From a virus, in IMG/VR virus record IMGVR_UViG_3300025450_000039, positions 1 through 52,671 of that record: a DNA stretch of 52,671 bases; one strand, given 5' to 3'. Of this stretch, positions 1-52,671 are shown one piece after another; the first letter of the stretch is position 1, and the number at the start of each line of letters is the position of its first letter. The position numbers were made by a program, and so were the translations under genes. The notes beneath the pieces were generated by a model. It did no database searches. It was given only the letters and a program-made list of their open reading frames with translations, and was not told the DNA's origin.

Positions 1-2
1 CC

Positions 3-1109
3 GTAGCACAATTTTCTGCAAGAGTGTTATCAACATTGATCACTAGCGGACTATTATTTAGAGTGTTACCTATTGTAGCAAGAATTGCAACTCCTATTCC
101 ATTTTTTGGACCAATATTTGCCGGATTAAGTCTAATTGCTATGACACCAGCTGCTAGAACTTATATCAGTACTTGGGTAAATTCTAATGGATCGTGGTTA
201 AGTAAAATTATTGCTACCTATTTATTATCTCACGTGATACCACCAGACAGTAAGATAATTGCTTCTGCAGCCAGTTTAGCCGCCGAAGGAACGAAAAAGT
301 TCGGTGAATTTTCCGATCAAATGCTCAGCGATGTAGGATCTTCAGTATTACACCGTCATTCCGACACTCCAGCTGATACAACTACTGCACCTAGTAATTC
401 TCAAGATGATTATATCAATCCAGCCTCAGTTGGCGGAGCTCAGACACCGTCTATAAATCAAAAAATAGATAAAATTCGAGAAAAGTTAATTAGCTTAGGA
501 GAAAAAATTCCTGCAACTGGCGCACCTGATGAAGAATTTTACGCTGCATATCATAGACACAGAAATGATGTTAAAGGCATTCAAGAATCAGGTGAGTCAA
601 TTCGTGAGTTATCATTAAAATTACAAATCCTTGAAGATGCAAAATCTGATGCAGAAGCAGGCGCTAAAGAATTTATGCAAGATTTTCCAGATTTAGTACA
701 AATTATTCAACAGAGAATGACACAGAACGCTCCTGCTCAAGGCGGAACTCCTACACCTGCACAGCAAGACATACCTGCACAAGGCGGAACCTCTGCACCA
801 GCAGTTAGCACAACTGCGGGTCCTTTGGGTGCGCAAGCATCTGCAGGTGGATTAAATGTATCTGCCGGACCGCAGGGTAGCAATTTTGATGCAAGCGGAC
901 ATATCACCGGAATGCCGCCTACAACATTAAATGGACCAAATCAAGAATTATTAAATAAAGCGGCAGAACTCACAAAGGCAGGAAATACCGAAAAGGCAAA
1001 GATATATACAGACGTATATGCAAGACAAGTAGCACAACAAAAGGCTGCTAAACCTACATCTGAAAATACAGAATTAAACAGAATCATTACATTAGCAAAA
1101 AACAAATAA
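3..1109 (+). CDS. Hypothetical protein with hydrophobic N-terminus, 5' end cut by window edge
   Basis: I do not recognise this protein. The frame is open to the left edge, and the first possible start inside is a GTG at 24, so the true start probably lies outside the window. The N-terminal ~70 residues hold two or three hydrophobic stretches (about residues 4-42 and 60-75, counted from the GTG), suggesting membrane association. A predicted helical middle follows, then a low-complexity Ala/Pro/Gln/Gly part near residues 235-300 in which the peptide PAQGGT occurs twice, and a Lys-rich helical C-terminus. It could be a virion or membrane-associated phage protein; nothing in the sequence decides this. 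A promoter for the next gene starts 12 bases after its stop. Confidence 0.6.
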   Translation, partial: VAQFSARVLSTLITSGLLFRVLPIVARIATPIPFFGPIFAGLSLIAMTPAARTYISTWVNSNGSWLSKIIATYLLSHVIPPDSKIIASAASLAAEGTKKFGEFSDQMLSDVGSSVLHRHSDTPADTTTAPSNSQDDYINPASVGGAQTPSINQKIDKIREKLISLGEKIPATGAPDEEFYAAYHRHRNDVKGIQESGESIRELSLKLQILEDAKSDAEAGAKEFMQDFPDLVQIIQQRMTQNAPAQGGTPTPAQQDIPAQGGTSAPAVSTTAGPLGAQASAGGLNVSAGPQGSNFDASGHITGMPPTTLNGPNQELLNKAAELTKAGNTEKAKIYTDVYARQVAQQKAAKPTSENTELNRIITLAKNK

Positions 1110-1120
1110 CATCATTTACA

Positions 1121-1149
1121 TTGACAGTAAATAAGAATTAATCTAAACT
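1121..1149 (+). promoter_or_regulatory. sigma70-like promoter for dsbA-like gene
   Basis: TTGACA at 1121-1126, 17 bases, then TAAACT at 1144-1149 (four of six match TATAAT). The predicted transcript starts near 1156, giving a leader of about 17 bases with GGGAGA ahead of the ATG at 1173. The spacer contains AATAAGAATT, a motif that recurs at other promoters here. Confidence 0.5.
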
Positions 1150-1172
1150 AGGCATTTAAAGGGAGAAAATTT

Positions 1173-1427
1173 ATGAGTAGAGCATATGGCGCCGAAGAAA
1201 AGGCAAAACTTGAAAGACTTATCAATGAAGGTTCAACTGTTTTAAGAGAAATTGAAGATCTCAACGAAGGTCTCAAGGACACAGTCAAGGCAGTAGCAGA
1301 GGAACTAAATATCAAGCCGAGTGTTATCAACAAGGCTATCAAAATTGCACATAAGGGCAATTGGCAAGATCATAATTCCGATTGGGAAGAGATCGAAGCA
1401 ATTCTAGACGTCACAAAGCGCATCTAA
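1173..1427 (+). CDS. dsbA: DsbA-like double-stranded DNA-binding protein (late transcription)
   Basis: The 84-residue protein has the size (T4 DsbA 89 aa) and layout of T4 DsbA: a charged helical N-terminal half, a central segment (KAVAEELNIKPSVINKAIKI) aligning with the T4 segment that contains DELGVDGKMFNRLLAL, and an acidic C-terminal helix ending in a DV-T motif. In T4 this protein binds duplex DNA and assists late promoters. It has a good ribosome-binding site (GGGAGA, 1160-1165) and its own candidate promoter. It lies just upstream of DNA polymerase; in T4 dsbA is near rnh and 33, so the neighbourhood differs. Assignment is from alignment by eye. Codons favour AAG and CTC more than in many neighbours, which may reflect high expression. 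Confidence 0.7.
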   Translation: MSRAYGAEEKAKLERLINEGSTVLREIEDLNEGLKDTVKAVAEELNIKPSVINKAIKIAHKGNWQDHNSDWEEIEAILDVTKRI

Positions 1428-1473
1428 TTGCAACAGGAAAGGTTCTACGAGCCATAAATCGTATTGCGGGTGA

Positions 1474-1502
1474 GTGTGAGCCGAAAATCACACAGGAGAA
1501 AA
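1474..1502 (+). promoter_or_regulatory. Hairpin next to the DNA polymerase ribosome-binding site (candidate gp43 translational operator)
   Basis: GTGTGA (1474-1479) pairs perfectly with TCACAC (1488-1493), leaving an 8-base loop GCCGAAAA. The Shine-Dalgarno AGGAG follows at once (1494-1498) and the ATG is at 1503. The T4 gene 43 operator, where polymerase represses its own translation, is also a short-stem, 8-nt-loop hairpin at the ribosome-binding site. The architecture is seen; autoregulation here is inferred. Confidence 0.6.
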
Positions 1503-4169
1503 ATGAGTTATGTCGATGCATATTTCGACCGTGATAATGATATCATTAAAATTGTCGAAAGAAATTCTAAAGGTGAACGGGAATTTAGAGATGTTCCTGT
1601 AAAACACACTTTCTATTATAAAGATCCAAAAGGAAAACATCAAAGTATTTACGGTGACCCAGTATCAAGGGTTGTTTGTAAAAATACTAAAGACTTCCGA
1701 AAGGAAATGGCTATTGCTAGCGGCAAGCAAATATATGAAGCAGATATTAATCCAATCTTTGTTTGTTTGTCAGAAAACTATTTAAATCAAGATGCTCCGA
1801 AACTTAATGTAGCATTTTTCGATATCGAAGTGGACTTTGATCCAGAAAGAGGCTATGCTAGTCCAGATGATGCATTTATGCCTATTACTGCAATCGCTGT
1901 CCACTTACAATGGTTAGAAACACTTGTATGTCTTGCAATTCCTCCAAAGACATTAACTATGGAGCAAGCACAAGAGCAAATCAAAGACTTTCCAAATACT
2001 ATTTTGTTTGATAATGAAGCAGAATTGTTAGATACGTTTTTAGATTTAATTCAAGAAGCAGACATTTTAAGTGGATGGAATAGCGAAGGGTTCGATATTC
2101 CGTATACAGTTAATCGTGTTATTAAGGTGTTATCGAAGGAAGACACTAGACGATTCTGTTTGTTTAATCAATTACCAAAAAAGCGTGAGTTCGAAAAGTT
2201 CGGTAGACAAGCAACTACATATGACTTTGTCGGGCGTGTACATATGGATAGTTTAGAACTATATCGTAAGTATACCTATGAAGAAAGACATAGTTACAGA
2301 CTAGACGCAATTGCCGAATACGAGTTAGGAGAACGAAAAACACAGTATGAAGGTACACTTGATCAGTTATACAACAATGATTTCAAAACATTCATTGAAT
2401 ATAACAGACAAGATACTATGCTTCTTGATCGTTTAGATAAGAAATTAAAGTTTTTAGATCTTGCTAATTCACTTGCACACGAAAATACAGTATTGCTCCA
2501 AACTACAATGGGAGCAGTAGCAGTAACAGAACAAGCAATCATTAATGAAGCACATCGTAGAGGATTTGTTGTCCCAAATCGTCCCAAATCAGATGAACGG
2601 GAAAACACCAATGCAGCCGGTGCGTATGTTGCATATCCAAAAGAAGGAATTCAAGACTGGGTAGGATCTTTAGACATCAACTCCCTATATCCTTCAGTAA
2701 TTCGTGCGTTAAATATGGGCCCGGAAACGATTATCGGGCAATTAAGAACAGTCGGAACCGATGCGTATATCGAAACTCAAATGGCAAAGGGCAAATCATT
2801 TGCATCTGCATGGGAAGGTCATTTTGGCACACTTGAATATGAGTCGGTAATGAAGCAAGAAATCGGTACTGATATCACAATCGATTGGGAAAATGGTGAT
2901 ATTGATATTGTAAGTGCAGCCGAAGTATATCGACTAATTTATGAAAGTAATCAACCTTGGATGTTAAGTGCAAACGGTACTATCTTTACGTGGGAGAAAG
3001 AAGGAGTTATTCCCGGATTGTTAAAGCGTTGGTATGCAGAACGTAAAGAAATGCAGGCTAAAGAGAAGGATGCACAAAATGCAGGTAACGAGATTGAAGA
3101 AGAATACTGGGCAAAGAGACAGTTAGTTAAAAAGATTAATCTAAATAGTCTATATGGTGCTATTCTTAATCCAGGTTGTAGATTCTTCGATAAGAGGATA
3201 GGACAATCTACTACATTAACTGGTCGTCAAATTGCAAAACATATGGCTTCCAAAGTTAACGAGGTTATTACAGGTGATTACGATCACGTAGGCAAAGCAA
3301 TTATTTACGGTGATACTGACTCCTGTTATTTTTCAGCGTATAAGATCTTAAAGAAGGACATCGATAACGGTAGTATTCCATGGTCAAAAGAAGCAGTAAC
3401 TCAACTATACGATCAAATTGGCGAAGAAGTCAATGGAACATTTGCACAATTTATGTTAGACCAGTTTCATTGCCCTAAAGTTCGCGGGGAAGTTATTAGA
3501 GCAGGACGAGAAATTGTAGGATCAAAGGCATTGTTTATTACTAAAAAGCGGTATGCAGTACTTGTATATGATAAAGAAGGTAAACGTAAGGATAAGGACG
3601 GCAAACCCGGAGAAATTAAAGCAATGGGGTTAGATCTCAAACGTTCAGATACTCCAGAATTCATTCAAGACTTTTTAAGTAAAGTACTCGAAATGGTACT
3701 TACTGGCTCTCAGGAACAAGAAGTATTAGATTACATCACTGAGTTTAGGACTGAATTTAAAATGCGACCGGGTTGGGAAAAAGGAAGCCCTAAAAGAGCT
3801 AATAATATTACCGAATACGAAGCAAAGGAAAAACGCCAAGGCAAAGCAAATCTTCCGGGACATGTTAGAGCAAGTATTAACTGGAATACATTAAGGAAAT
3901 TATATAACGACAAGTATTCTATGATTATCCTCGATGGAGCGAAGGTTATCGTATGTAAACTTCGGCCTAATCCACTAGAATTTACTAGTGTAGCATATCC
4001 AGTAGACGAACTTAGATTACCGCAATGGTTTAAAGATTTGCCATTCGATCATTCAGAAATGGAAGCAACTATTATCGATAAGAAACTAGATAACCTAATT
4101 GGAGTATTGAACTGGAATTTATCTAGTACTGAAGAGAAAAATACATTTAATAGTTTATTTGAGTTTTGA
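1503..4169 (+). CDS. 43: DNA polymerase, family B, T4 gp43 type, with 3'-5' exonuclease
   Basis: Replicative DNA polymerase of 888 residues (T4 gp43 is 898). Exonuclease motifs: ExoI FFDIEVDFD (D107, E109), ExoII SGWNSEGFDIPY, ExoIII YNRQDTMLLD. Polymerase motifs: A LDINSLYPS (Asp about residue 391), B KKINLNSLYGA, C IYGDTDSCY (about residues 602-610), then KKRYAVLVYD. The C-terminus NTFNSLFEF parallels the T4 clamp-binding tail (SLDFLFG). I chose ATG 1503 rather than an in-frame TTG at 1464 because AGGAG sits five bases upstream and homology starts there; the region 1464-1502 holds a hairpin instead. The gene is uninterrupted, with no intron or split, and is followed by the clamp gene. Confidence 0.97.
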   Translation: MSYVDAYFDRDNDIIKIVERNSKGEREFRDVPVKHTFYYKDPKGKHQSIYGDPVSRVVCKNTKDFRKEMAIASGKQIYEADINPIFVCLSENYLNQDAPKLNVAFFDIEVDFDPERGYASPDDAFMPITAIAVHLQWLETLVCLAIPPKTLTMEQAQEQIKDFPNTILFDNEAELLDTFLDLIQEADILSGWNSEGFDIPYTVNRVIKVLSKEDTRRFCLFNQLPKKREFEKFGRQATTYDFVGRVHMDSLELYRKYTYEERHSYRLDAIAEYELGERKTQYEGTLDQLYNNDFKTFIEYNRQDTMLLDRLDKKLKFLDLANSLAHENTVLLQTTMGAVAVTEQAIINEAHRRGFVVPNRPKSDERENTNAAGAYVAYPKEGIQDWVGSLDINSLYPSVIRALNMGPETIIGQLRTVGTDAYIETQMAKGKSFASAWEGHFGTLEYESVMKQEIGTDITIDWENGDIDIVSAAEVYRLIYESNQPWMLSANGTIFTWEKEGVIPGLLKRWYAERKEMQAKEKDAQNAGNEIEEEYWAKRQLVKKINLNSLYGAILNPGCRFFDKRIGQSTTLTGRQIAKHMASKVNEVITGDYDHVGKAIIYGDTDSCYFSAYKILKKDIDNGSIPWSKEAVTQLYDQIGEEVNGTFAQFMLDQFHCPKVRGEVIRAGREIVGSKALFITKKRYAVLVYDKEGKRKDKDGKPGEIKAMGLDLKRSDTPEFIQDFLSKVLEMVLTGSQEQEVLDYITEFRTEFKMRPGWEKGSPKRANNITEYEAKEKRQGKANLPGHVRASINWNTLRKLYNDKYSMIILDGAKVIVCKLRPNPLEFTSVAYPVDELRLPQWFKDLPFDHSEMEATIIDKKLDNLIGVLNWNLSSTEEKNTFNSLFEF

Positions 4170-4170
4170 T

Positions 4171-4210
4171 AAGAATAATTCTTGACTACAGACAATAACC
4201 TAAATATAAT
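4171..4210 (+). promoter_or_regulatory. sigma70-like promoter with adjoining inverted repeat, for the sliding clamp gene
   Basis: TTGACT at 4182-4187, 17 bases, TATAAT at 4205-4210: a near-consensus promoter. A palindrome, AAGAAT-A-ATTCTT (4171-4183), touches the -35 element and could be an operator. The transcript would begin near 4217. GGAG at 4221 serves the ATG at 4235. Confidence 0.65.
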
Positions 4211-4234
4211 AACATAATACGGAGAATAATAATA

Positions 4235-4975
4235 ATGAAAGATATTTTACAGGATTTAATTGCACATACTCACGCACTAGGATTTATTCCATTAGTTAAG
4301 GTTTCGTCTATTAATAGCGAAACTGTTATCGAAGCACGAGCTGATGATCTTTCAGTAAATGTGTTTGGCAAGACTAATAATCCAATTGAAGGATTCGACG
4401 GGGTATTCGGCATGCCTAATCTAAATAAACTCGACATTCATTTAAAATGTCCTGAGTATAAAGAAAACGCACAAATTACAATAGAGACAGAAGACCGAGA
4501 TGGGGTAGAGGAACCTGCTGGATTACACTTTGTTAATGAAACTGGCGATTTTAGGAATTATTACCGATTCATGAGCAGTATTGTTGTTAACAGCAAATTA
4601 AAATCAGTGAAATTTAAAGACAATGGTCCAACGTGGGTTATCGAATTTAACCCGTCGCAGAATAGCATCCAACGACTTAAATTCCAGCAATCTGCACATT
4701 CAGAAGAAACAGTTGTTAAAGTCAAATCAGATAACGGTAATCTTGTTTTTAGTTTCGGTGATGCAAACACTCATGCTGGCTCATTTGTTTTTGAATCAGG
4801 TATTTCAGGATCATTAAAGCAACCGATGTCATGGCCTATTTCACAATTAATTAGCATTTTGTCTTTGCCTGGCGATATGAGCATTAAAATTGCAGAAAAT
4901 CCAGGTGCGATGATGATCACTGTTAATAGTGGATTAGCAGAATACAATTACGTATTACCTGCTCATACGAAATAA
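4235..4975 (+). CDS. 45: Sliding clamp, DNA polymerase processivity factor (gp45-like)
   Basis: The 246-residue protein matches the size class of T4 gp45 (228 aa) and its all-beta, two-domain pattern with few strong motifs. Features consistent with a clamp are the repeated strand-rich segments, a segment ending in MSWPISQLISIL (clamps use this zone for ring packing), and a C-terminal strand NYVLPAHTK resembling the gp45 ending NYVVALEADS. It follows the polymerase gene and has its own near-consensus promoter and a GGAG site. The ring tethers polymerase to DNA and in T4 also activates late transcription. The assignment rests on position, length and the C-terminal pattern. No clamp-loader genes (44/62) are in the window. 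Confidence 0.75.
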   Translation: MKDILQDLIAHTHALGFIPLVKVSSINSETVIEARADDLSVNVFGKTNNPIEGFDGVFGMPNLNKLDIHLKCPEYKENAQITIETEDRDGVEEPAGLHFVNETGDFRNYYRFMSSIVVNSKLKSVKFKDNGPTWVIEFNPSQNSIQRLKFQQSAHSEETVVKVKSDNGNLVFSFGDANTHAGSFVFESGISGSLKQPMSWPISQLISILSLPGDMSIKIAENPGAMMITVNSGLAEYNYVLPAHTK

Positions 4976-4976
4976 G

Positions 4977-5177
4977 ATGGAAACACATAAAAGAACTATT
5001 GTTCGAATGATTACTTATAGAATATCTGCATGGTTATTCACGATTCTATGGACATACATGTTCACTAACGATATCGGAAAAAGTACAGGATTTGCAACAA
5101 TATTACATATTCTTTTAAGTATCGATTACTATATTCACGAACGAATATGGTTAAAAATTAAATGGGGCAAAATATGA
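4977..5177 (+). CDS. Small membrane protein, DUF2061-like
   Basis: The 66-residue protein has the look of the DUF2061 family of small membrane proteins: a charged start (KRTIVRMITYRISAW), a first hydrophobic segment around residues 16-30, a short polar turn, a second hydrophobic segment around residues 35-50, and a basic end (HERIWLKIKWGKI). It would sit in the inner membrane with two passes. The family has no established biochemical role that I know of. It starts one base after the clamp stop and overlaps the next gene by ATGA, so it is probably co-translated with it. Confidence 0.6.
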   Translation: METHKRTIVRMITYRISAWLFTILWTYMFTNDIGKSTGFATILHILLSIDYYIHERIWLKIKWGKI

Positions 5178-5578
5178 ACGAAGATTTTGATTTAGAAAAA
5201 TTTGTAGAATTATTTGATATAGCAATGACATCAGATAATCCTACTGTAAGAAAAGCATTTAAAAATTTAATGATCGTTGCGGCATTAGTAGATTCGGAAA
5301 ATACCAGTAAATCACTCGGACCATTAAAAGAGATTCTTACTGAATTTAGAAAGCTGTCTAATCGGGTGAACACATTAGAGGTATCTAGGTATACATCAAC
5401 GCCTTATACTAACGGAAATGTTACAATTAATACTAATACTCCGTACTATGGAATAGCACCTACATATACTTCTACTACTAGCGTATCGACTGCAAATATG
5501 GGGTATACTATTACTAATGATCAACTCGATAAGTACTCTCACATTTATACTACTTTAAGCAAACCTACCGATGAATAA
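5174..5578 (+). CDS. Hypothetical protein with Thr/Tyr-rich tail
   Basis: Not recognised. The protein has 134 residues. The first ~75 are predicted helical with many acidic residues (MNEDFDLEKFVELF), including a conserved-looking segment NPTVRKAFKNLM. The rest is low-complexity, rich in Thr, Tyr, Asn and Pro. I prefer ATG 5174 over an in-frame ATG at 5162: it overlaps the upstream stop as ATGA and has GGGG seven bases upstream. It overlaps the dpdA-like gene by eight bases, so it belongs to the same transcript. Confidence 0.6.
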   Translation: MNEDFDLEKFVELFDIAMTSDNPTVRKAFKNLMIVAALVDSENTSKSLGPLKEILTEFRKLSNRVNTLEVSRYTSTPYTNGNVTINTNTPYYGIAPTYTSTTSVSTANMGYTITNDQLDKYSHIYTTLSKPTDE

Positions 5579-7232
5579 AGATTTAACAGCAACACAGAAC
5601 GATTATGCAGTATTCTTACCTGCAACATCTGGATTCTATGCTACCTTTATCGGAAAACAACGGTATAGCAATTATGTCGACCCTGCAAGACTTCCCACAT
5701 CATTCACTAATGGTGTAGAAAGTCTCAACTACCTAGAGCCAGAAAAGGGATTATTTTACTATAACTGGTGCTTATATTCTGCAGGCCATGCTAACTTAGA
5801 TATTAGTAAGCAAGACGAAGCAGAAGATATGTTTCGAAATAGAGATAGAACTACTAGTTGGGTTCTCGGTGATTCGGGCGGATTTCAGATCGGCAAAGGC
5901 GTATGGGAAGGAGATTGGAAAAATCCTAATTGTCCAAAAGCACAAAAGAAGAGAGAACAGGTTCTAGCATGGATGGACGCATACATGGATTATGGTATGT
6001 GTTTAGATATTCCGGCATGGGTATGTCGTAGTCCCGAAGGGCAAAAAGCAACTGGTATCCGAACATATGAAGAAGCAGTAGATGCAACGTACATTAACAA
6101 TGAATACTTCGTTAATAATCGAAACGGTAATTGTAAGTTTCTAAATGTTCTTCAGGGAGAAAATCACGCGCAAGCTGATGATTGGTATAATCGAATGAAG
6201 AAGTATTGCGATCCAAATATCTACGGTGATAAGGCATTTAACGGGTGGGCGATGGGCGGACAAAACATGTGCGATGTTCACTTAATTCTAAAAAGATTAG
6301 TCACACTACGATTCGACGGATTATTAGAACAAGGTAAACAAGATTGGATGCACTTCTTAGGAACTAGCAAATTAGAATGGGCAGTATTATTAACTGATAT
6401 TCAACGTGCTGTTCGTAAATATCACAATCCTAACTTTACTATTAGTTTTGACTGTGCAAGCCCATTCCTAGCAACTGCAAATGGACAGATTTATATTCAA
6501 ACTGAAACTAAAGATAGAGAAAAGTGGGTTTATAGAATGGTTCCAAGTGCAGATAATAAAAAGTATTCATCCGACACACGATTGTTTAAAGATGCTGTTG
6601 TACAAGATAAACTTTTTAAAAAGAAATCAAATAGCAATGAATTCTATGGGTTTGAATCTAGTCCTCTAATTGACCAGGTCGAAATGAAGGACGTCTGTAT
6701 TTACAGTGCAGGAGTTCCTAATCCTACCTTACCAAAAAATGTAACACCGGATCCATACAATCCCGATCATTGGGAAGTATTACCTAGTTACAATAAATTA
6801 GGAAAAGTAAGCGAACGGACAAGTTGGGATAGTTTCAGTTATGCTATTCAAATGGGTCATAACGTGTGGCATCATATCAATGCTGTGCAAGAAGCAAATC
6901 GTCAATATGACATCGATGTTAGACCATCAATGCTTATTCGAGACGGTCTTGTAAAAACAGAATACTTTAGAAATCTAGTCGACGAAATTTTTCAAATAGA
7001 CGATTTCGATAAAGCAATGGCACTTGTTGAAGAAAATGAAAAGTATTGGGATACTATTATCGGAACTAGAGGTAACACTGGAAAACGTCTTATGAATTCT
7101 TCAACGAATTTTCATAATTTGTTTGAAGAAGTTCCGCAAGAAGAATCCGACGATGACTTTGAAACAGATCCTGATAACTTTTCAGAAGAGAAACTTGATA
7201 AATTAGAAGAAGAACTTAGAAATGAAACGTAA
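5571..7232 (+). CDS. dpdA: DpdA-like guanine transglycosylase (7-deazaguanine insertion into DNA)
   Basis: The 553-residue protein carries the signatures of the tRNA-guanine transglycosylase (TGT) fold: DSGGFQ at 101-106 (base-binding Asp), LNVLQGE near 191-197, GWAMGG at 225-230 (like GGLAVG), HFLGTSKLEWAV near 261-272, and SFDCASP at 292-298, where D294 aligns with the TGT nucleophile in FDCVLPTR. The zinc cluster of tRNA enzymes (CxCxxC...H) is absent. The C-terminus is strongly acidic. Phage relatives of TGT called DpdA exchange guanine in DNA for 7-deazaguanine derivatives. The role is supported here by folE and queE downstream. It overlaps the next gene by 11 bases. A tRNA substrate is the main alternative, but the missing zinc site and phage context speak against it. 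Confidence 0.82.
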   Translation: MNKDLTATQNDYAVFLPATSGFYATFIGKQRYSNYVDPARLPTSFTNGVESLNYLEPEKGLFYYNWCLYSAGHANLDISKQDEAEDMFRNRDRTTSWVLGDSGGFQIGKGVWEGDWKNPNCPKAQKKREQVLAWMDAYMDYGMCLDIPAWVCRSPEGQKATGIRTYEEAVDATYINNEYFVNNRNGNCKFLNVLQGENHAQADDWYNRMKKYCDPNIYGDKAFNGWAMGGQNMCDVHLILKRLVTLRFDGLLEQGKQDWMHFLGTSKLEWAVLLTDIQRAVRKYHNPNFTISFDCASPFLATANGQIYIQTETKDREKWVYRMVPSADNKKYSSDTRLFKDAVVQDKLFKKKSNSNEFYGFESSPLIDQVEMKDVCIYSAGVPNPTLPKNVTPDPYNPDHWEVLPSYNKLGKVSERTSWDSFSYAIQMGHNVWHHINAVQEANRQYDIDVRPSMLIRDGLVKTEYFRNLVDEIFQIDDFDKAMALVEENEKYWDTIIGTRGNTGKRLMNSSTNFHNLFEEVPQEESDDDFETDPDNFSEEKLDKLEEELRNET

Positions 7233-7746
7233 TTATTCAACCGGAACTACAGATAATGTTACATTTTTTACCGGAGTTGAAATTGAAAAGACTCCTGCTT
7301 ACGGAAAGCAAACGCTTTTCGTAGTGGGACTACATCCGGTAAACACAATTGAAGAAGTATTAGCCGAAACTACATATGATACAAGGCATATCTTTTTTGG
7401 CGCTAATCATAGTTTTAATCCGCGAATTTCCGAAGATTGGGATCAATGGGAAAAAATGATAACTCACTTTTTAGAGAAAGGTTACTTGTGTTCATTAGAC
7501 ATCCCGTTATCACATGCTGAAGAGTTTAATGAAGGGGGATTGTGCAGTTACGGCACTTTTATTCCGCAAATTAGAATACCATTGCCTTACATGCAACTTT
7601 GGAATTATAATACTATGATCAAACTCGATGATAAAGGATTTAATGCAACTAATCCTGGTGTTTGGAGTCATAGTTTACATGAGCTGAAGGATCGTGAGAA
7701 TTTTACTTCATGGTATGATTATAAAAATGACAGAATTATTAAATAA
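7222..7746 (+). CDS. Conserved phage protein of unknown function, translationally coupled to dpdA
   Basis: I know of no assigned function. The 174-residue protein alternates short hydrophobic strands (TLFVVGLHP, HIFFGANHSF, LCSLDIPL, IRIPLPYMQ) with helices, which suggests an alpha/beta fold, perhaps a fragment of a (beta-alpha) barrel. Notable residues are NHSFNP, W72 and W76 in the segment after it, and NPGVWSHSLHEL near the C-terminus. There is no Cx3Cx2C, no P-loop and no SAM motif. Its start lies 11 bases inside the dpdA end with AGAAG upstream, so it is probably made in step with DpdA and acts in the same process, for example as a partner subunit or a tailoring enzyme. That role is inference from position. 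Confidence 0.7.
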   Translation: MKRNYSTGTTDNVTFFTGVEIEKTPAYGKQTLFVVGLHPVNTIEEVLAETTYDTRHIFFGANHSFNPRISEDWDQWEKMITHFLEKGYLCSLDIPLSHAEEFNEGGLCSYGTFIPQIRIPLPYMQLWNYNTMIKLDDKGFNATNPGVWSHSLHELKDRENFTSWYDYKNDRIIK

Positions 7747-7759
7747 GATTCGTTCTTAT
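7743..7759 (+). other. Hairpin overlapping a stop codon
   Basis: ATAAGA (7743-7748) pairs with TCTTAT (7754-7759), loop TTCGT. It overlaps the stop codon of the upstream gene and ends four bases before a -35 box. There is no T-tract, so it is not a clear terminator. It may be a transcript-end structure or part of an operator. Confidence 0.35.
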
Positions 7760-7762
7760 CTA

Positions 7763-7791
7763 TTGACATATTATAATGTATTTGTTACAAT
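7763..7791 (+). promoter_or_regulatory. sigma70-like promoter for the QueD-like gene
   Basis: TTGACA at 7763-7768, 17 bases, TACAAT at 7786-7791. The same two hexamers with the same spacing occur again at 16818-16846. The predicted start is near 7798, upstream of the ATG at 7821. Confidence 0.65.
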
Positions 7792-7820
7792 AAACTATAA
7801 ATTAACAATAAAGAACAAAA

Positions 7821-8198
7821 ATGAGTCAACAAGAAACTAATATGATTTGGGTAACGTTTAGAAAGGAGGGCATCCATGCATACCCTGCTGCACTAACCGA
7901 ACCTGCACTCGAGGATGTTAAATTTTTAGGACATCCTCATAGACATATGTTTCATTTTAAAGTTTGGATTCAAGTATATCACGATGACAGAGATATCGAA
8001 TTCATTCTATTTAAACGCGAGCTCGAAGGGTTATATAACAACTCTGTACTTGAGCTTAACAACAAATCTTGCGAAATGATTGCTCGTGATTTATACGAAG
8101 AAATCCATCGCAGATATCCAGGCCGCGAGGTTTGTATCGATGTAAGTGAAGATGGCGAAAACGGCTGCTTCATTAAATTTCCTTTCACTATATTTTAA
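7821..8198 (+). CDS. QueD/PTPS-fold (T-fold) protein lacking the catalytic cysteine
   Basis: The 125-residue protein aligns by eye with QueD (6-carboxytetrahydropterin synthase): HRHMFHFKVWI (40-50) lies where QueD has the zinc motif HGHSFxV; DRDIEFILFKRELE matches the WIIDFAELK strand and helix; SCEMIARDLYEEI (83-95) matches TSEVLAKWIWDQV; VSEDGENGC (108-116) matches VKETCTAGC, keeping the Glu (E110). The third zinc His may be H19. The QueD catalytic Cys, four residues before HxH, is Leu here (L36), and the LDHxxLN motif is not visible. It may therefore do different chemistry on a 7-deazaguanine precursor. A decarboxylase of the DpdL type is one idea, but I cannot confirm that family match. 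It has its own promoter. Confidence 0.65.
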   Translation: MSQQETNMIWVTFRKEGIHAYPAALTEPALEDVKFLGHPHRHMFHFKVWIQVYHDDRDIEFILFKRELEGLYNNSVLELNNKSCEMIARDLYEEIHRRYPGREVCIDVSEDGENGCFIKFPFTIF

Positions 8199-8212
8199 GA
8201 GATAATAATAAA

Positions 8213-8485
8213 ATGGCTAACAACGAGAGATATTCAAACAAGCAATCTAAGCAAACTTATTTTGAACGTCGACCCGATATTGTTAAGATCTTTGATGATC
8301 TTGAAGCATACCTTAATTTTTGCCGCATTGAACTGTTGCCATACAATCCGGCAGACTTGTATAATAAACACGCAAAAACTTGGCAGATTTACGAGCGCGA
8401 AGTAAAGGGTCATAAGCGTCCATGGAATAACGACCGCCGTAATCAAAAGCAAGGTGCAAGAGTTAATAAGCCAAGGTCACACTGA
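8213..8485 (+). CDS. Hypothetical small basic protein
   Basis: Not assigned to a function. The 90-residue protein has a core FDDLEAYLNFCRIELL followed by NPADLYNKHAKTWQIYER and a basic, Arg/Asn/Lys-rich tail (KGHKRPWNNDRRNQKQ) that could bind nucleic acid. Similar short proteins occur in marine T4-like phages near these genes. The stop overlaps the next start (TGATG), so it is translated together with the glycosyltransferase gene. Confidence 0.65.
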   Translation: MANNERYSNKQSKQTYFERRPDIVKIFDDLEAYLNFCRIELLPYNPADLYNKHAKTWQIYEREVKGHKRPWNNDRRNQKQGARVNKPRSH

Positions 8486-9570
8486 TGACTATCTTTCTAG
8501 TTGACTTAGAGGCGGTTTCGACACGATACACAGAACAATGGAAGGCCTATGTACCGCTTCTGCTACAAGAACAAGGACATAAAGTACATGTTATTTCAGG
8601 CCCTACTGATATCCCAAATGATACTACTCCTGGTGCTTTTCTCAATTTTGCTGGCACCAATATCTATAAGGCTGCACAAGTTGAGGCTATGGCTAGATTG
8701 TTCTCCGAAGGCAAGGTGGTTGCTGGCGATCATTTTATTTTCACAGATGCTTGGCATCCTGGCGTTATCAACTTAAAGTACATGAGTGAATTGTTACAAA
8801 TTCCTGTAACAATTCACGCACTGTGGCATGCTGGTAGTTATGATCCGCAAGACTTTTTAGGTAGACTCATTGGTGATGAACCGTGGGTACGTCACGCTGA
8901 ACAAAGTTTCTTCCACGCGATCGATCATAATTACTTTGCTACAGATTTTCATATAGACATGTTCTTTGAGAACTTATTAGGTGTTAATTTCAATCCCGGA
9001 TTTAATGTTGCAAATAAAGTAGTACGCACTGGCTGGCCGATGGAATATATGGAATCTACATTAGATCCGTTTAAGAATATGGCTAAACGAGATTTAATTT
9101 TATTTCCGCATCGAATTGCTCCAGAAAAGCAAGTAGAGATTTTTAAAGACCTCGAAAAAAGTTTGCCGCAATACGAGTTTGTTGTTTGCCAAGAAAATAA
9201 ATTAACAAAAGATCAATACCACACATTGCTAGGTGAATCAAAAATGGTCTTTAGTGCTAATTTACAAGAAACCCTCGGCATTAGCATGTATGAAGGTGCG
9301 ATTGTAAATTCAATTCCATTAGTGCCGGATAGATTAAGTTATTCCGAAATGTACATCGACGAATTTAAGTATCCTAGCGAATGGACGCTATCGTGGGATC
9401 ATTATATTGCCAACAAAGATAAAGTTTGTCAGCATATTACAGATCTTATGACAGATTATGATTCTATCACTAGTAAGATAGAACAACAAAAAGAGGTCCT
9501 GCGAGATAAGTTTTTCTCAGCAGGTGTATTAATCGAGCATATTAAATGGCCACAACAGCTACTACAATAA
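8485..9570 (+). CDS. GT-B fold glycosyltransferase (GT4-like)
   Basis: The 361-residue protein looks like a retaining GT-B enzyme. The N-terminal half has a Rossmann-like start (MTIFLVDLEAVS...GHKVHVISGP). The C-terminal half has the strand ILFPHRIAPEKQVEIF, the segment YEFVVCQENKL, and an E-x7-E element (E262 to E270, in QETLGISMYEGAIVNSIPLV), which in this class contacts the sugar nucleotide. T4 alpha- and beta-glucosyltransferases are also GT-B enzymes that glucosylate modified bases in DNA. Sitting inside a base-modification island, this enzyme might decorate a modified base; a cell-surface or protein target is possible too. It is joined by TGATG to the previous gene and overlaps the next by 25 bases. 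Confidence 0.78.
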   Translation: MTIFLVDLEAVSTRYTEQWKAYVPLLLQEQGHKVHVISGPTDIPNDTTPGAFLNFAGTNIYKAAQVEAMARLFSEGKVVAGDHFIFTDAWHPGVINLKYMSELLQIPVTIHALWHAGSYDPQDFLGRLIGDEPWVRHAEQSFFHAIDHNYFATDFHIDMFFENLLGVNFNPGFNVANKVVRTGWPMEYMESTLDPFKNMAKRDLILFPHRIAPEKQVEIFKDLEKSLPQYEFVVCQENKLTKDQYHTLLGESKMVFSANLQETLGISMYEGAIVNSIPLVPDRLSYSEMYIDEFKYPSEWTLSWDHYIANKDKVCQHITDLMTDYDSITSKIEQQKEVLRDKFFSAGVLIEHIKWPQQLLQ

Positions 9571-9962
9571 ATTTACCGCATCCGTATACAATTACAAATG
9601 GTACATCAGGGGCAACATTAACATCTAATCTTGGAGTAAATGGTGCTAGTGTTAGTTGGACTACTCCTAACACTAATTTTATTAATGGTACAGGTAAAAC
9701 AGTAATGACAATTCCTCACGGTGGAGACGAAATTATTGTAGAGCCGAATGCAGCATTAGTTGTAAAAGGGTCAGTTAAAATAAACGGAGTAGATTTGGAA
9801 GAAAGATTAGAAAGAATTGAAACACTCTTACATATTCCAACCCGTGATACAGCAATGGAAAATGAATTTCCTAAGTTAAAGAAACTGTGGGAAGAATATA
9901 ATCAAGAATTAGAAAAATATAAAACTTGGAAAAGGCTAAACAATGGACAAGAGAAGAATTAA
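9546..9962 (+). CDS. Hypothetical protein, beta-rich N-terminus plus coiled coil
   Basis: Function unknown. In this 138-residue protein, residues 1-75 are Thr/Gly/Asn-rich and likely beta (like short virion decoration or fibre pieces). Residues ~80-95 (VDLEERLERIETLLHI) are a short predicted coiled coil. The C-terminus is a charged helix (ENEFPKLKKLWEEYNQELEKY) typical of small proteins repeated in marine T4-like phages. It overlaps both neighbours (25 and 20 bases). The fibre-like composition among metabolic genes is odd and might mean a small structural protein. Confidence 0.6.
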   Translation: MATTATTINLPHPYTITNGTSGATLTSNLGVNGASVSWTTPNTNFINGTGKTVMTIPHGGDEIIVEPNAALVVKGSVKINGVDLEERLERIETLLHIPTRDTAMENEFPKLKKLWEEYNQELEKYKTWKRLNNGQEKN

Positions 9963-10470
9963 GCATAAAGAATTTAAGAAACTAGTACAAGACATCTGCA
10001 ATCAAATCGAAAAGAGCAATTGGAAGCCTGACTATATTGTAGGTATTACACGAGGTGGATTAATGCCTGCGTTGTATATTAGTCATTATCTCAAGGTTCC
10101 TATGAATACTTTAAAGATTAATCTTAGAGACCATACAGAAAACGATTGTGAAACTAATTGCTGGATGGCCGACGATGCATATGGATATAATGGAGATATT
10201 GATCAGCAAGTTTGCAAAAATATTCTAGTAGTAGACGACATTAATGATACCGGTGCAACACTTAATTGGTTAATGGCTGATTGGCAGTCTAGTTGTTTGC
10301 CCAACGACGCACGATGGGATCATGTGTGGAATCAAAATGTAAAATTTGCAGTACTAGTCGATAATTTATCGAGTGATTGCAAAGTAAAAATGGACTTTTG
10401 CGGAATGGAAATTAACAAAGCCGAACAGGACGTTTGGATTGATTTTCCATATGAATCATGGTGGAAATAA
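9943..10470 (+). CDS. Phosphoribosyltransferase-family protein
   Basis: The 175-residue protein has the type I phosphoribosyltransferase core: an N-terminal strand and turn YIVGITRGGLMPALYIS (31-47) and the PRPP-binding signature ILVVDDINDTGATL (94-107) with the acidic pair D98-D99. Such enzymes join a base to PRPP. The length and the GG-LMPA turn resemble the hypoxanthine/xanthine-guanine branch, but the hood region that sets base specificity is unusual: Cys- and Trp-rich, with NDCETNCWMADDAYGYNGD inserted between the motifs. Given its place next to folE, salvage of purines or of a 7-deazaguanine-type base is plausible but unproven. AAGG lies upstream of the ATG. Confidence 0.75.
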   Translation: MDKRRIKHKEFKKLVQDICNQIEKSNWKPDYIVGITRGGLMPALYISHYLKVPMNTLKINLRDHTENDCETNCWMADDAYGYNGDIDQQVCKNILVVDDINDTGATLNWLMADWQSSCLPNDARWDHVWNQNVKFAVLVDNLSSDCKVKMDFCGMEINKAEQDVWIDFPYESWWK

Positions 10471-10634
10471 TGACCGAATTAACTGCACAACAACTAAGAG
10501 AAAAGATTGAACAAGTTAAAAAGGATGTTGAGTTAGTAAGAAATTCTGCAGACTCGGGTCACAAGATTGATATTATGTATCAATACATCGAATATTTAGA
10601 AGACGAATTACAAATTGCAGAAAGTAAACGTTGA
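10470..10634 (+). CDS. Small hypothetical protein, 54 residues
   Basis: A short frame starts at ATG 10470, overlapping the upstream stop as TAATG, and ends with TGA at 10632-10634. The product is highly charged and predicted to be almost wholly helical (starts MTELTAQQLREKIEQVKKDV, ends EDELQIAESKR), probably a two-helix hairpin or coiled coil. The tight overlap, codon use like its neighbours and full use of an otherwise empty 230-base gap support it as a real gene. The -35 box of the folE promoter overlaps its stop codon. Confidence 0.6.
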   Translation: MTELTAQQLREKIEQVKKDVELVRNSADSGHKIDIMYQYIEYLEDELQIAESKR

Positions 10635-10659
10635 CCTATTCTAAATAAGAATGTATATT
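10631..10659 (+). promoter_or_regulatory. sigma70-like promoter with inverted repeat in the spacer, for folE
   Basis: TTGACC at 10631-10636, 17 bases, TATATT at 10654-10659. The spacer holds an inverted repeat, ATTCT-AAATA-AGAAT (10638-10652), made of the same half-site seen next to the clamp promoter. GGAGAATAATAATG follows at the gene start, nearly the same leader as the clamp gene. Confidence 0.55.
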
Positions 10660-10703
10660 AATAAGAATATGGCAATCCACTGCCTTATCATCGGAGAATA
10701 ATA

Positions 10704-11393
10704 ATGGATAAAGAAAATAAGTTAATTAGCAATATAATTCGCCAACGTATTGTATTAGACAACAAGAGATTTCACTGCAATGATAACATTGCAGATTACA
10801 TCAAAGAAGGCGAACTAGATTTGTTAGTAGATGAGGTTGCGGATAAATTCGAAGATGTCCTCGATTCATTAGTGATTGACATCGACCACGATCACAATAC
10901 ACACGATACTGCAAGACGTGTTGCTAAAATGATGGTGCTTGAAACATTTAGTGGCAGATATCGTCCAGTTCCAAAAGTAACTGCATTTCCTAATATGGGA
11001 TATAAGAGCTTGTATACTACTGGTCCAATTTCAATTCGGTCAACTTGCGCACATCACTTCCAGAATATTGTAGGCAAGTGTTGGGTAGGTATTGTACCAG
11101 ACGAAGAAGTAATTGGATTGAGTAAATTTAACAGACTTGTTCATCATATTTGCGAACGTCCTCAAATTCAAGAAGAAATGACTACACAAATTGCACAAGC
11201 ATTACAGGAGTATGCAAAAACTCCGCATATTGCTGTTGTAGTAAAAGCAGAGCATCACTGCATGACAATGCGAGGAGTTAAGGAACACGAAAGTGATATG
11301 ACAACTGCAATTATGATGGGTGCATTTGAATCCGATGCTGCATTAAAGAAAGAATTTTATGATATTTGCTTGTCAATGAAAGGGCACAAATAA
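10704..11393 (+). CDS. folE: GTP cyclohydrolase I
   Basis: The 229-residue enzyme converts GTP to 7,8-dihydroneopterin triphosphate, the first step shared by folate and 7-deazaguanine (queuosine-type) pathways. Family signatures are clear: HDTARRVAKMM (67-77), ISIRSTCAHHF (109-119) with zinc ligands C115 and H118, EVIGLSKFNRLV (135-146), and EHHCMTMRGV with the third zinc ligand C186. E. coli FolE uses C110, H113 and C181 in the same spacing. The length matches bacterial FolE (~222). It lies in one run with queE and dpdA, pointing to supply of a modified base rather than folate. The next gene starts on its stop (TAATG). Confidence 0.95.
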   Translation: MDKENKLISNIIRQRIVLDNKRFHCNDNIADYIKEGELDLLVDEVADKFEDVLDSLVIDIDHDHNTHDTARRVAKMMVLETFSGRYRPVPKVTAFPNMGYKSLYTTGPISIRSTCAHHFQNIVGKCWVGIVPDEEVIGLSKFNRLVHHICERPQIQEEMTTQIAQALQEYAKTPHIAVVVKAEHHCMTMRGVKEHESDMTTAIMMGAFESDAALKKEFYDICLSMKGHK

Positions 11394-12466
11394 TGAAGAT
11401 TTCTAAAATTCCAGGATTAGGTCGATTTGGAATTTTTATCGACGATCTCGATTTTAACCATTTATCGGATGAAGAATGGTTATACATTGGAGATTTACAT
11501 CTCAACAATCTTGTAACTATTATCCGTAACTGCAATCTAAAATGGCAAGATCAGATAGAATGGTGTACAAAATGGGGTGATACTCGATACGGTATAAGAT
11601 ACTTAATTCTTAAAAAATATACTGGGTTAACTTGGTCAGAATGTGTTCAAGCAGCACTTAACGACGATCCCAAAATAGATGCAATCGATCGGATTAGATT
11701 AAAAGCAATTGCTAATATGCAAGAGTTAGATCATGATACCGGAAAACACATTATGCGGATCACTGGAAAAAAAGATAAGGATGGGAATCCGTTAGGAATG
11801 TTTTCCGAAGGAGAACTCTTATGGCATTCAAATGAGAGTGGAACATTAACATTTACACCAGGAGTAGCATTATTAGCATCTGAGAACGTTATCGGATCGT
11901 CAACCGGATTTCTTACTACAACCGATTATTATGAATCTGTTAGTGAAAGTTTTCGTTCTGAACTCGACGAAATGATTCTTATACATCGTTTTACTCCCGG
12001 AAAAATTAATCCGGGATTAAGAGCCGATCAAGATGAAGTCATGCATGGAAATATGTGTCCAGTAGACGATGTCGAAATTCCAATGGTCATTCAAAGTCCT
12101 GGCGGGATTAACGGATTACATTATTCCATTAATACTGTTTGGTCAATCAAAGGCATGAGTAAAGAAGATTCTGACAAAGTATTTGCAGAGATAGACAAAA
12201 ATTTATTTGTTGAAAAATACATATACGATCATTGGTATCAATCTGATAATGATTTTTTGCTGTTTGATAATAGTATTACATTACACCGAAGATTAGGTGA
12301 TATTAAGAATAGATTATGTTACCGTGTACAACATGATTATAGTAATCTGCAAAAATCAGCATGGCAACCTTATTATCAACCAGAAATTGCTAAAAGATAT
12401 AAAGACGAAATTGCTTATTATATCGATTTAGCGGATATTAAAAATTTTAAACTGCCGGATGAATAA
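11393..12466 (+). CDS. TauD-like 2-oxoglutarate/Fe(II) oxygenase family protein, unusual HxN motif
   Basis: The 357-residue protein resembles TauD/CAS-type oxygenases: LLWHSNESGTLTFTPGVALL (143 onward) occupies the place of the WHxD iron motif, a long insert follows, and LLFDNSITLHRRLGD carries the distal His (H298) and following Arg. In the first iron motif, the usual Asp/Glu two residues after H145 is Asn (N147), so catalysis may differ or be lost. Marine T4-like phages commonly carry such proteins; the substrate is unknown. Being between folE and queE, it could oxidise a base or nucleotide precursor. I chose ATG 11393, which overlaps the folE stop, over an in-frame TTG at 11366. Confidence 0.65.
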   Translation: MKISKIPGLGRFGIFIDDLDFNHLSDEEWLYIGDLHLNNLVTIIRNCNLKWQDQIEWCTKWGDTRYGIRYLILKKYTGLTWSECVQAALNDDPKIDAIDRIRLKAIANMQELDHDTGKHIMRITGKKDKDGNPLGMFSEGELLWHSNESGTLTFTPGVALLASENVIGSSTGFLTTTDYYESVSESFRSELDEMILIHRFTPGKINPGLRADQDEVMHGNMCPVDDVEIPMVIQSPGGINGLHYSINTVWSIKGMSKEDSDKVFAEIDKNLFVEKYIYDHWYQSDNDFLLFDNSITLHRRLGDIKNRLCYRVQHDYSNLQKSAWQPYYQPEIAKRYKDEIAYYIDLADIKNFKLPDE

Positions 12467-13049
12467 ACTGTATTTTGGATTATTACCGTCGGGTACAATT
12501 TCAGATGCATTTATAATAGGAGTTGCAGGGTTTGATAATACATTCGTCAAACCTTGTATTCCAGAATTAACATCTAACGGAACATTAGTGTATAGGAGCC
12601 ACGAGGATTATGTAATAGATTTTAGTTATCCGTTCAATCCATTAATGTTTCGTTCAATCGATTGGGCAACAAAGATTGATCAATTAACAACATTTTTAGA
12701 TAATACAAATAAAAATATTTGGATCGGATCCACTCGCCCAGAGCAATTAGACATCATTAAATCATCATTGGGCGAACGATCGGTAACTGTTTCAATTAAC
12801 TATGACGAATCATTATATCAAACAGTTCTTAAAAACTATCAATCTTTCATTACCGAACAACCAATGAATTTAGATACATCCTTATTGCCAAGATCAAAAA
12901 GTCACAAGGCTGATTACACTTTGGACTTACGCGATCTATATAACCAATCTAAATTTATCAATCACTTATTGAATATCAACATCAACATCAACGATGAAAA
13001 AATGCAATACTACAATTCATGGTTGACTTTACAACAAAATAGTATATAA
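12459..13049 (+). CDS. Hypothetical protein
   Basis: Not recognised. The 196-residue protein begins with hydrophobic strands (KLYFGLLPSG, AFIIGVAG), a middle strand NIWIGSTRPEQLDII, and a helical C-terminus that ends in YYNSWLTLQQNSI, a layout seen in kinase-like and sulfotransferase-like alpha/beta proteins. There is no P-loop (GxxxxGKS) and no PP-loop (SGGxDS), so it is neither a clear kinase nor QueC. It overlaps the upstream oxygenase by eight bases, so the pair is probably co-translated. The promoter for queE lies inside its last codons. Confidence 0.6.
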   Translation: MNKLYFGLLPSGTISDAFIIGVAGFDNTFVKPCIPELTSNGTLVYRSHEDYVIDFSYPFNPLMFRSIDWATKIDQLTTFLDNTNKNIWIGSTRPEQLDIIKSSLGERSVTVSINYDESLYQTVLKNYQSFITEQPMNLDTSLLPRSKSHKADYTLDLRDLYNQSKFINHLLNINININDEKMQYYNSWLTLQQNSI

Positions 13050-13050
13050 T
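13023..13050 (+). promoter_or_regulatory. sigma70-like promoter for queE, possibly leaderless
   Basis: TTGACT at 13023-13028, 16 bases, TATAAT at 13045-13050, inside the end of the upstream gene. A start six or seven bases beyond the -10 would fall on the queE ATG (13056), and no Shine-Dalgarno is visible ahead of it. Confidence 0.45.
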
Positions 13051-13055
13051 AAATT

Positions 13056-13913
13056 ATGAATAAAATTAAAGTCTCAGAGATATTTTATAGTTTACAAGGA
13101 GAAGGACGCTTTATGGGTGTGCCTTCTGTTTTCATGAGAACATACGGTTGTAACTTTCAATGCCAAGGATTTGGGATGCCGAAGGGAGAACTAAGTCAAG
13201 AAGTCGAACCAATTGCGTATGATCATACAAATTATGCACCGTATACGTCATACGAAAATCTACCGCTAGTATCTACTGGATGCGATAGTTATGCAAGTTG
13301 GCATCCTGCATTTAAAAATCTTAGTCCGTTTGTAGAAGTAACCGAACTTGTTGAAAAGATGCTAAATCTTCTTCCATATAAAAAATGGGAAGATGAACAT
13401 CTTGTAATTACAGGCGGCGAACCGTTGTTAGGATGGCAACGGGCATATCCTAGTTTATTGTCGCATAGTAAAATGCACGGACTTAAAGATGTAACATTCG
13501 AAACAAATGGTACTCAACCGCTTAGTGAAGAATTTAAAATATTTTTACGCACTTGGAGATTGAGAGACTATACTAAAGAAATTACATTTAGTGTTAGCGC
13601 AAAGTTAAGTTGTTCGGGCGAACCTAGAGAAAAAGCAATCCGCCCGGAAGTAGTGTGTGATTATGAAACTGTCGGATTTACATATCTTAAGTTCGTAGTT
13701 GCTACAGAAGAAGATGTTGAAGAAGCAATCGAAACTGCGGACATTTATCGTGCAGAAGGTTTTACAGGACCTGTATATTTAATGCCAGTAGGCGGTGTTA
13801 ATGAAGTCTACAATTTAAATGCAAAACGTGTAGCGGAACTTGCATTACAAAACGGATTACGATATAGTGACCGTTTACATTTACCGCTATTTGGAAATAG
13901 CTGGGGAACATAA
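13056..13913 (+). CDS. queE: QueE-like radical SAM 7-carboxy-7-deazaguanine synthase with an expanded cluster loop
   Basis: QueE turns 6-carboxytetrahydropterin into 7-carboxy-7-deazaguanine. Seen here: EIFYSLQGEG (8-17, substrate end), RTYGCNFQC (C32, C36), GCDSYASWH (C76), HLVITGGEPLLGWQ (GGEP at 120-123), VTFETNGT, and a C-terminal PVYLMPVGG. Most QueE proteins have Cx3Cx2C; here the third Cys appears after about 39 extra residues (C-x3-C-x39-C), and the GCDSYA context matches the usual xxCDTxYA. Other QueE enzymes with a lengthened cluster loop are known (for example CX14CX2C). At 285 residues it is longer than typical QueE (210-245), mostly through this insert. The next gene starts on its stop codon (TAATG). 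Confidence 0.88.
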   Translation: MNKIKVSEIFYSLQGEGRFMGVPSVFMRTYGCNFQCQGFGMPKGELSQEVEPIAYDHTNYAPYTSYENLPLVSTGCDSYASWHPAFKNLSPFVEVTELVEKMLNLLPYKKWEDEHLVITGGEPLLGWQRAYPSLLSHSKMHGLKDVTFETNGTQPLSEEFKIFLRTWRLRDYTKEITFSVSAKLSCSGEPREKAIRPEVVCDYETVGFTYLKFVVATEEDVEEAIETADIYRAEGFTGPVYLMPVGGVNEVYNLNAKRVAELALQNGLRYSDRLHLPLFGNSWGT

Positions 13914-14404
13914 TGGGAATAAAGAAATTTTTTAAAGATGTAACAGGTGTTACTGCTAGAGAAGAACAGCAGAAGAAAGATGAAGAAGAACGGCTTGCTT
14001 TAGTTCGAAAGGCTAATGCGGCTATGAAAAAAGAAAAAGCCGAAGCTCGAAAAAAGGCAAAGGACGAACAACTTCGTAAGGAAAAAGAAGCAGAAGCACT
14101 ACTTACTCCAAAGGAACTTGCAACTAAAAGAGGAGAACCATGGGTAGATGTTATCGGATTTAAAGTTAATCCCGATGATATACGATTCGGCTTTTTTGAA
14201 ATTGACTGGAACGACCAATGGGTGTTAAAATTAAAGCAAGAAGGATATGGGGCAGATGGCGATCCGGATGACGAAATTATTGCTCGATGGTTCCGCGATA
14301 TTCTGTTGTCTGCTGCTGTAGAAGAAGGTATCGATCCTGATTCTATACTAGCAGGATCGATAGACATTAGAAAAGCAGTTACAAAAGATTCAGAGGGTTC
14401 ATGA
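13913..14404 (+). CDS. Conserved phage hypothetical protein
   Basis: Function unknown. In this 163-residue protein, residues 12-65 form a highly charged Lys/Glu/Ala helix, likely a coiled coil. It is followed by a compact domain with GEPWVDVIGFKVNPDDIR, GFFEIDWNDQWVLKLK and a C-terminal helix WFRDILLSAAVEEG. Similar two-part proteins are common in T4-like cyanophages near these genes. It starts on the queE stop (TAATG) and overlaps the next gene by ATGA, so it sits in one translation unit with queE and the nuclease. Confidence 0.7.
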   Translation: MGIKKFFKDVTGVTAREEQQKKDEEERLALVRKANAAMKKEKAEARKKAKDEQLRKEKEAEALLTPKELATKRGEPWVDVIGFKVNPDDIRFGFFEIDWNDQWVLKLKQEGYGADGDPDDEIIARWFRDILLSAAVEEGIDPDSILAGSIDIRKAVTKDSEGS

Positions 14405-15387
14405 CATTTATTATTGTTGATACAGCAAATACATTCTTTCGTTCAAGACATGTTGTGAGAGGTGATGGCGACATTAAAGTCGGCATGGCCCTTCATATTA
14501 TGTTTAACAGCATTAAAAAAGCATGGAATGATTTTGACGGAAAGCATGTGATTTTTTGCCTCGAAGGCCGCAGTTGGCGTAAGGATTTCTACGAACCATA
14601 CAAACGTAATCGAGCAGAAGTTCGTGCAGCCATGTCTGAAAAAGAAGTTGAAGAAGACAAGCTATTTTGGGAAACGTTTGACGAATTTAAAAATTTTATC
14701 AATGACAAAACTAACTGTACTGTTTTAAGACATCCGAATCTTGAAGCAGACGATCTAATTGCAGGATTTATTCAAAGTCATCCAGAATCTGATCATGTTA
14801 TTATCAGTAGCGATTCAGACTTCTATCAATTGCTTGCATCTAATGTAAAGCAATACAATGGCATTACTGAAGAATTGCATACAATCGAAGGCATCTTTGA
14901 TAAAAAAGGCAAACCAGTTATTGATAAAAAGACAAAGGAACCAAAGACTACGCCAAATCCAGAATGGTTGCTTTTTGAAAAGTGTATTCGAGGTGATACT
15001 AGTGACAACATTTTTAGTGCATATCCGGGTGTACGAACCAAAGGTACTAAAAATAAAATCGGACTACTAGAAGCATTTGACGATCGTAATGGTAAAGGTT
15101 TTGCATGGAACAATCTCATGCTACAACGATGGACTGATCATAATGGCGTAGAACATCGAGTTAAAGACGATTATGATAGAAATCGTGTGCTAATCGATCT
15201 TAATCATCAACCAGATAATATTCGTCAAATCATTACTGAAACAATTAATGAAAACTGCAAGCCGAAAGAAGTAACACAAGTCGGTATTCGTATGTTAAAA
15301 TTCTGTAGTTCATTTGATATGCAGAAGATTGCAGAAAGTATCCAACATTACGCAGAACCATTCCAAGCAAAATATCCACAGGTGTAA
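14401..15387 (+). CDS. rnh: 5'-3' exonuclease / RNase H of FEN family (T4 Rnh-like)
   Basis: The 328-residue protein (T4 RNase H is 305) belongs to the FEN/5' nuclease family, which removes RNA primers and flaps on the lagging strand. Metal-binding acids are visible: IIVDTAN (D7), RKDFYEPYKRNR (arch base), LEADDLIAG (E115, D117, D118), ISSDSDFYQL (D138, D140) and CIRGDTSDNI around residue 200, followed by the helix-hairpin-helix region. A Lys/Thr/Pro-rich loop (KKGKPVIDKKTKEPKT) precedes the last acidic motif. The ATG overlaps the previous stop (ATGA). Confidence 0.9.
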   Translation: MTFIIVDTANTFFRSRHVVRGDGDIKVGMALHIMFNSIKKAWNDFDGKHVIFCLEGRSWRKDFYEPYKRNRAEVRAAMSEKEVEEDKLFWETFDEFKNFINDKTNCTVLRHPNLEADDLIAGFIQSHPESDHVIISSDSDFYQLLASNVKQYNGITEELHTIEGIFDKKGKPVIDKKTKEPKTTPNPEWLLFEKCIRGDTSDNIFSAYPGVRTKGTKNKIGLLEAFDDRNGKGFAWNNLMLQRWTDHNGVEHRVKDDYDRNRVLIDLNHQPDNIRQIITETINENCKPKEVTQVGIRMLKFCSSFDMQKIAESIQHYAEPFQAKYPQV

Positions 15388-15388
15388 G

Positions 15389-15868
15389 ATGACAGAGATT
15401 CATGCAAAACCAGTAATCGAAGGTAAGTACTGGATTGTAGAACAAGACGGTGCAAAAATTGCAACCCTTCAAAAGAAAGAAAATAATAAGTTTGTGTTGA
15501 GCAGCCATACTGGAGACGTGATGTTTAATAAAAAAGAAGACATTACTAAACAATTCGGTAATGATTTTTTCTTGCATAGTCCAAAAGTAAAAGTTACAAA
15601 AGCTGCTCCAAAAGAAGTTCACGGTTATCCTACTTCTTGCAAACCACATAATCCAATGTACGATATTAAACGAAAACTACCGTTGTTCACTAAAAGTGAT
15701 CAAAGTAAAAGCCTTTATTGTGCAGGATATTATGTAATTAAGTTTGACAAAGGTTGGGTTAAAAGTTTTTGTCCAAAGGTAATTACAATCGAGAGATATC
15801 CTTACAAAGGTCCATTTAAGACCGAAAATGAAATGAAGACGGTGTTAACAAATGCAAAATCAGATTAA
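15389..15868 (+). CDS. Conserved phage hypothetical protein
   Basis: The function is unknown, but the C-terminal half is of a type well conserved among T4-like marine phages: YPTSCKPHNPMYDIKRKLPL, FTKSDQSKSLYCAGYYVIKF, then GWVKSFCPKVITIERYPYKG. The total is 159 residues. Two conserved Cys and many aromatic residues suggest a small globular fold. I chose ATG 15389, one base after the nuclease stop, with AGGTG upstream, over an in-frame TTG at 15314 lying inside the nuclease gene. The last 17 bases overlap the next gene. Confidence 0.75.
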   Translation: MTEIHAKPVIEGKYWIVEQDGAKIATLQKKENNKFVLSSHTGDVMFNKKEDITKQFGNDFFLHSPKVKVTKAAPKEVHGYPTSCKPHNPMYDIKRKLPLFTKSDQSKSLYCAGYYVIKFDKGWVKSFCPKVITIERYPYKGPFKTENEMKTVLTNAKSD

Positions 15869-16100
15869 TCTAACTCCAATTACACAGTTTATACAACAGG
15901 TAAGAGCTGCTGAATTAAGCCAAGCAAAAGAAATAAAATTAAGCATTCAGCAAGCTAGATTATTAACACTTGCATTAACCGAAATTATGGACAAGATGAT
16001 TCAAGATTATGAAAGCATGTTTAATGATCTTAAGAAGCATGTCGAAACCGATGCCGAAGTTGTATCCGTATCAATGGATGGCGGCTCATTTGAAGACTAA
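15852..16100 (+). CDS. Small conserved phage hypothetical protein
   Basis: The function is unknown. The 82-residue protein is mostly helical. A segment LSIQQARLLTLALTEI is a likely amphipathic helix, followed by YESMFNDLKKHV and an acidic tail with strand VVSVSMDGGSF. It overlaps the upstream gene by 17 bases, with the start inside it, and is followed by a short intergenic space carrying a late-promoter-like sequence. Confidence 0.65.
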   Translation: MQNQINLTPITQFIQQVRAAELSQAKEIKLSIQQARLLTLALTEIMDKMIQDYESMFNDLKKHVETDAEVVSVSMDGGSFED

Positions 16101-16106
16101 AAATAT

Positions 16107-16116
16107 GATAAATATA
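16107..16116 (+). promoter_or_regulatory. Late-promoter-like GATAAATATA
   Basis: GATAAATATA differs from the T4 late promoter core TATAAATA only at its first base over the shared eight. The identical 10-mer occurs on the - strand at 35021-35030, also just upstream of a gene. A strong ribosome-binding site (CGGAGG) follows before the ATG at 16139. T4 late promoters are read by the gp55 sigma factor; no gp55 gene is in this window. Confidence 0.45.
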
Positions 16117-16138
16117 TACGTAGTTAATCGGAGGTCCT

Positions 16139-16426
16139 ATGTCAAGACCAAAACCGCGTATCATATTAGAACATATTAACAAAAAGAATTATAAAGCAGA
16201 ACAAATCTTAGAAGCGGATGCAATCTGGGCTGTCTTTTACAAAGGACAGCCTTTTAACCTAAAGAGCTTCAATAGTTTAACAAGCTACCCTGGGCCAAAA
16301 TATAAAAAGGTTAGTTTTAGTAATCAAGGTCATGCGCATAACTTAGCTAAAAAATTAAATTCCACATTTAATACAGAAGATTTTGAAGTCTATAAACTTA
16401 CTACAGGCACACCAGTGAAAAAATGA
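16139..16426 (+). CDS. Conserved phage hypothetical protein
   Basis: The function is unknown. The 95-residue protein has a beta-alpha pattern: KPRIILEHINKKNYKAEQIL, AIWAVFYKGQPFNLKS, PGPKYKKVSFSNQGHAHNLA, then a charged C-terminus. The PKYKK-SFSN-GHA segment is conserved in marine T4-like phages. It has the strong site CGGAGG and a late-promoter-like element upstream. A terminator-like hairpin (16228-16255) lies in its coding sequence about 90 bases after the ATG. It overlaps the next gene by four bases (ATGA). Confidence 0.7.
   Translation: MSRPKPRIILEHINKKNYKAEQILEADAIWAVFYKGQPFNLKSFNSLTSYPGPKYKKVSFSNQGHAHNLAKKLNSTFNTEDFEVYKLTTGTPVKK
16228..16255 (+). other. Terminator-like hairpin inside a gene
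   Basis: GGCTGTC (16228-16234) pairs with GACAGCC (16245-16251), extended by a T-G and two T-A pairs around a TACA loop, then TTTT (16252-16255). In sense with the gene and transcription it has the form of an intrinsic terminator, although the T-run is short. It encodes part of a conserved peptide, so it may be coincidence. Confidence 0.4.
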
Positions 16427-16812
16427 TCACACGTGACGCATTAACAAAAATATTTTTAAACCAATGGGGCAAAAGTACTGATAATGCAAATGTAAAACTT
16501 TTTTCTCGCAAATGGTGGCAATGCAATCGTGCTAATAAGCAACATGCATTCCGCTTAACTAACGACGGATTAGATTTCCTACAAAACGAGCTAGAAATCA
16601 AATCTTACGAAATTCCGTTTTCTGAATCAATTGAGCTGAGTCCCCAGACACTCATTTTTCTTGAAAAATATCTCGATTGTCCTTATCATATAACACACGT
16701 TAGCATAATTGTGTTTTCCGAAAAGCGATCTTTTGAACTTTGTTTATTTTCGGATGACATACGAAAGTATGGCTTAATAAAAGCTATGAAAGAACGTGAA
16801 AAAGATATTTAG
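16423..16812 (+). CDS. Hypothetical protein
   Basis: Not assigned. The 129-residue protein has the segment SRKWWQCNRANKQHAFRLTNDGLDFL near residues 28-53, with W-W and R-L-T-x-x-G features that recur in T4-like phages, and a C-terminal part with strands ITHVSIIVF and SFELCLF. It overlaps the previous gene by ATGA and is the last gene before a strong promoter, so it probably ends this transcription unit. Confidence 0.6.
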   Translation: MITRDALTKIFLNQWGKSTDNANVKLFSRKWWQCNRANKQHAFRLTNDGLDFLQNELEIKSYEIPFSESIELSPQTLIFLEKYLDCPYHITHVSIIVFSEKRSFELCLFSDDIRKYGLIKAMKEREKDI

Positions 16813-16817
16813 ACCTA

Positions 16818-16846
16818 TTGACAACTGCGTTCAACGATCATACAAT
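16818..16846 (+). promoter_or_regulatory. sigma70-like promoter for the MoxR-type ATPase gene
   Basis: TTGACA at 16818-16823, 17 bases, TACAAT at 16841-16846, the same core as the promoter at 7763-7791, both preceded by CTA. The predicted start is near 16853, giving a leader of about 50 bases before the ATG at 16904. This is the longest leader among the promoters listed. Confidence 0.65.
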
Positions 16847-16903
16847 ACATACATAGTAAGAAATTACTTAACATTTTCAACAACAAACAAAAGGTAAATT
16901 TAT

Positions 16904-17992
16904 ATGTCAGAAGTACTTAGCCGTGTAGTTGGTCCTAAGGGTGCGAAGCGTTCACTTCGCAAGGCTTTTAAAAATAAGCGTCCGATTTTCCTGTGGGGAC
17001 CTCCAGGTATCGGCAAGTCAGATATTATTAAGCAGCTCGGCAACGAGCTCGAAGCTCATGTAATCGACGTTCGACTTTCACTATGGGAACCAACCGATAT
17101 TAAGGGTATTCCATATTTTGACAGTAATGACGGCACTATGCGTTGGGCTCCGCCAGGCGAACTTCCAAGCAAGGAGTTTGCAAAGAATCATAAGATGATC
17201 ATTTTGTTTATGGACGAAATGAATTCTGCGGCTCCGGCTGTGCAGGCTGCGGCATATCAGCTCGTACTTAACCGCCGTGTTGGTACATATGAATTGCCCG
17301 ACAACGTTGTAATGGTTGCGGCAGGTAACAGAGAAAGTGACAAGGGTGTTACTTATCGGATGCCGGCTCCGCTTGCAAATCGTTTTGTACATCTTGAAAT
17401 GAATGTTGATTGGGAAGACTGGTTTGACTGGGCGGCAGAAAACAAGATCCATAAGGACGTACTAGGATTCCTTACTTTTAGCAAGAAAGATCTTTACGAT
17501 TTCGATCCTAAGTCTAGCTCACGGGCATTTGCAACTCCGCGTTCATGGTCATTTGTAAGTGAACTGCTTGTTGACGACGACACCGATGAGTCTACACTGA
17601 CCGATCTTACTTCAGGTTCAATTGGTGAAGGTCTTGCTGTTAAGTTTATGGCACATCGTAAGATTGCTAGCAAGATGCCTAATCCAACTGATATTTTGAC
17701 CGGTAAGGTTAAAAAGATGGATTCTAAGGAAATTTCAGCAATGTATTCACTTACTGTATCATTGTGCTACGAGCTCAAGGATGCATGTGATAAGAAGGCA
17801 AAAGATTGGAACGACCAAGTTAATCACTTCTTCCGTTTCATCATGGACAATTTTGAAACTGAGTTGGTAATTATGGGCACTAAGCTCGCACTTTCAACTT
17901 ATAAGTTGCCACTGGATCCAGACGAAATTGATTGTTTCGATGAGTTCCATAACAAGTTCGGTAAATATATTTCGCAAGCTACCGAAAAGTAA
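16904..17992 (+). CDS. MoxR-type AAA+ ATPase
   Basis: The 362-residue protein is an AAA+ ATPase of the MoxR class: Walker A GPPGIGKS (32-39), Walker B ILFMDEMNSA (D104, E105), sensor-1 VAAGNRES (137-144), arginine-finger region PLANRF near 156-161, and a helical lid after residue 200. MoxR ATPases work with von Willebrand A-domain proteins as chaperone or metal-insertase-like pairs; such a partner is encoded next (18073). What they act on in a phage is unknown. Codon choice differs from most neighbours, with many AAG, CGT and CTC codons in place of AAA, AGA and TTA, suggesting selection for high expression or separate ancestry. It has its own strong promoter and ends 23 bases before a hairpin. 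Confidence 0.88.
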   Translation: MSEVLSRVVGPKGAKRSLRKAFKNKRPIFLWGPPGIGKSDIIKQLGNELEAHVIDVRLSLWEPTDIKGIPYFDSNDGTMRWAPPGELPSKEFAKNHKMIILFMDEMNSAAPAVQAAAYQLVLNRRVGTYELPDNVVMVAAGNRESDKGVTYRMPAPLANRFVHLEMNVDWEDWFDWAAENKIHKDVLGFLTFSKKDLYDFDPKSSSRAFATPRSWSFVSELLVDDDTDESTLTDLTSGSIGEGLAVKFMAHRKIASKMPNPTDILTGKVKKMDSKEISAMYSLTVSLCYELKDACDKKAKDWNDQVNHFFRFIMDNFETELVIMGTKLALSTYKLPLDPDEIDCFDEFHNKFGKYISQATEK

Positions 17993-18012
17993 CATACTGC
18001 GAAGTTACCTAG

Positions 18013-18041
18013 TTGACACCGCCTACGGGCGGTGTTATACT
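18013..18041 (+). promoter_or_regulatory. sigma70-like promoter whose spacer is a perfect hairpin
   Basis: TTGACA at 18013-18018, 17 bases, TATACT at 18036-18041. The spacer is filled by an 8-bp inverted repeat (18016-18035, see terminator entry). The predicted start is near 18048; AAGGA precedes the ATG at 18073. Confidence 0.6.
18016..18035 (+). terminator. UNCG-capped hairpin, probable transcript end of the MoxR gene
   Basis: ACACCGCC (18016-18023) pairs with GGCGGTGT (18028-18035), loop TACG closed by C-G. As RNA this is a C(UACG)G tetraloop of the very stable UNCG class, which T4-type terminators often use. The following T-run is only one base, so termination may be weak. As DNA it could instead be an operator in the promoter spacer. 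Confidence 0.5.
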
Positions 18042-18072
18042 ATATACATAATGTAACAAAAAGGACAAACAA

Positions 18073-19257
18073 ATGGCACATCTTGATCCAGTTATTGATA
18101 AAATTATTGTAGCTCGTGTAGGGCTTTTACTCCGTCATCCATTTTTTGGTAATATGGCAACTCGTCTTAAAATTCAAGACGGCAGTGACTGGTGTAAGAC
18201 TGCGGCTACTGACGGTCGTTCAATTTTCTTTAATCGTGATTTCTTCAACGACCTAACTGTTAAACAAATCGAATTTGTTATTGCGCACGAAATTCTGCAC
18301 AATGTTTTTGATCATATGGGTCGATGTGAAGGCCGTGATCGTAAGATCTTTAACATTGCGGCTGACTATTGTGTTAACGGACAATTGATTCGAGACCGCA
18401 TCGGTGATCAAGTTACTAAGATCCAAATTTATCACGATCAAAAGTATTATGGTTGGAGTGCAGAACAAGTTTATGACGACATCTACGAAAAGATGGACGA
18501 ACAAATGCTTGAGCAACTTGGCCAGATGCTTGACGAACATATTGATTGGGAAAACAGTGACGACGATAATGGTAATCGTCCTTCTTATAGCAAAGAAGAA
18601 TTGCGTAAGATTCGCGATGAAATTCGTGAAGCAACTATGCAGGCAGCACAGGCAGCAGGTGCAGGTAATACTCCGGCAGGTGTTGCAAGATTAATTAAGG
18701 AACTTACCGAACCGAAAATGAATTGGCGAGAAATTCTTCGGCAACAGATTCAAAGTATTATTCGTAATGACTACACCTTCCTACGTCCTAACCGTAAAGG
18801 TTGGCATATGAACGCAATTTTGCCCGGTACTAACTTTGCAGAAACAATCGATATTTGTGTAGCAATCGATATGTCGGGTTCGATCGGTAATGACCAAGCA
18901 ATGGATTTCTTAACTGAAATTAAAGGCATTATGGATGAATATAAGGACTTTAAGATTAAACTCTGGTGTTTCGATACCGAAGTGTATAACGAACAAGATT
19001 ACGATGGTTATAACGCTGACGAATTTTTGAGTTATGAAATTAAAGGCGGTGGCGGTACTGACTTCGATGCCAACTGGAATTATATGAAGGCATATGATAT
19101 TAACCCTAAAAAGTTTATCATGTTCACTGATGGATATCCTTGGCAATCATGGGGTGATCCAGATTATTGTGATACTGTGTTCATTATCCATGGTACTAAG
19201 GATATTGTACCTCCGTTTGGCGAACACGCATACTACGAGTTTGGGCATCGCTCATAA
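18073..19257 (+). CDS. Zinc metallopeptidase-like (HExxH) and von Willebrand A domain protein
   Basis: The 394-residue protein has an N-terminal domain with EFVIAHEILHNVFDHMGR (HExxH at 72-76), as in the DUF2201-type putative metallopeptidases. It has a middle helical region with an Ala/Gln/Gly linker (MQAAQAAGAGNTPAG) and a C-terminal VWA domain with the MIDAS motif AIDMSGSIG (D266, S268, S270), GGGGTDFDANW near 324-334 and MFTDGYPW. This composition is typical of partners of MoxR-type ATPases, and the ATPase gene lies directly upstream under a separate promoter. The target is unknown; remodelling or cleaving a host or virion protein is a reasonable guess. Codon use shares the CGT/GGT bias of its partner. 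Confidence 0.85.
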   Translation: MAHLDPVIDKIIVARVGLLLRHPFFGNMATRLKIQDGSDWCKTAATDGRSIFFNRDFFNDLTVKQIEFVIAHEILHNVFDHMGRCEGRDRKIFNIAADYCVNGQLIRDRIGDQVTKIQIYHDQKYYGWSAEQVYDDIYEKMDEQMLEQLGQMLDEHIDWENSDDDNGNRPSYSKEELRKIRDEIREATMQAAQAAGAGNTPAGVARLIKELTEPKMNWREILRQQIQSIIRNDYTFLRPNRKGWHMNAILPGTNFAETIDICVAIDMSGSIGNDQAMDFLTEIKGIMDEYKDFKIKLWCFDTEVYNEQDYDGYNADEFLSYEIKGGGGTDFDANWNYMKAYDINPKKFIMFTDGYPWQSWGDPDYCDTVFIIHGTKDIVPPFGEHAYYEFGHRS

Positions 19258-19544
19258 TGGCACTTAAAAACGGCAAGCCTAATCCTTTAAATTACTTCGA
19301 TATTAGAAGGGTTGAGTTTGCCGCTCCACATTTTAAATATACTGTTCTAGAAAAATATCATCCAACTACTGTAAGAAGTATCGACTATTGGATTAGAGAA
19401 AATTTAAATAATCGATATTATATAGGCCAAGGAATTTCGTTAGATCATAATAACTCAATTGTGTATACTACTCGCATCGGATTTGAGTCAGAAAAAGAGT
19501 TAAGTTTTTTCACAATTGCGTGTCCGCATCTCCATACAAGATAA
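19257..19544 (+). CDS. Hypothetical protein
   Basis: Not recognised. This 95-residue protein starts on the upstream stop codon (TAATG). It has a mixed alpha/beta pattern: NYFDIRRVEFAAPHFKYTVL, then STD-like YWIRENLNNRYYIGQGI, then SIVYTTRIGFESEKELSFF. The last part (strand, then an acidic helix starting ESEKELSFF) resembles many small phage proteins with a single beta-hairpin. Co-translation with the VWA protein is likely. Confidence 0.6.
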   Translation: MALKNGKPNPLNYFDIRRVEFAAPHFKYTVLEKYHPTTVRSIDYWIRENLNNRYYIGQGISLDHNNSIVYTTRIGFESEKELSFFTIACPHLHTR

Positions 19545-19547
19545 TTA

Positions 19548-19563
19548 AAGTTAGCAATAACTT
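19548..19563 (+). other. Small hairpin with GCAA loop ahead of a ribosome-binding site
   Basis: AAGTTA (19548-19553) pairs with TAACTT (19558-19563) around GCAA, a GNRA-type tetraloop. It lies four bases after a stop and just upstream of AAGGAG for the gene at 19579. A transcript-processing or stability role is possible; there is no T-run. Confidence 0.3.
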
Positions 19564-19578
19564 AATTAAGGAGATATT

Positions 19579-19812
19579 ATGACAGACGAAGTTGAAAACA
19601 TTGAAACTACCGAAGCACCTGCACAAGAAGGTGCTAGTAATGAATTATCAATTAATGATCTTAATGCTATGAAGATCATTATCGATATTGCAAGTTCACG
19701 CGGTGCATTCAAACCAAACGAAATGGTAGCAGTTGGACAGACATATACTAAGTTAACTGCGTTCTTGGATCAAGTTGCAAAGCAAGCAGAGGCACAAAAA
19801 GCAAATGGTTAA
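19579..19812 (+). CDS. Small conserved phage hypothetical protein
   Basis: The function is unknown. The 77-residue protein has an acidic disordered start (TDEVENIETTEAPAQEGA) and a helical domain with LSINDLNAMKIIIDIASSRG and AFKPNEMVAVGQTYTKL. Proteins with an IDLASSRGAF-like core are frequent in T4-like cyanophages. It has the strongest ribosome-binding site of the region (AAGGAG) and overlaps the next gene by eight bases. Confidence 0.7.
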   Translation: MTDEVENIETTEAPAQEGASNELSINDLNAMKIIIDIASSRGAFKPNEMVAVGQTYTKLTAFLDQVAKQAEAQKANG

Positions 19813-20440
19813 TCTAAAACATGTTGGCAGAATGAAGTCTACCGGCAAACGTGTTTTAGTTGCGTTTAGAACGCTGCCCGGTGATGCATATAGTTGCCTT
19901 GTTGTTTCGACTGAAAGATTAGACGATTCATATCATAATGCAATCATTAATCTTGTTGAAAGTGCAGCAGCTCAAGAATCATATGAATTTGCAGAAGTAT
20001 TGAATCGCACACAATTCCCGGATGGTAGCACCATGTTGCCATCCTTACACGCTAAGGGGTTGCTTGTAAAGGCGCCGACTAGCGAAGTTGAAATGGTGCC
20101 GGTTGTAGGAACTAGTATCTTGCTATCAGAACTTAATCAACTTATTGCCGAAAATCGGGGAGTTGCGGTGGATGATCTTCATATCAAACCTAACTCTACT
20201 GATAAAGTAGAAGTTCGGGAAGTTGCATCGGCACAAGAAATTCCTGCTGCATCCGCTGAACCTGCTACTATAGCAACTGAAAAAACAGTTACTTTTGATT
20301 CACCAGAAGAAGAAGCAAAACATTATCGTTCTCAAGCAGATAAACTAGCTAAGGAAGCGGCAAAGTTTAGAAGATTAGCAGAGGAGTTGGCTCCAACCAA
20401 GAAAAAGAAAAACGATGCAGTCAAGGAAGAAACTGCCTAA
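19805..20440 (+). CDS. Conserved phage hypothetical protein
   Basis: The function is unknown. Of 211 residues, 1-~120 form a conserved-looking domain (KHVGRMKSTGKRVLVAFRTL, then helices, with MLPSLHAKGLLVKAPTSEVE and SILLSELNQLI). The rest is a low-complexity linker and a charged coiled coil (EEEAKHYRSQADKLAKEAA) with a Lys-rich end. The first domain is of a type seen in T4-like marine phages. I chose ATG 19805 rather than an in-frame TTG at 19775 because the match to relatives begins with the MVNLKHVG segment. It overlaps both neighbours. Confidence 0.7.
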   Translation: MVNLKHVGRMKSTGKRVLVAFRTLPGDAYSCLVVSTERLDDSYHNAIINLVESAAAQESYEFAEVLNRTQFPDGSTMLPSLHAKGLLVKAPTSEVEMVPVVGTSILLSELNQLIAENRGVAVDDLHIKPNSTDKVEVREVASAQEIPAASAEPATIATEKTVTFDSPEEEAKHYRSQADKLAKEAAKFRRLAEELAPTKKKKNDAVKEETA

Positions 20441-20732
20441 GGACGTTATCGATAGTTGGCCTGAAGTATTCGATGAGGTAAAATTTAATGTTTTACCTCT
20501 TCGATATATTCAAACTGTAAATATCAACTTTAAAGATAACACTACTTGGGAAATAAAACTCACAACAAAAATTCGTAATGACGGTTGGGAAACATTTGAA
20601 AAAATTTTAGCCGAAACTATTCACACTTACGAACATCGAATTGAAAATATTGATTTTAAACTAGATACCGATCGAGTTAAGAAAGATATTAAAAAGAAAA
20701 CTCAAAAATTCTTAAATAAAAAGACCATATGA
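20415..20732 (+). CDS. Conserved phage hypothetical protein
   Basis: The function is unknown. This 105-residue protein has a pattern common in marine T4-like phages: LPKDVIDSWPEVFDEVKFNV, then strands YIQTVNINF and TWEIKLTTK, and a C-terminal segment with ENIDFKLDTDRVKKDIKKKT. The last 25 residues are very basic. It overlaps the upstream gene by 26 bases and the DHFR gene by four, so it belongs to the nucleotide-synthesis transcript. Confidence 0.7.
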   Translation: MQSRKKLPKDVIDSWPEVFDEVKFNVLPLRYIQTVNINFKDNTTWEIKLTTKIRNDGWETFEKILAETIHTYEHRIENIDFKLDTDRVKKDIKKKTQKFLNKKTI

Positions 20733-21223
20733 TAATTGCATTATTTGCAGTCGACGATAACGGAGGTGTCGGAAATAACGGTGGAATGCCGTGGCCTCCA
20801 AATAAAGAGGACTTTAAATGGTTTAGAGAAACAACTTTAAACCAAGTCGTAGTTATGGGCAAAACTACATGGAACAGTCCTGATATGCCTAAACCACTTC
20901 CAAAAAGAACTAATGTTGTAATCACAAATGAACATCTTAATGTTGAAGATGTTATTAGTGTTAATGGCGATGTTCCACATGTCATTAAATCGCTACATCG
21001 ACGATACCCTAATAACGAATTTTTTGTTATAGGCGGAGTTAGCGTTCTATTACAAGCAAAACCTGTTTTAGACAAATTATACATTACTCGTATTCCCGGA
21101 GTTTACGAAGCAGATACTCAAATCAATTTACCTAGTTTCTTAGAAGGCTTTATACTAACTAATACTAGAGATTTAGGCTCTTGCAAGGTAGAGGAATATG
21201 AAGCAATACAACGAAGCACTTAA
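20729..21223 (+). CDS. frd: Dihydrofolate reductase
   Basis: The 164-residue enzyme regenerates tetrahydrofolate for thymidylate synthase. DHFR features in order: IIALFAVDDNGGVGNNGGMP (2-21, Met20-type loop), W22 with an acidic residue (E27/D28) in the substrate helix, VVVMGKTTWNS (39-49, NADPH site), NVVITNE, FFVIGGVSVLLQA (98-110), and LYITRIPG. The size matches bacterial DHFR (~160; T4 frd is 193). It overlaps thyA by 26 bases in the order frd-td, as in T4. Confidence 0.93.
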   Translation: MIIALFAVDDNGGVGNNGGMPWPPNKEDFKWFRETTLNQVVVMGKTTWNSPDMPKPLPKRTNVVITNEHLNVEDVISVNGDVPHVIKSLHRRYPNNEFFVIGGVSVLLQAKPVLDKLYITRIPGVYEADTQINLPSFLEGFILTNTRDLGSCKVEEYEAIQRST

Positions 21224-22070
21224 ACAAATTTTAGAAAACGGCAAAGAAAAGACTGATCGTACAGGTACTGGTACGATTAGTATTTTTGGCATGCAAATGC
21301 GGTTTGATCTTAGATTAGGCTTTCCTGCTGTTACAACAAAAAAACTAGCATGGAAGGCAGTAGTAAGCGAGCTACTATGGTTTTTAGAAGGGTCCAGTAA
21401 CGAACTTAGATTAAAAGAAATTTTATACGGAACAAATGCAACTGATAAATCTACAATCTGGTCTGCAAATGCTAATTCTAAGTATTGGAAACCACGTGCA
21501 AGAAATCCTGGAGATCTCGGACGAATTTACGGAGTTCAATGGAGAACTTGGCGGACGACAGATCGTAAATGGCTTAATTCGAGTACATGGGAACCAATTG
21601 TAATTGATCAATTACAAATGCTAATCGACGGGATCAAAAAAAATCCCGATAGTCGGAGACACATACTAACTGCATGGAATCCCGGTGATTTAGATCGAAT
21701 GGCACTTCCGCCGTGTCATGTTATGTGTCAGTTTGACGTTACTGACGGATATTTAAGTTGTCAATTATATCAACGAAGTTGCGATATGTTTTTAGGTGTT
21801 CCATTTAATATTGCAAGTTATAGTTTGCTCACGCACATGATTGCGAAAGAGTGCGGACTTAAAGTAGGTGATTTTATTTGGACCGGTGGAGATTGTCATA
21901 TATATAAAGATCACATTGATGCTGTTAACGAACAGTTAAGTAGAAATATTAAACCCCTACCTACATTATATATAACTGTAGATAAAGGATTATTTGAATA
22001 CAATTTAGACGATTTTAAATTAGAAAACTATGAACATCATCCTGCTATCGTAGCACCGATGTCAGTTTAA
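21198..22070 (+). CDS. thyA: Thymidylate synthase (ThyA type)
   Basis: The 290-residue enzyme methylates dUMP to dTMP. Motifs: DRTGTGTISIFGMQMRFDLR, FPAVTTKKLAWK, GRIYGVQWRTW, DSRRHILTAWNPGDLDRMAL, the catalytic Cys at C173 in PPCHVMCQF, QLYQRSCDMFLGVPFNIASY, and GDCHIYKDH near the end. It is slightly longer than E. coli ThyA (264) and close to T4 Td (286). The T4 td gene has a group I intron; this one is continuous. It is the last + strand gene: its 3' end overlaps the opposing gene by 26 bases, with a terminator 41 bases after the stop. Confidence 0.96.
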   Translation: MKQYNEALKQILENGKEKTDRTGTGTISIFGMQMRFDLRLGFPAVTTKKLAWKAVVSELLWFLEGSSNELRLKEILYGTNATDKSTIWSANANSKYWKPRARNPGDLGRIYGVQWRTWRTTDRKWLNSSTWEPIVIDQLQMLIDGIKKNPDSRRHILTAWNPGDLDRMALPPCHVMCQFDVTDGYLSCQLYQRSCDMFLGVPFNIASYSLLTHMIAKECGLKVGDFIWTGGDCHIYKDHIDAVNEQLSRNIKPLPTLYITVDKGLFEYNLDDFKLENYEHHPAIVAPMSV

Positions 22071-23406
22071 AATGTTGTTCTAACCATTCAAAATCATTAA
22101 TCTTAGAAAGTGCCGGCAAATTGTCGGCATTTTCTTCACCGTATATTCTACCCGCTCTTGCACCGTGTAAGGCATAAATTGCAAACTTACCGTCGGCAAT
22201 ATTACACCACGTATCTAAACGTGCTTCGGTTTCTGTATCTAATTGTCCTCGAATAGTCTTTGATGCTAACTTAACACATTCTCTAAATGCCGATTTCCAT
22301 GTATTGAATGGATCGGTATTAAATGCAGTAATGTTTGCTATTTGATCAATTACTTTAAACTTGCTACTTATTGCTGTAGTCATATCAGGACTGTTAACAT
22401 CCATACTAATAGTTGATTGTGTAGGTAAAAGTTTTACTCCACCATACCCATATTTTAATCCGTTTATAGGATTTTGACTACGCCATACATGTACACAATC
22501 TCTATCGTATATTAAAGGAACAAAATCAAAATTAAAAGAATCAAGTATTTGTGCGTCTCCGTCGACTACCCAAAACATTCTCGTCGAAGATAATGTTGCC
22601 GCAGTGATATGTGCTTGATGTATACCTTTAACTTTATCCACTCGTTTAGCTAATGGGAATCGTTCTAATAATTTTTGATAATTGATATCTGCGTTAGGTT
22701 CATTATACGATATAAAAACAATATCATACGGTTTACTAATACTTGCTGTAATACTCCATTCTTTTCGATTAACTGGAAACCTAAAATCAATTTCTTTTTT
22801 ACTTAAAGGCGAATAGGTGCTACAAAGTAACACTCCGTTATAAGTTTCATTTTTACCTTCAGTATGTATAAACGCATGGTTTCGTTCACGATCAAATATA
22901 TATTCATCAGTTTCTGTAGTAAAAAATAAATCAAATTTAAACGTATCAACAATGCAGAGTTCTTTTGATATTATCCAAAACAGTTCTGTCGATGTTAATT
23001 CTAATGCAGCCAAATATTCTTCGTATGTATCTACTGAAAAAATATCATATCGATCGACACTAGTACTTGCCATAATGTCTAATTCTTTTTTATGTACAAA
23101 GAATCGATGGTTAAATTCTCGGTCGGATACTTTAGCAGTCTTTGGGATTAAACACACTCCGTTATGGTTTTCATCATTTTGAAAAACATGCACATATTCT
23201 TCATCCCACTTTTCTATTTCATAATCAAATTTAAAATCATCGTTAACATTTAAATTAGGCCATACTACCCAAAATGCCTTAGTAAAAACTTTTTTTATTG
23301 CATCAGAATATGTCTCGGCCGACTTTGCTAACGGATATTTCTTCTTAAATTTTTTAAAGGCATTATAAGAATACGGTGTGTTAACAACAAAAATGATATC
23401 GTACAT
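22045..23406 (-). CDS. GT-A-like glycosyltransferase with three related segments
   Basis: The 453-residue protein contains three repeats beginning YDIIFVV (2), YDIFSVD (~119) and YDIVFISYNEPNAD (~228), each followed by a strand in the place of the GT-A metal site: FWVVWPNLNV, FWIISKELCI and FWVVDGDAQI. Only the third (about residue 280) keeps a DxD-type motif. The third segment is closely related to the next gene upstream (23406-24305), sharing SYNEPNA, VKG-(x)-AH and a C-terminal YALHGARAGR-like segment. The first two copies look like catalytically dead binding or scaffold units. The target could be virion proteins, host surface or DNA. Its ATG overlaps the stop of the upstream gene (TAATG). 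Confidence 0.65.
   Translation of the reverse strand: MYDIIFVVNTPYSYNAFKKFKKKYPLAKSAETYSDAIKKVFTKAFWVVWPNLNVNDDFKFDYEIEKWDEEYVHVFQNDENHNGVCLIPKTAKVSDREFNHRFFVHKKELDIMASTSVDRYDIFSVDTYEEYLAALELTSTELFWIISKELCIVDTFKFDLFFTTETDEYIFDRERNHAFIHTEGKNETYNGVLLCSTYSPLSKKEIDFRFPVNRKEWSITASISKPYDIVFISYNEPNADINYQKLLERFPLAKRVDKVKGIHQAHITAATLSSTRMFWVVDGDAQILDSFNFDFVPLIYDRDCVHVWRSQNPINGLKYGYGGVKLLPTQSTISMDVNSPDMTTAISSKFKVIDQIANITAFNTDPFNTWKSAFRECVKLASKTIRGQLDTETEARLDTWCNIADGKFAIYALHGARAGRIYGEENADNLPALSKINDFEWLEQHFKLTSVLR
22111..22133 (+). terminator. Intrinsic terminator after thyA
   Basis: TGCCGGC (22111-22117) pairs with GTCGGCA (22123-22129; one G-T pair), loop AAATT, then TTTT and a pyrimidine run. It is oriented for + strand transcription and lies 41 bases after the thyA stop, inside the coding region of the opposing gene. 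Confidence 0.6.
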
Positions 23407-24305
23407 TAAACCCTCTTACGGATAATCCTCGGAGTATTATTATAAACTTGTTTAAAAAATGCAGATCCATGTTTATCAAGATCAGACATTTCTAATCCAC
23501 ATTCTCTTCGTAAAGTATGACCTAACCCAGAAATTTCATAGGGTAACATTTCTTCTGTAACTGTGCTATATTTTTCATTCCACTCGTTAGTTAGCCAATC
23601 AAAATCTCTAACTAAACTATAATCCCAATCAGTGCAATTTGTTAAATATGCACCTTCTCTAGCACCATACATCGACCATAATCCATTTTCAACATCTGCA
23701 CCGATGTTAGACCAAATTAATAATCGTTGATAATTTTGCCACCATACTGATTCGATGTCGGTGACTTTAGCACCCTGATCGAGAGACATTTTTACACCTT
23801 CTCTAAATCCTGCTCTAAATGCCTGAAAGGGACTAGCATTAGTATAACTTATAGAATAGTTCTCATTGAACTGATAATATCGATGATCGAAACAAAATTC
23901 CACTTTTCCTTTAACATCATCGGGATCGGAATTTTCGTGAGTTTTCATTTCGTTAACAAACTTACGTGTCCATAATTTAAGACCACCATTTCCATACATA
24001 AGTCCATTAACATAAACTTTTCCGCACCAACTAAACACATGTTCGGGAGTTAGATTTAACTCTTCTAAATCAATTTCTACTTTTAAAAAATCAGGATCGA
24101 TGATATTATCAGCATCGACTGTAACAAAATATTCCGTCTCGCTTAACGCTGCACATGCTTTATGTGCAGAATCACTACCTTTAACTCCATGCACACGTTT
24201 TGCCCATGGTAGCTTTTTTAGCAAATCGGCATAATTTTTTTCAGCGTTTGGTTCATCATAACTAAGGAAAATAACGTCTTGATCAATAATTTTTATTTTA
24301 TTCAT
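23406..24305 (-). CDS. GT-A fold glycosyltransferase
   Basis: The 299-residue protein has a GT-A core: VIFLSYDEPNAEKNYADLL (11-29), AKRVHGVKGSDSAHKA, and the metal-binding DxD in FVTVDADNIIDPDF (D64, D66). Family-2-like enzymes with this start are frequent in marine myophages. The C-terminal region includes SWCGKVYVNGLMYGNGGLKL (acceptor side), AFRAGFREGVKMS and GLWSMYGAREGAYL. It shares this plan with the downstream 453-residue protein, so the pair arose by duplication. The acceptor is unknown. Confidence 0.75.
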   Translation of the reverse strand: MNKIKIIDQDVIFLSYDEPNAEKNYADLLKKLPWAKRVHGVKGSDSAHKACAALSETEYFVTVDADNIIDPDFLKVEIDLEELNLTPEHVFSWCGKVYVNGLMYGNGGLKLWTRKFVNEMKTHENSDPDDVKGKVEFCFDHRYYQFNENYSISYTNASPFQAFRAGFREGVKMSLDQGAKVTDIESVWWQNYQRLLIWSNIGADVENGLWSMYGAREGAYLTNCTDWDYSLVRDFDWLTNEWNEKYSTVTEEMLPYEISGLGHTLRRECGLEMSDLDKHGSAFFKQVYNNTPRIIRKRV

Positions 24306-24924
24306 ATATTTTTAAATTATAAGATCTAAATAAACTAACTGTTGAAATTGATATTTTAGCATTATTAAATTCGTAGTTAGTATCAAAAGGTATAGATATA
24401 GTCGAACCATTGAGTAAATCGTCTGTTTTTATTGCAATTGTTTTAATTAAGAAATCAAAATCATCCTCTAATGTTACAAAAAACATTACTGATCCCCGTC
24501 GAATCTTATTATTAAAAAACTCTCTTGCACTAGAATTTAACGAAAATTCCCAATACGTTTTAGGCCCGTTCCACACTACTAACAAATCAGGAGTATCTGA
24601 TAAATTTGTTCTAATATGAATTAAATCATTATTTTTAAAATCGTATATAGGTGATGTTTTTAAAATTATCTGTGTAATAAAAGATCCGTCAGTAGTCTTT
24701 ACTCTTGCAACAATGTAATCATTCCAACTTTTTTCGCTAGTAAAAAATCCTGCTATTTCATCATGATCAACTTCAATGCTATACTCAAAATTAGGATCTA
24801 CTTCGTTTGTGATCGAAAGAATCTGTCCGGTTTTATTATCGTAATATACATAAAATTTTGGAATAATTAGTTCAATATTTTGAAACTCTTCGACTACAGG
24901 ATTACTTTTCTTTTTACGAGCCAT
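24298..24924 (-). CDS. Hypothetical protein, beta-rich
   Basis: Not recognised. After a basic start (MARKKKSNPVV), this 208-residue protein is strand-rich with alternating hydrophobics (KFYVYYDNKTGQILSI, YIVARVKT, LLVVWNG, VMFFVTLEDDF). It resembles small virion or fibre-associated proteins of marine T4-like phages more than an enzyme. It overlaps the glycosyltransferase genes on both sides (8 and 11 bases), so it is produced with them and may be their target or partner; that is inference. Confidence 0.55.
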   Translation of the reverse strand: MARKKKSNPVVEEFQNIELIIPKFYVYYDNKTGQILSITNEVDPNFEYSIEVDHDEIAGFFTSEKSWNDYIVARVKTTDGSFITQIILKTSPIYDFKNNDLIHIRTNLSDTPDLLVVWNGPKTYWEFSLNSSAREFFNNKIRRGSVMFFVTLEDDFDFLIKTIAIKTDDLLNGSTISIPFDTNYEFNNAKISISTVSLFRSYNLKIYE

Positions 24925-25759
24925 TTACTAAATCCTCAAGTTGTAATAATATCGAACATGATAAGAAGTCATCTTCGACATAATGAAACACCTTTGTCTG
25001 TTTTATGTTACCAATAACTAAGTCAAACTTATCATTCAATACATGCGGCACGGCATTTAACCACGATGCAAACATTACATCCCATCCTTGCACTCCTGAT
25101 TTCATATGAATAAATTCCAATGGCGAGCATATATCGATACTCGAATCATAATTTCCGACTATTTCGATTGTAATAGCAGTTGCTAAATCCATACTTAACC
25201 AATCTTGATATAGATTTGGGGCAAATGTTGTGTAACACCATTGCCAATTATTACAAACAAATTCCAATACCTTGTAAAACTCATATGCAGTTTTATTTTT
25301 TTTGAAATAATGTAACGCATAATAAGGATTAGATAAATTGTTTTCCACAAACGATTTTCTATAAACTGTATCTGTAATTACTTCAAGTTTATGATTTTTA
25401 ATTCGAGAACAAAATTTTATATCGTAGTTACTACAATAATCCCACCACTCTGATATATCTTCTAATAATAACATATCAGAATCAAGAACAATTGTTTCAT
25501 CATATGGAGTACAATAATATACCTTCCACCGATTTTCTCCTCTAAAACGAGAATTGTTAGAATGATCGCCCCACGGTATTTCTATAATTTGATCAAATAC
25601 ACTTCGATATTCGTCGGGGACTGCATCGTTTGTAACTAATGACACATCTTTAATGTGCGTTTGACTAATTTTAATCGACAATGCTAATGCGTATGCCTGA
25701 CGAATATAATTAGTCGTCTCGGTATTTTGTGCGTATATTAAAAACCCTTTAGACACCAT
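24914..25759 (-). CDS. GT-A-like glycosyltransferase
   Basis: The 281-residue protein has the GT-A plan seen in GT8-like enzymes: FLIYAQNTETTNYIRQAYAL, VSLVTNDAVPDEY, and the metal site ETIVLDSDMLLLEDI (D93, D95). Later come a Trp-rich segment (NNWQWCYTTF) and QDWLSMDLATAI, where Asp residues often act in acceptor binding. I chose ATG 25759 (preceded by GGAGG, closely spaced) over an in-frame TTG at 25771. It overlaps the upstream glycosyltransferase gene by 11 bases and is probably its distant paralogue. Confidence 0.7.
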   Translation of the reverse strand: MVSKGFLIYAQNTETTNYIRQAYALALSIKISQTHIKDVSLVTNDAVPDEYRSVFDQIIEIPWGDHSNNSRFRGENRWKVYYCTPYDETIVLDSDMLLLEDISEWWDYCSNYDIKFCSRIKNHKLEVITDTVYRKSFVENNLSNPYYALHYFKKNKTAYEFYKVLEFVCNNWQWCYTTFAPNLYQDWLSMDLATAITIEIVGNYDSSIDICSPLEFIHMKSGVQGWDVMFASWLNAVPHVLNDKFDLVIGNIKQTKVFHYVEDDFLSCSILLQLEDLVNGS

Positions 25760-26594
25760 TACCTCCGTCAATATATCGTAGTAAACTCTTTTTATTCATT
25801 ACATGCACATCAAGATCATCAGTACTTGCAGCAATATATTCGCCTAAGTAATCTTGCTTTTCAATTAAAAATTTCATAGAGTTGCCAGACATTGTTATTA
25901 ATAAATCTTTATCCAATGTGTATGTCATCTTTCCTGGTAATTCAGCAGCAAACTCTCCATTGGTTTTGCCATTCATTATATGTATTGCAATACTAAAAGC
26001 ATAGTCATTCCTATACAATGAGTTATCTACACTATACAATATTCTAAAATAATCCCATTCTTTCTTAATATATTCAATTAAATCAAATAATGCATGTGTA
26101 GCGGCATTCTTCCTAAAGACGAATGTTGTAGCCCAATAAAACGGAATTGAATATTGATTTATCCGTTCATATGCAATGCGGTTACGCCAGTCAGCTAAAT
26201 CAAAACTTTTATGATAAATCTGAAACGATTCTTCTCTGTCAAATGCTAATTTAAGAATAGAAGAATTAATGATGTAATCCGAATCGACTACTAATGTCAC
26301 ATCATATGGTGTTAAATTATAAACATTACTTCTAGTTGTATTTTTCCATTCAAAATGATCATGAGATAATGATCCATCATGATATCGTTTTGACATTGAT
26401 AGTTCTGGATTTAATTGGATTATTTGATCAAAACCGTGATCCGGAAACTCATTTTTTAAATAATCAAGATCATTAGTGATAATACTTACCGGAATATCAA
26501 GATGCTGTTTTATCCGAGATGCACAAAAAATTGCCATTTTTACATAGTCAATTCCTTGATTGTTATGTGCAAAAATTACAGCGCCGTTTTTCAT
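25749..26594 (-). CDS. GT-A-like glycosyltransferase
   Basis: The 281-residue protein begins like its neighbour (GAVIFAHNNQGIDYVKMAIF, then IPVSIITNDLDYL) and has the metal-site motif VTLVVDSDYIINSS (D104, D106), after NVYNLTPYDV which matches YYCTPYDE in the neighbour. The later part has IPFYWATTFVFRKNAATHAL and DYAFSIAIHIMNG. The two genes look like a diverged tandem duplication. The sugar and acceptor are unknown; virion fibre or host-surface glycans are possible since fibre genes lie just upstream. Confidence 0.7.
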   Translation of the reverse strand: MKNGAVIFAHNNQGIDYVKMAIFCASRIKQHLDIPVSIITNDLDYLKNEFPDHGFDQIIQLNPELSMSKRYHDGSLSHDHFEWKNTTRSNVYNLTPYDVTLVVDSDYIINSSILKLAFDREESFQIYHKSFDLADWRNRIAYERINQYSIPFYWATTFVFRKNAATHALFDLIEYIKKEWDYFRILYSVDNSLYRNDYAFSIAIHIMNGKTNGEFAAELPGKMTYTLDKDLLITMSGNSMKFLIEKQDYLGEYIAASTDDLDVHVMNKKSLLRYIDGGNGV

Positions 26595-26941
26595 AAACTG
26601 ACTATATCCTTGACACTTCTTTTATTTTTAATGTCAGTATATTTGACAGAATATTCATTTACTGTTTGAAAATACACGTCAACGATATCATTGAAAAATT
26701 GCTGAACATCATTAATTACAACAGGAAAACTATTTGCATCGATAAACGGAACATCTTCTGTATGTCCTAAATCTAATGTTAATTTTGTAAATGTAATTAG
26801 TTCAGGCGAAACATTAAATGTACCGCCATTGATATAATAGACTGTTTTTTGTTTAAATTCTTCTAGAATCACTCGACGTTGATTCGACAATGTAGCCATA
26901 TAATTTGCTACATCAAAGGCTTTTTCAATTCGTTCATCCAT
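26591..26941 (-). CDS. Hypothetical protein at the start of the glycosyltransferase cluster
   Basis: Not assigned. This 116-residue protein is helical at both ends (MDERIEKAFDVANYMATL; FFNDIVDVYFQTVNEY) with a strand pair in the middle (TVYYINGGTFNVSPELITF). Similar proteins of about this size accompany fibre and glycosyltransferase genes in marine T4-like phages. Its ribosome-binding site (GAGG) lies in the interrupted stem of a hairpin (26943-26978). It overlaps the following glycosyltransferase gene by ATGA. Confidence 0.6.
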   Translation of the reverse strand: MDERIEKAFDVANYMATLSNQRRVILEEFKQKTVYYINGGTFNVSPELITFTKLTLDLGHTEDVPFIDANSFPVVINDVQQFFNDIVDVYFQTVNEYSVKYTDIKNKRSVKDIVSL

Positions 26942-26942
26942 A

Positions 26943-26978
26943 AGATAACCTCAGTAGTTTTTACTACTTTAGTTATCT
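26943..26978 (-). promoter_or_regulatory. Two-part hairpin covering a ribosome-binding site
   Basis: AGATAAC pairs with GTTATCT (26943-26949 and 26972-26978) and AGTAGT with ACTACT (26953-26958 and 26963-26968) around a 4-base loop. On the - strand the GAGG of the gene at 26941 sits in the unpaired strip between the two stems. It could gate translation, or end the upstream fibre transcript (no T-run is seen). Confidence 0.45.
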
Positions 26979-26992
26979 GAGTATATTATAGT

Positions 26993-27976
26993 TTAGACGA
27001 AACTTGAGTTAGTTGCTGTCGGTCCGACTACTGATACATATGAACCCGATGCTCTAGTATAAGCAACAGTACTAGTAATTATACTATCAATAGGTTCGTT
27101 TGCATGAAGTGAGGTATCTTCGTATAAAATTTGAAATATTATTTGTGACGGATTTGGTGTTGCATTAACTTTTGCATTTACCACCAATCGATTTGGGTAA
27201 TAAGTCCCTCCGTCTGTCGATGTGATTGAAGTGAGTAACGATTGATACGAAGTTGTTAAATTATTAAAACCGATTCCTGAAGAAACATACACAGTCTGGC
27301 TCGGCCCGCTTGTATATTGTGTATTAGTGCAGCTAGTTGAATTAAAATTAAAATAAAGTGTACCAACTCTATTAAATGCTGTTTTCCATGCCAGATCTAA
27401 TGCAGTCGACGGAGTTGACGAGTCTAACCCACCACCAGAAATAGTCGGAGTTATTTCAATTCGTCCGCCTGCATTAAAAAAATATCTTGCACAGTCGGAT
27501 GCAGAAACTGGGATATTTTGTCCGTTTGTATATGCAGGAAAATTGACGGTCATAGTATGGGTTGCTAATCCGCTCCAATTTGTTTTAGTAGGGGAATCAA
27601 TAACAGTTCCGCTATACTGTCCCGCTGCCGGAAAAGCTAGTCGATTTACATTTAAATTTATTGCATCTACAATACTATTATATAATGTATAATCTGCTTG
27701 GGTTATTTCTATTGTGTTAGACGGAGCAGCAGGTAGTTGAAGGGTTAATCCTTGATGATAATAACAGGCCAATATATCATTTCTTAATGCTGCCCACTGT
27801 GCCGCAGTGATCTCAGTATACTGAGCTGCCCTGCTACTAGTAACGTTTTGGCCATATCCATATAGTTGACTAATGTCAGTAATCGGTGTATTAGCATACG
27901 AGCCGGATCCTTGACCTAATATACTTGCAACTGATCCTTGTAATGCATTATATTGTGCTGCTTGAATAGTTCCCAT
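26993..27976 (-). CDS. Virion fibre-type structural protein (paralogue of the gene at 27989)
   Basis: This 327-residue protein is rich in Thr, Ser, Asn and Tyr. Segments: MGTIQAAQYNALQGSVASIL, YGQNVTSSRAAQYTEITAAQ, YYHQGLTLQLP, FPAAGQYSGTV, ARYFFNAGGRIEITPTISGG and a C-terminal TVAYTRASGSYVSVVGP. The FNAGGRIEITPT motif is typical of virion appendage proteins of marine myophages. It aligns over its whole length with the adjacent 319-residue protein, marking a tandem duplication. No enzyme motif is present. A role in tail fibres or capsid decoration is likely; which one is not visible. Confidence 0.7.
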   Translation of the reverse strand: MGTIQAAQYNALQGSVASILGQGSGSYANTPITDISQLYGYGQNVTSSRAAQYTEITAAQWAALRNDILACYYHQGLTLQLPAAPSNTIEITQADYTLYNSIVDAINLNVNRLAFPAAGQYSGTVIDSPTKTNWSGLATHTMTVNFPAYTNGQNIPVSASDCARYFFNAGGRIEITPTISGGGLDSSTPSTALDLAWKTAFNRVGTLYFNFNSTSCTNTQYTSGPSQTVYVSSGIGFNNLTTSYQSLLTSITSTDGGTYYPNRLVVNAKVNATPNPSQIIFQILYEDTSLHANEPIDSIITSTVAYTRASGSYVSVVGPTATNSSFV

Positions 27977-27988
27977 ATGCGACCTCTA

Positions 27989-28948
27989 TTATGTAAATGA
28001 CGATGTTGTTAATGACGGCGGGACTACAGATACATAAGATCCCGATGCTCTAGTATATGATATTGTGCTTGTTATAGTGCTATCAACTGGTTCTTTAATT
28101 GCCCATGTTGCAGATCCTGTACCGAGAGAAGAATCGGAAAATGTAATTTGATACAATATAGCAGTCGGATTTGGTGTTACGTCAACTTTTGCAAAAATTT
28201 GATATTGATTCGGATAATATGTCCCGCCACTCGGCGTTGTTGATGTTACTAACAGTTGAAATGCTGTCGTTAATTGATATGCACCAACTGCGGATGCAAC
28301 GGTCACAGTTTGCCCCGAACCACTTGTATAATTAGTATTTGTAACTGCACTTGAGTTATAATATAAATATGCCGTTCCCATTCTGTTAAAAATAGTTTGC
28401 CATGCAATGTCTAGAGAAGTTGATGCATCAGTAGTAGATAAACCGCCGCCTGCAATAGTCGGAGTAATTTCGATCCTGCCGCCTGCATTAAAAAAATATC
28501 TAAATGCATTTGCCGATCCAAAACTTAAAGTTGCTGTATGATTATGTGTACCCCATGCCATATTAGTCATTGTAGGATTGGCTAATACCGTTCCGCTATA
28601 CTGCCCTGCTGCTGGAAATACTTGAGGATTAGTACCAATTGCGGTCACTGCACTCGAATATGCTGCAAAACATATAGAAGAACTATTATCGTAATAAACT
28701 TTATTTCCTACTGCGGGTGCCGAAATTGCCCTCGGTAATGTTATCCCTTGATGAATTACACATTTATTAATATCGTTAACTAAATTTGTCCATTCAGTTG
28801 TAGTAATTTTATTTGTATTGCTAACTTGAGCACTAGAGACAGTTTGCCCGTAACCACGCACTCCAGACCCTGTTCCTAATAAATTCGAAACTGTAGTTTG
28901 GAGTGTGTTATAATCACTTGCTAATACTTTTGATCCTTGACTTGCCAT
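27989..28948 (-). CDS. Virion fibre-type structural protein (paralogue of the gene at 26993)
   Basis: The 319-residue protein is collinear with the downstream paralogue: VLASDYNTLQTTVSNLLGTG, RGYGQTVSSAQVSNTNKI, HQGITLPRA, FPAAGQYSGTVL, YFFNAGGRIEITPTIAGGGL, TYYPNQYQIFAKV and a C-terminal SYTRASGSYVSVVPP. The C-terminal and FNAGG blocks are nearly identical in both, the middle blocks diverge, which fits duplication followed by separate selection. A hairpin (28964-28988) lies just upstream at the end of the previous gene. Confidence 0.7.
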   Translation of the reverse strand: MASQGSKVLASDYNTLQTTVSNLLGTGSGVRGYGQTVSSAQVSNTNKITTTEWTNLVNDINKCVIHQGITLPRAISAPAVGNKVYYDNSSSICFAAYSSAVTAIGTNPQVFPAAGQYSGTVLANPTMTNMAWGTHNHTATLSFGSANAFRYFFNAGGRIEITPTIAGGGLSTTDASTSLDIAWQTIFNRMGTAYLYYNSSAVTNTNYTSGSGQTVTVASAVGAYQLTTAFQLLVTSTTPSGGTYYPNQYQIFAKVDVTPNPTAILYQITFSDSSLGTGSATWAIKEPVDSTITSTISYTRASGSYVSVVPPSLTTSSFT

Positions 28949-28963
28949 TCGCTACCCTCAATG

Positions 28964-28988
28964 CTAATACTTAGTGTTAAAGTATTAG
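28964..28988 (-). other. Perfect 9-bp hairpin around a stop codon
   Basis: CTAATACTT (28964-28972) pairs with AAGTATTAG (28980-28988), loop of seven bases that overlaps the stop codon of the gene at 28977-30479. There is no T-run on the - strand, so an RNA 3'-end or processing structure is as likely as a terminator. Confidence 0.4.
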
Positions 28989-30479
28989 ACATTCAACAAG
29001 TTTGATAGTCGGATCGTTATTATCTTCTAATGCAATTGCAAAAATATCCGGTGACTGTGGATCTGCTACCGCAGCACTTCCATTATTACCAGCAAATAAT
29101 CTATTTCCTTTCTTAACTTTTCCAGAAACTTTAACTGGAACACGACCTTTTAATGCAATAAAGGTGCCGCCTTCTAACTCTGCATTCATCATATAAGCAG
29201 GATTTTCACTAACGGCACCGATTGCACGTTGTCCCGGTTGACATGCAGTAACTTCCTTTTCACCGCCGATCATAACAACTGTACCAACGTCATATTCTAC
29301 ATCAGCAAGATACTTTTCTGCTAAGTCTGCATAGTTTGCACTAGTAGCAGTACCGACGAAGTATGTGCCTTGAACTGCACCAGCAGTAATCGTTACACCA
29401 TTGATTGTTTGATCAGCTGTTGTTCTAGCAACAATAGTCCCTGCGGTTGCTGCAATCGATGCTGATGATGTTCCAGTGCCTAATGTTACAGTATTCGCTT
29501 GTGTAGCAATACCATTAAATGTAACTGCATTAATTGTAGCAAATCTCAATACGTTGCTGCCTAAATTTGAAGTTGCATCAACCCCAGGGACTATATTAGA
29601 ACCGATTAATTTTATCGGTGTTACTGTAGCAGAATTTACAGTTGTCTGAAAAACAATTGTATCTCCAAATTGATTTTGAATAGTAGGAGTAGTTGCACCG
29701 TCGTTAAATACGTGTAATTTTGGAGTATTACCGACAGTAAATCCAGCATCACTAAAATTAGCAAGAGTTGTAAATTGTAAATTACTATTTCTTACAAAGT
29801 CACTAAGGGGATAGCCTCCTAACCTGTCCGAATCTGTTGCTGTTCCCCAAAAACGATGTGTAGTAGTTGTTTGTCCAGGTTGGTTATCATCGTTTGTATC
29901 GATTAACGTAACACCTTGTTGTACTTTTGTAAATCCGGTAATCGGATTTACAATAGGATCTAGAGCAAATTCTGCATCTGGGCTAATAATGAACACCGTG
30001 GTACCGTTAGTAACTGCTGCGATAATTGTATGTGATGTTCCATATGTGTCTCGAACACTTCTCGATACCATTTCAGTTGTTGCAGAGCCAGGTACTGCTT
30101 GAGGACCAATTAATATGAAATTCGACCCGTCCCACGCATATAATTGCTTATTTGTTGTATCAAACCAAAAATCACCAGTTGTTAAACCAGTTGGTTGTAT
30201 ACCGCCAATTTCGGCGCCGCCTGTTGTGCGAAATTTATTTCCATCATAAAATTTTAGTTTACTCGATGATGAATCAAACCAAATTTGTCCCGAAATGGGT
30301 CTCGGCGGCGGAGTATTGTTAGCAAAATTTTCCAATAAGTATAGAAAATTCTCATTTTGAGCGGTTCCGTACCCTGCGTAATTCTTACCAACAATTGTAA
30401 TATCAGTTGTATTATCAATTGTTCCGTCTGGAATCACCGAAAGTTGCGATCCGTTATATCTGTTAATAGTATATGGCAT
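28977..30479 (-). CDS. Tail fibre-type protein with shared N-terminal module
   Basis: The first ~170 of 500 residues form a module shared with the next two upstream genes: IVGKNYAGYG, ENFLYLLENFAN, ISGQIWFDSSSSKLKFYDG and TTGDFWFDTTNKQLYAWDG. The middle is Thr/Asn/Gly-rich beta structure with repeated LGSN, TFNG and TATSA peptides. The C-terminal ~110 residues (YADLAEKYLADVEYDVGTVV, GQRAIGAVSENPAYMMNAE) match a domain often found at the end of marine phage fibre proteins. The shared N-terminus probably docks to the baseplate or to another fibre; the variable rest may be exposed. A - strand sequence AATAAATA (30501-30508) upstream could be a late promoter. Confidence 0.78.
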   Translation of the reverse strand: MPYTINRYNGSQLSVIPDGTIDNTTDITIVGKNYAGYGTAQNENFLYLLENFANNTPPPRPISGQIWFDSSSSKLKFYDGNKFRTTGGAEIGGIQPTGLTTGDFWFDTTNKQLYAWDGSNFILIGPQAVPGSATTEMVSRSVRDTYGTSHTIIAAVTNGTTVFIISPDAEFALDPIVNPITGFTKVQQGVTLIDTNDDNQPGQTTTTHRFWGTATDSDRLGGYPLSDFVRNSNLQFTTLANFSDAGFTVGNTPKLHVFNDGATTPTIQNQFGDTIVFQTTVNSATVTPIKLIGSNIVPGVDATSNLGSNVLRFATINAVTFNGIATQANTVTLGTGTSSASIAATAGTIVARTTADQTINGVTITAGAVQGTYFVGTATSANYADLAEKYLADVEYDVGTVVMIGGEKEVTACQPGQRAIGAVSENPAYMMNAELEGGTFIALKGRVPVKVSGKVKKGNRLFAGNNGSAAVADPQSPDIFAIALEDNNDPTIKLVECLIL

Positions 30480-30500
30480 CTCTGTGTCCTACATGTCTAG

Positions 30501-30508
30501 TATTTATT
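30501..30508 (-). promoter_or_regulatory. Late-promoter-like AATAAATA
   Basis: On the - strand AATAAATA differs from the T4 late core TATAAATA only at the first base. It lies about 22 bases upstream of the ATG at 30479. In an AT-rich genome such matches arise by chance, so this is weak evidence. Confidence 0.3.
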
Positions 30509-30524
30509 TTATTTTAGGCAGTTA

Positions 30525-32183
30525 TTATAGGTCAGCCTGCCACGACCATGTTCCGTTTATCAGTTGATATTCTTTAGTAGTTCTTACACCAGCAGCGATA
30601 CAGTGGATTCTACATATTGTACTATTAACGTGTTCATATGGCGGATAAACCTTTGTAATAATTACGCTAGCGATTTGATCATTAGCTAATCCTGTAGTAT
30701 CTGACGATAATCCTAACGGTGCTTGTTGTATATTATGTGCAAGATCATTTAAATTTACGGCATCAGTAGGGTTAATTGCACTTGCTAAACTCGAAATTCT
30801 CTTACTGCTAACATCAACAGTTCCTTGATTCTTTGGGGCTAATGTAATAGTTCCGTCTATAACCGATGGATTAGTGTAAGTAATGGTCGAATTAGTAACA
30901 GAAATACTAGAAACTTGTAATGATCCTAATACTCCGATAGATGTTAATCCCGGAGCACTAATTACTGTCGATCCTAATGTTGTCTGGCTCAATACTTCAA
31001 ATCCGTTTACATAGTATCCTTTCCCCGTTGCTACACTAATATTCTCTGATGAGGTCCAACTTGTGTTAGTTAATTTCCATTCCCATGTTTTATTACCGTC
31101 AGAACCAGCTTCGATACTAATACCACCACCATTTGCTGTAGTATTTGATGGATTTGATACTGCACCTAATTGAATAACTAAATCTTCAACATTAACATTA
31201 ACTGTATTAATTGTTGTAGTATTACCTTGAACTGTTAAACTACCTCGAATGATCGTGTCACCGTTTACATCTAGTGTAGCTGTAGGTGTGTTAGTGTAAA
31301 TTCCTACTTTTTCTTGCTGTGCATTAACAAATATGCTCGACAATAATCCCGAACTGTTTAATGTGTTAATTTCGAAATTTTGATTTGAAATATTTGATGC
31401 TATTTGAAATAACGACGGAGTTACAATAACTTCAGTATCTTGATTTTGACCTAAAATTAATGAAGTATTATTTTGTATAGTTAAGGTTCCTAACATCGTT
31501 GCATTGTTAATCGACGAAACGAAATTTTCCGGATACATTGCTGTACCATCATGTGCGATTAAATAATCTGCCTGTGTAACCGGCACATGCAATTTAACTC
31601 CCGCGTAATTGCTTGCGGTAAATCCAACATAGATGCTACCTGTAATACCGGATATAGGAGTTAACGGAGTAAATTCGGTCTTACTAAGTACGCCGATTAG
31701 AACTTGTGAAACGTAAACTTTAACAATAGTATGACTACCTTGATTCGAATCAATTACATCTTCAACAGAAAAACCAGAAATTCCTTGATCTTTAGAATAA
31801 ACTGGGCCTGCTAATACTAGATTAGAACCATCATAAAAATGTAATTGGTCATTACTACTATCAATCCACAAATCTCCTTGTGTAAATGATGCAGGTTGTG
31901 TGCCTTGTACTATTGTTCCGCCAGATACTTTAAATGTAGAACCGTCGTATACTTTTAGTCGTCCGGTGCTAGTATCATACCATAATTGACCAGCTGTTGG
32001 ATTATTAGGTTGCGAAGTATTTGCAAAATTTTCTAGTAGATATACAAAATTTTCATTAATATATGTACCATAATTACTTGCATCTTTACCGATTAGTGTT
32101 AGATCAGTCGAAGTTTGATTAATAGATCCATCTACTATTTCAGCTACAGTTGATCCATCGGTTTTTAATATAGTATAACTCAT
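30525..32183 (-). CDS. Tail fibre-type protein with shared N-terminal module
   Basis: The N-terminus of this 552-residue protein repeats the module of its neighbours: LTLIGKDASNYG, ENFVYLLENFAN, AGQLWYDTSTGRLKVYDG, QGDLWIDSSNDQLHFYDG. The rest is beta-rich fibre with TATLDVNGDTIIRGSLTVQG, a motif found in many phage fibre proteins just before triple-helix or beta-helix segments, and a unique C-terminal domain with two Cys (HVNSTICRIHCIAAG) and WSWQADL. Its ATG overlaps the upstream gene stop (ATGA), so it is translated in series with the collar-domain fibre. Confidence 0.78.
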   Translation of the reverse strand: MSYTILKTDGSTVAEIVDGSINQTSTDLTLIGKDASNYGTYINENFVYLLENFANTSQPNNPTAGQLWYDTSTGRLKVYDGSTFKVSGGTIVQGTQPASFTQGDLWIDSSNDQLHFYDGSNLVLAGPVYSKDQGISGFSVEDVIDSNQGSHTIVKVYVSQVLIGVLSKTEFTPLTPISGITGSIYVGFTASNYAGVKLHVPVTQADYLIAHDGTAMYPENFVSSINNATMLGTLTIQNNTSLILGQNQDTEVIVTPSLFQIASNISNQNFEINTLNSSGLLSSIFVNAQQEKVGIYTNTPTATLDVNGDTIIRGSLTVQGNTTTINTVNVNVEDLVIQLGAVSNPSNTTANGGGISIEAGSDGNKTWEWKLTNTSWTSSENISVATGKGYYVNGFEVLSQTTLGSTVISAPGLTSIGVLGSLQVSSISVTNSTITYTNPSVIDGTITLAPKNQGTVDVSSKRISSLASAINPTDAVNLNDLAHNIQQAPLGLSSDTTGLANDQIASVIITKVYPPYEHVNSTICRIHCIAAGVRTTKEYQLINGTWSWQADL

Positions 32184-34390
32184 GAAGTAACTCCGGTATA
32201 AATGATGTAATTAATAGTAGTATATGGATTCATAGTATTAACAGGTTGTGCCAATCTGTTTGATACCACTCCTCCTGAATATTGATAACCGTATCCAGCG
32301 TTATTAGTTTGTGAAAGACCGTATCCTGCAATTGCCGAGCTGTCTGTAACATTCGGGGCGCCGACTGCGTAATACTGGTTGTTACCACTGCTCATATTAT
32401 GTGTATGATCAGGTAGATTAGACGATAATAATGTTTGTTTCTCGTATCCTGCACCCGCACCTAATGTATCAGCAGTGACGTCTGTAACACGATTAGCTGC
32501 ACCGCCGCCTGCATTAATTAAGATATTCGTACTTTCTTTGCTCGGTACAGTCAATTTATTATTCATATTGTCTGCACCTAATGGGAATCGACCTCTCAAA
32601 TCCGGTAATGCAAATGTATTATATCCTAACAACAATGCACTTGCTCGGTACGAGTATTGAATAACTTGGAATAACGTACTATATTTTGAAATTTGAACTT
32701 CACTTCCGTCACATAACAAATATCCTGTTGGAATAATCGTTCCTGCAAACGGAAATATTGCGCCTACCGGTACCACTGGTAGGTTAGAAATAATTGTTTG
32801 TTTCGATGTTTTTCTTAAAATAGTATTAGTAGTGTTAGTTAACGGATTTGTAGTCGTTCTGCTAATCAAGAAATAATCAGTTGACTTAGTATCAGTTACT
32901 TCTGTTCTGTCTGCAATAATAGTCGAACTTACACTTGTATTAAATGTTGCTGTTCCGCCTGCACCAGTAAATGTTAAATTATCACTAGTTATATCGCCAG
33001 CAAGATTAAATATGGTCGATGTCGCTAGTGAAGTCGAACTACCATTTATGTTACCATTAAATGTTCCGGTAAAAATACCTAAGAAATTCGATGATCGGTC
33101 TGACTTACCAAATGTAGTAGCATATACGTTTCTAAACGAAATAGTATCAGAACCGATGTCGTAATAACCATTAGCAGACGATGTTCCCGGAATCATTACT
33201 GAACCAGTCATTGGCTGTAAATTATTATTGAGATTATTAAACGATATAGATCCATTTACAATCGAATTTCCGCCAACATATAATCCCTTGTTAACCGCTA
33301 ATCCGCCGTTTGTTACAATGCTAGCGTTCGATATACTTAATAATCCATTAGTTTTTATGTCGTTTGTTCCATTTACTACTATCTGTCCGCTAATTGTAGG
33401 GACACTAACAGTATCGTCTTTAACTGTAACAACACCGGCGACATCCAATGCTGTCGCCGGTGCTGTATTATTAGGACCAACTCCGACTCGTGCATTGGCA
33501 TTAAGGTATAGTACAGATTCCGACGCACCGGTACTATTTTTTAGTAGGAAGTTGATTCCCCTACCTGATGTATTTGAATTAAAAATTACTACACTTGTTG
33601 AAGCACTAAGATTAAAACTTAAATCACCGCCTATACTAATACCACCGTCGCTTCGAATGTTAAGAGGATTATTTGTGACACTTACAATGTCACTTCTTAA
33701 AAAGTTGCTCGAATTAACAGTTGTACCATTTACGTTTAATGCGTCTGCTTCGCTTGCTCTTCCCCAAAATTTTGTAGGTGCGGTTGTACTAGACTTGTTA
33801 ACTGAATTTAACGTAATTCCTTGATTAATCGAAGAAAACCCTAATATAGTAGTCTTTGGTGTAAATGCTGCATTACTAACTATTGCAACTAGCGTACCGT
33901 CAGAGTATATTCCGGTTACATTGTGTGTTACGTTACTGATATCTGTGATAGGTACAACTTGTGAACCGGTTTGAAATCCTGCACTAAACTGAGGTCCTAC
34001 TAATAACCATGTTGATCCTGAATACACATACACTTGATTATTTGCGGTGTCTACCCACATATCACCAGAAAGTGCCGATGTTGGTGCAATGTTTGCCTTT
34101 CTAATCGATCCGACTGGATTCCATTGTGTTCCGTTATAAACATTAAGTTGATGATTGCCTTTATCGTACCATAATTGCCCTTCAAGAGCTTGACCGCCAT
34201 TTGGTTGATTTTCAGGCGATGCTACGTTTGCAAAATTTTCTAGCAAATGAAGGAAATCTTCTGCAATAATAGGACCGTAACTTGAATAATTTTTACCTAC
34301 AAATGTAAGATTAGTGGAATTATTAAGTTGTTGATCTTGTATAGTAATCGGTGCATTAGACGGATTTGTTGAAGTAATTGTATAACTCAT
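32180..34390 (-). CDS. Tail fibre protein with phage tail collar domain
   Basis: The 736-residue protein has the shared N-terminal module (LTFVGKNYSSYG, EDFLHLLENFAN, EGQLWYDKGNHQLNVYNG, SGDMWVDTANNQVYVYSG), a long beta-rich shaft with ATALDVAGVVTVKD, and a C-terminal tail collar domain as in T4 gp12/gp37-type fibres: VPVGAIFPFAGTIIPTGYLL, CDGSEVQISKYSTLFQVI, FALPDLRGRFPLGADN, LPDHTHNM, then Tyr/Gly/Asn-rich tip repeats and NPYTTINYIIYTG. The His in DHTH is typical of the metal-binding knob. This is the best candidate in the window for a receptor-binding fibre. It contains a striking 11-bp hairpin in its coding DNA (33433-33462). Confidence 0.88.
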   Translation of the reverse strand: MSYTITSTNPSNAPITIQDQQLNNSTNLTFVGKNYSSYGPIIAEDFLHLLENFANVASPENQPNGGQALEGQLWYDKGNHQLNVYNGTQWNPVGSIRKANIAPTSALSGDMWVDTANNQVYVYSGSTWLLVGPQFSAGFQTGSQVVPITDISNVTHNVTGIYSDGTLVAIVSNAAFTPKTTILGFSSINQGITLNSVNKSSTTAPTKFWGRASEADALNVNGTTVNSSNFLRSDIVSVTNNPLNIRSDGGISIGGDLSFNLSASTSVVIFNSNTSGRGINFLLKNSTGASESVLYLNANARVGVGPNNTAPATALDVAGVVTVKDDTVSVPTISGQIVVNGTNDIKTNGLLSISNASIVTNGGLAVNKGLYVGGNSIVNGSISFNNLNNNLQPMTGSVMIPGTSSANGYYDIGSDTISFRNVYATTFGKSDRSSNFLGIFTGTFNGNINGSSTSLATSTIFNLAGDITSDNLTFTGAGGTATFNTSVSSTIIADRTEVTDTKSTDYFLISRTTTNPLTNTTNTILRKTSKQTIISNLPVVPVGAIFPFAGTIIPTGYLLCDGSEVQISKYSTLFQVIQYSYRASALLLGYNTFALPDLRGRFPLGADNMNNKLTVPSKESTNILINAGGGAANRVTDVTADTLGAGAGYEKQTLLSSNLPDHTHNMSSGNNQYYAVGAPNVTDSSAIAGYGLSQTNNAGYGYQYSGGVVSNRLAQPVNTMNPYTTINYIIYTGVTS
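33433..33462 (-). other. Perfect 11-bp GC-rich hairpin inside the collar-fibre gene
   Basis: CACCGGCGACA (33433-33443) pairs perfectly with TGTCGCCGGTG (33452-33462) around an 8-base loop, in a region otherwise AT-rich. On the - (coding) strand it is followed by TTGTT, a weak U-tract. It encodes the common fibre motif TALDVAG. Confidence 0.5.
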
Positions 34391-34396
34391 ATTGTA

Positions 34397-35002
34397 TTAC
34401 CCCATTAATCCTGTTAGACTTTGAATTCTTACAGTATAATCGATTTGTATTAAACGATTTAACGACTTTTGAACTGGGTGGAAAATTACATGTGTTAATA
34501 ATAATCCAGTACCGTTCAAATTATATGCAACTAATCCTAATTCATCAAAAACGTAAGAACTATTGTTATTAGTTGTATTGTCAAACGCTAACTGATCTGC
34601 AGGCTCACCGTAATCTAATAAACACGTAACAAACACATCAGTGTAAGTTGTTCCAGTAACATGTCTTGTTTCAATAAAGTTTCTAGTAGGATCAGTATTA
34701 TTACTCGATGTATCATTAACAACTTTAATATATGTTTGATTATATAAACTCGCATTTGACCCCGAACTATTCGGCGACAAATACGTAATAATACCTGTTG
34801 GATCTACTGCTGTACCTCCATTACCAAACGCCATTTGATATACGAAACTATCTCCGGTATTTGCAATAGATCGAGCTAATGCTATACTCATATTTTCATA
34901 ATGAATTGCATTCCTTTTATTAACATACGTAATTTTTTCAACAGGATCATGAATATGAATATGACCTTCAATATGTATGCCTGTTAATTCTCTTTTTTCC
35001 AT
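34397..35002 (-). CDS. Virion-associated structural protein (hypothetical)
   Basis: The 201-residue protein starts with GIHIEGHIHIHDPVEKITYV, then KRNAIHYENMSIALARSI, FVYQMAFGNGG and a beta-rich remainder rich in Asn, Thr and Ser. Marine T4-like phages carry proteins with the same IHIHDP...NAIHYENMS start in their tail gene clusters. No catalytic motif is visible; the paired His are more likely structural or metal-binding in a trimer. A GATAAATATA late-promoter-like element lies 19 bases upstream of the start. Confidence 0.65.
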   Translation of the reverse strand: MEKRELTGIHIEGHIHIHDPVEKITYVNKRNAIHYENMSIALARSIANTGDSFVYQMAFGNGGTAVDPTGIITYLSPNSSGSNASLYNQTYIKVVNDTSSNNTDPTRNFIETRHVTGTTYTDVFVTCLLDYGEPADQLAFDNTTNNNSSYVFDELGLVAYNLNGTGLLLTHVIFHPVQKSLNRLIQIDYTVRIQSLTGLMG

Positions 35003-35020
35003 ACGAAACTCTCTTTATTG

Positions 35021-35030
35021 TATATTTATC
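35021..35030 (-). promoter_or_regulatory. Late-promoter-like GATAAATATA
   Basis: On the - strand this 10-mer is identical to that at 16107-16116 (+). Both lie 19-22 bases upstream of a start codon and both are preceded by TG and followed by AC within two bases. The resemblance to the T4 late core TATAAATA suggests a late promoter for the structural genes downstream. Confidence 0.5.
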
Positions 35031-35049
35031 AAGCACATTAACTACTAAT

Positions 35050-36102
35050 TTAATTCAAATTATCCCAACTTGTACCGTTAAAAACCTGTAATTTTAAAGA
35101 CGAACTATTAAATAGAACTGAACCAGGTACTACACCCGTTAAATTATTTCTTTCAATAACAGAATATGACGGAAATACTATAGGTGCTGTCGGAACAATA
35201 TTACCTCGAATAATACCGTCTGATATAATCGACGGAGCTGATATTGTTCTGTTAGAATTTAATTTTAAATTAACAGCATCATATGTTACAATTGCATACG
35301 GTGTATTCAACGTAGGTTCTATCAGATTAATTTCAGCTACAACTGCATCTAATGTTATTGTATTATTAGAGATGTCAGTTTCATAATCGGAAATTTGTGT
35401 CTCATTTGAAATAATTTGGCTGTTAAGTTGAGCTATATGTGTTGTTCTATTTTGAGAAGGCGGTTGGGCTTGCCAATACGCCAAATCGGTTTGTGCCGAA
35501 GCCAATGCTGTTTGTGCTGTTGATAACTGTGAATTTAAAGTTCCAATATTATCCTCTAATGAACTTTGTTGGTTTAATAAATTTTGATAAAAAGAGTAAG
35601 CAGCACTAGCATTTCCGAGCACGTGAATTTGTGTAGAATCTATATTACCAGTTACATTCCCAGTTACATTCCCAATTATATTACCAGTTACATTCCCAGT
35701 TAAGTTACCAGTTACATTCCCAGTTACATTCCCAGTTACATTCCCAGTTAGCGAATTAACTGAAATCGTTATATTCTTTGTTGTATTATCAGTTGAGATT
35801 GTAACATTATCGCCTGCTACAAAAGAAAGAGTTGTTTCTAAGGAATCAGCAATAACAGTATCGTGCCCTGCAACTTCAATTTTTGATATAGATCCTCGAT
35901 TCGGTTGGCTATTTGTAATTACAAATCTTCCTAGCGAGCCTGAGATTGCAATACCTTGCCCGGCTGAAATATTTGTTACGCTATTACTAATTGCTGAATA
36001 CAGTTCAGTAAAATTAGAATTAACTTTTAACGCACCTTGTCTAAGAGTATCTCCGGTTCCATCATTGGGGGTTAATCCGACATTAATTAATTGCTGTGAC
36101 AT
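35050..36102 (-). CDS. Tail fibre-type protein with TGN repeats and coiled coil
   Basis: The 350-residue protein begins with a fibre start common in phages: LINVGLTPNDGTGDTLRQGA, then LKVNSNFTELYSAI. Residues ~118-155 are nine near-identical TGN-V/L/I units (one IGN), followed by a coiled coil (LLNQQSSLEDNIGTLNSQL and on, to about residue 255), then a C-terminal domain ending VLFNSSSLKLQVFNGTSWDN, a fold piece like the WYD/FDG units of the neighbouring fibres. It likely forms a trimeric rod. It starts five bases after the giant gene stop. Confidence 0.75.
   Translation of the reverse strand: MSQQLINVGLTPNDGTGDTLRQGALKVNSNFTELYSAISNSVTNISAGQGIAISGSLGRFVITNSQPNRGSISKIEVAGHDTVIADSLETTLSFVAGDNVTISTDNTTKNITISVNSLTGNVTGNVTGNVTGNLTGNVTGNIIGNVTGNVTGNIDSTQIHVLGNASAAYSFYQNLLNQQSSLEDNIGTLNSQLSTAQTALASAQTDLAYWQAQPPSQNRTTHIAQLNSQIISNETQISDYETDISNNTITLDAVVAEINLIEPTLNTPYAIVTYDAVNLKLNSNRTISAPSIISDGIIRGNIVPTAPIVFPSYSVIERNNLTGVVPGSVLFNSSSLKLQVFNGTSWDNLN
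35641..35750 (-). repeat. Nine 12-bp tandem repeats encoding TGNV
   Basis: The consensus unit on the coding strand is GTAACTGGGAAT. Several copies are identical at the DNA level; three differ by single bases and one encodes IGN. The repeat is in frame with the fibre gene, so gain or loss of a unit would keep the frame and change rod length by four residues. Confidence 0.85.
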
Positions 36103-36107
36103 CTTTA

Positions 36108-39100
36108 TTATCCTTGGTCAAATGTATTTTTTGCATTATCAAACGATGCATTATATGTATCTAATGTAACTGTTGTTTTATTACTTTCATATTTATTGAT
36201 ACCGGTATACCAAATACCCGGCGTTTCTTTTAAGAACAATGCGATTTTGTTATTATCATATAAAATATTAGTTGTAGAATCCCATTCAACGAGTGTTCGT
36301 TTGATTACTGTAACTCGTGTACCTACCGCAAGTAAATTTGTTAATCGAATTTCCTTACTAACCCCATCAACTGCAAAGTCCGCATCAAATCGGATGTCTC
36401 CTTCTGGGCTAGTCGGTGCTTGATTAACATTAAACATGCTATATGGCTCTTTTCTTAACCGTATGTTACCGATAAAGAATGTCCATCGTGTAGAATCATC
36501 CCTAAAATATGATGAACTAGTATGTTCACTAATGCATCGATAGCTATAAGATCCCACATTAACAATTGTTCCAACTGTATAATGAACGTTTGATGCCCAT
36601 GTTAATGAATTATCGTATCCGCCAACAAATACTTCAATATCATTACATTGCTGATACCCTACCGGAATCGAAGAATACAACTCCCAATATTGGCCATTTG
36701 TTGGTACAATAGATGTTGGATTTACTGTACTAGCAACATATGATAACATGTTGACATAATAGTATCCGTTATACGATACTACATCATTAACCGAATACCC
36801 AACGGTGTTACTAAATGAACCCTTTAATGTATATCCATAATCAGTAAACCACGAATTGTTAACTGTTAAAGACGGTACAAAATTTATCGGAATTATATGA
36901 TTATGATTATTAGCATTAGTTATAGTATATTGTTCAACTATTGTATTATCTGCATACGGAATATTTTCATCTGATCCAATATCTTGTACATACGATCCTG
37001 CTTTATGTACAGGAGATACACCGGTACCTAATGTGCCTCTTCTTAGTTGTCCTAACACATAAAATATAAGAATACCGTTTTCTCTATGTTCATTTATAGT
37101 AAAGTATTCGATGCGTTCTCCTCGAATTTCAACTACACCTGGACGATTTTTTGAAGGATTTGGCAGCGTAAAGGTACTAGCATCAACTACTAATATTGTT
37201 GTGTCGTTATATAAAAGATCACTATATAATTTTGAACGTTTATTTAAACTTAATCTCTTATATTGATATCGATTTAACATATCTTTAAACTGCATGTACG
37301 ATATGCCCGATTCTAATATGTTATCATCAAATGTGATTAACGTAAATTCGTCATTAGTATTAGGCGCTGCTGCTAAAGTAACGCTACTTCTGTCGTCATT
37401 TAATCTAAAATCAATACTTGGAGTTAAAATCTTAGAATTCCTAATAATCCAAATATAATCATCGTCAACTACTGTTCGTCCTAATTGTAGTTGTCCATTG
37501 AATATTTTTAAATGTGTAAAATAATCAATTGTATTTGGAGTTAAGGAATTATTAGTCGTTACGTTTATTGCTGTACGATTAATATTTAACACGTCATGTT
37601 TATAGAAACTAATAATTTCAACTAATTCATTATTATACTCAACATCAAATGTAATCGATGCCACCGACGATGTAGTTGCCGGAGTATAAAAATATCCCGG
37701 ATGTTGTTTAATACTAATAGTCAACTCGGCACCAACATACTTTTTAGCAATAGTTTTTGTAATCTTAATTGACATATTACTGCCGTCGAAAATATAATCA
37801 GTATTTGGTTTTAATACCGCTGTTCCACTAATAATAACCGAAACATCATTGACGTCGGCGGTGTTAGGTAATGCAGCATCTGATGATATAGTATAAATTA
37901 AATCAGCATTAGTAGTTGCTTTCCTAATAGTGTGATATATGTTATTCGGTCCTTTTAGAATATCTTGACCGACCCGTACAAGCATATTAGATTCATATGG
38001 TTTTGAATCACCGATTGTATTCTGCAACGGATATACTAGCGATCCGTTAGTCTGGATAGTTTCGGATTCCATTATCGAATATGTTTGATCACTTCCGCTC
38101 ACAATAATATAACTAATTTGGTCACCGACTGCTGGAGGAGTATTAAAGTTTATTCCTACTAATTTTGCAAGTTCATATGTGTCATCAGTCTCAAATATTT
38201 CATAATTTTTAGAACTTAACATGTTACCGTTGACAAAAATTGATATGGTTAATAAAGCTAACCAAGGTGCAGTAGTGATATATTGATCTGTCACTCCGTC
38301 GCCGACAAACGAGTTAAAGTCTAAAATATTTGATCCGCTAACCCCAAACGAAGTAATAGAAACAATAGTTCCAGTTATAGGAGGGTCAACTAATACTACT
38401 GTTCTAACATTAAATTGATAATCTATAGTGTATTCATCCTTAGACAAAATCGTAACATTAGTATATTGGTTAGTAGGATTATCATACCCAGAAATTAATT
38501 TAACCAATAATGCTTGTCTGTTATTAGGGTCTTGTGTAATCTCAAATTCTGTTCGACTACCGTCCCCAATAAATGTATCTGTTTTAATTTTTGCAGAACC
38601 GCTAAAAGGACGATCATATACCTTAATTGCAACAGTATCAACAACTTGTCCAGGAACAATTTCTTCTGTTGCAGAACTAGTTGTCTGAGTAACGAAGCCA
38701 TCGCCATCTATAATAATGTCATCCGCTGCAAGCCCAGTTGCAGTAGTATACACCCCACCGATGTTAGATAATGCTCCGCCATTTATTGCAGTATCATAAT
38801 CGTCAGGTATAGGAGCCAACGATCCATCACTTGTACTTTGTCTAAAGATAAATGTATCTCCGATATGTACTGTAAATGTGTTCGGTACGCTAACTGTAGA
38901 AGTACGGCCGTCCATTATAATCGGAGGCATTATTGCATAAGGGTTATCCCACTGCGCATGTCCTATAAATCCAGGGTTATCTAATCTCACAGCGTTTACT
39001 TTATTAGTACCGTTTGGTGCATAATATACATTAATTTCTGTTCCCGAAGCCGGAACATAAGGTAACGTAAAAGTATGTGTAACTGAAGTCAATGTTACAA

Positions 39101-42100
39101 TATAATCTGTAAATGTATCATCTGAACTGTCCCATCTATCACTAAAATATGGAGAACCGTCCCATCCGTAATACATGTCGAACCCGATTCCATTAACAGT
39201 TACCCCGCCGTAATCAACTCCGGACATTAACTGATCTAGGTCTTTACCTGTCTCACCTGTTGCAGGATCATAATAATACTGAATTCTGTCCGCTGCATTT
39301 AAAACCAACCAATCTTTAATGTAAGTAACTTCGATAATTGACCCTTTAATTGGGGCAGTATTAAATGTTATTAATCCAGAATATCTTGTATATCCTGATG
39401 ACTTCGATTTAACAACTGTCAATGTGTAATCATCTCTTAATACATTAGAACCATTTACAGTAACTGAAGAATAACCAACACGTACATCAGGAGCCCATGC
39501 TAAAGTAAATTGCTTCTTAGATCCAGTTCCAATTGCTGTTTCAAGTTCCTGTAATTCTGTTATAAAGTATTTTTGTGTAGTTCTATCAAACTTAATACTA
39601 ATTAAATTAGAACGTACTACTCCGTTGCCTATTTTTGCAATTACTTTAGCAGGAGATCCCGAAGACGACAAACCACCGTTAATTTTAACTGTTGGTACAC
39701 TTAGATATTTTGAACCGCCATTAATCAGCACGATTCTATTTACAGTTCCTTTTGCAATATATGCAATTGCATGTGCGCCCGATCCACTATTACTAGTAAT
39801 TTCAACAGTCGGTTGGGTGATATATCCGTTACCGCCGTCGACTATTACTAATTCAGTAATACTAAATCCAACATTATCTGCCCAAAACTTCCACGGATAT
39901 GTTTCAGTTATAGTATCATATGACACAATTGTATCGTTCGAAACTTCTACTAATGCTGGAACTAATTTACCGTTTTCTAATACTGTCGGTAAGTCAAAAT
40001 CGGTTGCTGCTTGATAGTTAATATCTACTGAATTGTAATTACTTACGTATTCTCTAATTTTTGTTCTGTAAGGTTTTACCTCAGACACATATGATTGAAA
40101 ATCAGCTAAATGATCATTATTGTACGTAACTTTTTGAATTAAACTACCAACATTGTGTTCAGCTTTGATAAAACTAGTTTTGAATATCCAGTCAACATAT
40201 AATTGTTCACTAAGGATATATCGTACAGATGTAAAGAATAAATTTAAGTACTCTTGAACTAAATCACCAACAAAGATATCATACTTAAATGCCTCAAATA
40301 TGTATCTTAATTCAGTTGATGCATAATCGTCGTATACTTCTAAATCATACAATGAACTATCATACCCATACACAGTATTATCAAATTCGTACAACGACGA
40401 ACTAAGTTGAATGGTACCATCCTGTAATCCAACAATACTATAACTTTGTGTCCAATCAATACTAGACGAGTCAGCATATTTTTCTAAAAGAACCCATTTA
40501 CCAGAATTATTAGTTAATACTTTAACTAAACTACCAACCAGTGAATATAGATCTTTTAATTCAATAAATGTGTTAACTACAAAATTAACTACTGTAAATT
40601 GATTGTAACCAGGGGCATACCAATCAGTATAATTCCAGTATTGGGTTGTGTCATATGCCTGGGTATCAACTTTTGACCAAACAGTATTAATCGAATCATA
40701 ATAATAAATGCTCCACTTATTTTTTGCGGTTGAATCATTTCTTACTAATGTTGAATACGTTCTAACCGACAATATTGTACTACTATCATATCCAATTCCA
40801 GACGATATGATTTCAACTCCATTGATTTGCCCATACGAATTAATTTTAGTTTTTAAAATTGCACCAGATCCCGATCCAACTATGTCAATAAACGGAGCGT
40901 TAATATATCCTTTTCCTGCATCAACAATAACTATATCGATTATTCTGCCATTAACGATAGTAGGAACAATCGATGGCATTACAAAATCGCTAATATTAAT
41001 ATAACTTAATTCTTCTACGGTATCAATAACTGTGTCATACACTCCGTCAACCGTCGTCGGTATTGGTTGTGCTGCCTCTAATCTTGATAAATCATATTGA
41101 TTAACAATTTGATGTTTAATTAAAACGCGATTTGCTTGTTCAATGACTTGCTTTAACGCTTCAAATCGATTAACAACCATACTTTGACGAGGACGATTCT
41201 CAACACCATATCGAATTTTCACCGGTAATTGTAAATCTGGAACGGTACGATTCTTTGCATCAGTACCACATAAACTATCGATCCACTTTTGTTCAATTAA
41301 TTCAGGTAATTTAGTAGTAGGATCAGTACTAATTAATTCCCACTGGCTATGAATATTTTGATCAATCTTGTCAATAATCCAGTATTGTACCGACAATACT
41401 ATATCGCTACTTTGTAGTAACGGTTTAACATTAAATAAACTAAATGAATTAACACCAGTAAAGGCAATAAATTCATACCCGTTACCGCGAGGGTTGCTAA
41501 TTAAATTAGCAACGTCATTTGCCGAAATATTTCTATTACTTACATCCGGTACTAATGTTTTATTTTTAACCCAAAAATAATATGTATTAGAAAACACCTC
41601 ATTCAATTCATCATATTTTGTAATTATTGAGTATGCACTATTTCCATATAGGCTAGTACCACTAATACCTCTTGCTAGTCCAGCTGCTGTGTCAGTTGTT
41701 GCATCCCAATCCGATGGTAAAATTGATGATTCAACCCATTCATAAATATCGATACTTGCGCCCGGGAATAGTTGATTCCATGTGTTATTTCTATAAACTA
41801 CATCAGAATCATAACAGTTAAAGAATTTTGCAGTTCTTAAATCCCACCATAATTGCCCAACTTGTGCAGTCGTCCATGCTTGCCCTGAGCTACTAGGAAT
41901 GGTGCCATCGCTATTTGAATATACTGCCGGATCAAAATAAGATTTGTACGTTAGTTCTTCGTCGGCGACTCCTAAGATTTTACCCTGTAACGGGTCAACG
42001 ACATCAAGATGTGTGACTATCGTATCTGTTTTTTTGTTATATAAAAACGCCTTCTTTATCTTCTTTACATCAACTTTATCAATTTCTTGATTAACGATAG

Positions 42101-45100
42101 TCCATGTAAATGAATTAATCGGTTTTTTATATTCGTACACAATACCCGATCTAACATTAAGATCAAATCCGTATATAGAACTTAGAATAACAGTATCGTC
42201 GCCTGTTGATATACTGTATCCATATTGCGACTCGTTATCATCTAAATTGTCTAAACTTTCAGTAAATATCCAATACGAACCATATTGATCATAAATGTCA
42301 ACGCGGCCTTCACCTTTAGTAGCTAAGGAGAATATTGTCGATTTTTCATCAAATGTTGTATTGTTTTCATCAAATATAATCGGATCATATCTTACCGAAC
42401 TACGACTAAAGACCACTAATGTATCAAAATCATTCATGAATGAAACGTAACTACCAAAATGCTGAGAAGTTTCGGGAGCTATATTAGTAATCTTTTGATA
42501 TGGTACATATTGTGTATCTCCATATTCGTATATTTCTACTTTACCTTCATTAATTTTTAAACCGTCATATAATACAGAAGAAATTACAATGTAATCTGCT
42601 GCATAAGATACATCAACTCCCTGGCCAAATCCCAACCCGTCACCTTCTGTATCTGTAATAACTTGTGACAAATAATAACTTATACTATCGTCAGAATTAT
42701 ATACAAATACTCGTCCCGGATTAACAGCACCTATTATAGATACACCTGCTGAGCATATTAATAACGTCGAAACATCTTTACTCATAGCCATACGATAACC
42801 AAAATTACCGCCAATTGCAACATTATTATGAGTTATCCCTACTTTGTCTTGCCAGGTCCATTGAAGAATAACAAATTCTAATATACCGACCGGCTGACTG
42901 TCAGGTTCAACATCAGACTGAATTGTTGTACTATCAATTATCCTTGCTACAATTTGCCCGGTTGTAAATCCAGTCCCCACTATACTCATGCCTACTGCAA
43001 TTTTAGCAGTATTAGAAACTTTAATTATTGTACCATTACTTCCAATCGGATTATAATACACACTTGCATAAATCACCGGTTGGTATGTTAATTGATATAC
43101 TACCCCTTTACCGTTATTGCCGCCTGGAGCATTTATAAAAAATGTTCCATTACCAAAGGTTAAATTTGCACCAAATTGTTCGTTCTCAGCAGGCGATGGG
43201 CTAATAATGGTATCAACTAATGTAATGATGTTGTTATCGTTTACTTTATAAAGTGTTACTGCACCTTGCTTCATTAATGACGAATTAGTGCCGCCTGCAT
43301 CGACTGGAATATATTGTGTAATATTCCAATAATCTGCCCAAAGCGTAACTATAACACCATTTGAATTAGTGTCGTTTGTTAATGTAAGTTCGTTACCTTC
43401 AAATGTATCAGATACTGTAAATGCAGTATCACTTAAAATTCTTGAAACATAATAAACAACATCTGCAATTAAATTGCCAATAGTCTGCTTAAAGATAATA
43501 GATTGCCCTGGGTTAGCTGGGCCTGATCCTAATTGATTAATAACTCGATTGTTACTAATCGCAGTAACTAAACAAGTCGGAGGATAGTCTTCTGGTACAT
43601 TTTGTGTTGCCTTATAAAATTCTCCCGAAATAGGATCACGTATAATATCCTTAATATTATACGATGATAAATGTTGCCATGCTCCTTTATATCGAGTGCA
43701 TACATGAGATGCTTGAGGAATACCAACCGCTACCCAATTATCTGCTGCTATAATCTCTTGACTCGAAATTGCTAATATATCACCAATATAATGATTAGTA
43801 AAATTAGGGTCGGTATAAGTTGATATAAATTCAGGCGGTACTGTTTGACGAACGAGCCACGATGAATTTAAACTTGCTTTGTCACGGACATAAAGTGTCC
43901 CGCTGTTGTCAGTTGTAACCAAAAAATCTGTTGAATTTGTGGTTGCAATGCTAAGACCGTATTGTGAAAAAGCATGAGGAGAAGTATTAATTATTATTGA
44001 TTGATTATATACTTTATTGTATTCCCAGGTTGCCCATTGGCCGTTTCCATTACCATTTTCATCTGTCCACATTAATTCATTAGGTAATAAATTGAGAGAA
44101 GTAATCGGCTCTGCAGAATCGATCGAGCTTGTCCGTTGACTAGTTAAGGTAAACACAACTACATTTGTTTGATCAGTGAACGTAACTGATGCAGGGGTAG
44201 ACGATGACACTACATTAAACGCATTTAAATTAACCGATACTACTTTATAAAATCCTGCAAGACTACTATCAACTTGTTCTAAGGCAATTACTGATCCAAC
44301 TTGTACCGTAACAAGTGCATCTGTAGTAATTTCGAGTTCTTGCACACCGTTAACAATTACTCCAACAATATCTAATACATTCATATAGGCGCTTGAATAC
44401 CGATAGACATTCCAATCTTGTTTATCAAACCCACACCAAATATAATCTCCCATATTAATCAGAGACCATGCAGTTGATGTATCACTCGGTGCAACATTGA
44501 TATTATCTATCTTTGCAATATAAATTTTATATTTTCCGGTATGGTCGGCGGCGTAAGTCACAATATTAGTTGCATAGTATTGAACGCCGCTGTCCCAAAC
44601 TGTGTTAGTTAATAATGCATCAAGTGTGCCTATTGCAACTTTAACATCAGTTAATCTTGCGTACCCTGCAGATCTTAAGTAAGGATTAAAATTTGCTAAT
44701 ACTGGCCACGGTGACGATGTATATCCTAAAGGCTTTAAATATACATCATTCGGAGTTTGTACTATTGTTAAATTATCAAGCGATGGTGACACAATACCAT
44801 ATGTTAGTGAGAATGCCGCACCTGATCCTAAATTGCCGGAAGTATCTGTAATTGTCCCCACTGACGAAAACGATCCAGAATTTACAATTCGATTAATTGC
44901 AATAATTTTTCCTGTACTATCTGTTCTAACATTAAAGACGCAGGTACCAGTCGACGTTGTTACCGTTAAATTAAACTTTTCGTTACTTTCATATCCCGAT
45001 CCGCCATTTGTTATTTTTACATCTGTTACTGTGTAACTTAATGTTTGATATATTGGCGGTACAGTATCAAGAAGCTCTACACCTTGAGGATTATTATTAA

Positions 45101-48100
45101 ATTTTGCTTCGTCTAATATAAATTCAATTTCATTAAATCCAGAATTTGCACCGTATTGGCCGACACGAACTGCCCATTCTTCGTAGAATTTTAAACTTTC
45201 TTTTCCTTCTTCTGTTAATACATTAAACAGATTATTAAAAACATTTTGTGTCCCTTTATCTCGAATCATACCTTGATAGAACTTAAATTCGGACACATCA
45301 TCCTGGATGATATTATCAAGATATTGTCTCTTTTGATAACCAATTAAATGATGCGCCATTGTCTGCTGATTACTATCAAAGTTATCGCTATCTAGACTAT
45401 AAAAATCAGTAAACTGACCTGCTTTATAGGTCCAATTTGGTATCAACTTAGGGCTCGGTTTTGACGACAGTTGAGTCCATTCTGATGGAGTAAACGCGCT
45501 AGTTCCTGGTAAAAATGAATTTGCACTATAATAAAATTGCTGATATTTTACAACATCACCGAGCTGATAATCTTGCCACTCAACCCAATTTTTAAATACT
45601 GCTTGATCAAAGATAAATCCAGGGATGTTAAATGAACCATCCCAAACCGTACTAACATGCGCAGATACTTTAATTCGTTCTTGTCGATATCCAGTCGCCG
45701 GACTATAAATTAAATCATTAAAGATCGTTTTTTGATCTAACAAAATTATTTGTTCTTTTTGTACTAGATAGAAGGTTGCATTATAAATTCCATCATTCTC
45801 TTCCGGTGAGTAGGTAACTGTATTTTCGTTTCTATAAACATCAATAGTCGACGGATCAATAGGAGTCCCGTCAACTTTAAATATTTCGTAGGTGTAAAAC
45901 GGATTCGTGATGTCGTCAACTACACAATTGTTCGTTATAAATGTAAGACTTGCAGCCGCAGGGCTCAAAGAAATCACTGAACTGCCTATTGTACTCAGCC
46001 CTTCTAACTTAACAAAATCACTACTATTAAAATTACTAGAATTAATCGAACTACGAATCACTCGATAGTAATCACCCTCATATTGAACAATTGTTCCGCC
46101 TACAAATTCTATATTAGGTAACCATTGTTTCCATTTATCTTCACCAGTCGACCAATTCTGTGTTGTCCAGAACATGAATTCTTTAGCACTAGTTGTCCAG
46201 TTTGTAACTACACTTAATGAATCGCTAAAATTATCAAATCTAAATCCTTGATCTATCAACCATTGTTCATACCCTAATAGAAAATCAACAACATCTTGTA
46301 TTGTTCTTAACATGGTTCCATAAGACATAACAACAGGATTAGTTCTATTCCATCCTGTTCTTAACCGAGCTGAACATCCTCCGATAATCGGTAAGGTTGG
46401 TAATTTTTCATAGTATGCAGTATCTAGAGGGGTACTAGTATTAGTAACTAACACTCGATAAAAATTTTCATTGTATTTTACAATAGTGCCGGCATAATAT
46501 TCGTTTCCTGCAACCCATGTTGAAAATGTTTCAGATATCCCGCCTACAGTAACATTAATTCCGGTTACATTCCATTGATAATATGTAAAATACGGATCAA
46601 CTTGACTATATCCTTTAATCTCAAATCCATTTGCTAACTTTGTAATAATTACACCACTATATGTAATCTTTTTAACAGGCGAAGAACTATTTAAAATTAA
46701 TGTATAGTTTTCGTTAGGAACAAATACTCCACCTGTTGATAACGGAGATCTCGAATCTAATATTAAATTAAATTGTTCTTTACTACTAAATGCACCTGCT
46801 CGATAAGATAACTGTGCATTAATATTGTTCAAATCATATATGTATTGAGTATATGCAGTTAAATCTAATCCCACAATATAATCAGTAAGATAATTGATAA
46901 TACCCGAAGTCTGAATTTTAGTTGCGCTAGAATAGATACTCGGTATTGCAATGGTAGAAGGGTTAACTCTCAATCCAGTGTCAGAGTATATTAGTTGTCC
47001 GGCTAAATTTCTAATGACCCTCGACCGATCTAATAATGTCCCAAAAGTTTTTGCAGGATGCATTAGCATTGCTGTAATTAAAAAACTAAATGGGTAATCT
47101 GAGCTTCTTCTCCATGCCCCTTCTACCGGTCCTTGATCACCAAAAACAAAATCATCAGCAATTGAAGCTGTCACTGGACCAGTTGCCCATCCAGCTGTTA
47201 ACGGATCTAATAATGTGCCGTCGCTATCAACAGGAATTCGATTGATTAAATCCGGTCTCACAAAGTTAAGAAGTTTGATCGTTGGAACATTTGGTTGCCT
47301 AACAACACCGTCTGTTAAATCTTGCCACATGATTAAATTATCACTAGTATATGGTGCTGAACCATATACTTGTTCCCACCAAGTCGGTTTATCATTAAAC
47401 CCTAACATTTCCCACGGTGTTTGATCAGGACTATCGGTATCTAGAACATAATTGTAAATTCCTCTCCAATATCCTGGACAACTTGTGCTGTTTGGAAGAT
47501 CGAAATCTTTATAATTAAATGTTAAACTTATAGTACGATCAAATTTAATATTCTGCGTGTAGTCAGCCCCTACGACTTTAACCCATTTATAAAAATTAGG
47601 CGCTAATATTTCATTAAATTCAGTTAAGCTATATTCGGTTGTTCTATTATAACCAGGAATAATATCGTAGATATCAAAAATACTAGAATCATATTTTACC
47701 TTTATATTGTTGTAAATTCTTTTTTCTAATTCTAATAAAATTGCATCACGGAAATCTGTAAACACTCCATTTACAATTTCACCATACAGCACAGTATGAC
47801 TGCCGTCGTGCCCTTGAATCATCCATGTTGGATTCAATAATGCAGTATCTAAATATGCTCGAGGGTCGTATGTTGGCCATATACCTAACTTCGACGGTGT
47901 AGGTGGAACAAAACATCCGTTTGTACTGTCATATTCGTTGATGGTTATTATATCGTCGTTATGCAATTCTGCAGATATTATAACAAATCCTTGATCATCA
48001 AAAGAATAATCATGTTCATACAACAATTGTGTTCCATTCAAATATACTAATACCGCCGTTGTCGATAATGAATCTAAAGAAAAAACGTTGCTTAATGGAT

Positions 48101-50294
48101 AAGATTTAATTCTATAGTCAATTACCGAAATCTCAGTTTTGATACTTGGGCCAAATGGAACCATATCACTAAAATAATAAGGATCAGTGTTTGGTCGGTC
48201 TTTGGTCATCTTTTGTAGAATTAAATCAACCATAGTAGTCGGATTTGTATCTACCCCTAATGATTCAGAAGTTTTTATAAAGTTTCTCTTGAATTTACTA
48301 TATTCAATTTTTGAATGTTCGATCGCACGAACAATATTATTCTGTTCCGATGTAATATGATAAATTGAAAGGCTCAAAGGTGCGCTATGCTGGAGGAACT
48401 TAGTACCATATAACGTAATGTTTCCTAAATCTCGTAAATTATTTGTACCCGGTGATGTACCAACAAACGATATAGTGTTAGGTAAATTATCGACAATCGA
48501 ATTTACATGATCAATCACTTCTCCTAACGAAAAATTGGTTATCAACTCATTAAAAGGATTATTTTGTAAATTATACGGAATTTCATAAAACCCGTTGCTA
48601 TTGATTGCTTGTTTAGAAAACGCTCGCATAGTCAATACATCACTAAGAGCAATATCATTAACTAGTGTAATTTGTTTGTATAAAGGATTTCTAATTGCAG
48701 TTGTATCAGTTGTAAAATTCCAATTAACGGAATCAAGACGAATACCGTTAACATAAATTACTAATTTTAAATCATCTAACCCATTAATATTATCAAAAAT
48801 ATCCAGAGGGAAATTGTTAATCCACCCAGAATTTTTATAGATTCTAATTGCTGCTTGTGTTGTTGTATTAGCAGAAGTTTGCCAGCCATTAACATAACTC
48901 AATACATTATTGTTGTTTGTTTTAACAAGATAACCAACATTGATATTTTTTGTAATAATCTTTGAGGTGTCTTTGTAACTAAACGAATCAGTTGCTAAAT
49001 CAAAATTAAATAATATATCGCCAATGTTGTTTATATTACCGTAAGACAGAGGAAATCCTAATACAGTATCATCTGATCCTGTTCCTACCTTATATGAAAA
49101 TAACTTAGTTCCAATAAAGGTCGAACCTGCATAGGTAGATTTATTACCATAACTAACATTATTGTCATCAACAATATCGAATAACGGAGTTTGATTTAAC
49201 TGGTTTTTTTGTTGTGCTATATTCCATGATACTCCGTCGTACCAGTACATATATCCTTGAGCACTTTTACCTGATCGAATTAAAACAACATCATTTAGAT
49301 TAGGTGTTGCATATTCTACTAAATTAATCAATCTAACGTTACTAGTTGAATTATGGACTGTAACAAAGTTAACTTGATATATTTTGTTTACAACCTGCAT
49401 ATCAGTATCTGCGGTAACTAAAATCAGTTGGCCGTCGATTAGGTCTATACCATCAATGTTATATCCAAGTTGTCCTTCGATATTTGAAAAAATATCCGTT
49501 GTAAATGAATCAACTAAATCAACATCTGTAATTGCATTAGTTCCAAAATTAAACAACTTTAATCCGGTCTCAAATTCGATAATCGGACGAGTCGCTCTTG
49601 CCGTTTGATCCAACGATGCTACAGTTCCGTTTAGTTCTGCACTTTTCTTAATTACGTCAATATGAAACCATCTATTATTACGACTCCATGGATTATGATC
49701 ATTGCTGCTACGATCAATAACAATATAATCAGGAGTTTGAGGATATGATGATGCATTACTAAATGGTAGCGAATCAAACGGAGTATCATCAAATAACACC
49801 GATTCAGTAACAGTATATGGGCCGATAATTTCTAATGTAGATTCATTTATTAATCGAATACCTGTGCCTACACCTTCAACATAAAAATGTCCAGTAGCAT
49901 ACTCATTCGGAGTTACTGTACCGATAAAGGATACCTTCATTCCATTACTTAAAGATGTACCGTTTTCTAAAGTAAAAGTCTTCTTTCCTATAATTTCTTT
50001 TTCAACATCAATAAACGTATTTTCGTTGATCGAATATATCTCAAAAATACCGCCTACATCCGCATTACTTTCACTTACATAATATAAAGTTTTTGGTGCA
50101 TTATCCGGTACTGTAAAAGTTATTGTGCCGTTTTCTACTGCATAACCGTCGACTCCGACATCGGTATACCTATCTAAAAATCCAACAGTTCTTGCAGTTT
50201 TAATAGAAAACGGGTTACCTGGACTACTAATATCAAAAATGTATGTTTGACCTTTATATAACTTGATCGTCGGATTCGGCGTTAATCCAAGCAC
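36108..50294 (-). CDS. Giant multi-domain virion protein (about 4,730 residues here; probably about 4,911 with its frameshifted start)
   Basis: The frame from GTG 50294 gives 4,728 residues, but it stays open to a stop at 50571-50573, and that extra part has clear protein character (NSEEFYSWDPHINWDKFVNF, then YYWLPYGPSS) and no ATG/GTG/TTG. The upstream gene (50489-50842) supplies a start in another frame, see 50555-50561. Recognisable parts: several chitin-binding-like W...Y..G..V.Y....Y units (about residues 1256, 1390, 1570, 1900, 2205, 4500, 4570); an FG-GAP-like propeller (about 2365-2720); Gly-rich GSGSGA/GGxGY repeats (about 1760, 3115-3170, 3480-3565); and, in the last 1,300 residues, repeated GDGxxxxF...VxVNG...DY...F...P..G units. 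Following gp6, it takes the position of T4 gp7 and is a likely baseplate or tail adhesin. Confidence 0.85.
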   Translation of the reverse strand: MLGLTPNPTIKLYKGQTYIFDISSPGNPFSIKTARTVGFLDRYTDVGVDGYAVENGTITFTVPDNAPKTLYYVSESNADVGGIFEIYSINENTFIDVEKEIIGKKTFTLENGTSLSNGMKVSFIGTVTPNEYATGHFYVEGVGTGIRLINESTLEIIGPYTVTESVLFDDTPFDSLPFSNASSYPQTPDYIVIDRSSNDHNPWSRNNRWFHIDVIKKSAELNGTVASLDQTARATRPIIEFETGLKLFNFGTNAITDVDLVDSFTTDIFSNIEGQLGYNIDGIDLIDGQLILVTADTDMQVVNKIYQVNFVTVHNSTSNVRLINLVEYATPNLNDVVLIRSGKSAQGYMYWYDGVSWNIAQQKNQLNQTPLFDIVDDNNVSYGNKSTYAGSTFIGTKLFSYKVGTGSDDTVLGFPLSYGNINNIGDILFNFDLATDSFSYKDTSKIITKNINVGYLVKTNNNNVLSYVNGWQTSANTTTQAAIRIYKNSGWINNFPLDIFDNINGLDDLKLVIYVNGIRLDSVNWNFTTDTTAIRNPLYKQITLVNDIALSDVLTMRAFSKQAINSNGFYEIPYNLQNNPFNELITNFSLGEVIDHVNSIVDNLPNTISFVGTSPGTNNLRDLGNITLYGTKFLQHSAPLSLSIYHITSEQNNIVRAIEHSKIEYSKFKRNFIKTSESLGVDTNPTTMVDLILQKMTKDRPNTDPYYFSDMVPFGPSIKTEISVIDYRIKSYPLSNVFSLDSLSTTAVLVYLNGTQLLYEHDYSFDDQGFVIISAELHNDDIITINEYDSTNGCFVPPTPSKLGIWPTYDPRAYLDTALLNPTWMIQGHDGSHTVLYGEIVNGVFTDFRDAILLELEKRIYNNIKVKYDSSIFDIYDIIPGYNRTTEYSLTEFNEILAPNFYKWVKVVGADYTQNIKFDRTISLTFNYKDFDLPNSTSCPGYWRGIYNYVLDTDSPDQTPWEMLGFNDKPTWWEQVYGSAPYTSDNLIMWQDLTDGVVRQPNVPTIKLLNFVRPDLINRIPVDSDGTLLDPLTAGWATGPVTASIADDFVFGDQGPVEGAWRRSSDYPFSFLITAMLMHPAKTFGTLLDRSRVIRNLAGQLIYSDTGLRVNPSTIAIPSIYSSATKIQTSGIINYLTDYIVGLDLTAYTQYIYDLNNINAQLSYRAGAFSSKEQFNLILDSRSPLSTGGVFVPNENYTLILNSSSPVKKITYSGVIITKLANGFEIKGYSQVDPYFTYYQWNVTGINVTVGGISETFSTWVAGNEYYAGTIVKYNENFYRVLVTNTSTPLDTAYYEKLPTLPIIGGCSARLRTGWNRTNPVVMSYGTMLRTIQDVVDFLLGYEQWLIDQGFRFDNFSDSLSVVTNWTTSAKEFMFWTTQNWSTGEDKWKQWLPNIEFVGGTIVQYEGDYYRVIRSSINSSNFNSSDFVKLEGLSTIGSSVISLSPAAASLTFITNNCVVDDITNPFYTYEIFKVDGTPIDPSTIDVYRNENTVTYSPEENDGIYNATFYLVQKEQIILLDQKTIFNDLIYSPATGYRQERIKVSAHVSTVWDGSFNIPGFIFDQAVFKNWVEWQDYQLGDVVKYQQFYYSANSFLPGTSAFTPSEWTQLSSKPSPKLIPNWTYKAGQFTDFYSLDSDNFDSNQQTMAHHLIGYQKRQYLDNIIQDDVSEFKFYQGMIRDKGTQNVFNNLFNVLTEEGKESLKFYEEWAVRVGQYGANSGFNEIEFILDEAKFNNNPQGVELLDTVPPIYQTLSYTVTDVKITNGGSGYESNEKFNLTVTTSTGTCVFNVRTDSTGKIIAINRIVNSGSFSSVGTITDTSGNLGSGAAFSLTYGIVSPSLDNLTIVQTPNDVYLKPLGYTSSPWPVLANFNPYLRSAGYARLTDVKVAIGTLDALLTNTVWDSGVQYYATNIVTYAADHTGKYKIYIAKIDNINVAPSDTSTAWSLINMGDYIWCGFDKQDWNVYRYSSAYMNVLDIVGVIVNGVQELEITTDALVTVQVGSVIALEQVDSSLAGFYKVVSVNLNAFNVVSSSTPASVTFTDQTNVVVFTLTSQRTSSIDSAEPITSLNLLPNELMWTDENGNGNGQWATWEYNKVYNQSIIINTSPHAFSQYGLSIATTNSTDFLVTTDNSGTLYVRDKASLNSSWLVRQTVPPEFISTYTDPNFTNHYIGDILAISSQEIIAADNWVAVGIPQASHVCTRYKGAWQHLSSYNIKDIIRDPISGEFYKATQNVPEDYPPTCLVTAISNNRVINQLGSGPANPGQSIIFKQTIGNLIADVVYYVSRILSDTAFTVSDTFEGNELTLTNDTNSNGVIVTLWADYWNITQYIPVDAGGTNSSLMKQGAVTLYKVNDNNIITLVDTIISPSPAENEQFGANLTFGNGTFFINAPGGNNGKGVVYQLTYQPVIYASVYYNPIGSNGTIIKVSNTAKIAVGMSIVGTGFTTGQIVARIIDSTTIQSDVEPDSQPVGILEFVILQWTWQDKVGITHNNVAIGGNFGYRMAMSKDVSTLLICSAGVSIIGAVNPGRVFVYNSDDSISYYLSQVITDTEGDGLGFGQGVDVSYAADYIVISSVLYDGLKINEGKVEIYEYGDTQYVPYQKITNIAPETSQHFGSYVSFMNDFDTLVVFSRSSVRYDPIIFDENNTTFDEKSTIFSLATKGEGRVDIYDQYGSYWIFTESLDNLDDNESQYGYSISTGDDTVILSSIYGFDLNVRSGIVYEYKKPINSFTWTIVNQEIDKVDVKKIKKAFLYNKKTDTIVTHLDVVDPLQGKILGVADEELTYKSYFDPAVYSNSDGTIPSSSGQAWTTAQVGQLWWDLRTAKFFNCYDSDVVYRNNTWNQLFPGASIDIYEWVESSILPSDWDATTDTAAGLARGISGTSLYGNSAYSIITKYDELNEVFSNTYYFWVKNKTLVPDVSNRNISANDVANLISNPRGNGYEFIAFTGVNSFSLFNVKPLLQSSDIVLSVQYWIIDKIDQNIHSQWELISTDPTTKLPELIEQKWIDSLCGTDAKNRTVPDLQLPVKIRYGVENRPRQSMVVNRFEALKQVIEQANRVLIKHQIVNQYDLSRLEAAQPIPTTVDGVYDTVIDTVEELSYINISDFVMPSIVPTIVNGRIIDIVIVDAGKGYINAPFIDIVGSGSGAILKTKINSYGQINGVEIISSGIGYDSSTILSVRTYSTLVRNDSTAKNKWSIYYYDSINTVWSKVDTQAYDTTQYWNYTDWYAPGYNQFTVVNFVVNTFIELKDLYSLVGSLVKVLTNNSGKWVLLEKYADSSSIDWTQSYSIVGLQDGTIQLSSSLYEFDNTVYGYDSSLYDLEVYDDYASTELRYIFEAFKYDIFVGDLVQEYLNLFFTSVRYILSEQLYVDWIFKTSFIKAEHNVGSLIQKVTYNNDHLADFQSYVSEVKPYRTKIREYVSNYNSVDINYQAATDFDLPTVLENGKLVPALVEVSNDTIVSYDTITETYPWKFWADNVGFSITELVIVDGGNGYITQPTVEITSNSGSGAHAIAYIAKGTVNRIVLINGGSKYLSVPTVKINGGLSSSGSPAKVIAKIGNGVVRSNLISIKFDRTTQKYFITELQELETAIGTGSKKQFTLAWAPDVRVGYSSVTVNGSNVLRDDYTLTVVKSKSSGYTRYSGLITFNTAPIKGSIIEVTYIKDWLVLNAADRIQYYYDPATGETGKDLDQLMSGVDYGGVTVNGIGFDMYYGWDGSPYFSDRWDSSDDTFTDYIVTLTSVTHTFTLPYVPASGTEINVYYAPNGTNKVNAVRLDNPGFIGHAQWDNPYAIMPPIIMDGRTSTVSVPNTFTVHIGDTFIFRQSTSDGSLAPIPDDYDTAINGGALSNIGGVYTTATGLAADDIIIDGDGFVTQTTSSATEEIVPGQVVDTVAIKVYDRPFSGSAKIKTDTFIGDGSRTEFEITQDPNNRQALLVKLISGYDNPTNQYTNVTILSKDEYTIDYQFNVRTVVLVDPPITGTIVSITSFGVSGSNILDFNSFVGDGVTDQYITTAPWLALLTISIFVNGNMLSSKNYEIFETDDTYELAKLVGINFNTPPAVGDQISYIIVSGSDQTYSIMESETIQTNGSLVYPLQNTIGDSKPYESNMLVRVGQDILKGPNNIYHTIRKATTNADLIYTISSDAALPNTADVNDVSVIISGTAVLKPNTDYIFDGSNMSIKITKTIAKKYVGAELTISIKQHPGYFYTPATTSSVASITFDVEYNNELVEIISFYKHDVLNINRTAINVTTNNSLTPNTIDYFTHLKIFNGQLQLGRTVVDDDYIWIIRNSKILTPSIDFRLNDDRSSVTLAAAPNTNDEFTLITFDDNILESGISYMQFKDMLNRYQYKRLSLNKRSKLYSDLLYNDTTILVVDASTFTLPNPSKNRPGVVEIRGERIEYFTINEHRENGILIFYVLGQLRRGTLGTGVSPVHKAGSYVQDIGSDENIPYADNTIVEQYTITNANNHNHIIPINFVPSLTVNNSWFTDYGYTLKGSFSNTVGYSVNDVVSYNGYYYVNMLSYVASTVNPTSIVPTNGQYWELYSSIPVGYQQCNDIEVFVGGYDNSLTWASNVHYTVGTIVNVGSYSYRCISEHTSSSYFRDDSTRWTFFIGNIRLRKEPYSMFNVNQAPTSPEGDIRFDADFAVDGVSKEIRLTNLLAVGTRVTVIKRTLVEWDSTTNILYDNNKIALFLKETPGIWYTGINKYESNKTTVTLDTYNASFDNAKNTFDQG

Positions 50295-50488
50295 TCCGTT
50301 TGGTGAAAATATATAAACGTTATCGCCTAAATCATTTTGTATCGATACATCATAAGTGCTTATAATCTTTTGTTGTTGCCCAGAAATCTGAATAGACGAT
50401 GGGCCATATGGTAACCAATAATAGTGTTGAAAATTTACAAATTTATCCCAATTAATATGCGGATCCCAACTATAAAACTCTTCAGAAT

Positions 50489-50842
50489 TTAATCTAGCGT
50501 GATTTGTAACATTGCTACCGAATACCCCAAGTTGGTTAATATAGTCTTGGTAATCTTTAAAAACGTATTGTTACCCGACTCATCATTAATAACTAAGCCC
50601 GGCTCTAATTGATAATTTTGTCGTGTCAAATCAGCTGCATGAACAAATACATCATTGCCTGTGGTTGATTTAGCATATTCACGACCGATATATCCATTAA
50701 TCTTTTTAACAGTCCCTGGTTGTATTAATTGATCAACTGTAGCGTGTAAGAATTTTTTATTTGCATCAGTACGATAATACTGTGGTAAAAATTCTGAACT
50801 TATATTTGTATTATTTCCGGTTGGGTTACTGTTATCAGCCAT
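50489..50842 (-). CDS. N-terminal part of the giant protein, in the 0 frame before a -1 frameshift site
   Basis: Read alone this makes a 117-residue protein. Residues 1-~96 look genuine (MADNSNPTGNNTNISSEFLP, then YYRTDANKKFLHATVDQLIQ and NGYIGREYAK, VFVHAADLTRQNYQLEPGLV). After TFLK the frame becomes ITKTILTNLGY and stops, while the -1 frame continues as KDYQDYINQLGVFG into the giant protein. I chose ATG 50842, with GGAG six bases upstream, over ATG 50854. The start overlaps the gp6-like gene end. The most likely product is the first 96 residues of the giant protein; a short free version could also be made if shifting is partial. Confidence 0.75.
   Translation of the reverse strand: MADNSNPTGNNTNISSEFLPQYYRTDANKKFLHATVDQLIQPGTVKKINGYIGREYAKSTTGNDVFVHAADLTRQNYQLEPGLVINDESGNNTFLKITKTILTNLGYSVAMLQITLD
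50555..50561 (-). other. Slippery heptamer U UUA AAG, candidate -1 ribosomal frameshift site
   Basis: On the - strand the 0-frame codons TTA and AAG, preceded by T, form a perfect X XXY YYZ heptamer. Slipping back one base joins the gene at 50842 to the giant frame, which has no normal start codon of its own for 276 bases. About four bases downstream CCAAG and CTTGG can form a short stem with a 14-base loop. A run of five T lies here, so a sequencing indel is the main alternative. Confidence 0.55.
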
Positions 50843-52671
50843 TAGATGCTCCATAAGGTGCGCTTGTTACATTTTGTGATGTAGAAGTATTAGTAGTAGT
50901 TCCAGTTATTGCTTTAAGTACTGTTGGGGTTAATGAAGAAACGATCTCGATATCATTAACTGTTGCGCCATTAACAAATAATTGATCACTAGCAGCAGTG
51001 ATTTCAAATAGATTGCCAAATCCTATACCGCCCTGACGAGGAACCACAACAAAACTTGTAATATTCGGTGCCAACTGTTGCATGACATATGCAGCCAGTT
51101 CTGAAAAATAAAATGTATCGCCAAAGTCCCAATTTTCTAACGCAAAGAACTGATTAATTGCAGCTAATACACTTGTTTGTATATAATTATCCGAATTAAC
51201 TTGAGCTGGATTTTTTACAACTTTAAATGATGCTTGTACATCAGGTGTTGCATATGAGCCAAACAGTATTTTGTAAGTTGCCGAATGGTAAACAATCTCG
51301 TCAGACATCGACTTAATAAGATTTAACTTTGGTGCTAAAATATCATATAATTCGTCAGAACCTGGAGGTAATGGTTTTATTATTGTAGACGGAGATGCTA
51401 GCCATTTTCTAAATGCAAGGTCATAACTTGTAGTTAATATATACACATCAACGATATTACTCGGACTTGGATCAATACGCGACTCGTAGTTTGCACTATG
51501 TACATACTGGAATTTTAGGTTATCTCGCCCAACATACACTTTATAGTCCAATGTAGGTTCTAATGTTGCTGTACTTAAATTCAACTTAACTACTGTATCA
51601 GTATCGATAAAATAGAAATACTGACTATCGTTGTAATTTATTAACGGACCCATTGAGCTTTGACTGCTAAGAATCAGTACAATATTCTCCGAATTACTAA
51701 CGTAGGTATAGTCCTCTTGATCTACATTAACAAGGTATTTCTGTTCAACAATATATTTAGAAGTTGGATTTACTGACGGATTAACAATATCAATAAAATA
51801 CTCTGGGTTGTCAACAACACCATTATTATCAGAATCAGCAAATGAGATTACTAATTTTGACGGATCAACATATCCATCAGTACCAATGTATTCAGACACG
51901 ATGTCCCACTTTAAATCAGTAGTAAATGGCATTGTAGTATCAGGTTGCGTGTTAATACTAAGAAGAGTAATACTGTCTTTAATTAATTTATTATTAGATA
52001 CATCGAAAATTCTATGATTGCTATTAAAGTAAAATCTTATCTGAGCATCACTTTCAAAAATATATTGCTGCTCGCGAGATTTAACCGTATAAACAACATT
52101 GTCTGTTGTGAACAGTATTAACCAACTCGAATCTTGTTGTTTATTAGTAGTATCGCCTTGATATGCTAAACTAAAATCAGTTGTTAAATTTAAATTCGAT
52201 TCGTAAACAATTTGCCATGCTTGTGTAGTCGCATTATAACTTAATCCAAACGGATTATTAGCAAAAATTAAATCAATCATAGTTGTTATAACTGTTGGAC
52301 TAATAGTAGTAATCCATGCAGGAATAATCTGATCAATAATAGGATAGATTCCATTTAATGTATCAAATTTTTGATTTAATACAATTGGTCCAAATCCAGA
52401 TGATAACATTCCGGTCCCGGTTGCTGTTCCGTCGTCGACTATTGAAACTACCTCTGCCCATACTGATATTTCTGCACCCGGACTCGTTCCATTCCCTAAG
52501 ACTAATTTATTCGAGTTTAATGTATCAAAATAATAACCTGCAGGAGCAGTAAATTTAATTAATGCACCCGGTATAAAGTATTTTAAATCGTTGGTGGTAT
52601 AATTTCCAACCTTGTATATTGTAGAATTGTTGTTAGCATCAACAATATATCCGCTAGACATACCGATATCA
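50835..52671 (-). CDS. 6: Baseplate wedge protein, gp6-like, 5' end cut by window edge
   Basis: The frame is open to the right edge; the first internal ATG is at 52661 (608 residues). The C-terminal ~220 residues fit T4 gp6 and baseplate J-type proteins: SYDLAFRKWLASPS, SDELYDILAPKLNLIKSM, DVQASFKVVKNPAQVN, FFALENWDFGDTFYFSELAA, YVMQQLAPNITSFVVVPRQG, FGNLFEITAASDQLFV. gp6 forms the ring of wedge dimers in the T4 baseplate (660 residues). The N-terminal part is beta-rich and less typical. The 3' end overlaps the next gene by eight bases. The order gp6 then a very long protein then fibres parallels T4 6-7-8...12. Confidence 0.78.
   Translation of the reverse strand, partial: DIGMSSGYIVDANNNSTIYKVGNYTTNDLKYFIPGALIKFTAPAGYYFDTLNSNKLVLGNGTSPGAEISVWAEVVSIVDDGTATGTGMLSSGFGPIVLNQKFDTLNGIYPIIDQIIPAWITTISPTVITTMIDLIFANNPFGLSYNATTQAWQIVYESNLNLTTDFSLAYQGDTTNKQQDSSWLILFTTDNVVYTVKSREQQYIFESDAQIRFYFNSNHRIFDVSNNKLIKDSITLLSINTQPDTTMPFTTDLKWDIVSEYIGTDGYVDPSKLVISFADSDNNGVVDNPEYFIDIVNPSVNPTSKYIVEQKYLVNVDQEDYTYVSNSENIVLILSSQSSMGPLINYNDSQYFYFIDTDTVVKLNLSTATLEPTLDYKVYVGRDNLKFQYVHSANYESRIDPSPSNIVDVYILTTSYDLAFRKWLASPSTIIKPLPPGSDELYDILAPKLNLIKSMSDEIVYHSATYKILFGSYATPDVQASFKVVKNPAQVNSDNYIQTSVLAAINQFFALENWDFGDTFYFSELAAYVMQQLAPNITSFVVVPRQGGIGFGNLFEITAASDQLFVNGATVNDIEIVSSLTPTVLKAITGTTTNTSTSQNVTSAPYGASNG

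What the first reader, a model, noticed from the sequence alone, without database searches (positions are those of the whole stretch)
1474..1502. Candidate autogenous translational operator of the DNA polymerase gene
A 6-bp perfect stem with an 8-base loop ends directly at the AGGAG of the polymerase. T4 gp43 binds a short-stem 8-nt-loop hairpin at the same place in its own mRNA. The loop sequence GCCGAAAA differs from that of T4, which would imply co-evolution of protein and RNA.
Basis: partly seen in the sequence, partly recalled or inferred. Interest (0 to 1): 0.6.

Follow-up and report, generated by a model that had tools for sequence, protein, structure and literature searches.

The report
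Twin RNA pseudoknots guarding DNA polymerase gene
Just in front of its DNA polymerase gene, this large phage and hundreds of uncultured relatives carry a conserved pair of small RNA knots at the ribosome landing site, most likely a switch by which the polymerase limits its own production; the RNA element matches nothing in Rfam.

Summary
The hairpin at 1474-1493 is real, but it is half of a larger element. Between the dsbA stop (1427) and the polymerase ATG (1503) lie two tandem copies of one unit: GG(U/C), a short linker, a stem of 3-7 bp, loop GCCNNAAA, stem. It occurs in 268 of 293 distinct leaders examined. The stems covary strongly. The 'loop' is not a plain loop: GGU upstream pairs with loop GCC, giving an H-type pseudoknot. 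A scan of all IMG/VR for a fixed unit-1 sequence found 43 polymerase leaders with the double change AGU/GCU and none with either single change; parsimony on a polymerase tree gives 11 changes. Covariance-model hits in 15 phage records (up to 372 kb) lie only at the polymerase leader, apart from three chance-level ones. The last stem abuts or includes the Shine-Dalgarno. Where a small ORF has intruded, it mostly overlaps the polymerase start as ATGA, which points to translational control. Eleven cultured relatives lack the unit, and Rfam has no match. Best reading: an autogenous translational operator of a T4-gp43-like polymerase, working like the T4 operator but built differently. That the polymerase is the ligand is inferred, not shown.

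The parts
1173..1427 (+). Upstream gene: DsbA-like transcription regulator (84 aa)
   Evidence: PF11126 Phage_DsbA, E 3e-8; ends 13 nt before unit 1
1441..1463 (+). Unit 1 of the tandem element: GGU (1441-1443), linker UC (1444-1445), stem UACGA/UCGUA (1446-1450 with 1459-1463), loop GCC AUAAA (1451-1458)
   Evidence: conserved in relatives; covariance-model hit, E 6e-5
1441..1443 (+). 5' strand of the unit-1 pseudoknot helix (GGU), pairs with GCC 1451-1453
   Evidence: GGU/GCC to AGU/GCU double changes in relatives
1451..1453 (+). 3' strand of the unit-1 pseudoknot helix (GCC)
   Evidence: as above
1469..1493 (+).
   Evidence: covariance-model hit, E 7.5e-6; stem covariation
1494..1498 (+). 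Shine-Dalgarno AGGAG, directly abutting the unit-2 stem
   Evidence: sequence; in 240 of 247 leaders the first SD-like tetramer starts between 4 nt inside and 3 nt after the last stem
1503..4169 (+). Family B DNA polymerase, T4 gp43-like, 888 aa: regulated gene and inferred repressor
   Evidence: phrog_262, E 7e-203; PF00136/PF03104; best PDB relatives include 1clq and 1ig9, gp43-type polymerases of about 900 aa, E 1e-62 to 1e-64

Best explanation
The 75-nt space between dsbA and the polymerase gene encodes a cis-acting RNA operator of two tandem H-type pseudoknots. In each, GG(U/C) pairs with the first three bases (GCC) of an apparent 8-nt loop, stacked directly on a 3-7 bp stem, leaving an A-rich NNAAA strand to cross the short helix. 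The second knot abuts the Shine-Dalgarno; in a sister clade with one knot the stem overlaps it. Shown by comparison: both helices, the tandem repetition, restriction to the polymerase gene and placement on the ribosome binding site. Inferred: free DNA polymerase, when in excess over replication forks, binds the knots and blocks ribosome loading, so that polymerase represses its own translation, as T4 and RB69 gp43 do; two copies would allow two molecules to bind or a more graded response.
For: Conserved units in 268 of 293 distinct leaders. Stem covariation far above shuffles and slid controls. Pseudoknot pairing: 337 GGU/GCC, 90 GGC/GCC, 6 AGU/GCU, 5 GGU/ACC, 1 GGU/UCC, with no single mutants of pair 1; IMG/VR-wide 43 AGU/GCU and 0 GGU/GCU or AGU/GCC in polymerase leaders; 11 Fitch changes. 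Gene specificity: in 15 phage records the only strong covariance-model hits are at the polymerase leader, and all genuine hits of an IMG/VR pattern scan are polymerase leaders. SD contact. Intruding small ORFs keep the element at the 5' end and are mostly joined to polymerase by stop-start overlap. No terminator at the site in the window. The protein is of the gp43 class, and T4 and RB69 gp43 repress their own translation through an operator with an 18- or 16-base hairpin (PMC3014915).
Against: No binding or expression data. The closest cultured relatives of the polymerase (about 42-53% identical) lack the element, so it is not universal in this polymerase family. About a dozen lineages inside the clade have no detected unit, so it is dispensable or replaceable. 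Some T4-related gp43 proteins do not autoregulate (PMC3014915). The pseudoknot helix is only 3 bp, and its middle pair never varies.
Confidence: 0.6

Rival explanations
1. The element is a translational operator of the polymerase gene, but its ligand is another phage or host protein (for example a RegA-like repressor or a clamp-loader part).
For: In T4, RegA represses about 30 mRNAs (PMC3014915); the element itself does not name its ligand.
Against: A general repressor should have several targets, but no other strong unit was found in 15 phage records. The review describes RegA sites as lacking RNA structure.
Confidence: 0.16
2. A small-molecule riboswitch: compact pseudoknots in tandem that sense, for example, a nucleotide or a modified base and control polymerase translation.
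For: Tandem units and small A-rich H-type pseudoknots are features of known riboswitches (preQ1-I, SAM-II; general knowledge).
Against: No Rfam match; only one gene carries it, whereas metabolite riboswitches usually control several genes; no synthesis or transport genes are attached to it.
Confidence: 0.09
3. A ligand-free structural attenuator: the knots simply lower, delay or temperature-tune translation of polymerase.
For: In 98 of 247 leaders the first SD-like tetramer starts inside the stem, so folding alone could limit initiation.
Against: Folding alone does not need an almost invariant GCCNNAA loop or two identical loops; in the other leaders, this window among them, the SD lies outside the stem.
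Confidence: 0.1
4. An mRNA-processing or stability element (nuclease site or protective 5' knot) at the dsbA-polymerase junction.
For: It sits between two cistrons; cultured relatives have terminator-like hairpins at the same junction.
Against: No terminator-like site in the window; the position tracks the SD and start codon; stop-start overlap of intruding ORFs points to translation.
Confidence: 0.05

Closest known systems
T4 / RB69 gene 43 translational operator (gp43 autogenous repression)
   Same: Same gene class (family B polymerase, gp43-like), same place (leader, reaching the ribosome binding site). The published 18- and 16-base hairpins would fit stems of 5 and 4 bp with an 8-nt loop. 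The UAAC (T4, RB69) or UAAA (RB49) loop bases resemble the A-rich end of GCCNNAAA (PMC3014915).
   Different: Here two tandem units, a nearly invariant GCC at the loop start and a paired GGY upstream (pseudoknot); the review sees no evidence of a pseudoknot in the T4 operator. No shared loop sequence, so no evidence of common descent; polymerase binding untested.
T4/T2 gene 32 autoregulatory pseudoknot
   Same: H-type pseudoknot in the leader of a replication gene, used for autogenous repression (PMC3014915).
   Different: Different gene and protein (single-strand binding protein); here the pseudoknot helix has only 3 bp, no spacer between the helices, and the unit is usually duplicated next to the SD. 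No sequence comparison was made.
Guanidine-II (mini-ykkC) and preQ1-I riboswitches
   Same: Small tandem hairpins with identical loops near the SD (mini-ykkC), or a compact H-type pseudoknot with an A-rich strand (preQ1-I); recalled from general knowledge.
   Different: No Rfam match, different loop consensus, one single target gene.

Membership tests
T4-type gene 43 autogenous translational operator | Lies in the leader of a family B (gp43-like) DNA polymerase gene and reaches the ribosome binding site | tested here: met
T4-type gene 43 autogenous translational operator | Short stem with 8-nt loop | tested here: met
   Stem mostly 4-7 bp, loop usually 8 nt; but the loop's first three bases pair upstream
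T4-type gene 43 autogenous translational operator | Loop core UAAC/CAAC/UAAA | tested here: inconclusive
   Loop is GCCNNAA; many unit-1 copies read AUAAA, unit-2 copies vary (GAAAA, CUAAA, GCAAA...)
T4-type gene 43 autogenous translational operator | Bound by the polymerase, represses its own translation | not testable with these tools
   needs gel shift and reporter assays
H-type RNA pseudoknot | Two helices in a-b-a'-b' order, both supported by covariation | tested here: met
   Stem. GGY/GCC helix: pair 1 changes G-C to A-U in 43 leaders with no intermediates; pair 3 varies on one side (U-G, C-G, U-A); pair 2 invariant
Any Rfam 15 family | Covariance-model match | tested here: not met
   (only two sub-threshold matches elsewhere in the window, E 4.2 and 4.6)
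Intrinsic terminator | G+C-rich hairpin followed by a U run | tested here: not met
   contrast cultured relatives

The most novel reading that the evidence does not exclude
A previously undescribed family of tandem H-type pseudoknots with which a large clade of uncultured phages lets its gp43-like DNA polymerase repress its own translation, having arisen separately from the T4 hairpin operator: the same regulatory logic built with a different RNA fold.
Probability: 0.55. Interest if true: 0.72.

Novelty: new variant of a known kind. Interest (0 to 1): 0.62.

Why it matters
Autogenous control by a DNA polymerase is known, as far as I know, from T4 and some relatives only. This would be a second RNA solution to the same problem, spread over hundreds of environmental phages, with ready-made natural variation (one or two units, compensatory helix swaps, lost elements, intruding ORFs). 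It makes the question of how a polymerase tells its operator RNA from DNA, and how such protein-RNA pairs evolve, directly testable, and adds an RNA structure absent from Rfam.

Tried and rejected
Hairpin significance from the single sequence: not significant (z -0.60). Intrinsic terminator: none at the site. Rfam families: none. A general regulon element: no strong copy elsewhere in 15 phage records; three extra hits are at chance level, E 0.1-0.5. Long-range pairing of loop GCC with the other unit's GG or with the SD: rejected because unit-1 AGU/GCU changes occur while unit 2 and the SD keep their GG and GCC. Non-polymerase hits of the pattern scans: unrelated sequence, mostly coding, without the unit context. 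A 7-deazaguanine link through ORF 5571-7232 (DSGGFQ motif): no family match in Pfam or NCBIfam. Presence in cultured phages: 11 looked at, none. Relatives in bacterial and archaeal genome contigs, to learn the host: none. Petrov and Karam 2002 could not be read, so T4 facts come from a review.

Full report
What is there. Taken alone it proves little: the region folds no better than shuffles (z -0.60), and 6-bp stems with 8-nt loops occur 32 times on this strand of the window against 23 in shuffles. A scan of the window for stems of 4 bp or more around a loop beginning GCCNNAA found 8-nt-loop copies only here and at 1446-1463 (UACGA GCCAUAAA UCGUA), 28 nt upstream. The whole space between dsbA (stop 1427; Pfam Phage_DsbA) and polymerase is therefore two copies of one unit plus the Shine-Dalgarno.

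The gene. ORF 1503-4169 is a family B DNA polymerase (phrog_262, E 7e-203; PF00136 and PF03104) whose best solved relatives are gp43-type polymerases (1clq, 1ig9 and others). Its closest cultured relatives are jumbo phages: PA5oct-like, 121Q/RaK2/GAP32-like, Atu_ph07, Phosso.

Relatives. Scans of IMG/VR with the polymerase and with three other queries gave, together with the pattern loci, 438 polymerase-bearing loci and 293 distinct leaders. Of these, 268 carry at least one unit: GG(U/C), a short linker, stem, GCCNNAAN, stem. One clade (the window's) mostly has two units; a sister clade (L056 to L328) has one short unit overlapping the SD, e.g. GGC UAA CCG GCC AUAAA CGG AGAA. On a polymerase tree of 285 leaves the unit-bearers fall in one group of 274 leaves that excludes all 11 cultured phages.

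Helix 1, the stem. On 45 representative units, 94.7% of stem cells pair, every stem pair has changes on both sides, and 60 cells carry a two-sided change (0 of 500 shuffles; slid controls 2-9 cells). The full sets of unit 1, unit 2 and single units agree.

Helix 2, the pseudoknot. The first three loop bases (GCC) are complementary to the GG(U/C) a few nt before the stem, which gives the order a-b-a'-b' of an H-type pseudoknot. Across 439 units the combinations were GGU/GCC 337, GGC/GCC 90, AGU/GCU 6, GGU/ACC 5, GGU/UCC 1; no unit combined AGU with GCC or GGU with GCU. To test this directly I scanned all IMG/VR for RGTNNNATCAGCTAYAARTGAT and AGTNNNATCAGCCAYAARTGAT, neither scan stopping at a limit. 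In polymerase leaders there were 43 AGU/GCU, 0 GGU/GCU and 0 AGU/GCC, while the same stem type with GGU/GCC is in 29 distinct leaders. Parsimony gives 11 changes and 13 separate groups on a 310-leaf tree. Leader recombination could inflate the number of origins, but not the absence of single mutants. Pair 3 varies on one side (U-G, C-G, U-A); pair 2 is invariant and so uninformative. The units have only short linkers (mostly 1-3 nt), fitting a strand that crosses the deep groove of a 5-6 bp stem (inference). In the AGU/GCU leaders unit 2 and the SD are unchanged, so the pairing is within a unit.

A caution. There the upstream triplet was picked by a looser rule (purine-G-pyrimidine nearest the loop), which sometimes takes a triplet inside the stem; its few A-C cells in pair 1 come from that. 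and the pattern scans are the cleaner tests of helix 2.

Specificity. A covariance model of the unit searched in 15 phage records (52-372 kb) hits the polymerase leader, with three further hits at E 0.1-0.5. The model is built on the long unit and is weak for the short one: in G003 it misses the leader and in G007 it finds one unit only. PA5oct, 121Q, RaK2, Phosso and Atu_ph07 give none.

Position. In 240 of 247 leaders the first SD-like tetramer starts between 4 nt inside and 3 nt after the last stem. No terminator is present in the window, whereas 121Q, PA5oct and GAP32 have terminator-like hairpins at the same junction. In 13 leaders another ORF lies between the element and polymerase: most often a small Cys-rich ORF of about 55-60 aa whose stop overlaps the polymerase start (ATGA), once a 204-aa ORF (L158), once an HNH_3 endonuclease (L280). 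L118, with a 46-aa Cys-rich ORF, is of the same kind and is listed. The element stays at the 5' end. With stop-start overlap, translational control of the first cistron would carry over to polymerase (inference).

Mechanism. In T4 and RB69, gp43 represses its own translation through an operator with an 18- or 16-base hairpin and the ribosome binding site (PMC3014915). A polymerase-only, SD-adjacent RNA element in front of a gp43-class gene is most simply explained in the same way: excess polymerase binds and blocks initiation. This step is inferred. The RNA differs from T4's in fold and copy number, so I call it functionally like that operator, not a proven member or homologue.

Limits. Collections are redundant; unit detection allowed one mismatch in GCC and required AA at loop positions 6-7; trees are FastTree only; no host is known; no experiment was possible.

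Noticed in passing
leaders of relatives: TAARTA, like the core of the T4 late promoter TATAAATA, lies within 70 nt upstream of the first unit in 201 of 247 leaders (34 expected by shuffling), with a peak 20-25 nt before the stem; in several it contains the dsbA stop codon. The window itself lacks it.
   Followed up: partly
L056-L080 and L250-L328, about 30-60 nt before the polymerase start: The one-unit clade has a second conserved hairpin in place of unit 1 (GAGTCG-CTCACGTTACGAGC-ATGAATCA and variants) whose stem seems to covary; not a GCCNNAAA unit.
   Followed up: no
L009, L012, L019, L023, L024, L035, L039, L055, L068, L108, L118 (just before polymerase): Small Cys-rich ORFs (about 46-63 aa) between the element and polymerase, mostly ending in a stop-start overlap; no Pfam match for the one tested.
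   Followed up: partly
L280, about 630 nt before polymerase: An HNH_3 endonuclease ORF sits directly behind the operator and begins with the codons of the polymerase start (TTG AGT TAT), as if inserted at the start codon.
   Followed up: partly
window 5571-7232: 553-aa ORF with a DSGGFQ motif reminiscent of tRNA-guanine transglycosylase/DpdA, but no Pfam, PHROG or NCBIfam match.
   Followed up: partly
L164 (PA5oct) 2998-8058; L165 (Atu_ph07) 3001-5970: Polymerase gene annotated in two pieces; in PA5oct a putative Hef-like homing endonuclease lies between them.
   Followed up: no
L268, between dsbA and polymerase: dsbA is still upstream but the leader has another hairpin (TGTGG-TATCATAAC-CCACA), possibly a divergent operator.
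   Followed up: no
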